Below are positions 1-64,000 of a DNA stretch of 64,000 bases, in pieces; within the stretch, counting starts at the first letter, position 1, and every line of letters starts with the position of its first letter. Below the pieces are notes generated by a model. The model was not told the origin of the DNA, did not search any database, and saw nothing but the letters and a program-made list of their open reading frames with translations. The DNA comes from Neoscytalidium dimidiatum (taxonomy: Eukaryota > Ascomycota > Dothideomycetes > Botryosphaeriales > Botryosphaeriaceae). The position numbers and the translations under genes are program-made. The stretch lies in contig CM074703.1 in NCBI GenBank assembly GCA_037367355.1, positions 2,976,001 to 3,040,000 on the forward strand, written 5' to 3'.

Positions 1-595
1 TCGCTTCCAGGTCCAGTTCTTCCTGGCCGTCAAGCCATTGCTCGTTATCCGTGTCATCGTCGCTGCCCGCCACATAAGGCAAGCTGCCATAGCGGCCGTC
101 GCTGTCATCAGCGCTACCACTGCCATCACTGTCTGCATGGGCACCATCGAACCCGGCAGAATACAGCTCGCTGTCGGCATCCCCCGATCTCGCGCTTTCG
201 AGTGCCTTGCGCTCCATGTCTCTTTGCCAATTGTGCATGACGTTTGTGCGTGGAGTGCCCCTGACCGCGTCATCGTCCTGGCGTGTTTGGCCCTTGGGAG
301 TTGTGTCTCCGTCAAAGTCTCCGTCGAATCCCTCGAAATGGTTGTTCGGCGCCATGCGCGAACTCGTTGAGGGGCGGGAATTAGAGCCGCTCCGTCGGCT
401 GGGAGGCGGTTTCGCCAGCTGAAAGCTTTGGCGCAAGAGATGCGAGGGGGGCGACGGAGGACGCTGGGATCGCAGGCGCGGTGATGGGGTCGAGTCTTGG
501 CCGTCGCTGAGGTCCGGCAGGATCATATCGGGATTCGTGAGGGTGGGCGAGGGCGGCACCTGGGGCATCGCGCCCCAAGTCGTTAAGCTGACCAT
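1..595 (-). CDS. Hypothetical acidic/serine-rich protein, N-terminal part (runs off the window)
   Basis: An open frame starts at an ATG on the minus strand (base 595) and stays open to the window edge, giving about 198 residues without a stop. The fragment opens MVSLTTWGAMPQVPPSPT. It is rich in Ser, Pro and Arg up to about residue 80 and then becomes acidic, with many Asp, Ser and Gly (GFDGAHADSDGSGSADDSD). I see no known domain, signal peptide or membrane segment. The composition suggests an intrinsically disordered N-terminus of a nuclear or cytosolic protein; that is inference. The uninterrupted frame and biased composition support real coding sequence. Its function must be read from the part outside the window. 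Confidence 0.6.
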   Translation of the reverse strand, partial: MVSLTTWGAMPQVPPSPTLTNPDMILPDLSDGQDSTPSPRLRSQRPPSPPSHLLRQSFQLAKPPPSRRSGSNSRPSTSSRMAPNNHFEGFDGDFDGDTTPKGQTRQDDDAVRGTPRTNVMHNWQRDMERKALESARSGDADSELYSAGFDGAHADSDGSGSADDSDGRYGSLPYVAGSDDDTDNEQWLDGQEELDLEA

Positions 596-1352
596 GGCTT
601 GTGGACGGGAAAGAGGACCTCGGAGCTGGCGAAGCGTGTAACCGTTTGACAGACGCGATCAGGGATGTCCTAGCCGGGGTGGATCATGGCGACGCGGCGG
701 AAGGGAACACAGCGGAGAGCGGAGGGCGGAGGACGGGCGGCGAGAGGCGAGGACGGTCGCGATCGCTGGATGGCTTGGCGGGCTACTGCGCGGTCGAGAC
801 AATGGAGGCGGGCATTTTTCGTGGTTGAGAAATCGATAGTTGCCCACGGCGGGCGGCGCGGTGCTGCTGCCCTCTCGCAGGGCCGGCGCCAGTCTAGTCC
901 TCTCTCAGGGGGCCAAGCCGCATAGGGACCCGCCCACGGCGCGCCCGCTGCGCCCTCCCGCAAGCTTCATCTCCAACACTCAACGGCCGTCTTCTCCACA
1001 CTCCTTGCCTAACGCTGTGCTCCACCCACGCGTGCTCGCGTTCCTGAGACTGTGCCGCGCTTCCACGTGCCGTTCCGATCCACCCAGCTCATGCGCAGGT
1101 GGCAGCCACGTCTTACCCACCGCCCCGTTCGCAGATCGGCGGGCTGAGATCGCCTGGGTCGCGGGCCACACAGCCACGCGCGCCCGGCACCGTTGCCGTT
1201 GGAGGAAAACATGTCAGCCACAGCCACCCGCTGCTCGCTGCCCGCTGCCCGCTGTCCGTTGTCTGCTGTCCGCTGTGCGCTGTGCGCCGCGCATCTCAAA
1301 CATCCGCACGTGGGAACAATTCTGACAGCTCCGTCACTACTCGCGTTACGCA
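596..1352. other. Intergenic stretch upstream of the cut-off gene
   Basis: I recognise no gene here. It is GC-rich and probably contains the promoter of the minus-strand gene starting at 595. The only notable structure is the degenerate CGCTG/CCGCTGTCC repeat near 1229-1290. Confidence 0.4.
1229..1290. repeat. Degenerate CGCTGYCC-type short tandem repeat
   Basis: Imperfect 7-10 base units of the form CGCTGCCC / CGCTGTCC / TGCTGTCC / CGCTGTGCG follow one another for about 60 bases. This is low-complexity sequence in a non-coding stretch with no known role. Confidence 0.6.
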
Positions 1353-2029
1353 TTAGCGTTGGCTAGGTGCGGCGGCACGATGATACGCCTCTGCAATTTT
1401 TCCGTCTGTGTAGCTAAGGAACAGAGCACGTGGCATTTTGCCGCGCGCCATGGGGCCATGAACAACCAAGAAGAGTTGAGGGCGGCATCTTACCTGTGCT
1501 TGCTGTGCCAATCGCGTCAGGACAGACCTCAGCTCCTGCTCTGTTGAGTCCATGGCTCGCAGCGGCGCCCAATGCGTGTTGAAGTGCGATTTTGCCATCT
1601 GCAAAGGGAGGGTGAACACAAAGGACTCATGCCTTGGAAGGACAGGGGCTCTTTTACCTGATCGTCGGCGCGACGCGGCGTTATGGGCTGATTTTGAGCG
1701 TTCCTGGCAGGGACCGAGCAGTGACGGCATGGCTGTTATGCGCCGCCACGGCTTGCTGCCAGTCCAGCCGTCGATCTCTCTCGCCTTTTTTGCGACCAGT
1801 CAACACGGCACGACAATCTATCTGCAAGCCTGGTTTAACTCGAGCTACAGTCCCCTCCGAACTTCGCTCGCTTACTCTCTTACCTGTACCGCTCTGCGCG
1901 GCCAATGCCTGTGCGCGGCTTGTCACTTCCGCCAGCCGCCTTCCGCGTCGGCAGGAATCAAGCTGGAGGTTATCGAACAAAGTTTTCAGAGCCTGAGCGC
2001 CGCAACGGTGCACCCGGACTGGTCAGGTA
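1353..2029 (-). CDS. Possible spliced gene of unknown function (3' part; 5' end not resolved)
   Basis: No single long frame covers this region, but three introns can be drawn with good signals and matching phase. They are 1733-1883 (donor GTAAGAG, acceptor AACAG), 1599-1657 (donor GTAAAAG, acceptor TTGCAG) and 1391-1493 (donor GTAAGATG, acceptor TTGCAG). All three are phase 1. The resulting exons are about 1884-2029, 1658-1732, 1494-1598 and 1353-1390, ending at a TAA. The first of these reads ALKTLFDNLQLDSCRRGRRL. The 5' end is unclear: an acceptor near 2030 is possible, and the frame above it (to 2444) includes Asp-Ala residues from a simple repeat. I do not recognise a family. It could be a real lineage-specific gene, a decayed gene, or chance splice-like signals. 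Confidence 0.35.
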
Positions 2030-3061
2030 TGGATGTGGACTCCAAACCCAGGCTTTCCCAGCTCGTGACGCCATTCGTGCTGCTGAACCCCGCCATGCCG
2101 TGCTTCCCCGAGCCCACCACCAATCCCGGAGGAACATGCCCCCAAGACACTAGGACATGGCTGAAGACCGCGGGTAGCCTCTGCTTTCTTTTGCACCAAC
2201 CGACGTGGCAGTTCTCTCCGGGTCGCGCGGCTGCGTGGGATTGCCTAGAGCTGTAATTGAAGCCGTCATTGACGTTGCTCTTCCCCGTTTTCCGAAGGAT
2301 CTCGACAGCAGAAGCATCAGCATCAGCATCAGCATCAGCATCCTCCCCGCCGCCCGACGATGTTAGGTCAAGCCTTTCTGCGGACAAACATGACTTCTGC
2401 AGCTTGGACTTGCATCTCCAGATGCAGTGGGCGGAATCTAGCAAGGATCGGCTTATGGAGATCCATCGGACAAGACAACGTGCGGGCCGGGGTCGGCTCG
2501 TCGGTTAGGCATCGCTTCGACCGCCAAAGGGCACAGGGGCCTCTTCCGATCGTCATTCACGCAGAGATCCACCTGGATCGTACCCTGGATCGCATCCTGG
2601 ATGCCATCTTCTACTTCACAGCTGCTCTCCGAGTTCCCCGCCGACCAGGGATGCCCCGGCGACCCGATAGCCCTCCCTAATTGGCGAGCCATGTGCGACC
2701 GCCTCAATCTCCGCACACCGGCCATACTACTGCAGGAGTCTGCTGCGAAGGTCAAGCCCGCGTAGGCAGGCCTTGCGATATGACCTGATTTCTTTGTTGC
2801 CACGGGGCCGTGTGTCGGCTCTGCCCGTCCAGGAGTTGTTGGAAAATAGCCCCAAATTCTTATACGCTTCCTGCCGCGTTACCTTTGACTTCGGTCCATG
2901 ACGCTCCAATTGGCCCCCCTCGCGTTTAATCCTCCCCCGCCGAGTTTGCAGCAGACCCTTTCCCGACGACATTCAACTGAATTAATATCACCGTGTTTCA
3001 ATAAGCTGGGTCTGCGGAGATCACACACCCCTGCCAAATCTGAGTGGTAGTAGGTGCTGAC
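2030..3061. other. Intergenic / unresolved stretch before the RGS-LOV gene
   Basis: A minus-strand open frame (1986-2444) overlaps the first part and may belong to the unresolved gene below it. Otherwise I see no gene. It contains the (AGCATC)n repeat and, at the right end, the presumed promoter and leader of the RGS-LOV gene. Confidence 0.4.
2313..2342. repeat. (AGCATC)5 microsatellite
   Basis: Five clean hexanucleotide copies. Read on the minus strand they encode alternating Asp-Ala in the local open frame, which accounts for that frame's length. Confidence 0.85.
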
Positions 3062-5968
3062 ATGGCTGGTGCCACTGGGGTAACCGAGGACAAGATACTT
3101 CAAGGGCGGGCATCCCTCGCGGCGAAAAAGAGCAGTCCAACCATGTCTTCATTCTCGGCCACTCAGCTCATCCCCGAAGCTTTCCAAGCCCTCGATCTTA
3201 CCGACGCCAACGAACAAGTCGACCGAATGTCGTCCAGCCTTTCAGCAGACGGCCCTTCAGTGTTCGATCATGCTGACGTTCCTGACAACGATGAACCGAC
3301 ACAATCCACCGCATCATCTCCGGGAGCCTTGAGCGGATACGATCTGATGCCTCCGCCTCCGACAGTCACACTTGCAAATGCCGAGAGATTAGCAGAGAGA
3401 TTGTTCTCCGTCGACCACCTCAACCTAATCCTGCGGCACCAACCAGCTTTTGCTCGGTTCACTACGTTTCTGAACCAGTACCGACCCCGTTCGGCGCCTA
3501 CTTTAGTCCGCTACCTCGAGACTCGGAAGGCCATGGCAGCTATCGATTATGCAAACTCCCTTGCAATGGAAATAACGGCACCAAACAAGCGAGCATCTTC
3601 CTCAGCGCTAGCCGCCCATATCAGCAGTAGATTCGAGGCCCGTTCACGACGTGCGGTGGAAGAATTGATCACTGACGCCCTTCCCGCCTACGTCACGCAT
3701 CGTCTGACACAGATTGTTACGGAACTTCTGGTTAAAGAGATCACGGGGAACAGCGCGCCGATGAACCGACACCTAGCTGAGGGACTTGCCGAAGTGTATT
3801 GTATGACAGACCCTTCTTTGCCGGATAATCCTATTGTGTACGCGTCAGAGGGTGAGTTTTACCCCGAGCATCCTGAAAGAGGCCCCTTTTGACAACAACA
3901 ATTCTTGCTCACAAGTGTAAGAGTTCCATCTTGCTACGCAATATGGGCGCGAGTACGTCATCGGCAGGAACTGTCGCTTTCTACAAGGGCCGAAATCAGC
4001 GCCCAGTTCTGTAGCACGCATCCGCGAAGCCGTACGGTCGGGCCAGGAGATATGCGAGACTCTGTTGAACTAGTAAGCCTGCCGAACTTCCCTAAACTCC
4101 TGTACCTGCATTTTCCAAGTTTTCATCCCTACCAGTCCGCTGCGAGAGCTCAGAGACCCTCACGCTAGATCTTACAGGTGGGATGTCTTTGCCCCGATTG
4201 ATAAAGTGCCACACCTAGTTGCGCTTTTTCGCCAGGGTAAAGCCTCTGATCTGTACGTTCTGGGTAAGGCTTCTAACCTTAATTCTTTTCGCCACACGCG
4301 CAAGAGGTTGGAACGAGATTCTCGGATGTAACACCTGCCATCCCCACTCAAATTCTGCAACAATACCCGCCGATATGAGAATACGCTGGCAGCGAAGCTT
4401 CGTGGCCTCAAAGCTCACGATGTGGAGAATTGTGTGGTGTGGGCCTTGAAACCGGAGATTCTACCGCGAACTTCCCAGTCTAACGGTCATCACCGTTGGT
4501 CCGAGCACCATCCGCAAGCCACGTCCGTGGGTGGATGGCCTGAATCACCTGCATTACGCACGCGTTTCCCTCATTATTTTCTGCTTCTTCTGCCATTCCA
4601 GAGATCACTTGAAATATTAGATGCTGACAGATCGATTTTGAATTTACAGCCGCAGAGATGGGAGCCCCTTTATAAACCTCGTCCTCGTCGCACCACTCTA
4701 CGATAACAAGGGCAATGTTCGGTATCAGATTGGCTGCCAGATTGACGTCACAAACTTGATTGAAGGCGGCAAGGGGCTCGAGTCATTCCAACTTCTGCTT
4801 GACCAGGATCTAGGTGCTCATGAGCAGGGTGACAACGCGCAAAAGGGTTCACTTAAGGCCATTGGAGGCCTCGGCGAACTGTTGAGTACAGAGGAGCTGG
4901 ACGTTCTCAGGCACAAAGGTCGCACCGCTTCTGCCTCTAGATCAAGCACGCCGGCGCCGCCCCCACCACCTTCTATTGGTTCTACTCCGAATCGTCGGTA
5001 TGTTGGAGTCGATGATCCGTTGGAAATCAATGTCTGGCCACCGACGCAATTTGGACCTCATGGAAGGCTGCCAGGTGTCTATCAAAATGTGGGCCGCCTA
5101 CCCCTTTCACGCTTACTTCTGAACTCACGCCTCTGAGCCCTTATGAGTCTCTTTCCAAGACTGACGGTGATATTATTAATAGTTTATGCTCGTGCGGCCA
5201 TGGCCTTCCCTTCGTATCATCTTCACATCTGCCGCGCTCCGTATCCCGGGACTAGCGCAATCGCGCCTGCTCGATCGCATCGGAGGCCCGCAATCGGTCC
5301 GGGAAGGCATTGCGACCGCATTTGCCGAGGGCGTCCGCGTCACAGCCAAAATCTCCTGGTTGACGGGAAACTTCAGCAATAAGGACCCGCACGATTCGCA
5401 CCACCCCTCGCGCAGCAACAGCATCGAAGGCAAGCCCCGATACATACACTGCACGCCGATGCTCGGCTCCGACGGCGTGCCCGGCGTGTGGATGGTCGTC
5501 ATGGTCGAGAACGAGGACATGACCGGTGCGATCAACGCGCGCCGCAAGCGCTGGGGCTACAGTCCCGTCGGCCCGGAGAGCGGCGTTATGAACAGCAAGT
5601 TCACCCAGGAGAAGCTGTTCAGCCAGTACCGCGTGCGCGAGGGCGAGAATGCTGGCGATGGTCGCACCAGTAGGAGTAGGGCCCAGAGCCGCGCCGTCGC
5701 GGATGACAATGCGAGCACTTTCTTCGTCGACGAGGAGCAGCCGCCGCCCCTCCCCGTCTCGAGCATCTATGCTGAATACCTGGCCAATGGTGGCAAGCGG
5801 AGCGCTAGCGCGTCGAGGGGCCCGTCGAGAGCTCCTTCAAGAAGCACGCCCTCGCGGGGTTACGCCTCAAGTCCGGAGGCGCCGAGGAAGAGGCAGCCTA
5901 GAGATGAGGTCGCCAGAGTTGCGAGGCTACCCGTTCCGCCGGAGGGTATGGGTGAGCTGGATGACTAG
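3062..5968 (+). CDS. RGS-LOV blue-light photoreceptor (BcLOV4-type)
   Basis: Four exons (3062-3851, 3922-4072, 4650-5088, 5183-5968) give 721 residues. The order is: a disordered N-terminus; an RGS-type helical region at about 100-235; a LOV domain from about 250 with the flavin-adduct motif GRNCRFLQGP (Cys281), then NYRRDGSPFINL and the flavin-contact glutamine strand YQIGCQIDVT; a linker; a second PAS-like or unknown C-terminal block; and a basic Ser/Arg-rich tail. Family knowledge: RGS-LOV proteins bind flavin, and the Botrytis member BcLOV4 is recruited to anionic membrane lipids by blue light. A role in light-tuned G-protein signalling is inferred. Exon 1-2 joining restores YASEEFHLATQYGREY, and exon 2-3 joining restores the NYRRDG codon. 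The start is the first ATG; Met at 3143 is an alternative. Intron 2 (577 bases) is unusually long, and the third donor (GTGGGC) is weak. Confidence 0.88.
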
Positions 5969-7097
5969 ACAGGTGGGTCTGGAAAATTTAGAGTGCGTTA
6001 GTGCACCGGTGGAATTGTAGGGCTGAATAATAGTGTTGCGTCGTGGTTGTCGTCTCTCCTTTCACCCGATTCACATCGAAACCATTTCAAGCGCCGATTG
6101 GCATCCGTCTGTCTGTCTTTTCTGCGTATACCCGAAGCTTGAAGCTTCTTTTTCCCTCCAACGCACCCTGGTGGCTCTGAATCTCGAATCTCCCTTTGTA
6201 AACTAAAGCATTATATTTTTCTTTTGTATATTCTCTGCTTGCCTTCGCAGCCCAACCGTCCATTTAAAGTTACCCTGGTCTCTTCGTATTTCCGAGTGTC
6301 CGGTTCCGGCCCATGGGATAGGTGCGAGTAAACGGAACCCCCGGTCCATTAACGCATCCGGTTAGGACGCTCCGGTCTGTATACCAATTTAACGCGGAAA
6401 AAGCAATTATGCTTCTATATTTTCTTTTCTTTCCCTCCCTTGCGCTTCTCTCCTTTCCGCCTGAATGGATGCTGTTGCGTATTAAGATCGCCGCTTTATG
6501 CCTAACCATTTCGCGCTTGTTCCCGAACTCCGGACTCCTCGATTCGGAAGCGTGCGATGATCGCATCCCTTGTGAGATCCGTTGGGGGGAAAGCAACGGG
6601 ATGGGAACGCCTTGACAGGGTAGGGGAGCCCGGTACCGGGCTGAGATAGGGCAGGGAAGGTCGACGGTGCAGGGAATCGGGGTCGAGGAGAGTCAGCCCT
6701 GCGGTCGGAGTGCGTTCCGGGGGAGGTAGGAGAGGAGGCTGCAGGGGCTTTGTGGTAGGTGTCCCCGCTAGCTTGAGGCGTGGTCTGCGGCTTGCTTTGT
6801 TGCCTTTTCGCTTGCGTGCTGGTCCTCATGAGCTATGGCCTCTTTGTAGGTGTCCGAATGGACATAGGTGCCCAACACTATCCTCATGCTGCTGGAGATT
6901 CGCAGGACCGTTTGTCAGTTTGCACCCGCTGGTTGTTCCTTCGGGGTATAACTTCGTCTTCGTGGCGTGAAAGATTTAGATAAATTGTTTGTTGTTACTT
7001 TGACTTTGACTTACAAACCCGCACCGAAGATTCCAACGCTGTTCTATTTTACTTGATAATCCCCCTTCTGTCGCCTTACCCTACGCCCTCCACCCCG

Positions 7098-7142
7098 CCT
7101 CCTCCTCCTCCTCCTCCTCCTCCTCCTCCTCCTCCTCCTCCT
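7098..7142. repeat. (CCT)15 microsatellite
   Basis: About fifteen perfect CCT copies. They create an artificial polyproline frame. Confidence 0.9.
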
Positions 7143-9064
7143 ATCCCCGTTGCCTATCTCCAGGGATTCCCGGAACAGATGTGCTTCCTTGACATTTATC
7201 TACTCGATTTGTATAGAATTGCATCTGCAATAGACAAGAACTTACAGACAGTGGTCGGTACTGCCCTTAGGATCGCCAAATCGAGTAGGGAAAGGTATCT
7301 CTCGACGCAAAACACTGTAAATAGCGAAAGACAAGATCAGTACAGCAGTGACAGCTCCACTGTCCAGAGCGCCGCCGTGGAGACAGTTGTGCTTGATGAA
7401 CGAAAGGGGACGCCTCCTACGAAGCCATATATGACTAACAATCACGAAGACGACGATAGGCCATATATTTGACGATTAGTGACGATGGAACTGGAGAACG
7501 GTGGTGACGAACACGACGACAACGGAATTAGCAATGGCATCCTCAACGATACTAGCAATGGTGACCGTGCTGACGAGAACTTCGCCGGTATTCCCAATGA
7601 CCTGACCATCACTACCTGTGCAGTAGTAAGCTTCCTGAGCGGACCTCTGACTCCTTCCGGTTTAGTTCACCGCTTCTTGACCTAAGTGAAGGAGTCATTG
7701 CTCTTACATAGGATAAATTGATGGAGCCTAGCAATGAGACATGCAAAGAATGACAGAAAAGCGAGTTGTTGCGTTACGTATGGCCTTATTCAGCACCCAG
7801 TCCTCCTCATTCCACTTCCATTCTCTGCTTAATGGCTGTTCTTTTCCTTTCAAATCTTCAGTGCCCTTGTATTGCCAGTTCCTTTTATCTAAACAGAAAC
7901 AAGGAAAGAAAATTCAGTTTCAATATATAAGATGCTCGTAGCTATGAAACTCTGTAATATAGTTATTGCCCGCCATATCGTGCCAAGGGTCTTGCTGCCG
8001 TGATTCACGAAATACCCAGATTGGGGCAAACAACCCTCTACGATAGCTCCTTAATTGTGCATTTGGGCCCATATCAAGAAGCATAGCTCCAGTACTGTGT
8101 GATTCAGTAGAAATAGCATCAATATACTATCACGGTCTTATGATGTAAGCTCGAAGCGTCAATGCCGCTCCCATACGCCCTATATAGGCAGTACAAAAGC
8201 CACGATCCTCCTTTATTTGCCGTCTCCAATTAATGACAGCACACCTTCCGGATGGTCAATCTCTGACTCTAAGGATGGCGGTTGTCTTGTAGTAGAAGGT
8301 CCCCGCTGTGTGTGTCATTTGCTATTGTAACTAGACGTACTTGGTCTTCAAGATTTCTTCTGTATAGGTCTTGTATTTATCCATGCTTTAGTACAGTTCC
8401 TCTTACAGTTCTCTTTCAAATCTCAGAGAATTTATGTTCTTCATAGATATCGTAATCAGCGCCACACATTCAGTAGCTGTAAACGCTGTGAACCATTCTT
8501 TTGAGTTAATAATTTCGTCTACGGTATCCAGCGGCAGCTAAGAAAATGCCCCCAGACCTACAGGAAGTCCGCAAGCAAAAGCTCATGAGTAATAACAATG
8601 ATACGCTCAGTAGACATCGCCTGCTAGTTGGAGAATGGATCGAGACGGGATAGATCGCCATCTTTAATGCGGTCCAGGCGTGTGCCCTACGAATCTCCTG
8701 ATCAGTTCGGGAGGCGCACTCGACAGCGAGCTTCGAGAGGCTATCTGTGGGCCAAAAGTAGCACCAAGTCCACACAGAGAATTTCTTACCCCAAAGTCAC
8801 TAGCTCCTCTGGTGGAAGGGGAAAGTAGTGTCAAAATGAGTCACTTCATACAGCAACATGCACGTCATTTCGTCTCGATCGTATCTCATTTCGGCCCCCT
8901 TAACAACCCATCCACCTATCTACCCAACCTTACACCTCCTCATACCATCACTATCATTCAAGTCAATCACCACGCCTGCCCTCATTTCCTTCACCTACTT
9001 ACCTCATCCGCAGGTATGAACGACCAAGCAAAATACTATACACGTGTTTGAGAGCGGGGAATTT

Positions 9065-9086
9065 GTTCCTTTCCTTTCCTTTCCTC
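9065..9086. repeat. (TTTCC)n microsatellite
   Basis: Four copies of a five-base TTTCC/TTCCT unit in intergenic DNA, close to the 3' end of the Tim44 gene. Confidence 0.7.
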
Positions 9087-9397
9087 TTTTCCTCCAACCA
9101 TTCATCATGAATAAAAGCCGACGAATAGAAAACTCCTCCAGAAGTCTAGTATGAAGGTGAGGAGCATGAGCAGCGCGCAGTATTAAGACGCACCAATAGT
9201 AGTACAAGCCAAAATGGAAACTTTTTCTTTTCCTCCTCTTTCCATACAACAGCGCTCATGCCATGAGTGAAAAATGCCCGCCGTCGCAAGAGCCAAACAA
9301 ATGCCGGAATCGACAAAAAAAACAAATCGAAAAATCGTACAATGGAAGAGAGGCGAAGAAGTTAAATCGAGATTTGCAAGGGAAAAGGGGGCGAAGC

Positions 9398-11120
9398 TTA
9401 GATGTAATCTCTCGCACTCTTCTGCATCTCAATCAACCTCCAGCCCCTCGTCTCCGGGTTGTTCACATCCTCGGGTATCCTGGTCACACCGATCGCATAG
9501 GTGACCTGCTGCACCTTATCGTCCATACCAGCAGCCAGCTCACCAGTCTTCGCGTTCTTGAAAACGTGCACCTCCTGCGTCCTGCAGGTGACAATGAAAA
9601 CGGGAATCTCGCCGGGGTCAAGCAGGCGCGCATTCAGGATCTCGACGTTGCGGATATCAAAGATGCGGCCTGCGGACTTGAGGCCGGCAGTGGTGTACTG
9701 CTGCATGAGGGCAGCGTAGACCTGGTACTGGGCGGCCGAGAGCCACAACTTCAGGACCTCGGTGTCGCCCTTGACATAGGCGTCGAGCACCTCGGGCAGG
9801 ATATACTCGCGCATCTCGGTTAGGAATGGCTCAAGTTGGAAGGTCGGGTCCATCTCCTTAAACTTCTTGATGACCATGGCCGTTTCGTTCTCGGCTAAGA
9901 AGCCTGCCACGCGGTCCGAGATGCTGCGTGCCGTCGAGATGAGCGGGTTTTCCGACTCGCGGTAGTTAGCCTTCATAGCGAAGAGGGACTGCATCAGGCG
10001 GCTGTTCTCGCGGAACTCGTTCCAGGATTGCTTCCATGCGGCGTCCTTGTGAAGAGTGATGTTGGTGCCAGCGCTGGATACCTATTAGTATGTAGAGGTA
10101 TAGGGTATGGGCAATGCAAACATACTCGGGATCCTCCTCCATCTTCTCAATGGTCTTTGGCCTACCCGACTTCAAGTCTCTCTCTTCCCTCTTCTTCTTA
10201 CGCTCTTCCTTCTCCACCCAACCGCCATACCTGGAAGAGCTGCCATCATCGATGACATCCTTCACATTCTTGTACGCCTCCGTCTCACGCACAGGCCTGG
10301 TGATCTTCTCCAATCCACGACCCGTAGCCGTCGCGCCCTTCCTCAGCACGCGCACCGGCGCCGTATCCCACGTCCACGCGGCGCTCTGGCCGATGGCGCT
10401 GCCCGTCTTCTTGAGGACGGTCGAGGTGGTGGAGCCGGCGACCTCGGTGGCCGACTTGTACGCTTCGCGCGCGCGCTTCACGTTCTCGTTCTGGGTGAAG
10501 TCCTCGACGCCGGCGGCCAGCTGCTTGGTCGACTCGTTCCACTCCTTCGACGCCTTGAACTCGGAGCGCAGCGTCTCGGTGAAGACCTGCCACGGCGTCT
10601 TGTCGCCGTGCGGCGGCGGCGGGGGCGCGTCCTCCTTCTTCTTGCCCTCCCCGTCCTTGCCGTCCTTCTGCTCGCCTTCGCCCTCTTGGCCCTCGCCCTC
10701 GCCCTCGCCTGCTTCGCCCGACGCCTTTTTCTTGTCGCCGCCGGCTTCGGAGTCCGTGGTTGAGTCCTGCTTGCCGGCGGCGTCCGCGGTGCGCGCCTTG
10801 TTCTCTGTGGAGGTTGCGGACTCGGCCTTCTTCGCTTCTTGGGACAGGAGGGACTGGGCGTGGAAGTGGCGGGCGTAGAGGGCGGCGGAGGAGCGGAGAA
10901 GGATGTCTTGCGGCTGGAGCTGCGAGCGGAGGAAGGGAAGAGATGACGGTGAGGACGAGAGAGAAGCGTGGGGCGATGCTGAACGTTGCGACTCTAGCAC
11001 GGCTGTCGATAACCGGCGGCAGGCGGCAGAGCGGCCGTAGGCGGAGGTGTAGGATGAGAGAGATGAGCGAGCGGCACCTCCAACGCGCGCTCCGACGGAG
11101 CTGCTGGTGAACGCCTTCAT
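9398..11120 (-). CDS. TIM44: Mitochondrial import inner membrane translocase subunit Tim44
   Basis: Two exons (11120-10126 and 10073-9398) encode 556 residues. Tim44 is the matrix-side scaffold that tethers mtHsp70 (the import motor) to the TIM23 channel and binds cardiolipin-containing inner membrane. What is seen: a basic, Ser/Ala/Arg-rich N-terminus starting MKAFTSSSVGARVGG, typical of a cleaved presequence; a charged Glu/Gly/Lys-rich linker; a coiled-coil-like middle (TPWQVFTETLRSEFKASKEW); and the conserved C-terminal Tim44 domain with TNITLHKDAAWKQSW and YTTAGLKSAGRIFDIRNVEI. The 52-base intron (10074-10125) was placed using donor GTATGT, a CTAAT branch site and a CAG acceptor, giving EDPDAGTNITLHKD across the junction. 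It diverges from the mitoribosomal gene at 11438 with 317 bases between the two starts. Confidence 0.93.
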
Positions 11121-11437
11121 ATTGGGCGCCCTAGGAAGAAACTAGGAGACGGAAAGAGCTCGCAGGGACGGCAGTGCCGCGATGAAGGATAGAAGCGCGG
11201 GAGGAATTGGGGGCGGGTTGAGGCGTGGTGTGGAGGTTGTTCGCCCCAGAAAAGCTCATCAGTCTCTGGCGCGGCGGAGAAAGCGTGGCTTGCAGGCAAA
11301 GTCACGAAAGAAAAACTCGGCCGAAGTTCCGCCGACATGTCCGCTCCGAAATCTCTCGACCCGCGCGCAAGCATTCCCGCGCGACAAGCAGCAGACCATC
11401 AACGCCAATTGCACCCGTCTCCAGCCCGCAACCAGCA
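11121..11437. promoter_or_regulatory. Shared divergent promoter of TIM44 and uS11m
   Basis: The 317 bases between the two ATGs contain both leaders and whatever promoter elements drive them. No TATA box is obvious. Both genes serve mitochondria, so coordinate expression is a reasonable inference. Confidence 0.55.
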
Positions 11438-12100
11438 ATGGTCTTGGAGAAAGCAGTCCAGAGAGGCTTCTCGGCCCTCAGCGGCTCGATATGCTTATCC
11501 TGTCGCGCATCGCTGCCTCGGCAGCCCGCCTTCGCCAACGCCCAGTCTTCCTTCTTCTCGACTACCGCCCGCCGCGCCGCCGGTGGCCCGATCCCGACCG
11601 GCTCTCTTGCGTCGACCCTCAGCGTGGGCGGCCGCTCCACTGCCTCAAACTTCAATCCGTCTGATATCTTGGGCAATTATACTGGTCCAGAGCTGAAGCC
11701 GGGTGACGCGGGACTCCTCGAGGAACCCGAACCGCACCACATGCACATCCTGTCGACCAAGCACAACACGCATATCACCATCACCCGTCCTGACCGAAAC
11801 CCAATTGTTAGCGTTGCTGCCGGTAACATTGGCTTCCGGAAGGCTGGCCGTGGAAGCTACGATGCTGCGTACCAGCTCGCGGCCTTCGTGCTGAGCAGCA
11901 TCCAGGAACGTGGTCTCCTGATGGAGATAAAGAGGCTAGAGCTTATTTTCAGGGGATTTGGAGATGGCAGAGAAGCCGTGAGGAAGGCCATCATGGGAAC
12001 GGAGGGAATGAACATTCGGAATCGCATCGTGAGGGTAACGGATGCCACAAGGCTGAAGTTTGGTGGTACCAGGAGCAGGAAGCCAAGGAGGCTGGGTTAA
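11438..12100 (+). CDS. MRPS18: Mitochondrial small-subunit ribosomal protein uS11m (MRPS18-like)
   Basis: One uninterrupted exon of 220 residues from the ATG of MVLEKAVQRGFSALSGSICL. The frame is open further upstream, but this is the only ATG next to a presequence-like segment (Arg/Ser/Ala-rich, FFSTTARRAA). The C-terminal 130 residues match the uS11 fold: HILSTKHNTHITITRPD, SVAAGNIGFRKAGRGSYDAA and the basic RLKFGGTRSRKPRRLG tail. uS11 sits on the platform of the small subunit and contacts rRNA near the mRNA exit. The long N-terminal extension over bacterial S11 is usual for mitochondrial members. It lies head-to-head with TIM44 and tail-to-tail with the DeSI gene. Confidence 0.9.
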   Translation: MVLEKAVQRGFSALSGSICLSCRASLPRQPAFANAQSSFFSTTARRAAGGPIPTGSLASTLSVGGRSTASNFNPSDILGNYTGPELKPGDAGLLEEPEPHHMHILSTKHNTHITITRPDRNPIVSVAAGNIGFRKAGRGSYDAAYQLAAFVLSSIQERGLLMEIKRLELIFRGFGDGREAVRKAIMGTEGMNIRNRIVRVTDATRLKFGGTRSRKPRRLG

Positions 12101-12491
12101 ATGCGCTGCATGATGGGTCGAATTTTTCCGGAGCGGTCGGAACTAAGGACAGAAATGGCTTTCTACAGGGACTCTGACGAGACGTGCAGGCATACAAGGC
12201 CTGTTGTACGATACTGGTTAAGGTACGGCGTTGACGACACGAAAGAGAGTTTATTAAAATGGAAGGAAGCCGGTGGTGATATGCATAAGATGACCTATCA
12301 GAACGCCACCCATTCAAATTGGAGAACACGCTTGAACGCTCATTGAGCACACACACAGATTTCCACCCTCCCAAGACCTATTCCCGGATGCTAGCAAAAG
12401 CTGCAATGGTATCAATCCCCTGTGCCCGAAATGCAAAGAAAGAAAATTTCTGGTCTAGGCAGCCATAGCGCCATGAAAAATTCAAGTCGTC
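12101..12491. other. Convergent 3' region between uS11m and DeSI genes
   Basis: 391 bases between two stop codons. It presumably holds both 3' untranslated regions and polyadenylation sites. I see no other feature. Confidence 0.5.
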
Positions 12492-13501
12492 TTAAGATCT
12501 GCCATGGATTGGAGCGCGTTCGCTGACGGGAATCTCGCGCCCGCTTGTATCTCGGACAGAAGAGCGCCGTGGGCGGCCTATTTCAGTAGAGGAAGTGGAT
12601 CTCTTGCTCCTCGAGCCACTCCTCTCCGTCTCTTCGTCCGTAGAATACTGGTCCTGGGAATCTGTCAGGTGTAGATTGTTCTGTGATTGATTTGAGCGCA
12701 GCATTGCTGCCCGCTCATCGTCCTCGTCTTCGTCCAGGAGCTCACCGTCAGCGGTATCGTGGTCCGGAGGGGCAATCCATTCCCGGGGCACAACGCAAGG
12801 CAGGGCAACGCCAATGCTTGCAGCGCGATTAAGCCAGCGCGGTGCGGGCCTGGCAGTCAGCCTCTCACACAGGTACGAGGTAAAGTGGTTGCAGTTGAAG
12901 GTAAGAAGGTTGTAGGATGTGCCTTGAAACTTCTCTGAGGCCTTTGGAGTCGGTTAGAATCTCAGAACGCAAACGCCGGAGACAGTTACAGTTACGAACC
13001 TCTCGGATGACGGCTCCGAGCTCTTCATCGGTCAGGAAGGAGAAGCCATGCAGAACTTCGCACCTGAAGGTGCCGCCGGGCGGCTCTAGACGCGGCCTGC
13101 GCATTGTGAGCATATGAACACAATTGACGTAATTTGCACGGGCACAGACCTGGTCCAGTAGACTCCGGTTACGCCGCGGCGGTCGTGACCACCATAGGCA
13201 TACTCTTTATCTTTAATCACGACGCCAGAATGCAGTAGGCCGCTCCCGAGAGCCCACAGCAATGATGAGACCTTTCCCGGCTGTGCGGTCGTTAGCCCCA
13301 GTGTGCGTAGATCAGCATGCTGAAACGGGAAAGCCCGTGACAGGCAGCTGCCGGGCGCGCAGAGGGATAAAGTTAGCGGAAACTCACAGGCAGCAGGTCG
13401 TAGACGTGGATTCTGATCTCTGTCTTCTGGACGGACAGGGTAGAACGGTGGCTCGACTGGCGCGAAGGCTTCTTGGGCTTGGTAGGCGACGAGGTCGACA
13501 T
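12492..13501 (-). CDS. PPPDE (DeSI-type) thiol isopeptidase
   Basis: Four exons (13501-13388, 13280-13150, 13096-13000, 12941-12492) give 263 residues. The PPPDE fold is a papain-like cysteine protease that in animals removes SUMO (DeSI-1/2). Seen: RIHVYDLLP at the domain start, the catalytic His in GSGLLHSGVVI (His55), HDRRGVTGVYWTRPRLEPPG, and the catalytic Cys in NLLTFNCNHFTSYLCE (Cys131), followed by RPAPRWLNRAASIG. The C-terminal 100 residues are acidic and Ser/Arg-rich and look disordered. Splice sites restore every motif in phase. The donor after VYWTR (GTCTGTG) is weak; the other introns have normal ends. It is divergent from the OLA1 gene. Deubiquitinase or deSUMOylase activity is inferred from the family. 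Confidence 0.88.
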
Positions 13502-14146
13502 GACGCAGTCGGCGATTTGCTCGGGGCTATGCGCGGATTAAGCGGAGTGGAGGCGAGCAGTCAGTTGCATCAGATGTACAGAGGCAGCGCAGAGAAAGAG
13601 GAGCGGACTGAGGTCAAAAGAAGGTCGCTGAGGCGTGGTCGCCAGCTGGGGGCTCATACGCGTAAGGGCAAGGCTAAAAGGATGACGGTCTTGGTTAGTC
13701 CGCAGCTTGCCGGGTGCGACCTTGGTGGTTGGGCGCGGCGCCTCGGCCGATTGCACGTGAGCAGGCCGAGCCGCGAATCACCGCTGCGCTTGGGCGCCCT
13801 GGCGTTCAGCGTAGGGCAGAGCAGCTCCAGGCCCTCGGAGCGGAGGAATAATGCAGCGCGCGGCGGGACGCGAATTTTGCTGTGCCCGACCGCCAACAGC
13901 TCATCCCACCTCTCCCACACACAACCCCCCAGCACTCACTCGGAGAGACTTTCATTAGTCGTCTCCTGCCCAAACTCCACCATTCACCCTTCAGGCGCCG
14001 TCCGTGTCCTCACAGCGCCTCAGGCTTCCGCCTTCCCGCGGCTCGCAGCTCGCACCTTCGGCGTCCCTGCCCGTCCACGCACCGAGCCCCGCGCTCTTTT
14101 CTGCATCGTCTTCACTCGCGGCTACGCCAGCAGCAAGAAGAAGAAG
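13502..14146. promoter_or_regulatory. Divergent promoter and leader region between DeSI and OLA1 genes
   Basis: 645 bases between two divergent ATGs. The plus-strand frame of OLA1 stays open through the right half, from an ATG at 13682. Near 14010-14146 that frame reads like a mitochondrial presequence (see findings). I see no TATA box or repeat of note. Confidence 0.45.
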
Positions 14147-15694
14147 ATGCCCCCCAAGAAGGCAGCTCCCCCGCAGAAGGTCTTGCTCGGCAGGCCCGGC
14201 AATAACCTGAAGAGTGGAATCGTATGTAGGCAGCCTCACCGCGAAAACGCTTGTGCATGCAAAGTTCTTACCCTGACAGTGATCTCAGGTCGGTCTCGCC
14301 AACGTCGGCAAGTCCACGCTCTTCCAGGCCATCACCAAGTGCCACCTCGGTAACCCGGCCAACTTCCCCTATGCCACCATCGAGCCCGAAGAGTCGCGCG
14401 TCCTCGTCCCCGACGAGCGCTTCGACTGGTTGTGCAAGCACTACAAGCCCAAGTCCGAGGTCCCTGCCCACTTGACCATCTACGACATTGCTGGTCTGAC
14501 CCGTGGTGCTTCGACCGGTGCTGGTCTTGGTAACGCTTTCTTGTCCCACATCCGTGCCGTCGATGCCATCTTCCAGGTCGTTCGTTGCTTCGACGATGCT
14601 GAGATTATCCACGTTGAGGGTGATGTGGACCCTGTCCGTGATCTGGACATCATCAGCGAGGAGCTGCGTATCAAGGACATTGAGTTCGTCGAGAAGGCCC
14701 ACGAAAACTACGTCAAGCAGACCAGGAGAGGTGGCCAGACTCTCGAGATGAAGAAGCTCAAGGAGGAGCAGGCTACTGTCGAGAAGATCCTCGAGCACCT
14801 CAAGGCTGGAAAGGATGTGCGCAAGGGCGACTGGTCTCCCAAGGAGGTACGTCTTGATTTTTTCGATTTATTTTTTTTTCCTTGCGCAGTGTCTTTTCCT
14901 GCATCTCTCTTTTTATGATGACAAAGGGCCTCGTGCCTGATATAATCCCAGCTCTTCGAAAGCCTCACCTAAAACAACGCTTAGAGGTCTTCATGAGAAC
15001 ACGTCCCGTCTGATCTTACACATTACTTGCAATTTTCAAGGCTCGATTATTTCAGATTTTGAGCAAAAGCTAATGTGCACACAGGTCGAGGTTATTAACA
15101 CGCTCTTCCTTCTCACTGCTAAGCCTGTTGTCTACCTCGTCAACCTTAGCGAGAAGGATTACATCCGTAAGAAGAACAAGCATCTTCCTAAGATTGCTGA
15201 GTGGGTCAAGGAGCATGCCGAGGGTGATCCTATTATTCCCATTTCCATTTGCTTTGAGGAGCGTCTTACTCAGTTTCCCACTGAGGATGAGGCGGCGGAA
15301 GAGTGCAAGAAGCTCGGCGTTCAGTCGGCACTGCCTAAGGCAATTATTACTATGCGCAAGGCTCTCAACCTTCACTCATTCTTCACCACTGGTACGGATG
15401 AGGTTAGGCAATGGACTATCCGCGCTGGTACTAAGGCACCGCAGGCTGCTGGTGTTATTCACACTGGTAAGACTCTCACCCTCGCCGCTCTAATAGAACG
15501 CTAGTAGACTAATTGCCATTGCAGATTTCGAGAAGACTTTCATTCAGGCTCTCGTTTACAACTTCAATACCCTCAAGGAGCTGGGTGATGAAGCTACTGT
15601 CAAGGCTCAGGGTAAGGTCATGACTAAGGGTAAGGATTACGTTGTTGAGGATGGAGACATCCTCCTCATCAAGGCCGGTGCTGCCAAGGGTTAA
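14147..15694 (+). CDS. OLA1: Obg-like ATPase 1 (YchF/OLA1 family)
   Basis: Four exons (14147-14221, 14289-14846, 15085-15466, 15525-15694) give 394 residues, the usual family length. OLA1/YchF is a translation-factor-class P-loop enzyme that prefers ATP and associates with ribosomes and stress responses. Seen: a basic N-terminus [11 protein letters not shown]; the P-loop GLANVGKST at 27-35; switch regions with [20 protein letters not shown]; the coiled-coil insertion; the altered base-recognition motif VNLSEKDY (NxxE in place of NKxD, which underlies ATP preference); and the C-terminal TGS domain ([20 protein letters not shown] to [10 protein letters not shown]). All junctions keep frame, and intron 2 is 238 bases. 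The gene is divergent from the DeSI gene. Confidence 0.95.
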
Positions 15695-17940
15695 ATGGAA
15701 AAACGACTTGCTTGGGAAGAATCTTCTTGCGGAGTCGTGGTTCAAGAGGGTTCTTCCTGTGGATTGATTGCTGGAGTTGCGGATGAGGTTGAATGCTTAT
15801 ACCCAGGACGCTGCCTCTACTGAGCATCTGGCGTCACTGGTTGCGTCCACGACAGAAGTAAACATGAAAAATGAAACGAGAATGATCTACTACAAGACAA
15901 TTGTCTGTTCAACCCGCATTTTTCTTTTTTTTTTTTTGGGAGATCTTTAATCGTCATTTGTCTGAGATATTAAGTCATGCGTGGCGCTACACTGCAGAAG
16001 TTTACTGCGTGTGAGTCAAAAGCCTCTTCGTGAGACGGTAACCTGCCATTCTTACAATCAGCTGGCAACTTGAGTTCACAAGATAAGACAGCGTACCACC
16101 AGCGTATCATAGGCCCAGGACAATCAAGCAGATGTCGTATTTAATCAGTGAACGGATCGGCGTCTCTTATACCTAAATATCGGTTTACTGACATGGGATG
16201 TGTATCTTTAACTAACTTAAAAGTCACTGGTTCACACTGGTTCGCTGCCAGAGTCGTGACAGGTGCCATGAACTATGGTCGGGCCCCCGCCTGGTCTCAA
16301 GTGCTCGTGGACGGCGGGGAGACATTGTGCGAAAGGTGCCTGGAGGATGGAGCTTAGGGGTCTGCGATGTATTTCAGCATCTGCTGGCTCTGATGTACAG
16401 TGTGATTGGTTCTTAAGAAGGAGTTCTGATTATGCCTCTGGATGAAGAAAATGATATACGAAGGACCGACTAGCGAGGTTAGCAGCAACGGGAGCAAGGA
16501 GTATGTGAAAGCGTCAGCATGACATCCGTGGGACAAAGCACTGGTTTTGCATCGGGAAATTTTCCGGGCGTCGTTCGTGCTTCTGCTTCTCGAGTCAAGA
16601 TATGGTCGAGAAGTAAAAACGTCAGCGTCTTTGGTTGGGCTCAAGCAGCTAAGCCGCCATGACTGGCAATCTGGACGATAGTCACGCGATGCTTGCTGTC
16701 CCACGCACTGGTAGAGCTATCGGTGAAATTTCAGGCTTTTTTCAAGATGACCGTGGCACTTCTTCGATGGAGTATTCCCGATCACTTTATGACCAATACT
16801 GACTTCGCGCATGAGATTTATCACCAGTGGGGAAGTTTCATAATTGTCCGGCGGCTCAGCCCCGGGGACTGTCGTCAAAGATTCTCATGCGATCACAGCG
16901 ACAACGGAAAGCATGATGCGAAGAAGCGGATCAATGTAATGATGCTGTACAACATTACCTTGACGATAGTCATGGTGAATTTCGAGAACCTTCGATGAAC
17001 GGAGTTACTCTTTCATGGGGGCCTCAATACGGTTGGAATTCATGAGGGTCTTGCAACTCGAGTAGTCAAAGTAAGTGTTATTGGAACATCTTGCTAAAGC
17101 GGCAATGAATCGCCATCGAGCCTACGTTCGCATATTTGGACACAAAACATGCATTTCATATCAGAGTCCACGGGTAATTATAGCATCTATATCGATTTGG
17201 GAACATGTTGCACTTGGAGACATACTCGCAATTTGTCAGACGCTGGCTTTTGCTCGACAACTGTATGTTGTATGAGCGCGGGCACCGACCCAGAATACTC
17301 GTGCAAGGCCAGAGGGTGCGGCTGACCAGTCACGCGACGACAACTTGCCTTCTTCCTTGTCACACTTATGCCCCCAATGAGTGGCGAGTTAGGTCCACAA
17401 GGCCCGCTCGCCGTCAGAGAAGGCGTTGTGGCGTTCAGAAGCACGCTGCTCCTAATTAAGTATAGTGTCCCGCATCTTTGGACCCCACGGAGCGCACGGG
17501 TCGTAAAAACCCAAAAGCGGTAATGCTTATACGACCCAGGCAGTCATGTAGCCGTGAGCCGTAAACGGCGTAAATTCTCGTGCAACCAAGGCGCTAATGT
17601 CTGGCAGATTCCTCAGTATTCAAGAGTATAACTATGGCATCGTTCCGCTCAACTTCTGATCTTTTTCAACTGTCTTCTTACCTTTCTTAATTTGCCTTCT
17701 TCTCAGCCCAAGAACTACTCCGTAGTCCAAATCGAGACTCTCCTCACCACTCAGCTATCAAGGCCGCCACATAGTGCTAAGGAGAGTCGGTCAGTCAGCC
17801 TCTTACCAATAGTCAGTGGCATTACGACCAGAAGCTTTTGAGAACAAACAGCAAGTGCATGCTTGATAAGAAATTCCAGCCAGAGGCGTCAAGTTAATGT
17901 TCAATGTTTAGGGTGTATTATCAAACTTCTCTCACACAGT
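15695..17940. other. Intergenic region between OLA1 and the ABC transporter
   Basis: 2.2 kb. The first 250 bases are probably the OLA1 3' untranslated region, with a T-rich tract near 15927. The last few hundred should hold the transporter promoter. The open frames inside (16148, 16354, 16693, 17187) show no domain and no coding bias I trust. Confidence 0.5.
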
Positions 17941-20900
17941 ATGGCCGACAAACTGGACCCTACCAACGGGCGCACGAAAGAGTCAGGCTCCAAGCGGCCA
18001 GAACGAACGCCGAATATTTCCGACTACCTTCGGGTCTTCACTTATGCGACGAAATGGGACTTCTGCATCTATGCGATTGCTTCCTTCGCATCGCTTGGGG
18101 CCGGCATAACTCTGCCTCTGATGAACGTTATTTTCGGGCAGCTCGTCGGTCAATTCACGGACTACTTCCGAGACGCCTCCGCCATATCGACCGATGACTT
18201 TGAGCGTATCCTGAATGGACAGGCTCTATACATCATGGCTCTGTTCATTGGTCGATGGGGTCTGAATGCAATCAACAAGTTTTGTTTCAGAATGATAGGC
18301 ATACGGCTGTCGTCAGCCGTGCGCCTCCATTATCTCCAATCACTGTTTGCGCAGTCGGTACATGTAATCGACACTATGCCTGCCGGAGCGCCTGCGACCG
18401 CCATCACCACAACGTCGAACACGCTACAGCTTGGCATTTCCGAACGGCTGGGGACATTCTTGCAGTTCAACGGTACCATCTGGTCCGCTTTGATCGTCGC
18501 TTTCATTTGGAGCTGGGACCTCACTTTGGTGACGTCCTCACTGATACTGTACATGATGGTCGTCCTGTCAGTGGTCTTGCCACCCATCGTCAAGGGTCAG
18601 GCTGCAACTGTCAAAGCGGACGCACAAGGGACAGCTATTGCCAGCGAAGCCCTTGAGGGGATTCGACTGGTCATGGCTTGCGGCGCACAGGGCCACATCA
18701 TCTCCCGTTATAAGGAATGGGTACGTGAGGCCATGAAGCGATCCCAAAAGATTGCCCCCGTTGTAGGCATTCAGCTTGGCCTAATCGTATGTCTTCACGT
18801 ACCACTTTCTTCAGTAGTGCGAACGAGCTGATGCGAGAACAGTTCTTCGGGATCTTCGGAGCCTTCGGTCTGGCTTTTTGGTACGGCACCCAACGATACG
18901 TCGCTGGCGCTATCGACAATGCCGGCGTAGTCATAGTCGTGCTGATGTCTGTCATGATGATCCTCACCTCCATAGAGCGCATATCGACCCCGCTCATGGC
19001 CGTCAGCAAAGCCATGGTGGCTGCATGCGAGCTGTTCACCGTGATTGATGCGCCTCTGCAGCCTTCCGGCTCCCTCAAACCGAATATCACCTCCGAAGAC
19101 CTGGTATTCGAAAATGTTACGTTTGAATACCCCAGCCGACCGGACGTCAAGGTCCTGGATGCATTAAGCTTTCGTATTCGGCAGGGCCAGAACACTGCTC
19201 TTGTTGGATCGTCGGGCTCAGGCAAGAGTACCATTGTCGGTCTGTTGGAGCGATGGTATTCTCTGAGAGAACAGCACGCCCTGCCTCAAGTGGTCGAGGC
19301 TAAGCAGACTGAAAAGCCAAATGAGAACCAGTCTGAAGCGAATCCGAAGATGTCCCTCGAGCCCAGACTCTGCGGATCAATCACCGTTGGCGGTCATAAT
19401 TTGGAGGATCTTGAGCTCAAATGGTGGAGGGCGCAGGTCGGCCTGGTTCAGCAGGAACCCTTTCTTTTCAACGACACCATTTTCGGTAATGTTGCAAATG
19501 GCCTGCTTGGAACGGAGTGGGAGGGTGAGCCGGAAATGCGGAAGCGAGAAATGGTTGAGGAGGCTTGTCAGGAAGCATACGCCCATGAGTTCATCAGTCG
19601 CCTGCCAGATGTAAGTTCTAAGCTTGTTGTACTTGGTTCACCTCTGATCCACTTCCTGGTAAATGTTTAACTGAGTTCTCTGCAGGGATACAACACACGA
19701 GTCGGCGATGGCGGGGTGAAGCTGTCGGGTGGTCAGAAACAACGTGTCGCCATTGCCAGGAGCATAATAAAACGGCCCCGAATCATTATATTTGACGAAG
19801 CGACCAGCGCCATCGATGCCAAGAGCGAAAAGTTGGTCCAGACAGCGCTTGACAGAATAGCGCGGAACCGTACAACCATCACCATTGCTCATCGCCTCTC
19901 GACCATCAAAAAAGCCGACCACATCGTTGTTCTGCAGCATGGACGCGCGGCAGAACAAGGCACACATCAAAGTCTTATGGCCAACTCGACCGGTGTTTAC
20001 AGCGCCTTGGTTCGGGCTCAATCGCTACATTTATCAGTCACTGATGAGGCAGAACCGGCTATGCCAGCACTGAGCAATGATGCGGAACCGAAAAAGATGC
20101 GCAGCAATGTCGAGCGATTCCGAGATACAGCTGGTGGCGGAAGTCCCAAGGAAAGGGAGGCTGAGAAGCCTCGAAGCTTCATCCAAAGCTGTGGAAAAAT
20201 ATTGTACGAGCAGAAAGCGCAGTGGCCTTTGTTGCTGGGTGCCGTCTTCTCCGCCATGGGAGTCGCAGCCGGGACACCGATCCAAGCGTGGCTCTTTGCC
20301 AAAGTCCTCGGCGTCTTTCTCTTGAGCGAAGATGACCTCGAGAGAGAAGGTGATTTCTGGGGCCTGATGTGGCTTGCGCTGGCGGGAGGTGTCGGTCTCG
20401 CGTACCTTTTCGAAGGCTGGATCGGCCTGCATCTCCAGTACTTCATCAGCGCGGCATACAAGCTGCAATACCTCACGGACATACTGCACCAGAAAGTAGT
20501 CTTCTTCGATGAGGACAGCAACTCCCACGGCACCTTGACCGCCCGCATCGCGGGCGACGCCAAGCAGCTGGAAGAGCTCTTCGGGCTCAACCTGGCGGCC
20601 CTCCTCTCCGGCTTCTTCACCACGACCGGCTGCATCGCCATCGCACTCGCCTTCGGCTGGGAGCTCGGCCTGGTCGCCGCCTTCGTCACCATGCCGATCA
20701 TGCTGGCCTCGGGCTTCTGGAAGTACCGGCACGAGGTGCGCTTCGACCAGATGAACGCCGCCGTCTTCGCCGAGAGCTCGCAGTTCGCCACCGAGGCCAT
20801 CGGCGCGATCCGCACCGTCTCCTCCCTCGCCATGGAGCCCGCGATCGGGACCCGCTACCGGCAGCTCCTGGACGGCCACGTCCGCGCCGCGCGCCGCCGC

Positions 20901-22007
20901 GCGCAGTGGACGGCGGCCCTGTTCGGCTTCGCGGACAGCGCCGGCCTGGGGTGCCAGGCGCTGGTCTTCTGGTACGGCGGCCGGCTGCTGGCGCGCGGCG
21001 ACTACGCGCTGGAGGCTTTCTTCGTCTGCTTCATGGCCATCATCCAAGGGGCCGAAGCTGCCGCCCAGGTCCTGTCCGTCGCGCCCAACGCCGCGCAGGC
21101 GGCCGCGGCCGCGAACCGCATCCTCGACGTCCGGGAGTCCGCCAGCGCCGTTCAGGCCGAAGTGCGCGACAAGGGGTCGCGCATGCCGGATGCGAACGGC
21201 GGCGGCGGCGGTATTGCGATCGAGCTCCGCGACGTCCACTTCCGCTACCCGACGCGCGACGTCCCCGTCTTCGCGGGGCTGAACCTGCGCATCGAGAAGG
21301 GCCAGTTCGCGGCGCTCGTCGGGCCGTCCGGCTGCGGGAAGACGACCGTGATATCGCTGCTCGAGCGCTTCTACGACTTGGGAGAAGAGGAGGAGGAGGA
21401 GGAGGAGGGCGAGCCCAACCGCGGCGGCCGCGGCGGCGGTGGTGCGATCCTCTGCAACGGCGTCGACATCCGCGACCTCGACGTCCACGCGTACCGCCGC
21501 AACCTCGCGCTCGTTCCGCAGGAGCCGATGCTCTTCCGCGGGACTGTGAGGGATAACGTCCTCCTCGGCGTCGAGGACCCGAGCGCAGTGACGGAGGAGA
21601 GGATCCACGAGGCGTGTCGCGATGCCTTCATACATGACTTCATTGTGTCTTTGCCGGAGGGCTACGATACCGATGTTGGACATAAGGGCGTTACCGTGTC
21701 GGGTGGTCAGAAGCAGCGGATCGCGATTGCACGCGCGCTGCTGCGTGATCCGAAGATCCTGCTGTTGGATGAGGCGACCTCGGCGCTAGATTCGCAGTCG
21801 GAGAAGGTCGTGCTGGAGGCGTTGGAGAGGGCGAGGGAAGGAAGGACGATGGTTGCGGTGGCGCATCGGTTGGCGACTGTGCAGAATGCTGATATTATAT
21901 TTGTGTTCGATGAGGGGAGGGTGGTGGAGAGGGGCACGCATGGTGAGCTTATTAAGAAGAGGGGGATCTATTGGGAGATGTGCCAGAGCCAGGCCTTGGA
22001 TCAGTAG
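17941..22007 (+). CDS. Full-size ABCB-type ABC transporter (multidrug/toxin exporter)
   Basis: Three exons (17941-18786, 18843-19610, 19686-22007) encode 1311 residues in TMD-NBD-TMD-NBD order, the length of fungal ABCB exporters. NBD1: Walker A GSSGSGKST at about 404, signature LSGGQKQ at about 551, Walker B IIIFDEATSA. NBD2: Walker A GPSGCGKTT at about 1084, signature VSGGQKQ at about 1209, Walker B ILLLDEATSALD. Both sites look catalytically complete. Two low-complexity insertions lie between Walker A and the Q-loop, a Glu/Lys/Asn-rich one in NBD1 and a poly-Glu plus Gly-rich one near 1105 in NBD2. Members export drugs, lipids or metabolites using ATP; the substrate here is unknown. Introns of 56 and 75 bases are phase 0. 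The gene converges on a Zn2Cys6 regulator, a plausible controller. The third exon is much more GC-rich than the first. Confidence 0.93.
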
Positions 22008-22330
22008 ATTGGCCCATGGTGAAGATGGAGGATAGCATGGCCAGCTGAGAGAATAAGCTGTTTAGGCCTTTGCTTTGCAGGTCTCAAAGGCTTGCTGGAT
22101 TTTGCTGTGTATAGATATACTTTAGTAGAACCATTCGTTCGCATTTCCAAATAGTAAGGCAGATTTTCATTGGCAGATGCCGGAAATACCTGAGTGTAGT
22201 CCATGAGCCCCTTTTCAATTGATCTCGGTCACAAGTAACATACCTCTTCCTGCCAGCACAGAAGCAAGCACCTCGCTCTATTCGAAGCTCCCTGCTGCTG
22301 GAATTCCCTCACAACCAACCTCGCACCACC
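22008..22330. other. Convergent 3' region between transporter and regulator
   Basis: 323 bases between two stop codons. I see only presumed 3' untranslated sequence. Confidence 0.5.
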
Positions 22331-24184
22331 TCAAACATCATGTAAGTTCACCGTAAGCAGCCCTGCTGACCCCGTCAACCCCTGCCGGATCCACCTCACC
22401 TCTCCTCCCTCCTCTCCCGGCATCTTGCCCACCTCCTCCACGATCCCCCACACCCCCGTTCTCGCATCCCTCTCCATATATCTAAGCACAACCCGCTCGC
22501 CCCCCTCCTCAAATACGAACTCCCGCCGCCACAATCTCTGCCACTGCTCTTCCTCCGTCCCCTCGACCGCGTTCGTCCGCTCGATGACATCGCGGTTACG
22601 CACCGCCAACGTGTGCAGCGCGCGCGTGCTCCATAGGCCATCCTGGCCTGGGTAGTCCTGTAGGAGACGCGCCGCCTCGTCGCGCACCAGCGCGTCGCGG
22701 CAATAGAAGGATGTTGTTAGTAGGTACCAAGCGACGTCGCACTGCAGCGAGGCCTGGTGCGCGGGGTTTGTGTTGGCGTGCTTAGCGGCGTGGAGCGCGG
22801 CGCGAGTGAGGGTGAGATATTCGCGAAAGAGGGGTGTGCGGGCGTGCACGTTGGTGGAGGAAAAGAAGGCGGGGGTGTAGTTGAAGATGATGGCGCCAAG
22901 GAGTTGGAGACGGAGGTGGAGGGCGCGAAGGTAGGCGGGGGATTCGGAGGCTGTGGACATGAGGATGTTGTTGAAGAGGGGGAGGAAGGCCGTGTCGAGG
23001 GATTGGAGTCTTTCTCGTCGGGCTGAGCAAAAGGACTCAATGCGGGGATTGTTGAAGAGGTCGAATTGGAAGTCTTTGATGATGGCCTCGTCCTGCGAGC
23101 CCGATATGCCGGAGCTTTGCACGATTTCCGCCACGATGGGGGCAATATCGGTCTGACTGCGCCGGACAGCCATCCAGTGTTCCTCGAATTCATCGAGATT
23201 GTTGAACGCGGCTGGAATGAAACCGATGGTTGCGGAAGCGGGAGATAGTTGGCTCAGGAGGATCATGAAGGATTCCATCGTCTGTTGGTTGTTCTTCAGC
23301 CCCTTTGCGAGGTTTGGCAGGGCTGGGCCGTGGCCAATCTGGCCGCGGATGATGACACGGGTCTGAGTTGCCATTTGAACGAAGACATCTGCCACGGCTC
23401 CGAGGAGAGGCTTTGGGTTTGGCGCGAAGTTGGCTAGGTGGAGGTTTGCATCTCTGCCTGCCAAGAGGGCGAATACCATTGCTAAGCCGTGGTTGACATG
23501 ATCCAAAGCTACCTTCCTGTTGCCTCGGAGTAGTTCAAAGAATAGTAGCAGCAACGACAAAACGACTGCATCCTGTACATGAGCTTGTCGACTCTGCAGT
23601 CTGAGAGAATGGCAGTAGTAAGCGGTAGCACGGAAGTAGTGCACGTCTCCTTCAGCCGATGGGAGAGTTGGTACTGACACTGCGCGAAGTGAGTCGTACT
23701 TGCGCTGACTATGCCACATGCTGAGTGCACCAATTGCCATCGCACCAAAGCGAAGCGTGCTGTTACTGCGGGTGAGTTGGGGCAGAGTCACTCCCCACAA
23801 GTCACCGCTGGACGCAGCGCTGGTCCATGGTCCTTGGACCAACCCCACAAACTCTTGGAAGTAGAGCATACTCGTATCATCTCGGAAATCGATTGAGTCC
23901 GGATTCAATTGAATAGGCATCTTTGGAGGTTCATCACGGGCAACCCGCCTGGCATCCCAACAGAATTGGACGAAGCCGGGGGCCATTTTCTTCTTCGGCT
24001 CGGCGACATAACCTTCGCAATGTCCTCGGCTTTTGAGACAATTGCTGCAATGTGGTCTAGCCTCATCACATCTGATGTGGCGTTTCTTGCAGGTGATGCA
24101 GCCTGTTCGTACTTTGTGTGTGCTTGTACGGGAGAGCTTTGGTTTGCTATGTTGGAGTGACCCATTCTGCGATACGACGGTCAT
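22331..24184 (-). CDS. Zn2Cys6 fungal transcription factor
   Basis: A single exon of 617 residues. The N-terminus carries a textbook binuclear zinc cluster: Cys29-x2-Cys32-x6-Cys39-x6-Cys46-x2-Cys49-x6-Cys56, in VRTGCITCKKRHIRCDEARP and onward, followed by a basic linker (EPKKKMAPG). The remaining 500 residues are helical and hydrophobic, resembling the fungal-specific 'middle homology' regulatory region (for example MLYFQEFVGLVQGPW and ALDHVNHGLAMVFALLAGRD). Such proteins bind CGG-containing sites and control metabolism, efflux or secondary-metabolite genes. Its 3' end faces the ABC transporter, and pairing of a Zn2Cys6 gene with an exporter is a common arrangement. That it regulates this transporter is inference. 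The ATG is the first in frame and directly precedes the cluster. Confidence 0.92.
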   Translation of the reverse strand: MTVVSQNGSLQHSKPKLSRTSTHKVRTGCITCKKRHIRCDEARPHCSNCLKSRGHCEGYVAEPKKKMAPGFVQFCWDARRVARDEPPKMPIQLNPDSIDFRDDTSMLYFQEFVGLVQGPWTSAASSGDLWGVTLPQLTRSNSTLRFGAMAIGALSMWHSQRKYDSLRAVSVPTLPSAEGDVHYFRATAYYCHSLRLQSRQAHVQDAVVLSLLLLFFELLRGNRKVALDHVNHGLAMVFALLAGRDANLHLANFAPNPKPLLGAVADVFVQMATQTRVIIRGQIGHGPALPNLAKGLKNNQQTMESFMILLSQLSPASATIGFIPAAFNNLDEFEEHWMAVRRSQTDIAPIVAEIVQSSGISGSQDEAIIKDFQFDLFNNPRIESFCSARRERLQSLDTAFLPLFNNILMSTASESPAYLRALHLRLQLLGAIIFNYTPAFFSSTNVHARTPLFREYLTLTRAALHAAKHANTNPAHQASLQCDVAWYLLTTSFYCRDALVRDEAARLLQDYPGQDGLWSTRALHTLAVRNRDVIERTNAVEGTEEEQWQRLWRREFVFEEGGERVVLRYMERDARTGVWGIVEEVGKMPGEEGGEVRWIRQGLTGSAGLLTVNLHDV

Positions 24185-24945
24185 CTCCGAAGGGGCAGAT
24201 CTAATGGGAATTCAGCTCTCTGCTCATCCACATCACTCAGATCTATACAGGCTCACGTAGAAGGGGTGCTGGCCAGTCTATTTGTAAGTTCTGCCATCAT
24301 CACCGTCTGTACTAGCGCATCTGATTATTATCTATCCTTAGGAAGCAGGCGAGGCAATGGCTGGAGTCGGTGAGCTCTTTCGTCAGTCGGCCGACATTTC
24401 GAAGAGCCACCGCGCGTTGGGAGTATGTGGACCTGGAGCGGGGACGCGGGTCGTTGCTGATGGCTGACATCGTAGTGGTCTGTCAGGCAGACGCTATTGC
24501 GACAGGCAGCAGCCAGTAATTAGTCAGGTGGTTTTGCACTAAGCCTATTGTAGTATAGATTCCCACGTTGTCCTTCGAGGCCAATCACGTCACTGTTGAA
24601 TCCCCATGGGCTGAGAAAACGCATGATTTCTGGAACGAGAGAATTTTCTGCTGGGCCTGACTAGCTATGGCGCAATGATGTGCTGATTCCGATTCGATCG
24701 CTGATTAATCGTCATTTTAGCTAAAGATGTCACAATGGCAGGATGTACGTTTCGTCTGGCATCGTGTCCCATCCTTGCTGGATGGATCGGCAGATCAATT
24801 TGAGCATGAGTTCAGTTCTAGTATCAGCAGCTCTTTAATATATATACATTCTTAATCGTTTTGCTTCGTTGGTGTCCCCTCGCAATGAAAGAAGATACTT
24901 ATAGTACCTTTACAGACTCGCCATTGACAGCAATAGTAGACCTAG
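24185..24945. other. Region upstream of the Zn2Cys6 gene with a possible coding remnant
   Basis: It contains the promoter of the regulator. On the plus strand there is a possible short spliced coding piece at 24242-24523 (listed separately). The rest, 24524-24945, shows nothing I recognise. Confidence 0.4.
24242..24523 (+). pseudogene. Possible C-terminal coding remnant with two intron-like gaps
   Basis: Three short open pieces join in frame over two good intron-like gaps: 24284-24341 (GTAAGT to CCTTAG) and 24423-24475 (GTATGT with CTGAC, to CGTAG). The joined reading contains AHVEGVLASLF, then EAGEAMAGVGELFRQSADIS, then WSVRQTLLRQAAASN and a stop. There is no clear start: the upstream frame runs back into the divergent regulator gene. 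No family is recognised. It may be the tail of a truncated gene, a small unrecognised gene starting at the ATG at 24357, or coincidence. The splice signals are better than expected by chance. Confidence 0.3.
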
Positions 24946-25210
24946 TCATTCACCCGGCTCCTCACTCAACAAGAGTCCTACAGCATTAGCAAAGGCCGAG
25001 TTCATCGTTTTGACAGACATGGGGGCGTGCTTCCCGAAGACGTCAGCCCAGGTACGCGTCAGTGACTCCATAGTCAAATTGGCGGCGATTACCAAGCCAA
25101 ATGCACTGCCAAGAGAGTCATCCGCTCAAAGTGAACGTAGAAATTAGAACCGCTATTCGGCCTGTTCATGTACCGCTTACTCGTGGATTGCACCCCTTGT
25201 TTCCTCAGAA
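24946..25210 (-). pseudogene. Probable 3' fragment of a decayed or incompletely resolved gene
   Basis: A terminal exon (25124-24946) reads like real protein: SLGSAFGLVIAANLTMESLT, then RTWADVFGKHAPMSVKTMNS, ending EEPGE and a stop. A 56-base intron (25125-25180, donor GTAAGC, TCTAAT branch, acceptor TTGAG) joins it in frame to a 30-base exon (25210-25181, RKQGVQST). Upstream sequence to about 25500 gives no further convincing exon, so the gene is either truncated or has a 5' end I cannot trace. The C-terminal wording vaguely resembles NmrA-like NAD(P)-binding proteins. I treat that only as a hint. Confidence 0.3.
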
Positions 25211-25982
25211 CTGATATTGATTATCCTATAATTCGTGTTGGAGCAAAACCTCGTAAGTACTTGTATTCGTTGTTGTTGTCTGTTCCGTCTAGAGAGCGGA
25301 GGAGCTAAACTACCCAGCGGCGCTAGCGCCGCGCTAAGCGTACCTGCCATAACAAGACGTTATAGCCCAACCGACAACAATCATACATGTTCATCCACAG
25401 CGTCCACGAAAGAAACGGCTATAGATCTGTGCTAGACTTCAATGTGCCGCGGCGTTATAAATCAGACCTCCCTCGGCATGTCACGGAGCTCTAAGATGGC
25501 CTTTTATCCCAATACCTCAGGAGCTTGTTAATTCCCTCTACTCGAAAATGGGCTCATGCCGTTTGAAAATGGGTTAGCGAATTTTAACACGGCGCAATGC
25601 TGCCTTTAAGCAATGATTTATTGGGACTAACAATGCCAAAATAGGCATAGCGAATCGCTAACGGACTAATACGCTCACAAGGGTCCTTACAAGCCATATA
25701 CAGCAAGTGGTCACATACACATATAGGAAGAACAAGTCAGCCTGATACCCAATACAAGGTCCGTATCTATTTCCCGTCTAATATTCCCAATCTATGATGC
25801 CTACATGCCCGTCTATGGGGTATCTCCAACTAATGGTAAGAAACAAGACCAATACCCAATGCCCGCTAAGCATGCTTTTGCCCTCCAAGATCTATACCAG
25901 CAAAACGAAAGACGTCCATCATCATCCCACATCATAATCGTAATAGTCGTGAAAAGAGAGAAGAAAAGGAAACCAATACGTC
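25211..25982. other. Intergenic region before the GH71 gene 3' end
   Basis: 772 bases with moderately AT-rich stretches (about 25560-25800). It probably holds the 3' untranslated region of the glucanase gene on the right. I see no other feature. Confidence 0.4.
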
Positions 25983-27628
25983 TCACCAACCACCCGATGC
26001 TCCAACCACCGCCACCAAGAGCGCCGCGCAGAGCCATCCCCTCTCCAGCACCTTGCTCGGCGCGCCCCAGCTCTTGTCATCGCCACCGCCATCACCACTC
26101 CCACTCGCATCCTCATCATCACCCGCACACGGCCCGCCCGAGATGTCCTCGCCGAGCGCCAAGATCTGAGGGTTCAGATTGTAAATCCCATCCGGGCAAT
26201 CATCGGTGACGTCCCTGCCGCCCCTCGCCACCATCAGCAAGCCGCCATCGCTCTTGCGCACCTCCAAGCACTGCTGGCCGGCCCTCAGGCCGCTAAAATT
26301 GCCGAAGTTCAGACCGGTCGTCAGCTCGACCTCGCCGACCTTCTCGCCGCCGGAGTACCCGCGCAGCCTGAGGTCCTCGGGGGCGTCGGCGGCGACGACG
26401 ACGGCCCAGGCGGAGACGTCCACCGCGACCTCGTAGCCGTCGGGCTTCTCGTCGTGCAGCTCACCGGAGGACTCGTTCGCGCACACGGTGCTGGCGAGTA
26501 TGGGCTTGTACCAGAGCGCGCCCGACACGCTGCTGCCGTCGGCCGGCACCATGTCCTCCGCGCCGAGATCGTTCTTGAAGGCGGTGATGAAGGAAGAGAG
26601 CAAGGGGCGGATGGCGCCGTGCGGGGCGGCGTCCTGGGTGGCGTAGCGTGTGGGCTCGGTGCTGTTGTTCTGCTCGGGCCAGATGGTGCCGATATAGTGG
26701 GACTCGGGACCATCGTTCCAGGTGAGGATCTGTGCGAATTGGGGTTTGTTCGTCATGTTTAGGATGTTGTGAATGCGCTGGGGGAGGTTCTCTTCGCCGG
26801 CGCGATAAAGGTTGGCGCCGTAGGAGTTCTTATACTGGAGCATGCTAAGGCCTAATAGGGCTGATTGTTAGCGATGTTGAATGACATGAGAGGATATTGA
26901 TTGAGAGAACTTACCAATCATGTACGACCTATCATCATCGGAGGTGGAGGAGAGATAGTCATCGTCTGAAGCGATGCTGAGGGTGCTTGCTTGACCCCTG
27001 AGAGGCCATACGGACTCCCAACTGAAAAGACCGTCGATGACGTCTCCCCAATTTTCCCACCATGCACTGCTGTCGTTGGAAGAAGCGAGTAGACCGGCGA
27101 AATCGGGAACAAAGTAAAGCTTGTCGGCCCATCGATTCCTCCATTGCTCCCACCTGGCCTTAGAAAGCCCACCGTCACCGTAGGTGCTGACGAAAGGAAA
27201 CCCATTGGGGCCCTTGTAATAGGCATCATGTGCCAGAAAATCTGTGAAGAAGGAATCAAAAGTGGTCAGATTCCTCTGGGACCAAAGATCCATGCTAATG
27301 AACAGCTTGAAATTAGGGTGGTTATCTCGGGTGTAGTCGAATATGTTGTCGAACAGAGCACGGGAGAAAGATTCTGTAGGAGACCCGATATTGAGAGCGA
27401 AGCCATCCAACCCCATGGCAGCGGCATCATCAACATCTTGGTGGACATGGTCCGCGTTTATGGTCCCGACCTAGGATGATTGTCAGTGCGATCTCATTCG
27501 GGGCTTTTTGAGGGATGACATACCATATAGTGAGCAAATACTGCTCTTGTCTCTTCGGCTGCAATTTGCCTGCCATAGAGTAAAGCCCCTGTGGTGGCCG
27601 CCAAAAACTGCAAAGTATGAGCACGCAT
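25983..27628 (-). CDS. Secreted, probably GPI-anchored GH71 alpha-1,3-glucanase (mutanase)
   Basis: Three exons (27628-27524, 27470-26915, 26851-25983) encode 509 residues. GH71 enzymes hydrolyse alpha-1,3-glucan in fungal cell walls, during septum, spore or autolysis remodelling or when attacking other fungi. Seen: an N-terminal signal peptide (MRAHTLQFLAATTGALLYG); the family opening VFAHYMVGTINADHVHQDVD; MGLDGFALNIGSPTESF; FKLFISMDLWSQRNLTTFDS; WGDVIDGLFSWESVWPLRG; and QILTWNDGPESHYIGTIWPE. The C-terminus has a Ser/Gly/Asp-rich spacer and a final hydrophobic tail (WLCAALLVAVVGASGGW) typical of GPI-anchor signals. Introns of 53 and 63 bases have GTATGT and GTAAGT donors. A start further upstream is unlikely because the signal peptide begins at this ATG. 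Confidence 0.9.
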
Positions 27629-28841
27629 TTTTGCAGTGCGGTATTCCGGAAAAAGTGGAAAGACAAACAACGAAGCGAGGGAAAAAAACCACGACAGCCT
27701 CGCGTAAGGATTAAATCAGACGGCAGGAGTAGGAACTGACCCTTGAAGTGGAGATTATGGAGAGTCTCGTGTCAGCCTCTTTATTGAAATCTGGAACAGT
27801 GTATGGTCAGAGGCTCTAAGAGAAGAGACATAGAGAGGTGCCGAAGACCCTGGTGCTTATCTTGCCGCTAACGCATTTGGGGCGATTGGGGGCTGTAGAA
27901 GACCGATCAGCGGTCTAAAATAAGTGGTGTAGAAGTCCAAAGCGGTGGCTGCGCCCGGGGGGCGCAAATCCTACCGGTGAAGTTCGAGCCTGTCGCATCA
28001 TCGGCCTTCAACCACGTTCCGCATCGCAAAGGGAACAGGGTGGAAGCGAAGGCAATGATAATATAGCATCCAGAGAAATGGAACATGCGAGCGGTGGTGC
28101 TACCACCGCCCTCGCTTGCTCGGTTTCAGCGGCAACAGCAGGATGCAGCAACAATCGGTCGGGTGTTCGACCTGGCCAGGCCATAAGCGAAGCTGTGATG
28201 GCAGTGGGGCCTGGGGGCCAGCCAGCAGCGCTTCATGGCTTGGCAGGTTGTTGCCTTGGATTGCGCCACGGCACAGAGCGGGTACAGCACAGTGATAGAG
28301 GATTATAGCGTTGGATGGCAGTGCGCTTGGTGGAGAGCACGTCAGTGGAGAATGGGGAGTACAGGGAGCTTGAGGTGGCCGGTGGCTGCACTGCTGATCG
28401 CGTCGTAAAGCGGCCCTGTCTTTCGCACCAACACGTCGATCCGAGGAAGGTCCGGATGTGAGGTCCAGAGAAGCTGGGAGGGTCTTCTGCCGCGCGCGGT
28501 CCGCTCGCCGCCCGAAGCGAACAATTGGTGGCTAAGATGGTTTTTTGTGCAAGTGCCGGCACGGCATGGCTGCGAGGCTTGACGCCGATGTTTCGGTGAG
28601 CTGACTGGTGGACGCAAGGAGGCTGACAGCAAGGACGAGCTCACGTCAGGCGGCAGTGGGCGCAGCAGACAGCAGGGACCGACAAGACTCTCTCGTCCCC
28701 CAAGACTTGAGAGGAAAGCCGCGACTGGCGCCACGTGCGCGGAGCGGGAACAACGTGGGCCCGCATCGTGCCTTTGGCTTCTTCAGCGAGGGCTTTTCCG
28801 TCTCAGCCTGGCCCGTTAAAGCAGCGACTGATCTCCAAACC
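27629..28841. other. Divergent intergenic region (GH71 gene / AT-hook-like gene)
   Basis: 1.2 kb between two divergent starts. Presumed promoters and leaders only. The plus-strand frame is open for 234 bases before the ATG at 28842, but without an in-frame ATG. No repeats of note. Confidence 0.45.
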
Positions 28842-30088
28842 ATGGAGCAGATCCATCCCTCACCGCCAGCCCTGCGCACTCTGCAGCCTGCTGCCCTGCA
28901 CTCCTTCCAACAGCCCCAAAATGACCATGGCGCCGCTCACGCCTTTGCTGCCGCTGCTGCTGCCTCGGGCGCCTACAATGTTAATCCCGCACCAGAGTCC
29001 ACCGTGTTATTCCAGCCAAGCTTCATAGCTGGCAATGCTCCCGATCGGGCAGTTGGAGCTAATCGGGACTCACTGCCGCCCGCTCTGGCCGGCTTGCAAC
29101 ATTCTTCTATCTCCGCCCACTCACCTGGCGCCGGAATCTTCCATTTCACATCGCCACAGGACCCGCGCCTGGTTGTTGCTGCCTCCGGCAATGCCGACGC
29201 TTTACGCCGCGTTCACATTCAAGATCCGCCCCCACCGCGCCCACCCCAACATGCAGATTCAGCGGTGAAGCTTGATGGCAAGATCGAAGGCCTAAAACTC
29301 GTTGCCGATCCGCCAGGCCTGAACCAGTGGAGAGACAGGCTCTTTCATGTGGACGAAACGATTGTGATGACCGAGGACCAGTATGTTGTTCATGCAACAT
29401 GATGACCACCGCCTTGCCCTGACTTCGGAGCTTGCCAGGTTTCAGACATACTGGCCCCACGTTGACAACATATACTCGCATCGTTCAACTCAGAGGTACA
29501 AGCGCAAGCCTTTCATCTCACACTACTGGGACTGCCGCCTGAAAGGCCGTCCACCCGGCACGCCAAAGTCAGACGATCCAAACAAAAAGAAGCGGAAGCG
29601 TGTGGCCCGTGAGCGGGATCTTTGTGATGTCAAAATAAAGATCACAGAATACGAACCTGGATCTGCAACACCCGAGAATGTAGGCCCGCTGACTGAACAA
29701 CCTCCCCCAGAACCTTTGTCTGCGCCCACGCTTGTGGCTGGCACTGGCGCAAACCTAGCCGGACAGCTTCAGTGGTCCTTGTCTGCCCTGCCGTATATGC
29801 AGCCAGCGCGACCGAGCCCTTATAGCGGTAAGATTTACACCATTCAGCGAGTGAATGGAAATGGCGCCAATGGTAAGGCGGACGGCAACCCTGGACCACA
29901 CAAGCACGATCTCGAAACAAGTGATAAGATCAAGAAAAACAGCGTGATCAGATGGATGCTGAAGGATGAAAAGGAAAAGAAGAAGCAACAGCCGGTAAGA
30001 TACTGCAACTTCATTTAGGGATCGGCATTGGACCCTGAAAATGGAACGCACGTGAAGACCCCGGCAGTTATTGCGTCATACGTCCTGA
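28842..30088 (+). CDS. Unrecognised basic protein with AT-hook-like motif (probably nuclear)
   Basis: Three exons (28842-29380, 29439-29994, 30068-30088) give 371 residues. I do not recognise the family by name. The first 180 residues are Ala/Pro/Ser-rich and disordered-looking. Then comes a compact block that reads as strongly constrained: WRDRLFHVDETIVMTEDQFQ, YWPHVDNIYSHRSTQRYKRK, then PFISHYWDCRLKGRPPGTPK and a basic run KKKRKR followed by ERDLCDVKIKITEY. The KGRPPGTPK segment resembles an AT-hook core, and the basic run a nuclear localisation signal. The C-terminus is Lys/Glu-rich. A nuclear DNA-associated role is inference. Intron 1 (GTATGT donor) restores TEDQFQTYW. The last intron adds only six residues (LLRHTS); reading through it gives a tail of VRYCNFI instead. 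Confidence 0.75.
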
Positions 30089-30340
30089 CATCAACACCGC
30101 GCGCTCAACGTCGTCCCATCTTCAACTTCAACATCATCCTTCTTTCGCCTTTCCATGACGCTTGCTCTGAGGAAATCTCCTTGGATCTTCACCAACCTTT
30201 CTGCGGAATATAGCTCTGCATCTCTGTTTTCTCTTGCGACGCCCACCCGGAGTCGTTCTGCGCGTCCAACGATACCCCCACTAGTGCATAAATCTCGTTT
30301 TCTGATCTTGTTTACTACAAGCACTTCGTTTTCGAACGAT

Positions 30341-31757
30341 ATGTCTGACAAGCAGCAGCAAGCCGATCAGAAGAAGACCTACCACACCAAGGCTACTGGC
30401 AAGGCGCTGGAGACCGTCAAGAAACATTCTGCAGAAAATGAACTGAAGCTGTTTGGGGGCTGTTTTTGGTACGTGGTGCTTCTCAGTGTGTGCTATCGAC
30501 ATAGCAGAGACTATCAGATGTAGCGCAGAACACTAGAACACACAGACTGACCCATCGATTCAGCCCTTTTGTTCAGCGGGTGTGGATATCATTGGAGTAC
30601 AAAGATATCCCTTACCAATATATCGAGGTGGATCCGTACAAGAAACCTCAAGCGCTCCTGGAGGTCAATCCACGAGGACTGGTTCCTGCCCTGCGTCACG
30701 GTGACTGGGGCTGCTACGAGAGCACGGTCTTGATGGAATATGTATGCACGCACCTACCACCTAAGGCCAACCTACGATCAATAGTAACGTCCTGTAGCTG
30801 GAAGATATCGATGCTGGACGCCCCCTGATGCCTCCCGATGCCAAGCTCCGCGCAAACAGCCGGCTTTGGAGTGACCATGTGAGTTCAATTTTATTCGAAT
30901 GATGATTTTTAAGCAATTTCCGGACTGCTCCAAGAGCTCGGCTATTCGAGTTGGATCCATCTAGTAGATAGGATACGAGGCGCAGCTATCGCGACGGCAA
31001 TCAACAGTGTGCGTACGGAGTAGAAGCAGTCGTTCGGACATGAAAATTACGGACGCGTTGAGAATTCATGTCCGGACGACTGCTTCAAATGCCTACAGGG
31101 TTATCTGGCCGTTGCAATACTGTCGTAACCGATCTCATAGTTCGTTTCTTCTGTGTTGAGTCTGTAGCGGCACTCAAACGATAATCTGCATCGACCCCTT
31201 TTGAGACGACCTTGGCCAAAGCTCCCTGAAAACTGACAGCGAGCAGATAAACCGTCATCTTATCCCTGGGTTCTATCGTTTCTTGCAGGAGCAGGATACG
31301 GAAAAACAGGTCCAGTATGCGGAAGAACTCAAGACGGAGATCAGCAAGCTTGTTGATGCTGCTGACCGAGAAGGGCCTTTCTTCCTCGGAAAGAACATCT
31401 CCTTCGTGGATATCCAGGTGGCACCGTGGGTCATTAGACTGAACAGGGTGCTCAAGCCATATCGTGCATGGCCTGATCCAGAACCTGGTAGCCGCTGGGG
31501 CAAGTGGGTGGATGCAATCGAGAATGATCCGCACGTACAGGCGACGACAAGCACGGACGATCTGTACCTCGACAGCTATGAGAGATACGCAGGTGAGTGG
31601 CCGGACTATTAAGCGCACGCGGAGTTATTGGCCTCCGAGAAAAGTCAGTATGTTTGCCGAGAGCGCACCGGTGCTGACAGCTCGGGCTATCACAGAGAAT
31701 CGTCCGAACACATCTCAGCTGGCGAACGCTGTGAACTCCGGGCGGGGACTTCCTTAG
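30341..31757 (+). CDS. Omega-type glutathione S-transferase
   Basis: Five exons (30341-30468, 30564-30741, 30798-30878, 31247-31592, 31696-31757) give 264 residues. Omega-class enzymes use an active-site cysteine for glutathione-dependent thiol transfer and dehydroascorbate or disulfide reduction. Seen: the thioredoxin-fold strand ELKLFGGCFCPFVQRVW, whose Cys-Pro-Phe is the omega signature; EVNPRGLVPAL (cis-Pro) and YESTVLMEYLEDI (glutathione Glu-Ser contact); and an all-helical C-terminal domain ending NAVNSGRGLP. No signal peptide, so probably cytosolic. The Cys codon is split by intron 1 and restored by splicing. Intron 3 (30879-31246) is 368 bases and contains a 22-bp inverted repeat. The gene starts 252 bases after the AT-hook-like gene, in the same direction. 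Confidence 0.9.
31023..31086. repeat. 22-bp inverted repeat (hairpin) inside a GST intron
   Basis: The left arm 31023-31044 (GAAGCAGTCGTTCGGACATG and AA) is the reverse complement of the right arm 31065-31086 except for one position, which would be a G-U pair in RNA. The loop is 20 bases. It may be a remnant of a small inverted-repeat element or an RNA hairpin. Confidence 0.8.
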
Positions 31758-32771
31758 TACTGTGGATTCGTCATCCCTACACAACACCGGTGCAGTTCTT
31801 TCGTACTCATGCGTTCGTCGTTTCGTCATTGCTTGGCTCTCTCATCAGTTCTTGGCTTGATTATTAGTTTCAGGCGGTCCTTCGTCAACACAGCCATCAC
31901 GAGATGATGCCATGAAACCGTAGGCCTAAAAGCATCGCGTGAAGATTCTGAAGCGTCAACCGTCTGCTGTCCAGTCGTCTCCGCACGACGAAGGTCGCTT
32001 TCGTCACAAACCCCACAGCGTTGATAGAAGGCGCGCATCGGTTTGCCCGTCGGGCGGTTCGCCTGAGCTAATCAGTGCTCATAGCCTCGGTCTGCTCCGA
32101 GACCGAGCAAAGCGTTTCGCTTCCATCCGTGCACATCCGCTTCCGCGCACCCTTGTATCCCTGCCCGTCATCCAAGGTTGTCAGTGAAGAAGGATCTCCC
32201 CTGGACCGCTTAAATTAGACTATCCGGAGCCCCGGCATTCGGTCCGTTCTGGACGGCATTGGAAGTTGTTCTCCCAGGATTGTGTTGGGGGTCGATGGGC
32301 AAGGGGCGGGCAGCAAAGTTTGGCAGTGGAGCAAAGGCGGTGGAGTGATTTGCACTCTTCCCGTCACCTGCATGTCGAGAAAACACCGCATTGTGGAATT
32401 CGGGGGAGATACACTACTCAGTCACCGCTCGCTAAGCAAGCGCGTTCGCTGATGCATCACGTCGTCCATGGCTCGTCTTCCCCATCATTCGCTGCCCTTT
32501 CGCCGACGCTACTGGCAATCTTGTTACTGATGCCGCTGCGGCAGGTCGCCTCTCTTTTCCCTTTTGCTACCACGAGCTCGGGCTAAGAATCTTGGGAGCC
32601 GAAAAAAGATAGGGCTGCTAACTTGGCTCTCGTGCCAGGTACACTGTCCGCGACAACGGCATCACACCACTCACGAGGACATGTCGAGTTTTCGGCTGGC
32701 TGGCGATTAAGGCTCGAATCGTGGAACGCAACTTCGTATCGAAGCTAGGCGCGAGAGAGACGCGTGGCTGG

Positions 32772-32787
32772 CCCCCCCCCCCCCCCC
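32772..32787. repeat. Poly-C tract (16)
   Basis: Sixteen consecutive C bases within GC-rich non-coding DNA. Such a tract can form quadruplex-like structures on the opposite strand. Confidence 0.9.
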
Positions 32788-34147
32788 GGCGCGGTGAAGC
32801 AACCCCTCCTCTCTCCGTCGTTGGTGCCCATTCCCCGCAGTCATCTTTTTGTTTTTGTTTTCGTTCCAGCCCCGCCCGTTGCGACGAGCCCCGTGTCGAG
32901 CTGTTGGCAAGGCACCATTGACGTTGCATGTCGGAGCCGCTGTGGAGCGGGGCAGAGAGTCGCGCAAAGGCGCGAGCAACACCGGCCCGTGGTTGCGGAG
33001 ATAAGCTATGGCGGGGAGCACAACGAAAAGCAGATAAAGAGAGGGGTTGGCGTAGGGCAGGGATTCGGGGGATGGTGTTGGCAAATCAAGCAAAGCACCA
33101 GCGTAAGCGCATCTTGAGCATCTGATCTGCCTTCCCGTCCCACGCCAGCCGTTTATTGTCGGCCTTGTGCGTGCGCCTTGCACGGATGGGAAAAAAGAAA
33201 GCATGGCTGTGCCTGTCAGAGGCGGCAGGTGCCCTGCATGCGAAGGGGGTGTGCGCGCTGTGATTCGCCCACCGCCTCTCTCCCTCCTCCATCTCTCCAG
33301 CGGCCCTTTGGCGATAATGCAAGCCGCGTGCTTACTTTCCTTCCCGCAACTCTTGCTCTTTGTCCAACGACGGCATATGCACCCGCGTCTCTCCCCCGCA
33401 AAAACACTAATCCAGATCCGAATCTGGGCCGGTCTCCGCGCGAAGAAGCTCGCTCGGTGCGTCGACCCTGCCTTCCTTTGTTTTGTATCCTTCGAGCGCC
33501 CACTTCTCAAGCCGGAGTAAATGGAGCAGCCGTGTCGCGTGTCGCATGAAGCCGCTCTGCTGGTCTGTGTGCGCCGCCAACGAGGGCGGCGTTTTGGATC
33601 TACCTCTACCCCGCTTTCCCATCAGCAGCAGCAGCACCAGCATCAGCACCAGCATCAGCCGCACAACCCCGCGACACCCTTTCCCCATCCATAGTCTCCA
33701 ACGAACAGACCACCACTCACGCGACCAAGGTTGCGCACAATATTGAATTCCCATGCAGCAAATGCAAGACGATCCGGTTTGAGACAGCATTGACTCGGCT
33801 CATGCTCTCTTCCCGCGTTGTTTTATTTTTCTTTCCCTGCTGCGGGAGATGTGCGGGGAGCGAAGGCATGCGGCTTCGTACCTGGATATCCTCCTCCCTC
33901 CCAAAACTTAAACGCTCCTGCGCTCAACGGCGGGCGGTGAGCCCCGAGAGCGACAGGAAGAGACAGCTCTGCATACCAAGGGTCCCTAGGGCTGCACGCA
34001 CAGTATCGGAAACCCCTCCCCCCTCTTCCGTTCTTATCTGCGCAAATGTGCCAGTGCTCACTTACCCTCTGTCCCTCAAGGCCCCAGGCCCCGGTCCCCA
34101 ACGGAACGTTGGAGCCGGAAGCTTGTCTGGGGTGATTGTCGGGCGGG

Positions 34148-34179
34148 GTGACGTAGCTACGTAACTACGTCACCACGTG
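34148..34179. promoter_or_regulatory. CRE/bZIP inverted repeat joined to an E-box
   Basis: GTGACGTAG (34148-34156) and CTACGTCAC (34165-34173) form perfect inverted arms around an 8-base centre. Each arm contains a TGACGT bZIP core. CACGTG (34174-34179), a bHLH E-box core, follows directly. Known-motif matches only; the target gene is uncertain. Confidence 0.4.
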
Positions 34180-35652
34180 AACCACATCCGCCCACCTTGT
34201 GTACGTACTCGCACAGCGATTTCACCTATTCCCTTCACCCATCGTGATATCCTTGGAGATGGTGTTTTCAGGCGGCTCAAGCTGCGAGGAAGCGGCCACG
34301 CGATGGCCCATCGGCGGTCCGAAGCGTGCCATCTGGCGAGGTCCGAAGCGCGCTGTCTCTCTCGCATCGCATCGAAGATCTCGTGGCATCGCATCTGTCG
34401 CGGCAGCCCATCGAAGATCTGCTTGTTTCGTCTCTCTTTCCCATCTTTCCCACCCCACCCGTTCCGCCCACCGCCCCCTCAACCCGGAAACCTTGAAACC
34501 TGCCGGCTGCCTAACGTTCAATCGAAAACCACTCCCGCAGAGGCAAAGGAAAAGGAACCCTAAGTCGCGGGCAACACAACTGAGGCCCCCGTCAAGCATC
34601 TTCCAGGCGAAAAAAAAAAAAATAACATCGTGGTCGCAAAACAACGCCCAACATGGAGATTCTGCCTCATATGATGTATCTTTTTTTTTCCCCCCATCTC
34701 TTTCCGATAATCCAGGTTCTACTTATTCATTTTAAGCTCGCGTTTCGTCTTTCATTGCCACCCCCTTCCAAAACGCGCGCGCCAACACACTCCTACATGC
34801 CACCCGCACCGCCTTTTTTCCTTTCCGCATCCTCCCTTCGCGTGTGATCTATATGGCAAAGTTATCTTCGCGCATCCGATTCTCCCCCCAGTCTTACACC
34901 GCCACCCGTCTCGAAGCACCTCGGAAGCTTCCCGAGACACAGACTATTGTTTTGTCTTCTGCAATCTCCTACATGTTTCCATTAGGGATGGTGGTGAACC
35001 TTGCATCTTGCAGTTTCCCATCTTTCGCTATGCCTCCCGAGTGGCTGAAGAAACGAAAAATTGGCTTCGAATCTGCTGCCGAAGCATCTCGTATCTTTTT
35101 ACCCATCCTTTTTATTTCCCTCAGGCAATAGATCTGACTTTACACGATTGCCATTTTCTGATTCCTCTGCAGAAATGGTTCTTCTCTCTTTCCTCCCAAC
35201 CATACGCTACGTGCCGCAGATGATGCACCGAAGGAAAAAAAAAGAAGAGAAGAGAGTATTAAAGTGAATCAATGTAGAAAAAAATTAAATTGAAAAAAAA
35301 AACTTCTTCACAAGCACATGGTCACTCCACAGGCGGCTCAGAACGGGAAAGGCGGTCAACCGCTGCCGCCGCCGCCGCCTTCGATCAGGGAAAGAAAGAA
35401 AAAAAAAAAAAGCGAGTGATTTGATTGCGTGCTACGTACGTCTCCTGCCTCCCCTCCCGCCTTCCTTCTGTTGAGTATTTCCCCCCTGAGATGCGAAAGC
35501 AGGGGGGCCTCGCACACGCGTGCGAGAGAAACAACGCAAACACCGCCAAGTCAGACGCCCTTCCCGGGGACGAAAGAGGGAGGGGGGGAAGCAGCGTGCG
35601 AGAGTGGCACGGAGTCGTGGCGATCAGGGTAGGGCGGATGGTGGGGGAAGGG

Positions 35653-35677
35653 AGGGGGGAGGGGGAGGGGGAGGGGA
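35653..35677 (+). promoter_or_regulatory. Tandem AGGGG (STRE-like) array
   Basis: AGGGG cores begin at 35653, 35660, 35666 and 35672, about 6 bases apart, in a G-run that could also form a quadruplex. AGGGG is the element bound by Msn2/4 and Seb1 proteins. The Seb1-like gene lies 10.7 kb downstream, so any link is speculative. Confidence 0.35.
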
Positions 35678-35900
35678 GACCAGGTGTGGGACGCGGGGCA
35701 CCCGCGAAGGCGCTCTCCCGCAGGTGGGTTTGAATCATGGTGCCGGCGGGGGGGGGTTAGGCAAATTGCGGTGGTTGAGGTACGGTGTCGCGAGCGACGC
35801 GCCCGGGCATCGCAGTTCGCAGGGAAGAACGAGGGAAGAGGCGGGCAGACGGGTCGGCGGGCAGAGGAAAAGAGAGATGGGCGAGACGGGTAGGCAGTGA

Positions 35901-35901
35901 A

Positions 35902-35934
<33 letters not shown>

Positions 35935-35935
35935 T
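35901..35935. repeat. (GA)n microsatellite
   Basis: Nearly pure GA repeat. A second shorter GA tract lies at 36052-36067. Confidence 0.85.
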
Positions 35936-37267
35936 GCAAGTTTGTATGGATTCGTCAAGGGGGTAGGGCATTCTGCCGCTAATGTGCGGGCAATGGCATC
36001 GCATCTTTTCTCTTCTTTGCTTTGTCTCGAGAGAACCATGGAGGAGGGCGACAGAGAGAGAGAGAGAGGTGGGAAGAACCATGGTGGAGAGGATGTGCTA
36101 ACGGTGACACTACGAGTGAGAGATACATACAGCCAAAGGGGCGAAATCCTCGCCTCCCAGAGTTGATGTTGCATCCTCTGACCATCCCCGAGCTCCCCGT
36201 TTTGCCTGTGTATACGTTCTGAGTGGCCCAGCGGCGCGCGAGGAACAACCCTGTACTTCGAGGCAAACGTTCCGATCGAATAAGGCGCGCCGCCGGAATC
36301 CCCGGTTACCGGGAAGCGGAGTCCAACTTCCAAGACTGATAAGCCGTGACTGTCCGTTCCCGGGCAGCGGAAATCATGAAGAGAAAATATGATGGGGGAA
36401 AATAAAAGGCGACCAACATGTCACCGGGATTTGCAACGCGGTATCGTCAAACGTACTACGGGACGTCTGGGATGGTGCTCTTTCGTCGAACTCGACGGCG
36501 TCCTGTCTACGCGCACAGTGTCTCTCAATCCTACGTCCGATGTTTGTCTCAACCTCCCCGCTAACGCGTTGAGGCGCTCGGGAAGGAATTGCATGATCCA
36601 CGCCTTCTGCATTACCGCAGTAGCACCACCACCGCGACCCGCGGCATCGCTTCCGCAAGAAAGCAGTATGGCAAAAGCATGTGTGGAAGGGAACTAAACC
36701 CAGCAAACCTCAACTCCCCCAACGGGCAATGCCGAGAAGCGAATGCGAAAGTGAATGCTCCTCTAGCCCGCTCGGGGGGAGCTCTAGCAGCGGGGGGGGG
36801 CAAAAGCCTGCCGGTCCATAGCCCGCGATCCTTCGGCAGCCGTTCTACCTTTCTAACGCTTCACTATGGCCACACGAAGGCGGTTCACGTTGCGAAATGG
36901 CGAAGCTCGCGTTGGGGCAACTGAAGTAGTCCGGGCGTGATTTGTCGCCAATCTCGCTCGAAATCCGCGTCCCAAATTACTGCTTCAACCGCCCATGAAT
37001 CATTGATGCACGACGGGCCTTCTCGCCACACCTACCTGTTGCCATACGAACCTTTTCCCCCTCGCCAATACGTACTCCTGCCCCGCGAGAGAGTGAGCAC
37101 CAACCACAACCCCATTGCCCGCAGCGCCCTCGCCACCCGCCCCCCCCCTCCATGCCTTTCCCCAATCCAGCAATCCCGCCAACAACCATCACACATGCAC
37201 GTCTCCCCCAATCTCGCCACCGAACGAATAGCAACAACAGGATCCGCAGCCACTGCTCTCATTTAAT

Positions 37268-37285
37268 AAAAAAAAAAAAAAAAAA
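37268..37285. repeat. Poly-A tract (18)
   Basis: Eighteen consecutive A bases in non-coding DNA. There are several similar shorter A or T tracts across 34.6-41.3 kb. Confidence 0.85.
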
Positions 37286-37876
37286 GGGTCCCCGGCAGCG
37301 TCCCAAAACTTTACAAGCCGTGTCGAGCCGAATGCGAAAGGCGGGGTGGCGTCCCATCCTTTACGCACGCATGCACACACACACCGTCCTCCTTCATGCA
37401 AGCCGGTGGCTTGGGAGGTTGATGGATGGGCTGCGGGTTTGCGCCAGCTGTGGCTTTTTCCGCTAAACGGTAGCGTCTCCTTCAACCACCGCGTTGTCTT
37501 GCCGTTCCCACCACCACCAAAGAGGTAAGACAGATGAAGCTCTCTTCTCCCTCCCTCCCCCCTCCAAGCCTCTAGTCTCGAATTTTTTTTTTTTTTAAAA
37601 AAGATGAACTCCACGATGCGTAGATCATTTCCCCACAATGACGCCGAGCCGTAGCGTGGAAAACGAGTAGCTGGGAGAACAGCAGTCCCAAAGTTCCCAA
37701 AAGAGAAGAGACGCGGTGACGTCAAGTCGGCAGTTCGGCGCGTCTGTGTACCGCCATACAACGTCAAACGATGCGGCGGAGGGGCTTGGTGTTGACTAAA
37801 CGAATGGAAGGGAGCGAATGCACCATCGTGACGTTCGTCTGTGGCACCTCACCAGCCCCGCCTCGCTTTGCTGATC

Positions 37877-37897
37877 CTCTCTCTCTCTCTCTCTCTC
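37877..37897. repeat. (CT)n microsatellite
   Basis: About ten CT copies in the gene desert. Confidence 0.85.
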
Positions 37898-40800
37898 CCC
37901 CTCAATCCCCGAAAGCACGGCTACTGGGATCCCCAAGAAAAGGGGAGAGCAGGAGACGCAGGGCCACAGCAGCAATGGTGGTGTGCATAAAAGAGGGGCT
38001 CTCTCTCCATCAGCCGCGTGGTGGAGTGGTGCAGCGGAAGCACTCCCGCACAGTACGCGAGAAGGGAAGGCTAGACCGCGGTCTGCTCAGCCGACCCCAC
38101 TAATAAACTTGCGTGAAAGTTGTCTGATCGCCGAGGAATGTGGGAAAGGAGAAGGGCAAAATAAACAAAAAAAAAAGAAAATATAGACGGGTGGTTGCTG
38201 GATGTGGGAACGATTGCGGGTTTTGGTTGGGGATAGGGCCGAAAACAACAAGCATCTTTCTCTCCTCTCCTCCTCTCTCCGTGCATCCTCTAGTTGAAAA
38301 GTTACGCGCAAGGACGCCGGCCGGGCGAGGCAGAGTGGTGGCAGCACCGGCCGGCAGGAAGCATCCGTTCCATCCCCCCGGCCAGGATGGCGTTGAAGCC
38401 GCGTTCAAGCGTGCATTAGCGCTGGCGTTTGGTGGGCGAAGGCCGTGAGCTAAGGCTGGCGGGCTGGCGACTGTCACTCTACCTGCTGACGAACGCCTGT
38501 TCGTTATTCCCTTGTCTCTTGTCTATCCCCATTAGCGGCGGCCGCTCCGACAACAGACAAATGAAAGACGTGAGGCTAAGCCGCGAGGGCGAAGGAAGAG
38601 CGGCCTTTCGGATAGCGGCAAGAGGAGCCAAAGAGAGAGAAAAAAAAAAAGAAAAACCATTAAACGCGCGACGGTTTTGCCTTGGAGGCTTATCCTCAAC
38701 TCCTCATCCAATCACGATGCCCATGCACGCATCTTGCTCGTACGGCTCCCGGAAGCATGCCCTTGCCCGCCGCACTATTCGAACCGCAGTCTTGCGCATG
38801 TTCCTCGGCGAATCCGCGTCTTGGGCAAACAAGCTGACTTGCGGGGAAAGCAATTGGCAAGGATTGGGCGGAAGTGTAACAGTCAGGACGTAGTCATAAT
38901 GAACGAAGCGTTCACCAACGGCAGTCCAGAGGGCAGGAAAAGGTGATTAACGGAAATGGGAGAAAGGGTCTCGGTGGCGGCGCTGGCATCAGTTCGGATG
39001 TGCCGCTTGTGCCGCCCTCTGCGTGTGAAGGGGCCCTGAATCCCGGGCTGCCCTACACACCGCGCGACATTACCCTGGCCCTGCCCTGTCAGCCTGCGCC
39101 TTGCCGGCCGTGTGGTGTGGCCTTCATGTGGCGCTCGGCCGGCGGGCATTTGCAAACTGTGGGACTATCTGAAGCCCTCCCCCAGCCTATTTCTTTTTTT
39201 TCTCTGCTCTTCCACTATCGTCGTATTGCCCCGCAGAACAGAAGGAGAGAGAACAGCTGCGTGTATGAATAGAGGGCAGGAGCGTCCGGAAGGAACCGTT
39301 CCTGAAGGCGACCGAGACAGAAAAGAGAAGCGGAGAATACGAAGCGCTATTGAAGAAACGGGGAGGGGCGCGGGCGGGCGTGAGCGGCAGAAGGCGCAGG
39401 AAGGTCGCGGATGTGGAAGGGCTGATTCAGGAGCGCTAAACCCTATGATTGCGCGAGTCAGGGGCCCGCCCGCGCGCTGAGCGCCGCAACGATAGCAGCG
39501 ACGAGAAGCATCAGGGAAGGGGAGAGAAAAGAAAATCGTGTTGTGCGGATGACGGTGCAGAATTTCCCCACCACCCGCATCCATCCCTGAGGACGTGGAT
39601 GAGAGGCTAATGACTAAGGGCGGAGAGAGAAAGAGAGGGGCAAGGCGGACAAGAAAGGGGAGCGAGGGAAGCACGAGTGGATGGTAGTGCGCGAGGTCGG
39701 GGTTCAGGGATCGGTGGGTTGCGAATGCGGGCGCAGAGCCGGGGCCGGGGATGAGGCGGGACGCTGGAGACAGAACCGCTCGCTGTTGATGCGGATGGTC
39801 GAAGGGCGCGAAGGCCAGCCCAGCCGCCGACTGCGATGCCCGTCGAAAAGACGTGGCCGCCGAGTGACTGCTGCACCGCCGTCCCCACCAAGTCTTGGTG
39901 CTCGGCGGCACAGTCACAGTCGAGCGCAGGGTCACACCATACAACAACACGTCGGGATATGGCAAGTTCCATTTGCGGGAGAGGATTCCGTCCCAAACAT
40001 TGGAGAGGGAGGAGAGAGAGAGAGAGGGAGGGGGGGCTGGCGCTGCTACGCGGGGCCGCCGCCCCGCAAGTCTCTTCACTACGCCTTGCGTCGTCAACGA
40101 CGTCGGATGCTTCTCTTGCTACGCTCACCACACTCTAGCCGACACGCCGTCTCGCCCGTAACCACGACGACGTGGCTGGCTAGCCGGTGGAGTCGCAGGT
40201 AGACGACAACAGGAAACTCGCCGACGATGACTCGATCGGCCGCGCGCGCTGCCCAACAGCCTACGAGACGCCTCCGAAACATGCGAGATCGCGATCTGTG
40301 ATTCTTGTTCAGCATGTCGCGGAACGAATTCCATAGCGCCGCCAGATCAGCCCCGCCGGCGCGGAACTCCCAGCTGCCCGAGTGTTCGCCTTGGCGCCAG
40401 CTGGGCAGAGCGCGGCTGAGTTGCGAGTCGTCCGATGAGACCATGAAGCGCGGAGGCGGCTCGCAGCAGCACCACCACCACCACTGCGCGAGCGCCATCA
40501 CAGGCAGACGGACGCACCTCCGCCACCAACACGCGAGGGGCGGACCAGCAATCGCTCGCTCGCCCTTCGGCCTTTTGGCGCCGCCCTGGCCGGCCAGGAG
40601 TCTCTAAAGCCCGCGGCGCCGATAAAAAAAAAAAAAAACCTCGAACCCTTATTTTCTGTGCTGCACAGCTAGGGGATCACCACGTCGGCTTACCGTTTTC
40701 GGAATTTCGATCGACTCGGCCACCCCTTGAGCCACGGCTCCCTATGCCTCTTCAGCTCGCAAGCATCCCGCCGGCGGGGCGACAATAGTAATAATCACAG

Positions 40801-43800
40801 CCAAGCGGCCAGTCAGCACAACCGTCCGCGCGGATGAGCCTGAAGCGAGCACCCACCGCCCAGCACAACGCGACGGGCAGCCCGGCCGCGCCCAGCGCTT
40901 GCTCTACCCTGCCCTGCTTCTGTGACGGGATCGCGCGAAGGGCAGCCTGGCCGTTGAGCTGCCCCGGAAGGATGCGATCGTATGATCATGAACTGGTAGC
41001 AATGCCTCTCTTCAATCTTCCCAGGACTCGGAGCCGAGTCCGGACGAGCGCCCCGGCACGTCGCTGGCTGAACCTCAGCCCTGACGGTTCCTGGAACCCG
41101 ATACTTAGCCTTTTCCGCGCCACAGCGCCCTGGCTGCTTGTACTTCACTGGCATGGTCTCCTTTATCGATTTCGCTGTCGGCCCTCGTCCACTTTTATCG
41201 CGGCTTACGCGTAGGCCCGATAACCATACATCGAAACCTTTTTCTTTTTTTTTTGCCCTGTGAATGAGCGATTGCCGGCGTCATCCTACCCTGGCGACAG
41301 CAAGCGAGCCTGTCGGATGCCTGCATTCCAACGGCCGCGGGAAATAACACACGGTCAGGGTCTGCTGATGTGCCGTAAGCACGGCAGCCGAAGGGGGAAT
41401 GGGTAGCATGTAAGAACAGAGGAATAAACGGGGGCGTGGTCGCATCCTGCACATGCTGTGCACCGCCAGCGAGTCTTCTTCAAGCGCCCGGCCCCCGGTT
41501 TTAATTGTGCACGGCCTGCGCGAAAGTCGGCGAATGGGCGGCCTCGAAGAACAGCGAAGCCTGCATGTGCCGGACGGGATATCCGTCGCCGCGACCTTTC
41601 GCACGTGCTGAAGGAGGGGACCCTGTATCGAGAGCTGACTCATGAGGGTGCGAAATCTGAGAGCGAAAAGTCGTATCTTTGATCGAATCTTGCTGTTGCT
41701 GCTTGAGGGGTTTTTCTCGTTCGCTGTGCGGAGATCCGGACACACAAAGAAACGGGGATGATGCAGGCGTGACCGTCCGACCAGGGGGCCCATTCGCTGC
41801 CTCGGTGAGCTGGGCATGCTTTGTAAACCCGTTGGGCGTCTGCTTCCGGCTGTCTCCTGATGAGTTGGCCGTTCCGATGAGGAGTCGCTGATGAATTGTC
41901 TCCAGGGATTTCGCGAAACGTGGTGAGCATGTGCGGTGTGGATGGGCCCCTCTGTGCGGTGTGTGTGCCTGCTACGAGCCCGTCGCCGGTGCAGCAGCCC
42001 ATACGTCGCAACAACTGCCCGGTCCCTGGTATAGGCATCCGGGGCCGTAGCCCGCTGCGCATTTCGCCTCGCTGCTGGCCGGCGAGGCGCCGGAAACCTA
42101 CGCCAACCGATCTCCCGAGCGCTGCGCCTGCCAAGCCCGGCTGGCGCAGGGAGACGCCTGGTGGGCCCAGGCCAAGGTAAGCTGCACCGAGGGGAAAAAG
42201 GCAGAAGATGATCGTATGCATTGCTGTGCACGACTCCAGCCGAACAGGCGATCAAGGTTCCCCGTAAAACAGGCGAAAGCATGCGCGCGCGCCTTGTGCA
42301 AGAAAACTCAAATCCCAAGGTAACGCAACAGGCGCAGTGGTCGGCGGTTGCAAGCTGCCTGTCCACGCACAGTCAGTGGCGATCGACGCAGCCGTCCGTC
42401 TTTGACGCCCGTTGGCCATGGCCTTCCCGGCTAGCGCACGGGCAACTGCATGCTTAAAAAAAGTGTGGCCGTGGCAGGCAGCAGGTAGCATGTACGGGAG
42501 AACGTAGCAAACGTCCGCCCGCTTTCAATCGGGAACAGGTACGTCTGCGGAAGATCGAGTTGTGGAAAAAAGCGATGGAACTTTCTCGTCGAAAGTGCGC
42601 CATTACGCGACCGGTCGTTGTGGTTTTCGCTGCCCGCGCCGTTTGCGATGCGAAGGAGGCTTGACGTTTGCATTCTCACCTCGATACCAGGCGCCGTGGC
42701 AGATACTTGTGGGGTCCTCAATCCCTCTCCGCACGGAAAGGCCTCGCCCCCTTCCCAAGACGGTGCATATGGCATTTCATACCGTCGCGCAGTCGTGCAT
42801 TGCTTCGGCTCTATTGCCCGTCGAAAACTAAGCGAGCTTGATGTCAGCATGAAAACAACCTCCTCCCGCGTCGACTCTTCGTGAAGATTTCAGAAAGGCC
42901 TGCATCATGCCTCATCTCCGCTCCCGTCAACATGTGCCTCCTGCCGCGTGGGCCCATGGGGAATCTTCCAATTGGCCATTGCGCGAAACGGTTATCGTTT
43001 GGTTGGGCGATGATGCAAAATATGTATAATTGCAACCGCGATGCTTGGGGGCCTGGAGATTTTGTGGAAACGGCTCCGTCTGCTCGAATGTCGTGGGAGA
43101 ATTCGCAAACGGCATGATCATCTTGGCCAATGCGGGGATGACAACGGCGTCTCCCGCACGAGGTTTTGGCACACATAGGGCCCGCGGGAGAGAAGCGAAT
43201 GGCGGAAAAGACTCCGAGAACAGTCCGCTACAGTCGCCGCCGTGCCGGCACACAGTCACCAAGCAGGGCTATTTTTGGTCCCTGCAGCAGCTGCTTTCCC
43301 CATTTCGTGCACAGGAGGCTGATTGACCAGGACCCTGAGGTCTCGGGCGTGCATTGTTCACTCGCTACCAGCAGCTCGCAACATTCTTCGACGCCGGATG
43401 CAAATTTTCGTTCGCTTCTTCGCGGGCTGCGACTGCTGCCGTCATCGCGCGATACATATCTACGTCATAGTGACCGAGAGTTCCCCATCACGACGGCGCA
43501 TGACACGTGCTAGCGGTGGGCAAGCCGGCGGCGCCGCTGTGGCTGGTGCTGTAGGAGAACGCGCCGGTGGAGCCAAGACCTGAATACGGCAGGATGAGGC
43601 GGACTAGGACGCGATCGAGCAGGCGTTCCTGACTTAAATCGCCATGATGCACGCTCGCGATGTTCAGGGTCCTCATCCCACACCGGCCGCCGTGACAGCA
43701 ATCTCATCACCGCGTCCGGCGAGTGCGTGGCAGCCGTTTCGGCGCCGACAGCATCCCTCAGGCAGCCGAATGGGGAAAGCCGAGCTCCGTCTCTCGTGAT

Positions 43801-45387
43801 ATCTTGGACCAAGTTGTCACCGCTCCTCCAGCTCCGCTTCTCGAAACAGGGAAGCAGCACCATCGAAACCCGGCTTCATCTCCGGATCTCCAAGCACACG
43901 TTCCACGGGCGCGTTCGAAGTGTTCTGGACTCGCGCATACTAACCGCAATTTCCCTAAAGCAGTAGGTCGCGCGGCAGCTGTGGCGGTCTATATGGATAT
44001 GCTAGCCGGCATTGGGAATTCTGGGGGGACGAGCATGGCAGCTGCACAATGCGTGGCCCTGTCAGATTGGTAGAGTTTCCGATCTGAGAGGCCGCGCTCG
44101 CTTGGAGGCGTCGCACTGCGCATCAAACCCACGTGCACAGGCGCGGAGATGAGAGCGCGTGCGCTCGCCTTGGGATCACAATGACGACGGGCCTTGGTGG
44201 GTGCAAGCGTAGCGTACGTACACAGCACTCCAGAGACGCCGGAGGGACGAGCGCGCCGCACAACGTGCCAGCGTCGCGGACGGGAATCCGGGAGTGCGAT
44301 CTGCGTCAGGCGCGCCGGACGGAGTCAGTCTGGGGCGGTGCGAAGTTTCCTGAAGCGTCCAGGCGGCGAGAGTGGGCGCGCGAAAGGGCGGATCGCAGGC
44401 GGCGGCGGGCAGCGGGCAGCGGGAGCAGGAGTGGCAGCTCTCGTGCTGCGCGCGCAGAGCCTCGCAGTGGAGCCCGACGGCGGTGGAGAGGAGGGCCAAG
44501 GGCCAGGACCAGGGCAGCAGCAGGCGCAAATCCCGGTGCAGGGCGCACTTCCACGGCGTTCCGGCGGCGGTGACCCAGGCGAGCGGATACAGACCCTGAG
44601 AGGGCGGTGGCCCGAGTGCAGTCGGCTTTTCTGTGCTACGTCATACCGGCGCAACGCAGCGGGCGTTTGCCCTGCATCGCACGTCGAGGCTCTCGTAGCG
44701 CAGGAGACCACAGCAGCGCGGACGGAGGCCAATGGAGCGGTTAGGGGCAGTCGTCTCGGCGGGCGCGCTACCTGAGCAGCGTCGTTTCGCAAGCTGGCGC
44801 CCAACTGTGCTGGCGACTCGATGTACGATCAGATCGGAGATCCAGAAGGCGGGTGGATTAATGAAGGCGGGCGCGGTGCGGCGGGCGGGCAGCCATTGGC
44901 GCGTGGGCTGGGGGGTGCGTGGGAGGGCAGGGCAGGGCAGGGCGGCGCGGCGGCAGGCCCTGCGGCGGCCGTCAGTCAGGAGCGCGGCAGCTGGATCGTC
45001 GGGGGAGCAAGTATCAGAGAGCGAGGAGAGGTCGATTGCGGCCAGGAGATCGAGAAATATAGGGAAGATCTAGAATCCAGGGCAGCTAACCGCACGGGGC
45101 ATGGTGCGCGCAGGGGCACGGCAGCCGGTGAGGCACTCTGGAGCGAGGGCAGCGCGACCCAGGCTGGGGTGCTGAACCCTGCCGCCGCGAAGCCCTGTGA
45201 TGTAATCATGGCCAACGGCGTTTGGCGCCGGAAGCTGCCTGCCTGCCGCAGGAGCTGCTCTCTCAGCACCGCAGCGCGCCTGAACTGAACTCACGATGCG
45301 CTCACGCCCGCTGCACGACTCGGCGGCGCCCGTGTTGACTCGACGCGCCCCGAGTCCCCAGTCCACAGCCTCCACACGGCGGCCTAC

Positions 45388-45413
45388 CTGCCTGCCTGCC
45401 TGCCTGCTGCCTG
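45388..45413. repeat. (CTGC)n microsatellite
   Basis: Six near-perfect CCTG/CTGC tetranucleotide copies in very GC-rich DNA, about 1 kb upstream of the zinc-finger gene. Confidence 0.8.
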
Positions 45414-46399
45414 CGAGCCTCGGCCTTCGCAGCGCGCGCATCGCGCTCGCTGGACAGCGCACGCCGCCATGGCCGCGCGCAGGCTGCCGACACGCCGCAA
45501 GCAAGGAGCAGCGCGCCCGCGCGGCGACACAGGCTGCGCTCGTGGGCGGGCGAGCCGCACGACGGGGTGGGGCGCGAGGCACACGTCTCGAGAGATTGGA
45601 CGGCATCGATCGATCGATGCGCCAGCTGGTGTCAAGGGATGCGCTGCCCGAGCTAGAGTCGTGCCGGGCTGCGCGGAGAGAGGCTGCGCGAGCCGAAAGC
45701 GGCCGCTGCGCGCGCCCTCGAGCAGCTGCGCGCGGCCACGCCTTGTTGCTGCCGGCGCGCGGTGGTGCGCCCGGGGGAGGGCTCGTCGCCCGCGGCGGGC
45801 AGTGGGCAGCGAGGTGGGCAGCCCGGCAGCGCGGGGAGGGCGGCCGGGGGCGCGCGCGCAGCGTTCAAGGGACGAAGGGCCTGCGAGATCCACGCGAGCC
45901 GTGGCTTTGCGTGGGGCGCTAGCCGGCTTGGATAGCGTCTTGAGTATGCCATTCTGATGCGCTTTGCGAAAGCCCATATGCGACCCTGGGTCAATCGCAC
46001 AGAACCCTGCTCGATGCGCGCCCTGGATGCGCGCCTGCGCTTCCCTGCCCTTCTCCATCTGCGCCATAAGAAGCCTCTGCTCGCCCACGTCTCTCGTGTC
46101 CCCGTCCCAAGACAGCAACTGCCAAACCACAACGCCTCCAGCCTTCACCCACACCTTCCGCTCTCTCACAGCCTCTACCCGCAGCTCGTCGCCCTCTATC
46201 CACGGCACGAGCGCATTCCCTCACCATCCCAACCACCTAGCCCAGCTCAACGCCGACGCTGTCCGCCAGCCCACGCCCGTGTTGCTGCAGAGACCAGGCG
46301 CGCTCTTTCCCACAACCACGTCACCGCTCCCCAAGCGCCTTTCCGCTGCTCGGGTCGCCCCGCTTATCCGCACACCGTTACCGCCATACATCGCAAATC

Positions 46400-47344
46400 A
46401 TGGACGGCAAGGACTCCGTCGGCCGCCGCATTTCGCTGTTGAACGAAGACTCATCAGCTCCAGCAAACCGCCTGCCTTCGCTAGAGCCGGGTCTTCGTTC
46501 GCGCACTTCCAGCTACACCTCCTCGCCCTGCCTCTCGCCTCAGACGCCGCAACTCCTCCGCAGCGATTCCACCGATTCCGCAACCATGAGCACGCCGTCG
46601 CCAGTCACGCCCAGCTTCTCGTACGAGGAGTCGCAATCGCCCGGCATGCAGATGCCCTACTACATGGGTGCAGCTCACCCGCAAGTCAAGCAGGAGCCCC
46701 TCATGTCGGCGTACCCTCCCATGATGCAGCAGGCCTACCCTCATCCTCCGGCAAACCAGGTCTTCATGCGCCCTCCAGGGACTGAGCGCCAGCCAATGCC
46801 TCCGGCGCAGCCTCGGACGAAGAAGAATCAATACCCCTGCCCTCTGGCCGTGCAGTACAACTGCAAGGATTACTTCACCACCTCCGGTCACGCAGCGCGC
46901 CACGCAAAGAAGCACACTGGCAAGAAAGACGCAATTTGCCCCGATTGTCGGAAGGCCTTTACGCGCAAGGACAACATGGAGCAGCACCGTCGCACCCACC
47001 AGAACGGCCGCAATGCGCGCAATGCCTCGAAGAATGACGACGATGGTCGCGTGAAGAAGGCCAAGACCGCCTCGCGGCCGAAGCCCTCGCCCATCCAGTC
47101 CGTTCAGGCCCAGGTCCAGGTTGGATCCTTGATGGACCCCAACCTTCCGATCAGCCCGTCGTCCAGCTACGGCGGCGTCGCCCCTGCTGTGCAGCCCGTC
47201 GGCGAGTACATGCATTCTCCGTACCCTAACAACATGTCGTATCCCCCGCCCGAGAACTATCAGCTGAACCCCCCAACGCCTTCGACCCTCGGCCTTGAGG
47301 CCCTAGCTCTCGCTGCCGGCGGACAGCGGAAGTTTGAGGCATAG
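46400..47344 (+). CDS. Seb1/MsnA-like C2H2 zinc-finger stress transcription factor
   Basis: A single exon of 314 residues. Two zinc fingers lie at about 145-200. The first, YPCPLAVQYNCKDYFTTSGH and on to HAKKH, has a lengthened Cys-x7-Cys spacing. The second is regular: Cys180-x2-Cys183-x12-His196-x3-His200 (CPDCRKAFTRKDNMEQHRRT). A basic stretch (KKAKTASRPKP) follows, and the flanks are Pro/Ser/Tyr/Gln-rich like activation regions. The KKNQYPCPLA and FTTSGHAARHAKKH to FTRKDNMEQHRRTH wording matches, from memory, the Seb1/SebA/MsnA group of filamentous fungi, counterparts of yeast Msn2/4 that bind AGGGG stress elements. The ATG is preceded by a CT-rich leader. The gene stands alone, with about 14.6 kb and 6.9 kb of gene-poor DNA on its sides. 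Family assignment is likely; stress function is inferred. Confidence 0.85.
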   Translation: MDGKDSVGRRISLLNEDSSAPANRLPSLEPGLRSRTSSYTSSPCLSPQTPQLLRSDSTDSATMSTPSPVTPSFSYEESQSPGMQMPYYMGAAHPQVKQEPLMSAYPPMMQQAYPHPPANQVFMRPPGTERQPMPPAQPRTKKNQYPCPLAVQYNCKDYFTTSGHAARHAKKHTGKKDAICPDCRKAFTRKDNMEQHRRTHQNGRNARNASKNDDDGRVKKAKTASRPKPSPIQSVQAQVQVGSLMDPNLPISPSSSYGGVAPAVQPVGEYMHSPYPNNMSYPPPENYQLNPPTPSTLGLEALALAAGGQRKFEA

Positions 47345-50300
47345 GTCGGTCGCTTGTGGAAAGTCATCGGTCCGAAGCCTTCTTCTATTTCCTTCTTTGC
47401 GACGCTTTCGGTTGCCGCAACGGCCTCTTACTAGAGACGGTTCTTTGTGAAGGCTATCAATATTGTCTAGTAATCTTTTTTTTTTCCTTGGACTCACGAG
47501 CATTTCCACGCAATAGACGCATGCCGTCATGGCTATGACCGGAGCACACAATGGGCAAAAAGGCGTTCACTTTCCGGTTTGGGGTTTGATCCATTTTTCG
47601 AGATACACACAAGGCACGGGATCTGCTTTTTTCTTTTCTTTTTTTGCTCTGCTTTTCATAGGGATTTCGCACTGGAACAGGAACCCGTTGGGAAGCCGGC
47701 GTCTCCCATGATTTCATTTCATTGGGCTTCTCAAGAAAGCGGTTGCCGGGACAAGTGCTGGACAGAGGAGTTAGGTGAAGGGATCATGACCGGAACCATG
47801 GTTATCGGGTTCCGCGGAAACAACGGTTCTCTGGGTTGCTCACATCACACATCACACATCACATACTCATTACTTTTCGTTGCCATTGTATCATCGATCA
47901 CCACCTCACCGATTCATTTTCTCGTTCCATTTTTTTCCAGCCGAGGCGAGAGCCGCCCGCGGAATAGCCGGAGAAGGCGCGCGCAAGGTTTGGCTGAGGA
48001 GCAAGAAGCGCAAGAGAAAAAGAAAATTTCTTTCAACAATATTATGAAGGACGTCTAGATTACAATAGCGACGCGCGCTCCCATAGCACGCCCTCCGTGA
48101 TTTGAAGGAATTGGAATGGGAAGAGAGGGGACCCACCGTAGCTGCTGGGCTGGACCACGACAGCCGTGGACGGTGGAGCCGGGCAAAAATAGCAAACGGG
48201 AGAGTGTTCATGCCTCTTCCATTTATCACACGACACTCACTTTTCTTACGTGCATGCATCGTCATTGGGGAGTGTTCACGACCAGACAAACCGGAGGATG
48301 AGAGCACCGTGCCTGAGCACAGATGGCCTGCTCCACACATTTTTTGTGGGTTGTGCACTGGGCGGAGTCTTCTCCAGCTGGCAAGTCACAAGCTTTGCAA
48401 AAAATTCACTAATCAGAATTTTAGGGCGGAGCATGCGGCGGCACCGGGGCCCGATGAGGGGTGCATTGCGCGGTGGGAAGTGGGTTCAGCACTCTCGTCA
48501 AGGCTGGCTGGGGGCGAAGAGCCGATTTGCCTTTTTCCCCGAGTAGTCGGAGAAGGGCGAGAGCAAAGTGGAGTAGCTCGTCTGAATAGAACGCCGACGG
48601 ATTAAGGGACCGGGGGCTGTTTGCGGTGCCTGGCGGCGTGCCCGCTTCGCTGGGGCGGGCTGCCGGTTCGGTTCCTCAAGCAAGCGCGCACTGGTGATGG
48701 AGACGCTAGCAGCCCTTTTTTTTTTTTTTCTTTTCAAACCCATTTCCCCTACCTGAACCCAGGGTTTGGGCCGCCACAGACATCATCGCTCGCGGGCGCC
48801 AGCTCAAGCGTAGGCCCAGCTGTTCGAGCCCGCGGTCTATTCTCTGCGCGTCCCCCCTTAGCGCCAACGGGGAGGCGCTTGGCCCTGAAAATGGCTGCCA
48901 GGCCCTGCGAGCCCACATGCTACTGGTGCGGTAGCTTGGCAGGACGACGCGACGCGCCGCCGCATTGCCTCTTTCGGTGAACATCGCAGGGCTGCTGTCG
49001 CCCCCAGGCCCTCTACCTGCAACGCGCGCTGGGCGGCAGTATGACGCTGGTACGAGAAGCTGTTGGGGAGGATCGTAGGGGGTCGCAGCTTGTGCAGCAG
49101 ACACGGCACAACGGAAGAGAGAGTAGGCACAGAAGAGAGGGGTCAGATCTGGGAATTGTGCTGTGCGCGCGATCCCTGAATTCCATGTGCCCGCATTTTC
49201 CTGTTCCCTGGATTCTGAGCATTCCCATGGCTGAGCCACCTGCGGCGCCGACCACTCACCGTTTGCAGATGACCGGCGAGGGGGGTTTTGTGTGGTGGTC
49301 GTGGCAGCGTGCCGCCAAATGGCCGGGCACCATCAGAGCCCATCAGGCTGCTACGAGTTGCTTTTTCTCTCCTTTACCCCAGCGCGGTCGTCGCGCCCCC
49401 GCGCGCGTGCCAAGCATTTCAGCGACGCCTGCGCCGCAGGACGAGTCCCTGCAGGTGGTGTGGTGCGGGCGGGTGTTTGGACGGGTCGCTCATCTGACGG
49501 CGCTCCCCAAGAGAGAGAGAGAGCCCTGCCACTGCCTGCTTTCCTCTGCGGTGGCCCTCTGAGCCCTCGCCCGGTCTGCAAACTCCGGCGCGCAAAGTCC
49601 GACAACAGCCACTTTGGGGGCAGCTCGCAATTGCCCGCAACGGCAGGCGCGCTGAACATCACCATCGCTTAACCCGCAGCTGCCGGCATCATTACGCAGT
49701 CCTGCCCGCTGCTCCGTTTTTTTTTTTCCTCGCCGCGCGAGATGTGCTCGCGTCATCTTTACACCTCCATCGGGGCCATCGAGCGACATTCCTGCTGCCG
49801 TAACGTCTGGTCTTGTCTCTGCCGTCTGCTCGGACCGCGAGCCGTCTAGTCGCCCGGCCAAGTCGGGCACGGATATGAGGGATGGCGCATGGCTCGCGGC
49901 GGATGCAGCGACGCCTTCCCGCCCGCCGACGGTTTCGAAGACCGTCCACAGTCTGTGTGCTCACCCTCGACTCGCGCTTGCGCCCTTTGCGACGCTGCGA
50001 AGGTTGACCGCGAAACACTGTGCTCGACCACTCGCCTGCCTGCAGCATGTTGCCCCTCCGCAGCGCCAACGCAAGCAGATCGGGGCCTGCGCGCCACGGC
50101 ATGAACGCCCGCATTGTCGGATGACCTACTGTCGGTGCCTGTCCTCGGCGGCGGAGAGGCCAGTGGGAGATGCGCCTGCTCTTGCACAACTACAGTACCT
50201 CCGTACACGTCCCTACGACTCGGCCCAGCTGGCACGCGGCAATCGACGCAAGGGCAGCTTTGTGCATTGCATGCGTTTTGCATCTCGCATGTACGGCATC

Positions 50301-52265
50301 TACAGGACAGAAGTGCCGCCACGACAGCTTGCGCCTTTCTTTACTTTTGCCCTGTGCTCGCTCTCGCTTTTTTTGCAGCTGCCGTCTCATCTTCCAACGC
50401 CTCCAGCCCCCCTCCCAAGCCACCGTTGCTCAAGCAATCTGCCGTGTCCCGCGGGACTTCGAAACGTGCCACTGCCCATACCGCGGCTCCTCAGCCTTAA
50501 GCTCGCCTCACGTGCAGAAAAGCTGCCGGAAGGGGACGCGCGCGCGTTCCTGAACAGGTAGGCATGCGCTCTCCTTCTGTCATTTCCGCTGCCGTCGCTC
50601 CTCGTCAGCGTTGCATCTCGCATCACGCGACGCCGCGGAAGGACGCGGCCCTGCATTTCGCTGCCCGTTGGCCCTTTGCCATCTGCTGGGCCGCCACTCG
50701 CTGTTGCGTCCAAAGTAAGCTTGCTTCTTCGCCTTTCTTCGTTGTGCCACCGCGCTCCCGTGTCTCAGCTTTCCCTTCCCGCCGGAGCTTCCAGGGCCTA
50801 TATCACGACCGGGCCCTACTTTCAGATCTCAATTATGCATCAATTGCACTGGGAGAGCGCCTGGTCACTGTTGCTGCCTTGGTACAAGGTCGCATTCCAT
50901 GCTGGCACAACCTCAGGAAGTGGAGCATCGATCACAGATGTGAGGGCGAGCTGGCAGATACGAACGGTGCTCCCACACCCTCTGCGGCTTTCCCAATCAA
51001 TCGACCCGAGCGCGAAGGTTCCGAAACTCGATATGCGCACCGGTACGCGCGCATCGCGAGGGGCAGGTCCCCATGCACGTCGAGTCAGTTGTGCTGTCCG
51101 ACAACTCAGAATGCTCGATTGTGAAGCACTGGCGGCCGCGATACGGATATCACGCCGCTCAGCTGGTGTTGCGTCGCCGTCGACGGCGGCAGTCGTCATA
51201 GGTACCACATAGCTTCGCGAAGTACCGCCGAAATTTTTCCCTCCATCGTCTCTTCCTGCCTCGGCCGATGTTGCTCAGGACCCTGACGAGAATACGCTCG
51301 CGTGTGCGGCAGCAGATCATCCGAACAAAGTCCGCCGTGGAGTTGGCGTCCGGCGACCTTGGAGTCCCAATGCGGACTATCGTCATAGCTCGCTCTCTCT
51401 ATCTCTCTTCCCTCCCCCTACCCCCGCGCCCCTTTCAAATCATTTGGACCCTTTTTCTCTGCGTTTCATTTCTCTGTCCGACTCATGCTACCTTTTACGG
51501 TCTCCACAACAGCGCCTACGTTCTCTCATTGGGGAATCGACTGCTTCGCCCAATTGAGCAAAATTCCAGGTGCTCCGGAAAAAAGTCCGGTCTCGGGTGT
51601 CTCCTTGTTCTCTGCCTCTTCTTCGATCTGAGGCTCTGGCAGCCGATCTCCGCTGCCCTGCAGCACACTCTTTTTGACTTTTTCGTCGCACCCTGGGTAG
51701 GTTGCGGCGATCACGGCGCCATCCGCTCACGCTGCTGCGCATCGGACCGCCCACCGTTAGGGAGACGGCAATGCAAGCAAGCAGGTAAGCATTCAACGGG
51801 TGTTCCTGCTGTCACTTGCCTCTTTACTACCGCGGGTACCGCTGTACCTGCCAATACTCTAATGCTTCCTGGTGTTTTTCCAATGCCCCTCGTGTGCTCC
51901 TGGAGGGTTGACCCTTGCTACTTGCTGGCTCGCAAGCTGATAAGCTGGTAAGCTGCTATGTATGCATGTTCGTAATGCGAGTTTTCCGCAGCGGGAAAAG
52001 GGGGTTCTGTGGCGTAGTCGATGTCGTCGTCGCTGCCCTCTTCCTCCTGCAGGTTCCCGTTCGAACGAATGCAACGCATACGCCACGCGCTGTGCTGCGG
52101 CGGCGGGAAGGCTCATCCCGGCCTTTCAGCTCCTCCAGTCCACTGAAAATCACCCAAGTCTTCGTTCAAATCGTAGAGCTCTCTCTCCCTCTCCTTCGTC
52201 TCGTCTCCAAGGAGTGGCTGTGTCACACATCCGTTCCTTGTTCTGTTGCTGCCATTTCCGAAGTT

Positions 52266-52282
52266 TTTTTTTTTTTTTTTTT
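52266..52282. repeat. Poly-T tract
   Basis: About seventeen consecutive T bases in the gene-poor stretch. Another T tract lies near 52572. Confidence 0.85.
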
Positions 52283-52821
52283 ACAGTTTCGAATCACAGG
52301 AACCCACACGAACCGCATGAGCATGAACTCTGGTAGGGATGGAGTGTTACTGTACGTCCGTACCTCACCCTGCTCGTAGCCGCAGCTGTATTTTGCATAC
52401 GCATGATTTTCATTTCGGGCTCCAACTTCCCCGCCGCTGCTCCGTCTTACGTGCAGATGGGGCTGGAAGGAAGAGCAGACGTATAACGGGTACTATCCGC
52501 CCACCCGCATTCCCCCTCAATCTATCGGAGACTGGTGTGGCGTGCGGGCGATCGGTGAGTGTGGCTTGCAGTTTTTTTTTTTTGGCCCTGATGCAGGGGT
52601 CTTATTTTTGGTGAGCATTGTGCGATGGTGTTTCAGCCGCGAGGGTCTCGCTAATTCTTTTCATCGCCATTCTCTTTTTCGGGATAAAAAGGTAAGTTTG
52701 GTCCTTTTGTGCCGGGTGCGTCGGATGGCGCCTAGGATGCGTGCATGGCCGACGAGGCTCTGCTGTATGTGTGCTGAGGAAGATTTGTTTTTATTATTTT
52801 CTTTTTCAGTCTTTCTCTGTA

Positions 52822-52837
52822 TGTGTGTGTGTGTGTG
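52822..52837. repeat. (TG)8 microsatellite
   Basis: Eight TG copies followed by further TG/CATG-rich sequence to about 52950. Confidence 0.85.
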
Positions 52838-54255
52838 AGTCTCTCTTTTCCCCTCCCTGCCCCCTCTGCCAAACCGGGTGCTCTTTGGCGCTGCCGCGGA
52901 CCCTGGGTGTCCGCGTGCATGCGCGTGTTTTGCGTTACAGACATGCATGTGTGTCGCGCCGCACCCGCAAGGGTCCGGGCTGGATTCCTTTCGGTGTTCT
53001 GGTCCCTTATTCCGCCGCTCTGATGGTGGTGGTGGTGACGATGCTTACATGCGGGTCGGCCAACAACACCCGGCTGGCAACTATGGTGAACAGGTTTCTT
53101 CTTGTTTCCGAGGTGCTTGATCTACAGTATAGTAATTACGTGGGCGCGTGTGTGCAGGTACACGTATGCACGTATAAGAATAAAGTGTGCACATCTGTGG
53201 GTAATTTGCGGAGCTTGTTCCGTGACTATCGGTAACTATCCTGTCTGCCCGGGCAAGCTATGCACGTACACGGTTCGCTTTGGTGTACGGCAGCATGATA
53301 CGGAGGCATGAGAAGAGGCAGGTGCAATACAGCCCAGCGTACTCCGTATTCGTGCAAGAGGGAAGCGTCATGCGGTCCCTCCTTCGCGGAGCAAGGACGG
53401 TAGGACTCTTGCTTGGTGGTGAGCGGTTGTTTAGCGTAACACGACCACGACGGGATCATACATGCTGACCGGAGAAAAGAGAGGACGTGAGGCAGCAGCG
53501 TCCCGTGGAGGCGTTCATGGGGGGCCAAGGGCCTGCCGGGGAGAAGGGGAAAAGATGGAGGTTGGGGCGGTGGATCGTAAGATCTTCTCTGAGCTGATCG
53601 TAAGATTATGCTTTCTTTTTCCTCTGGATCACCTTTGCAGGCGCGTTGTGGCGTATCCTCTCATCTCTTTCATTCGTCTCTTTTGCGGTTGTCGTTCAGA
53701 GGTGATCCCCCCTCCTCCTACAGATCAGCTCCCGAGAGCCGAATGCATCGCCGTATCCGCGGTAGGACCCTTTGCTTTCTTTCGTTCGTTCGTTTTCTCG
53801 CAGGGGACGGCAGCTGCTGCGTGCCGTATGTATGCATGAATGAGAGGGAAAGGACCGTTTTTCGTGTCACATCCGTCTTTTCTATCCATCCTTTTGGTTT
53901 CTCCGTTTTCCCGGTTGTGCGTTCCGTGCGCCCCGATTGCGGTGTGGTTTTGGGGTGTGTGCCTTGCCTCGCTTCATGCGCAGACGTCTCATCTGATCGC
54001 ACGCTGCATTATGCCGGGATCCCTGCCTTGCTTCCTGGAAGTCTTCTGCCTTCGTATGACTGGTCACTAGGCCCCTTCTACCGCTCAAGATGACAGAAAC
54101 GGGACTGCGGAAACTGCGGAGGTGACTGCTCACCTGCCCGCGAGAACGGACAACCCCCACCATGGGAACACCCGCATATACTCAGCACGCATGTGTGTAT
54201 CCCTCGCCGCTCGGAAGCTTGCACATCTGGCTGCTTGCTTATACGAAAGTCAACT

Positions 54256-54786
54256 ATGGAGGAAGAACCTGCACAACTCCGAAGGCAACTTGAAGAAGAG
54301 CAGCGTATGCGCGAAGAAGCCGATCGACGGCACAACGCCGAACAACGACGACGAGAAGAAGCTGAAGCGTGAGCGACCGAAGCTACTAGCAATTACGATG
54401 CCGGACGGACGCCGCTGTCGTATGCGGCAGAGTACGGGCGCGAGGCGGTGGTCCAGCTGCTGATCGATCAGGGCGGAGTCGACGTGGACTCCAAGGATAA
54501 GAACGAGTGGACTCCGCCGTCGTGGGCGGCAGAGAACGAGCACGGCGTGGTGCCGCAGCCGCTTCTCGCGAAAGACGGTGTCAAACCCGGACTCTTTCAG
54601 GACCAAAGCACTCGGACACGGCCGGTTCCGGGACCAGATAGTAACAGAACCAGCCTTCAAGAGTATCAAACTCAAGTTATACTACTTGAACAACAGAATA
54701 AGAAGCGTTTAGTAATGGCTCGACGGGAGCAGAAACTTCTGGTTCTAGCCTTTGTCCTGAGCACTAAGGCGTACGAGCTGGTCTAA
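54256..54786 (+). pseudogene. Coiled-coil / ankyrin-repeat gene broken by one in-frame stop
   Basis: An ATG opens a charged coiled coil (MEEEPAQLRRQLEEEQRMRE, 38 residues) that ends at TGA (54370-54372). The same frame then continues without a stop for 137 codons to a TAA-type end at 54786. It includes about one and a half ankyrin repeats (RTPLSYAAEYGREAVVQLLI, then DSKDKNEWTPPSWAAENEHG) and a tail SLQEYQTQVILLEQQNKKRL with further MARREQ. I recall that tail motif as recurrent at the ends of fungal multi-domain proteins. One C-to-T change in a CGA codon would explain the stop. A GTGAGC...CTACTAG gap over the stop is only 21 bases, too short for a normal intron. Most likely a pseudogene fragment of a NACHT/ankyrin-type gene; readthrough is less likely. 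Confidence 0.6.
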
Positions 54787-55317
54787 AGGCCTTAGGACTA
54801 TAATATGAACGAGAAGAGGAACAAATAGCATTTTGGGCGTCATCGACTGATTCAAAGCCCGGACGCTACTGGTTTGGGTATCGGGACATGCCACAGGATC
54901 AGCGCTCATAACTCCGGGGGATGAAGTGTGCATGCCCTATACCTTTAGTATATACGCTTCTGAGCAACCATTCTCTTGCGAATTGAGCAGAAAGCGTCGG
55001 CTTTCTTCGATGAGGTTGTGGGGTGACAAAAATCACCCTGCGATTCGGACGGCCTCCGCTGGCTTACTAAATTTAGACTAGCGTGTTCTGTTGACGGGGC
55101 AACGTCGTCATGTCCAAGACGGAATCTTCTGCACCTTCGCGCAGGACCACAAGTGTACATGTCGACAGCGCATTGCAAGGCCTGACGCACACTTTTTCTC
55201 TTTCTTCTCCTCTGCTCTCCGTCCACCACATTTGCAACCTGCCTACGTGCTGCATGCAAGGCTACATACCAGTGCCACATCCCGCGCCTGTCCTATACCA
55301 TTTCCATTCGACATCAA
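54787..55317. other. Short spacer in the accessory island
   Basis: 531 bases. A plus-strand frame from 55110 (MSKTESSAPSRRTTS) runs into the next gene's region and might be an upstream exon, but I cannot link it by splicing. Confidence 0.35.
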
Positions 55318-56237
55318 ATGGCGCTGGGTCTGAAGCGCGACAGAATAACGACTTCGGATATGCTTCACAACAGCGCTCAATCCGCGACAGTTGAGGTTCG
55401 CAAGTCGTCTCCGCAAAGCCTCCAATAATAACATGCATAGAACCCGACACAGAGCGCATCCAGCGGGAGTACAAAGCTATGAGGGTATACGAATGTAATG
55501 AAGCCGAACATTCGGCATACGCCTTGCAAGACATATTCCTCGACGAACCTCGACATCCATGGCTCCCAGAGGAAGACGGCGATCAGCGTTGGCTGCCGGT
55601 CCGCATGCTGCAATTTGTTCGGAAGCTGCCGCAGGATGAATGGCATGCCCCCCCACTTATCGGCTCGCTCAGGAAACGATACGAGTGGGACATTCGCCCT
55701 GACTGCGCGTACCACGTCTCCCTCCAGGCCTTCCAACCCGGCTTCCGCCCGAGCGTTCGAAAACATGTCTCCGTCGTGCAGAAGCGAGCCTTTTGCCCTT
55801 ACCTGACCATCGAGTTCAAGAAGGACGAAGAGACTCTCGCCACAGCCCGCCACCAGGTCGCCGTCGCCTCAGCCATGGCATTGTACAATCGTTATCGGTT
55901 GAAGAACTGCGCGCTTCAAATGAGTGGCGGAAAGTGGTCTGAAGAGGATATGAACCAGATGCGCCACTACGGCATCACATTCACTGGATCGACTTGGGAC
56001 CTGTGGTGCACCGTGCCGAAGACATTTGAAACTTGGACTGGCTGCAGCATGTCCACCATCTACTCTGGCGACTGCTGCATCCTTGCCGGCGTCCAGCAGT
56101 TGGTGAGGATCGTCAACGACATTCATTACTGGGGACTGGAGGTACATGGCAGGTCCTGCAAGGCCGACATTGCTGCTAAAATACATTCCGACCCTGATGC
56201 GGACACGAATGATATCACGTTACTGGAAGAAGATTGA
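55318..56237 (+). pseudogene. PD-(D/E)XK-like (restriction-fold) fungal gene, apparently frameshifted near the 5' end
   Basis: The main frame (stop at 56237) encodes ERIQREYKAMRVYECNEAEH, then WLPVRMLQFVRKLPQDEW and YEWDIRPDCAYHVSLQAF, a nuclease-like core CPYLTIEFKKDEETLATARH, and MRHYGITFTGSTWDLWCTVP. The Pro-Asp in RPDC and the Glu-x-Lys in TIEFKK fit the PD-(D/E)XK pattern seen in several fungal families of unknown function (DUF7924-like). The natural N-terminus (ATG 55318, MALGLKRDRITTSDML to ATVEVRK) lies in another frame that stops at 55426. The two frames overlap only in 55395-55425, with no room for an intron, so a small insertion or deletion is likely. If the gene instead starts at the ATG at 55479 it encodes an intact 252-residue protein. 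Function unknown. Confidence 0.6.
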
Positions 56238-57445
56238 ATGAAATCAACTGTTCGCAATTCACTATTATGTTAACTTCCCTTCTCCTCGTAGCTGCACACG
56301 GCCTTTATTTATTTAGAGCGACCGTCAAAAGGACAAAACCGCTCAGTGAAAACGTCCGCTCAAGTCAGCGCAGTGTTAAGACTCTTTTATAAACATAGGC
56401 GCTTCTTAAGAGATAGCATTTCCTTGATAATAAACGTGCTTTGCCAAGGGCCCAACGCTGATCTGCCCTAGCTCCCGTTCTGGTTCCCACTAGGGGACCC
56501 TAATCCAGTCCCCGCCGATTTCGAGTATAGTTAGGACCCCTATCTTACCCTAAAGATTCGATCTAATCGTAGTTAAGAACTATACTTTAAAAGTATCTTA
56601 GCGCTTACTATATCTCTACTATAGTGATAATAATATCTATTATAATCTCTTTCTTTATTCTACGCTAAAATAACAATAAACGCCTTTTACATCTATATAT
56701 ATATTTAAAATATCCTCTGGCGCAGAGAGGTAGTGTAGAGTAGCAGTTTCCGTCGTCTATGTGTGCGAAATGGAGAGGACATGCGGTAGTCTGCTAACAT
56801 GCAGATGCGGCGTGCCTGGGCGCGCGTGCGTGTCCAAAGTCAGCATTCTGGGCAGAGATGTTCGGCACGGTGAGGATGAAGCGCCAAGGTTACAACTGCA
56901 TACCAGGAGATAGAGCGGCAGCCAATCGCGGAAGCGGCCTAACACAGAAATAGAGTACTGCAGTGGTCGGTAGGGGAGCGCATCTGTGTGCGCGGGATAG
57001 GCATACAACGATTCGGCTCATTCGCGCAGTGAGGGCGATGGGTCACGGTGTCTAGCACGTCCGTCATCGAGCAGTGCGTCAACATCCCCTCCACGACGTC
57101 GCCGCGGGCTCACAAGGTCTAGCAGATTCAGGTTATAATCCGGGGTTAGAGTTATTCTGTCCCGAGGAGCCAAGCCGATGCGTTATCTTAGTCATTTTTA
57201 CGTGGCAAGCGGGTCATGTGCCCTTCTTGTTCGTTCCATCATCAGTGAAATAATCGTTGTTCATCAAAGTTATAGGCCCGGAATCACTTCCAAAGCCGTT
57301 GTTTCTCGTTTAATCCCATGCGCTTAGAACATTCTGTGGCACCCGGAAGAACACCGGTTGTTTTTAGCAACACATTGCGACCGAGCGACGGCTTCCCTCC
57401 ACCCATCAACAGCCAATCACAACACAACGCGGGCCCTCAGCAGCC
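56238..57445. other. AT-rich degenerate DNA, then leader of the HNH-like gene
   Basis: From about 56500 to 56720 the sequence is strongly AT-rich and TpA-rich (runs such as ATATATATTTAAAATATCC). This is typical of repeat-induced point mutation in old transposon remnants; no element is recognisable. The right part (56740-57445) returns to normal composition and probably contains the promoter of the next gene. Confidence 0.5.
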
Positions 57446-58849
57446 ATGTCGCGTCCACCGCTCGACATCAACGGTGGACCCCCTCAATTACTACCGCACA
57501 CTGGGCAGCCAGCGGCACTCTCAGATGTGCCTTCGCTGACTGCCGACATCAACTCGTCTATACAATCGCCAGCCCTGTCGGAGTTTCGGCAGCCCACGGC
57601 ACCGTCCTCGCACGGGAAGAGGCGCGCCCGAGATGACGATACAGTCTCCCGGACATCCTCCCTCCCCAAGAAGTCGAAAGTGAGCGAGTCGACGTCCGTG
57701 AAATCTTATAGGGAGCAGCTGCAAGAACAATATGCTGGCTGCTGTGTATGTCAGGTCACTTACTACCTTCATGCTGCTCGCGTTATCGACAAGGCTGCTT
57801 TCCCCGATTTCCGGAAGATCCGCGACCAAGGACTAGTTAGCTTAGAGACCATTGGCGATTTCGACAATGCCATCTACCTATGTCCCGCCGATCACGCCGC
57901 CTTTGATGCCAGCGACCCCGGGCTCATTATCGTCCCTACATACCTTGACTTCTTCATCGAACATGAACAACGTTGGCAAGATGAGATGAGGAAGTCGACG
58001 CGCCCAACCACTCGTCCTCCTGTGTTGCCGAGTCAATATGCTGCACACTGCGCCATACCGGAGAACGATCCGAAGAGCGGTCTGTACACAGCATACATGG
58101 TGGTGGACTATAAGGAGAAAGGCAAGATCGCCCCACCATGCAATTTTCAGTGGCATGGGGATCCAGGTGCGATCATCTGGAAAGCACGTCGCCTCATGAG
58201 CTCTCAGCTGTCGTTGCTCGATCTGGAGCCGGGGCATCTGCAACAGCTGTTGAAGGTCAGGGAGAAGCTCGACGAACTCAAAAAACTGCAAGAGAATGGA
58301 GACTTCGGGCGGAGAAACCGGATCAACGCCTCCAAGTTACCGGATGATTCCACTGGCGATAGGCCACCGCCATCAGAGCCTTCCAACTACGTTGGCAACG
58401 GCACTAGAGGCGACCTCTCTGGAAGCACCAACCCTCCTCCGCCGCAATCCGGCAAACCTGCCCCTGCGGATCAGAGTCCATATTGCACACCCTATCCCAC
58501 CACGCGGTCGGCCCCACCGAATACTGCGCTGTGTCCAGAGTTGCGTGGAGCCAAACAGAAACAAGTAGACCTTAACCTTTGCGATAATAATGAGGACACT
58601 CTGCATATTCCTGTTAGTGAGGCAGGCCGCTCTTTTAAGCGCGTCAAGCGCATGAGCAACGACGGTGCATCCTCGCAGCGACATCCCGAGAATCGCACGC
58701 AAGATCACCGTTGGGGAGGCTCTGATTCGTCCACCGAGGACACGGTGCGGTACTGGAATGCTATTTTCGGACCTCAACCTCGTCAGCCTAAGCCGAGTAT
58801 CAGGTCTCAACGCTTAACTTGCAGTCGCTCACTACCAGTAGATACCTAG
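57446..58849 (+). CDS. Fungal HNH-nuclease-like protein, metal site partly lost
   Basis: One exon of 467 residues. After a disordered Ser/Pro-rich N-terminus with a basic KKSKVSES patch, residues about 88-180 resemble the fungal HNH (HNH_2-like) domain: QLQEQYAGCCVCQVTYYLHA, ARVIDKAAFPDF, then DNAIYLCPADHAAFDASDPG and LIIVPTYLDFFIEHE. In members I recall, the two ligand motifs read Ala-Cys-His-Val and Cys-Pro-x-Cys-His. Here they are Ala-Ala-Arg-Val and Cys-Pro-Ala-Asp-His, so catalysis may be lost. A helical segment (LSLLDLEPGHLQQLLKVREK) and a long Pro/Asn/Ser-rich C-terminus follow. Such proteins are common, variable accessory genes in Pezizomycotina; their biological role is not established. 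Confidence 0.75.
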   Translation: MSRPPLDINGGPPQLLPHTGQPAALSDVPSLTADINSSIQSPALSEFRQPTAPSSHGKRRARDDDTVSRTSSLPKKSKVSESTSVKSYREQLQEQYAGCCVCQVTYYLHAARVIDKAAFPDFRKIRDQGLVSLETIGDFDNAIYLCPADHAAFDASDPGLIIVPTYLDFFIEHEQRWQDEMRKSTRPTTRPPVLPSQYAAHCAIPENDPKSGLYTAYMVVDYKEKGKIAPPCNFQWHGDPGAIIWKARRLMSSQLSLLDLEPGHLQQLLKVREKLDELKKLQENGDFGRRNRINASKLPDDSTGDRPPPSEPSNYVGNGTRGDLSGSTNPPPPQSGKPAPADQSPYCTPYPTTRSAPPNTALCPELRGAKQKQVDLNLCDNNEDTLHIPVSEAGRSFKRVKRMSNDGASSQRHPENRTQDHRWGGSDSSTEDTVRYWNAIFGPQPRQPKPSIRSQRLTCSRSLPVDT

Positions 58850-59222
58850 TTTTCAAGTTAAGAATTTAAGGAATCTTAAAAAATTCCCTAGTATACCATA
58901 GTACTAAAGTAAGCGCTCATAACCGTAACTTTACCCGCGTAATTTTATATATGTGCTTTTTCGAACGTTTTCGCTCGAACAAGCCCACAAGTTGCAAGCT
59001 ATTAGTGACTCTCTGTCGCGTTCTTTCAAGGGCAGCGCATTCACTTACGCATCCTTCGCTGCCTGGAGCATTCAAGACCAACCAACGATGTGCGAAACAA
59101 TGGCGCGGCTCAAGCCGCGTTGAACCGCATACCAGAACGGAGGGTCCGATTCCTCAGTCTCACAGCTCGAATTGCAGCTCTATCGTCCGAAGTACGTGCG
59201 GCAAGCCTTCCCGAATTCTTTC
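58850..59222. other. Spacer between HNH-like gene and F-box pseudogene
   Basis: 373 bases, AT-rich at the left (58850-58960). No feature is seen. Confidence 0.4.
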
Positions 59223-60537
59223 CTAACCGTTCAGATAGAACAGTTCATATACCTCATCCTCGAATGAGTTCGCCGGAACAGCCTCTTCATTGACCGAACT
59301 ACGCCACCTGCGCCAGTTCACATTCCAGCCCCACTGCGGCTCATCCTTCTCAATAAACTGTACCAAATCATACTGGCATCCTTGTGTCAACGACCTGAGG
59401 TATGCCTCATCTACAGGCATGTCCCTGTATGTGATAAGTTTCGGGAACCGCTGCAGAAAAGACCGCCATTCACTAGCCGTGAGATGTCCACCACTAAGAC
59501 TAACTTGCCGTAAAGAGCTAGCATTCGCATCGAAGACGGCAGCGAGGTCTTCTTCCTCGCAGCGGACTTCGTACAACTCGAGGCGCTGCAGCCGCCCTGA
59601 GTGCCGCGCCGCCGCGAGAGCCGGTCCGATCTCATTCTGATGGTGGAAAGCGAGGCAGAGCTCCTGCAACGCAGGACAGACAAGCGCCTAAGGAATCTGG
59701 GTAGACGTCGATCTTCCAACCTCGAGTCCGCAACCACATCCACCCGCAGCTCCAACACCCGCAAGACGCCAGCAAGCGCGCTCAACTCGTCCTCCTCAAC
59801 ACCGAACGCCTCGCCCCGCCTCGACATACGGCCCGCGCGTGCCCCTTCCCACAACCATACCCAGCTCCTCCAGCCGACACCCGCTCCTCTCCGCCGCCGC
59901 GAGCACGACCTTGACCATGCGCGTTGGATCGTCGCTGCACGCATCCAGCACCGTCTCCCCCCTTCTCATCCCCGCCGCACACCTCCACCCAATGCCGCAT
60001 GCCGCCCCATCTCGCCCCCAGCGGCGCGCACCCCTTTTCGCCCCGCACACGCACGGCGCGCAGATTCTCGAGCCGCTGCATCGCCGTCGCCAGTAGTGCG
60101 ATATCCGTGCCGCTTTCGACCGCCCGCGCGTGCGCGTCCCACTGCGTGCGGTAGGCTGCTAGCTGCGCCAACATGTCCGTGTCATGGTGCCTGGAACACG
60201 CGGGCGACACGACTAGCCGCTGGACGCGCCGCGTGAACTCTGGGTGTCGCGTGGCGGCAACGAGGGAGCGCAGGCGCGTGGCGGAGAGGTCGGTGGCGAT
60301 GGTCCCAGGGGCTGTGGCATCATCGCCAAGGAAACATAGATTGAGGAAGTCGTCTTAGAGGTGGGCGGCGAGGGGTTTGGAGGGTTGGCGAAGGGAGAGG
60401 AAGGCTGCGGTGTTGACGGTGGAGGAGCTGGTGCTGGTTTGCCGGGTGGGGAGGGGGTGCGAGGCGATTTCGCGGGTGAGCTCGATTGGGAGGGTTCCGC
60501 CGAGGTATGGTTTCGGCTCTGGGGTCCTGGCGGTCAT
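59223..60537 (-). pseudogene. F-box-like protein pseudogene (one stop, three frame changes)
   Basis: From the ATG at 60537 the frame reads YLGGTLPIELTREIASHPLP and then AAFLSLRQPSKPLAAHL, an F-box-type opening (LPxEL...IxSH...LRQxSK). It hits TAA at 60355-60357 and continues in the same frame with DDFLNLCFLGDDATAP and RRVQRLVVSPACSRHHDTDM. The reading then changes frame near a six-G run (about 60018), again near 59840, and again near 59672. It finally gives ELCLAFHHQNEIGPALAAAR, leucine-rich-like strands and the end EDEVYELFYLNG. No intron signals explain the frame changes. F-box proteins are substrate receptors of SCF ubiquitin ligases. This copy is almost certainly non-functional unless several sequencing errors are present. 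Confidence 0.65.
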
Positions 60538-60910
60538 TGATATGCGGCGGAATAGGGCTATAGCTGGGCCTTGGGGGATGGAGTGAGTTAGTCGGGGTTG
60601 AGCGGCAAATCTTAACGTCCTTGCATAGTGGGCTGGGTGCTTGTAGCCAAAAGTCATGGCCTCCATGCACGGTCTCCCCAATTCCGGCCGCAACATTAGA
60701 AGGGGAGTCTTTTCTTTAATTTAAGGGAAAAGAGAGACAGAAAAGGTTTGTGATCATACACTCGTTGCCCATCACGCAGGATGTTCTGTGGTTGTGATAC
60801 TGGGTAATAGGAAAGTTGGTGGCACCCTTAATTTAGGGACGATATCCGCGGAAAGTATCCGAATAAGATCAGACCTCAGTTCGATAGAATGATTGGTTGA
60901 GTGCTAGACT
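60538..60910. other. Spacer between F-box pseudogene start and cysteine-rich gene end
   Basis: 373 bases. It probably contains the 3' untranslated region of the secreted protein gene and, originally, the F-box promoter. No motif is recognised. Confidence 0.4.
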
Positions 60911-61610
60911 TTACTTCTCTGTACACTTGCACAGGCCATCCACCACAGTCCCCCTTGCTGAAAATCCATTCGCCTCCGAGCATGCTCTAGTGCAAGCGTC
61001 ATCGCTTGTGATCTGGCTGGACAGTCAGCACATATTCCCTTTAAGTCTTGCCCCACTCGAGACTCACGTCGCAGTTGCAGCCGTAGTAGGTGTTGTCTAA
61101 ATTTCCATTGGCTCCGGTTACGCATGTCATGAGATCTGTATACTTCTTGAAAACTTTGTCAATCACCTACAAAAGACGATGGTTAGTGGCCTATGAATGC
61201 CTCTTCACTGTTCGAGGAGCCAAACCGGATCATCTGAATATGTCTGGTCTGCACAAAGCGGGGGACACTGGTCATCACTCCGGCACTTTGGAACAGGAAA
61301 AATGTTAGCAATGGTCAAGTGAGAATCTGGTGCTTCGGAGAATCTTACGTAGCAATCGCACACTGGTTCCGGCTGGAGATCGTACGCGCATGTTCCGAGG
61401 GGCGCGCCGCTGCGAACAGTAGGCGGACCCTTACAAAACCGAACGCATTCCTGGTCATTTGTGCATGGATGCCACTTTAAATTTTTTTAATAGAAGTTCA
61501 ATGGCAACAAAGGTAAGATCAATCACCTTTTCATTAGAAGAGCCCTGAGGGTGACCAGAGACCGAGGAGAGGAAACCGAAACTAAGAAACACGACTGCAA
61601 AGAATTGCAT
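60911..61610 (-). CDS. Secreted protein with three tandem defensin-like (CS-alpha-beta) modules
   Basis: Five exons (61610-61527, 61474-61349, 61285-61226, 61166-61068, 61012-60911) give 156 residues. All four introns (52-63 bases) are GT-AG and phase 0, and three have clear CTAAC/CTGAC branch sites. Residues 1-19 form a signal peptide (MQFFAVVFLSFGFLSSVSG). Module 1 has cysteines 32, 38, 42, 57, 67 and 69: C-x5-C-x3-C-x14-C-x9-C-x-C. Module 2 has 71, 77, 81, 105, 120 and 122: C-x5-C-x3-C-x23-C-x14-C-x-C. Module 3 has 130, 134, 151 and 153: C-x3-C-x16-C-x-C. The C-x3-C helix plus C-x-C hairpin is the cysteine-stabilised alpha-beta signature of defensins. Peptide family members are usually antimicrobial or interact with membranes or receptors. 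The role here (antimicrobial or host effector) is inferred. Module 3 lacks one disulfide. A TATA-like box lies upstream. Confidence 0.8.
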
Positions 61611-61673
61611 TGCGAATTTTGATGGATGGATACATCAATAGATCTAGTTTTAGATCGTTGGAGACGGGGTTGT

Positions 61674-61686
61674 AAATATATATTAG
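61674..61686 (-). promoter_or_regulatory. TATA-like box of the cysteine-rich secreted gene
   Basis: On the minus strand the sequence reads TAATATATATTTACA, ending about 64 bases before the ATG. That distance is suitable for a fungal TATA box with a short leader. Confidence 0.45.
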
Positions 61687-64000
61687 ACGAGTTTTCTAAG
61701 TATTAGAGTTACTTCTCTACTTGCCAAAAATAGAAGGCGAATAGAGTTGGAAAATCATTCAGACTGAAGGACCGATTAATCTCCGCCCGCATCCGTACGA
61801 AGAATATCATATGTCTTCGTGACAAGCGGAAAACAAAATTTACTAGCTGTCTTTCCTATGAATCAGTTCGATTCGTTCAATTCAAGTCAAGTTCGGCTTC
61901 TTGAATGCGGCTTGTAGCGCTTTTCACCTGCACTATTTAGGTTTCTGGTAACTGAGTAATCATACGCCTGTTGAGCTTTTCAATATGCAAAAGAATGCAT
62001 CTGGCAATAACCATGATCCATGAATCTGGGTTTCTCTATGAAATGGTGCGCTCGATTCGAGAACTTAAGGAAAATGTGTCATGAGTATACGCAAAGCCGA
62101 GACTAGACTGTATCAACCGAACAACCCAAATGCCGTCAATTCCGAGTTCCGAGGGGCCTGTGAACTCTTGATCATCTTGAACTCATCCAGATTGCCTTTC
62201 GAATCTGATGCACAACACTTGACTCTGCCGATCCCGCACCTAGCCTCGCCGCCTCCAACAACCCGAATCATGTGCGCCAGATCTCATCATTTTGTTGAAA
62301 CAAAAAGCGATGCTTGAATTATCCTTGCGTGCATTAAATTGCAACACATTCTACCAATTCACTTCCTTCAATTTCTCAACCAAATATACCATCGTCAATA
62401 CCCTTAATCTAGCCATCCCGTCATACCTTCTTAACAAGGCATTATGCAAAGCGCCTATGTATCTTTCCTCGCTCGGTCCGCTAATCCTGATCGCCACAAT
62501 GCCTGCCGACCTTCGGAAAGCCAGCACGGCAACTACTCCGCTCAATGAAGTGCGCATAATGTATACAATATCAAGACCACAAGCGTAAGAATGAGAAGCA
62601 CGATGCCAGGCATTTCAATTTTATGCAAGACGCGATTCAATATTTAACCGCTTTAGATAACTCCGGCTGTATCCTTCAAGCTGCGCGCAACTGTGACATG
62701 AAAAATAATCTCTCTCCAGATCACTTTTGCTACCTTTCCACACTTGTAGACAGACACTCCTTCTCGTTCGTTTTCGGTGCTCTCACTTGCCTCCAATCTT
62801 CCACACGCTCCGGCAGTCAGATCCTACTCCATGCCGCAGAGAAGATAACGGCAATCACTATTCATAAAAAGAGTTGAAATAATTCATCATCATAATTCGG
62901 TTTCGTCGAATTTGGCAGCTGCGTCAAGGGGGACTTTTCTCAGCACAGCTCAAAGAGGTTTGCACATATCTCTTAACACAATCTAGTCCCCGCTGAGGAG
63001 TTCTCTGAGCAGACTATAAGACCTTAGTGCGTTTTTCTTTCTTTCTTTCTTTCTTTCTTAAGACAGCTTCTCATGACTGTGCATTGGGGAATGGTAAAGT
63101 GACTCTGAGATCAGACATAAAGGTTCTCCAGACTTAAACGTATATTCTGCAGCTTCTCACGAAATGCAACGGCTGCATACTCTACACAGTAGAACACGAA
63201 AGTCGCATCAATGCAACATCTTTGTTGACCTGGAGCAAATTCCTCACATAACTCAACATGACCCTTACTTCCCGCTGTTAAGCATGTCCCATCTTGTTTA
63301 TCTCCGTTCTATATGCTAGGAGAGTCCATGTCCAATGTTGATACCGCTGAGCAGCGTTACCAATTGCAGCTCATCACAATAAGCTCGCCATACTTCCCGT
63401 TAGCATTTGTGGGTGTTGCTGCTTGGATGATGTACTAGGCTGTAGAGATGTAGTCAAGAAGCAGTGAGATTACGGAACAGTGTGAATGTAGTCCACCTTG
63501 GCGTCGCGAGGCAGGTGTTTCCTTACCGACACAGCCACGAGCCTTTCTCCCCGAGCAGTTCCATGCACATGTTGCACATGCCCCAGAGCCGCCTTGTGAC
63601 AAGACAGCCAAGGTTCATAACTTGACCCGCTCGGTCAGACTCCAAAACAGTGGCGGTTAAGGTTGAAAGCAACCCGAACAGATTTCTCTTTCAAAACTCA
63701 TCACTCATCCATATTCCAGACATGGAATCATAGGCTTTGTCCACTGATTCAGGTTCAAAGACCCACCAACTCGCTCGGATCGATGCTATAGTCTTGACTT
63801 TCTTTGCCCGAGCCGAGACCGCCCCTCCTTCTCACGATTTCACTTGATCCGCAAGTACGAAATTCTTCAAGACACGATTCAGGAGCGCCTAATCATTTAG
63901 TGGTGCTGATGCTCTTCTACGACATTATCAGATATCAAGTCTCCAAATGAGCTCAAATTGAAGATCGTAGCCAGGAGTCAGTGCACAACATTGCAAAGTA
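61687..64000. other. Right-end region without a recognised gene
   Basis: 2.3 kb of moderately AT-rich DNA. Open frames at 62081-62317, 62292-62588 and 62623-62877 are short, lack domains and show no linked splice signals. I see only the TTTC repeat near 63034 and no RNA gene. Confidence 0.45.
63034..63059. repeat. (TTTC)n microsatellite
   Basis: About six TTTC copies in intergenic DNA. Confidence 0.85.

Follow-up and report, generated by a model that had tools for sequence, protein, structure and literature searches.

The 700-base locus between positions 61610 and 60911 on the minus strand of the window (the whole 64,000-nucleotide stretch of DNA that was analysed) probably contains a real intron-rich fungal gene, which would encode a secreted, uncut acidic chain of three CS-alpha-beta modules built from duplicated phase-0 exon units; we put the probability of this reading at about 0.6. 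Reconstruction of the gene from the sequence yielded five predicted exons and four phase-0 GT-AG introns, giving a chain of 156 residues with 16 cysteines that ends in a TAA stop, exactly as in the original prediction (Table 1). All of the exons are phase 0, the longest having 42 codons, and their GC content is 51% vs 42% in the introns. The cysteine gaps are 5, 3, 14, 9 and 1 residues in module 1, 5, 3, 23, 14 and 1 in module 2, and 3, 16 and 1 in module 3. These gaps confirm the identical C-x5-C-x3-C spacing ascribed to modules 1 and 2, as well as the C-x3-C...C-x-C pattern ascribed to all three modules, module 3 having this pattern only. Tyr70 is the sole residue separating the last cysteine (C6) of module 1 from the first (C1) of module 2. 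The predicted N-terminus is, as had been claimed, of the secretion type, with a hydrophobic start and a plausible signal cleavage site, located by eye, near residue 19.

Table 1. Parts of the predicted three-module gene and the upstream TATA-like stretch (coordinates of the window).
Feature	Position	Strand	Basis
Whole predicted gene, ATG to TAA, 156 residues, 16 cysteines	60911..61610	-	Rebuilt from sequence; null tests
Exon 1 (84 nt): 28 residues comprising a signal-like peptide and a short spacer	61527..61610	-	Mean hydropathy of residues 2-17, 1.86; signal judged by eye
Intron 1, phase 0, 52 nt, weak donor GTGATT	61475..61526	-	
Exon 2 (126 nt): module 1, six cysteines, C-x5-C-x3-C-x14-C-x9-C-x-C	61349..61474	-	
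Intron 2, phase 0, 63 nt, donor GTAAGA, branch TGCTAAC, no in-frame stop	61286..61348	-	
Exon 3 (60 nt): first half of module 2, C-x5-C-x3-C	61226..61285	-	
Intron 3, phase 0, 59 nt, within module 2, weak donor GTTTGG, branch CACTAAC, acceptor TAG	61167..61225	-	
Exon 4 (99 nt): second half of module 2, C...C-x-C	61068..61166	-	
Intron 4, phase 0, 55 nt, donor GTGAGT, branch TGCTGAC	61013..61067	-	
Exon 5 (102 nt): module 3, four cysteines, C-x3-C-x16-C-x-C, stop TAA	60911..61012	-	
TATA-like stretch, 64-75 bases upstream of ATG	61674..61685	-	By eye; putative function

The gene-level signal was compared with chance by counting the maximum number of C-x3-C-x8..40-C-x-C units per ATG-to-stop chain. 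A chain could contain zero to four GT-AG introns, each 45-100 nt long and of any phase. The uncut locus reached three modules and its opposite strand none. When the locus was shuffled 10,000 times with its dinucleotides preserved, 7,419 shuffles contained no module, 2,570 contained one, 11 contained two, and none contained three. The corresponding numbers were 1,191, 193, 4 and 0 for 1,388 overlapping genome tiles of 730 nt, scored on both strands, which covered the window and 20 further segments, each of 10 kb, of the contig that carries it (264 kb in all); one of the four two-module tiles contained the locus itself, truncated at the tile boundary. No case of three modules occurred in a pilot with 100 shuffles and 300 tiles either. 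Unspliced six-frame translation of the 264 kb (527,916 residues) contained 16 CxxxC...CxC patterns, 14 CX5CX3C patterns and two full six-cysteine patterns, of which the 700-base locus accounted for two, two and one, respectively, all of them on a single strand. The second full six-cysteine CxxxC...CxC pattern is found, unspliced, at position 54302 (minus strand) of the same window and may be due to chance, so one such pattern alone says little. It is because of the null tests, the base rate of the patterns and the GC difference between exons and introns, taken together, that we regard the gene-level signal as real.

The exact junctions are less sure than this signal. Donors and branch sites are good in introns 2 and 4, and the donors of introns 1 and 3 are poor. 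According to a crude splice score, with weights set by hand, the proposed model ranks tenth among 160 three-module models; the nine higher-scoring models splice intron 1, 2 or 3 at a different acceptor and have 14 or 15 cysteines. The frame of exon 2 continues without a stop across intron 2 and into exon 3, forming a 93-residue ORF (61205-61486, minus strand).

Modules 1 and 2 contain the full framework C1...C2-x3-C3...C4...C5-x-C6 given for CS-alpha-beta proteins in a passage of PMC5234102; module 3 retains only C2, C3, C5 and C6, that is, the core and not the full framework. Structure prediction with AlphaFold2 was run for modules 1 and 3. The helix and hairpin expected by the original prediction were recovered in module 3 (pLDDT 89.9), and 47 of its 50 listed structural neighbours were titled CS-alpha-beta fold, the other three being titled only cystine-dense peptide; a CS-alpha-beta fold of module 3 is therefore well supported by modelling. 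Module 1 was modelled as E-H-E-E-E (strand-helix-strands) at pLDDT 74, which is compatible with the expected fold, and Foldseek gave no related match for it; the predicted CS-alpha-beta fold of this module is moderately supported. Module 2 would adopt the same fold, judging from its cysteine pattern alone. In Pfam searches, module 1 matched Defensin_like (PF10868; E-value 0.0074, 17.4 bits vs the cut-off of 25.1) and Toxin_2 (PF00451; 10.4 bits vs 25.1). No match to PF10868, PF00451 or Defensin_2 (PF01097) was listed for module 2, module 3 or the whole protein, and none of these three models reached its curated cut-off. Scorpion-type potassium-channel block was considered and rejected: the channel-block signature K-C4-X-N, as described in part of PMC5004176, is present in none of the three modules, and module 3, with only four cysteines, differs from alpha-KTx toxins such as noxiustoxin in lacking C1 and C4.

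The native bridges of insect defensins are C1-C4, C2-C5 and C3-C6, according to a section of PMC11116330. Module 3 lacks only C1 and C4, the partners of a single native disulfide, and in an alignment with noxiustoxin it has Ile and Val at these positions. Loss of both partners of one bridge with the other bridges intact is expected of a folded, selected module and would be hard to obtain from chance cysteines. We propose that the C1-C4 bridge was lost as a pair and that the helix-to-sheet bridges C2-C5 and C3-C6 were retained; the fact that C1 and C4 are missing together would provide a clean test of disulfide evolution in the CS-alpha-beta fold.

The modules also share non-cysteine residues around C1-C3. 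When these residues were scored over a 12-column stretch chosen by eye, the total score for the three modules was reached by 0.06% of 20,000 composition-matched shuffles, which supports an origin of the modules by internal duplication and agrees with the growth by duplication originally suggested. For individual pairs in the same eye-picked stretch, the values were 0.18% for modules 1 and 3, 2.9% for modules 2 and 3, and 9.9% for modules 1 and 2, the last being not significant. Each module is flanked by phase-0 introns, so a module could be copied without breaking the frame, and the chain may have grown through duplication of such phase-0 exon units.

Two alternative readings would remove either the gene or its full-length product. 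A chance run of cysteine codons with fortuitous splice sites, and hence no gene, would account for the empty homologue search of the protein database and for the two weak donors. However, none of the shuffles or tiles matched the locus, and the predicted fold and the likeness among the modules exceed a mere cysteine count, which makes this reading highly improbable. The exons may also be real but give shorter products, or belong to a pseudogene with a decayed module 3. Retention of intron 4 would lead to an in-frame stop shortly past module 2, and retention of intron 2, which contains no in-frame stop, would leave the chain open; module 3 is two cysteines short, and the weak donors of introns 1 and 3 also fit such products. 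Yet the cysteines missing from module 3 form exactly one disulfide pair, its predicted fold still has the high pLDDT given above, and intron 4 scores higher than the other three introns on the same crude, hand-weighted splice scale, so we consider shorter products or a pseudogene unlikely.

The other alternatives concern the working of the secreted product. From residue 20 on, the predicted chain has a pI of 4.53 and a charge of -8.2; the charges of modules 1, 2 and 3 are -2.2, -5.3 and -1.3, respectively, all acidic. The chain has no KR or RR sites; the one dibasic pair that it contains, KK at residue 97, lies within module 2. An acidic chain without such sites is probably uncut and not a classical cationic antibiotic, and since the modules also abut, one compact molecule is most likely, rather than a precursor of cationic membrane-active peptides. 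After signal cleavage, eight disulfides would form, three each in modules 1 and 2 and two in module 3, and the resulting compact acidic molecule could bind an extracellular partner via several similar faces. We tentatively suggest that the uncleaved three-module chain, with its symmetric phase-0 exons and a last module that shed its C1-C4 bridge concertedly, may be an acidic trivalent extracellular ligand and not an antibiotic. Cutting of the modules apart after secretion, to act as separate defensin-like peptides, would have a precedent in five fungal precursors (beauvesin2, manisin, pochlasin2, asosin and maglosin) that, according to the relevant part of PMC4165938, could release two defensins once the spacer between them is removed. 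In the present chain, however, there are three modules with no spacer, a one-residue junction between modules 1 and 2, and neither KR nor RR between modules, the KK pair being internal to module 2; a polypeptide precursor is accordingly quite unlikely. A secreted antimicrobial directed against competing microbes, like the antifungal effector VdAMP3, is somewhat unlikely as well, despite the predicted CS-alpha-beta fold and the description of VdAMP3 as both a CS-alpha-beta defensin and antifungal in an excerpt of PMC9438471. Against it stands the acidic character of all three modules; in addition, a section of PMC5234102 reports a neutral or acidic character for more than 70% of the defensin-like proteins of Zymoseptoria, and its authors doubt an immune role for these proteins. 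The same section describes many fungal defensin-like proteins as acidic or neutral and states that pechrysin and anisin-1 have lost antibacterial activity. Nevertheless, AfusinC, cited in a passage of PMC7711571 as an anionic antibacterial fungal defensin, keeps antimicrobial use a serious rival to the proposed ligand.

The original statement that fungal defensins are normally single-module was too strong. In addition to the two-defensin precursors (PMC4165938), Bizyarsin of Zymoseptoria ardabiliae has two defensin domains according to part of PMC5234102, and a remark in PMC2853521 indicates that internal repeats had already been described in fungal defensin-like peptides. As far as the descriptions excerpted from PMC5234102 and PMC4165938 allow comparison, the fungal two-domain proteins resemble the predicted chain in having more than one CS-alpha-beta unit in a fungal protein, and a signal peptide is stated for the precursor set (PMC4165938); judged by the same descriptions, the chain differs in its three modules instead of two, its lack of a spacer propeptide and its four-cysteine module 3. 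In the related Zytrisin genes, the signal peptide ends at a phase-0 intron (PMC5234102, in part), a position roughly corresponding to that of intron 1 here. Outside the fungi, nasonin-2 and nasonin-6 of the wasp Nasonia vitripennis are described in a portion of PMC2853521 as several CS-alpha-beta repeats on a single chain without protease processing signals, and nasonin-6 has one exon per module, which was interpreted there as exon duplication. In contrast to the predicted gene, with three modules, phase-0 introns and a module 2 split by an intron, the nasonins are insect proteins with four to five repeats and phase-1 introns. SCREPs such as DkTx, as outlined in part of PMC6262176, also carry disulfide-rich modules in tandem, in some cases joined by very short linkers, and multivalent action has been proposed for them, but the modules of the examples given there are of the ICK, Kunitz or Kazal types and of animal origin, whereas those considered here are fungal and predicted to be of the CS-alpha-beta type; the likeness is an analogy of working, not membership.

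A fungal three-module chain that lacks spacers, has phase-0 exons and ends in a four-cysteine module did not turn up in the literature searches, although a three-repeat fungal protein may be in print. Because two-module fungal precursors and wasp defensins with four to five repeats have already been published, the predicted protein is best called an extension of known two-module or repeated defensin-like proteins and not a new kind of protein. If it is spliced and secreted as read here, fungal defensin-like architecture would go from two to three modules without a cleavable spacer, in parallel to the wasp nasonins and with a different intron phase. Genes of this type, with exons of at most 42 codons and every Pfam model below its cut-off, can escape annotation.

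A search of 5.8 billion proteins with the whole protein gave eight candidates that shared words with it, none of which was scored, and a search of the same set with the three-module alignment gave no candidate. A control, the 618-residue Zn2Cys6 transcription factor of the same window (22334-24187, minus strand, one exon), found 183 proteins at an E-value of 1e-10 or better, with 7,999 candidates scored. Its best relative was only 61% identical among the 120 matches listed of those 183, which suggests a poorly sampled lineage; the named relatives were fungal, some of them Pezizomycotina. Judging from this one control gene, the source species and its close kin seem to be absent from the database, so an empty homology search is no proof of an orphan. 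Fungal defensin-like peptides (fDLPs) are characterised by a fungal gene, a signal peptide, a CS-alpha-beta domain and similarity in sequence to a named fDEF family. In this respect, the control gene has fungal relatives and the predicted chain has a signal-like start and the predicted modules described above; no homologue was found. Within the genome (43.8 Mb, 40 contigs), the DNA of the gene occurs once (C9:3036911-3037610), and a six-frame protein search detected no second copy, its five matches all being the gene's own exons. PF01097 and PF00451 had only short sub-threshold matches elsewhere in the genome, and both also matched in bacterial or archaeal controls. PF10868 had no match in the genome; this search missed even module 1, so its negative result elsewhere says little about absence.

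Placement of the gene in an unstable accessory island, as originally proposed, is not supported: it is a single-copy gene 410 kb from the end of a large (3.45-Mb) contig, with one dispersed 54-base repeat nearby, and a gene for ribosomal protein S11 is found within the same window. The repeat (62293-62346, about 54 bases, 0.7 kb upstream of the gene) has inverted ends TGTTG/CAACA and at least 28 further matches, 84-96% identical, on many contigs. An alignment of five copies has sharp edges, and the element had no Rfam match. On the plus strand, a single-exon ORF of 492 residues (57371-58849) has, by eye, a CxxC...H...C pattern like that of an HNH-type protein; it had no Pfam match at an E-value of 0.01 and no second copy in the genome. 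Another plus-strand ORF (55398-56237) weakly matched DUF7924 (26.8 of 27 bits) as well as PDDEXK_12 (20.6 of 27 bits) and possibly encodes a nuclease-fold protein.
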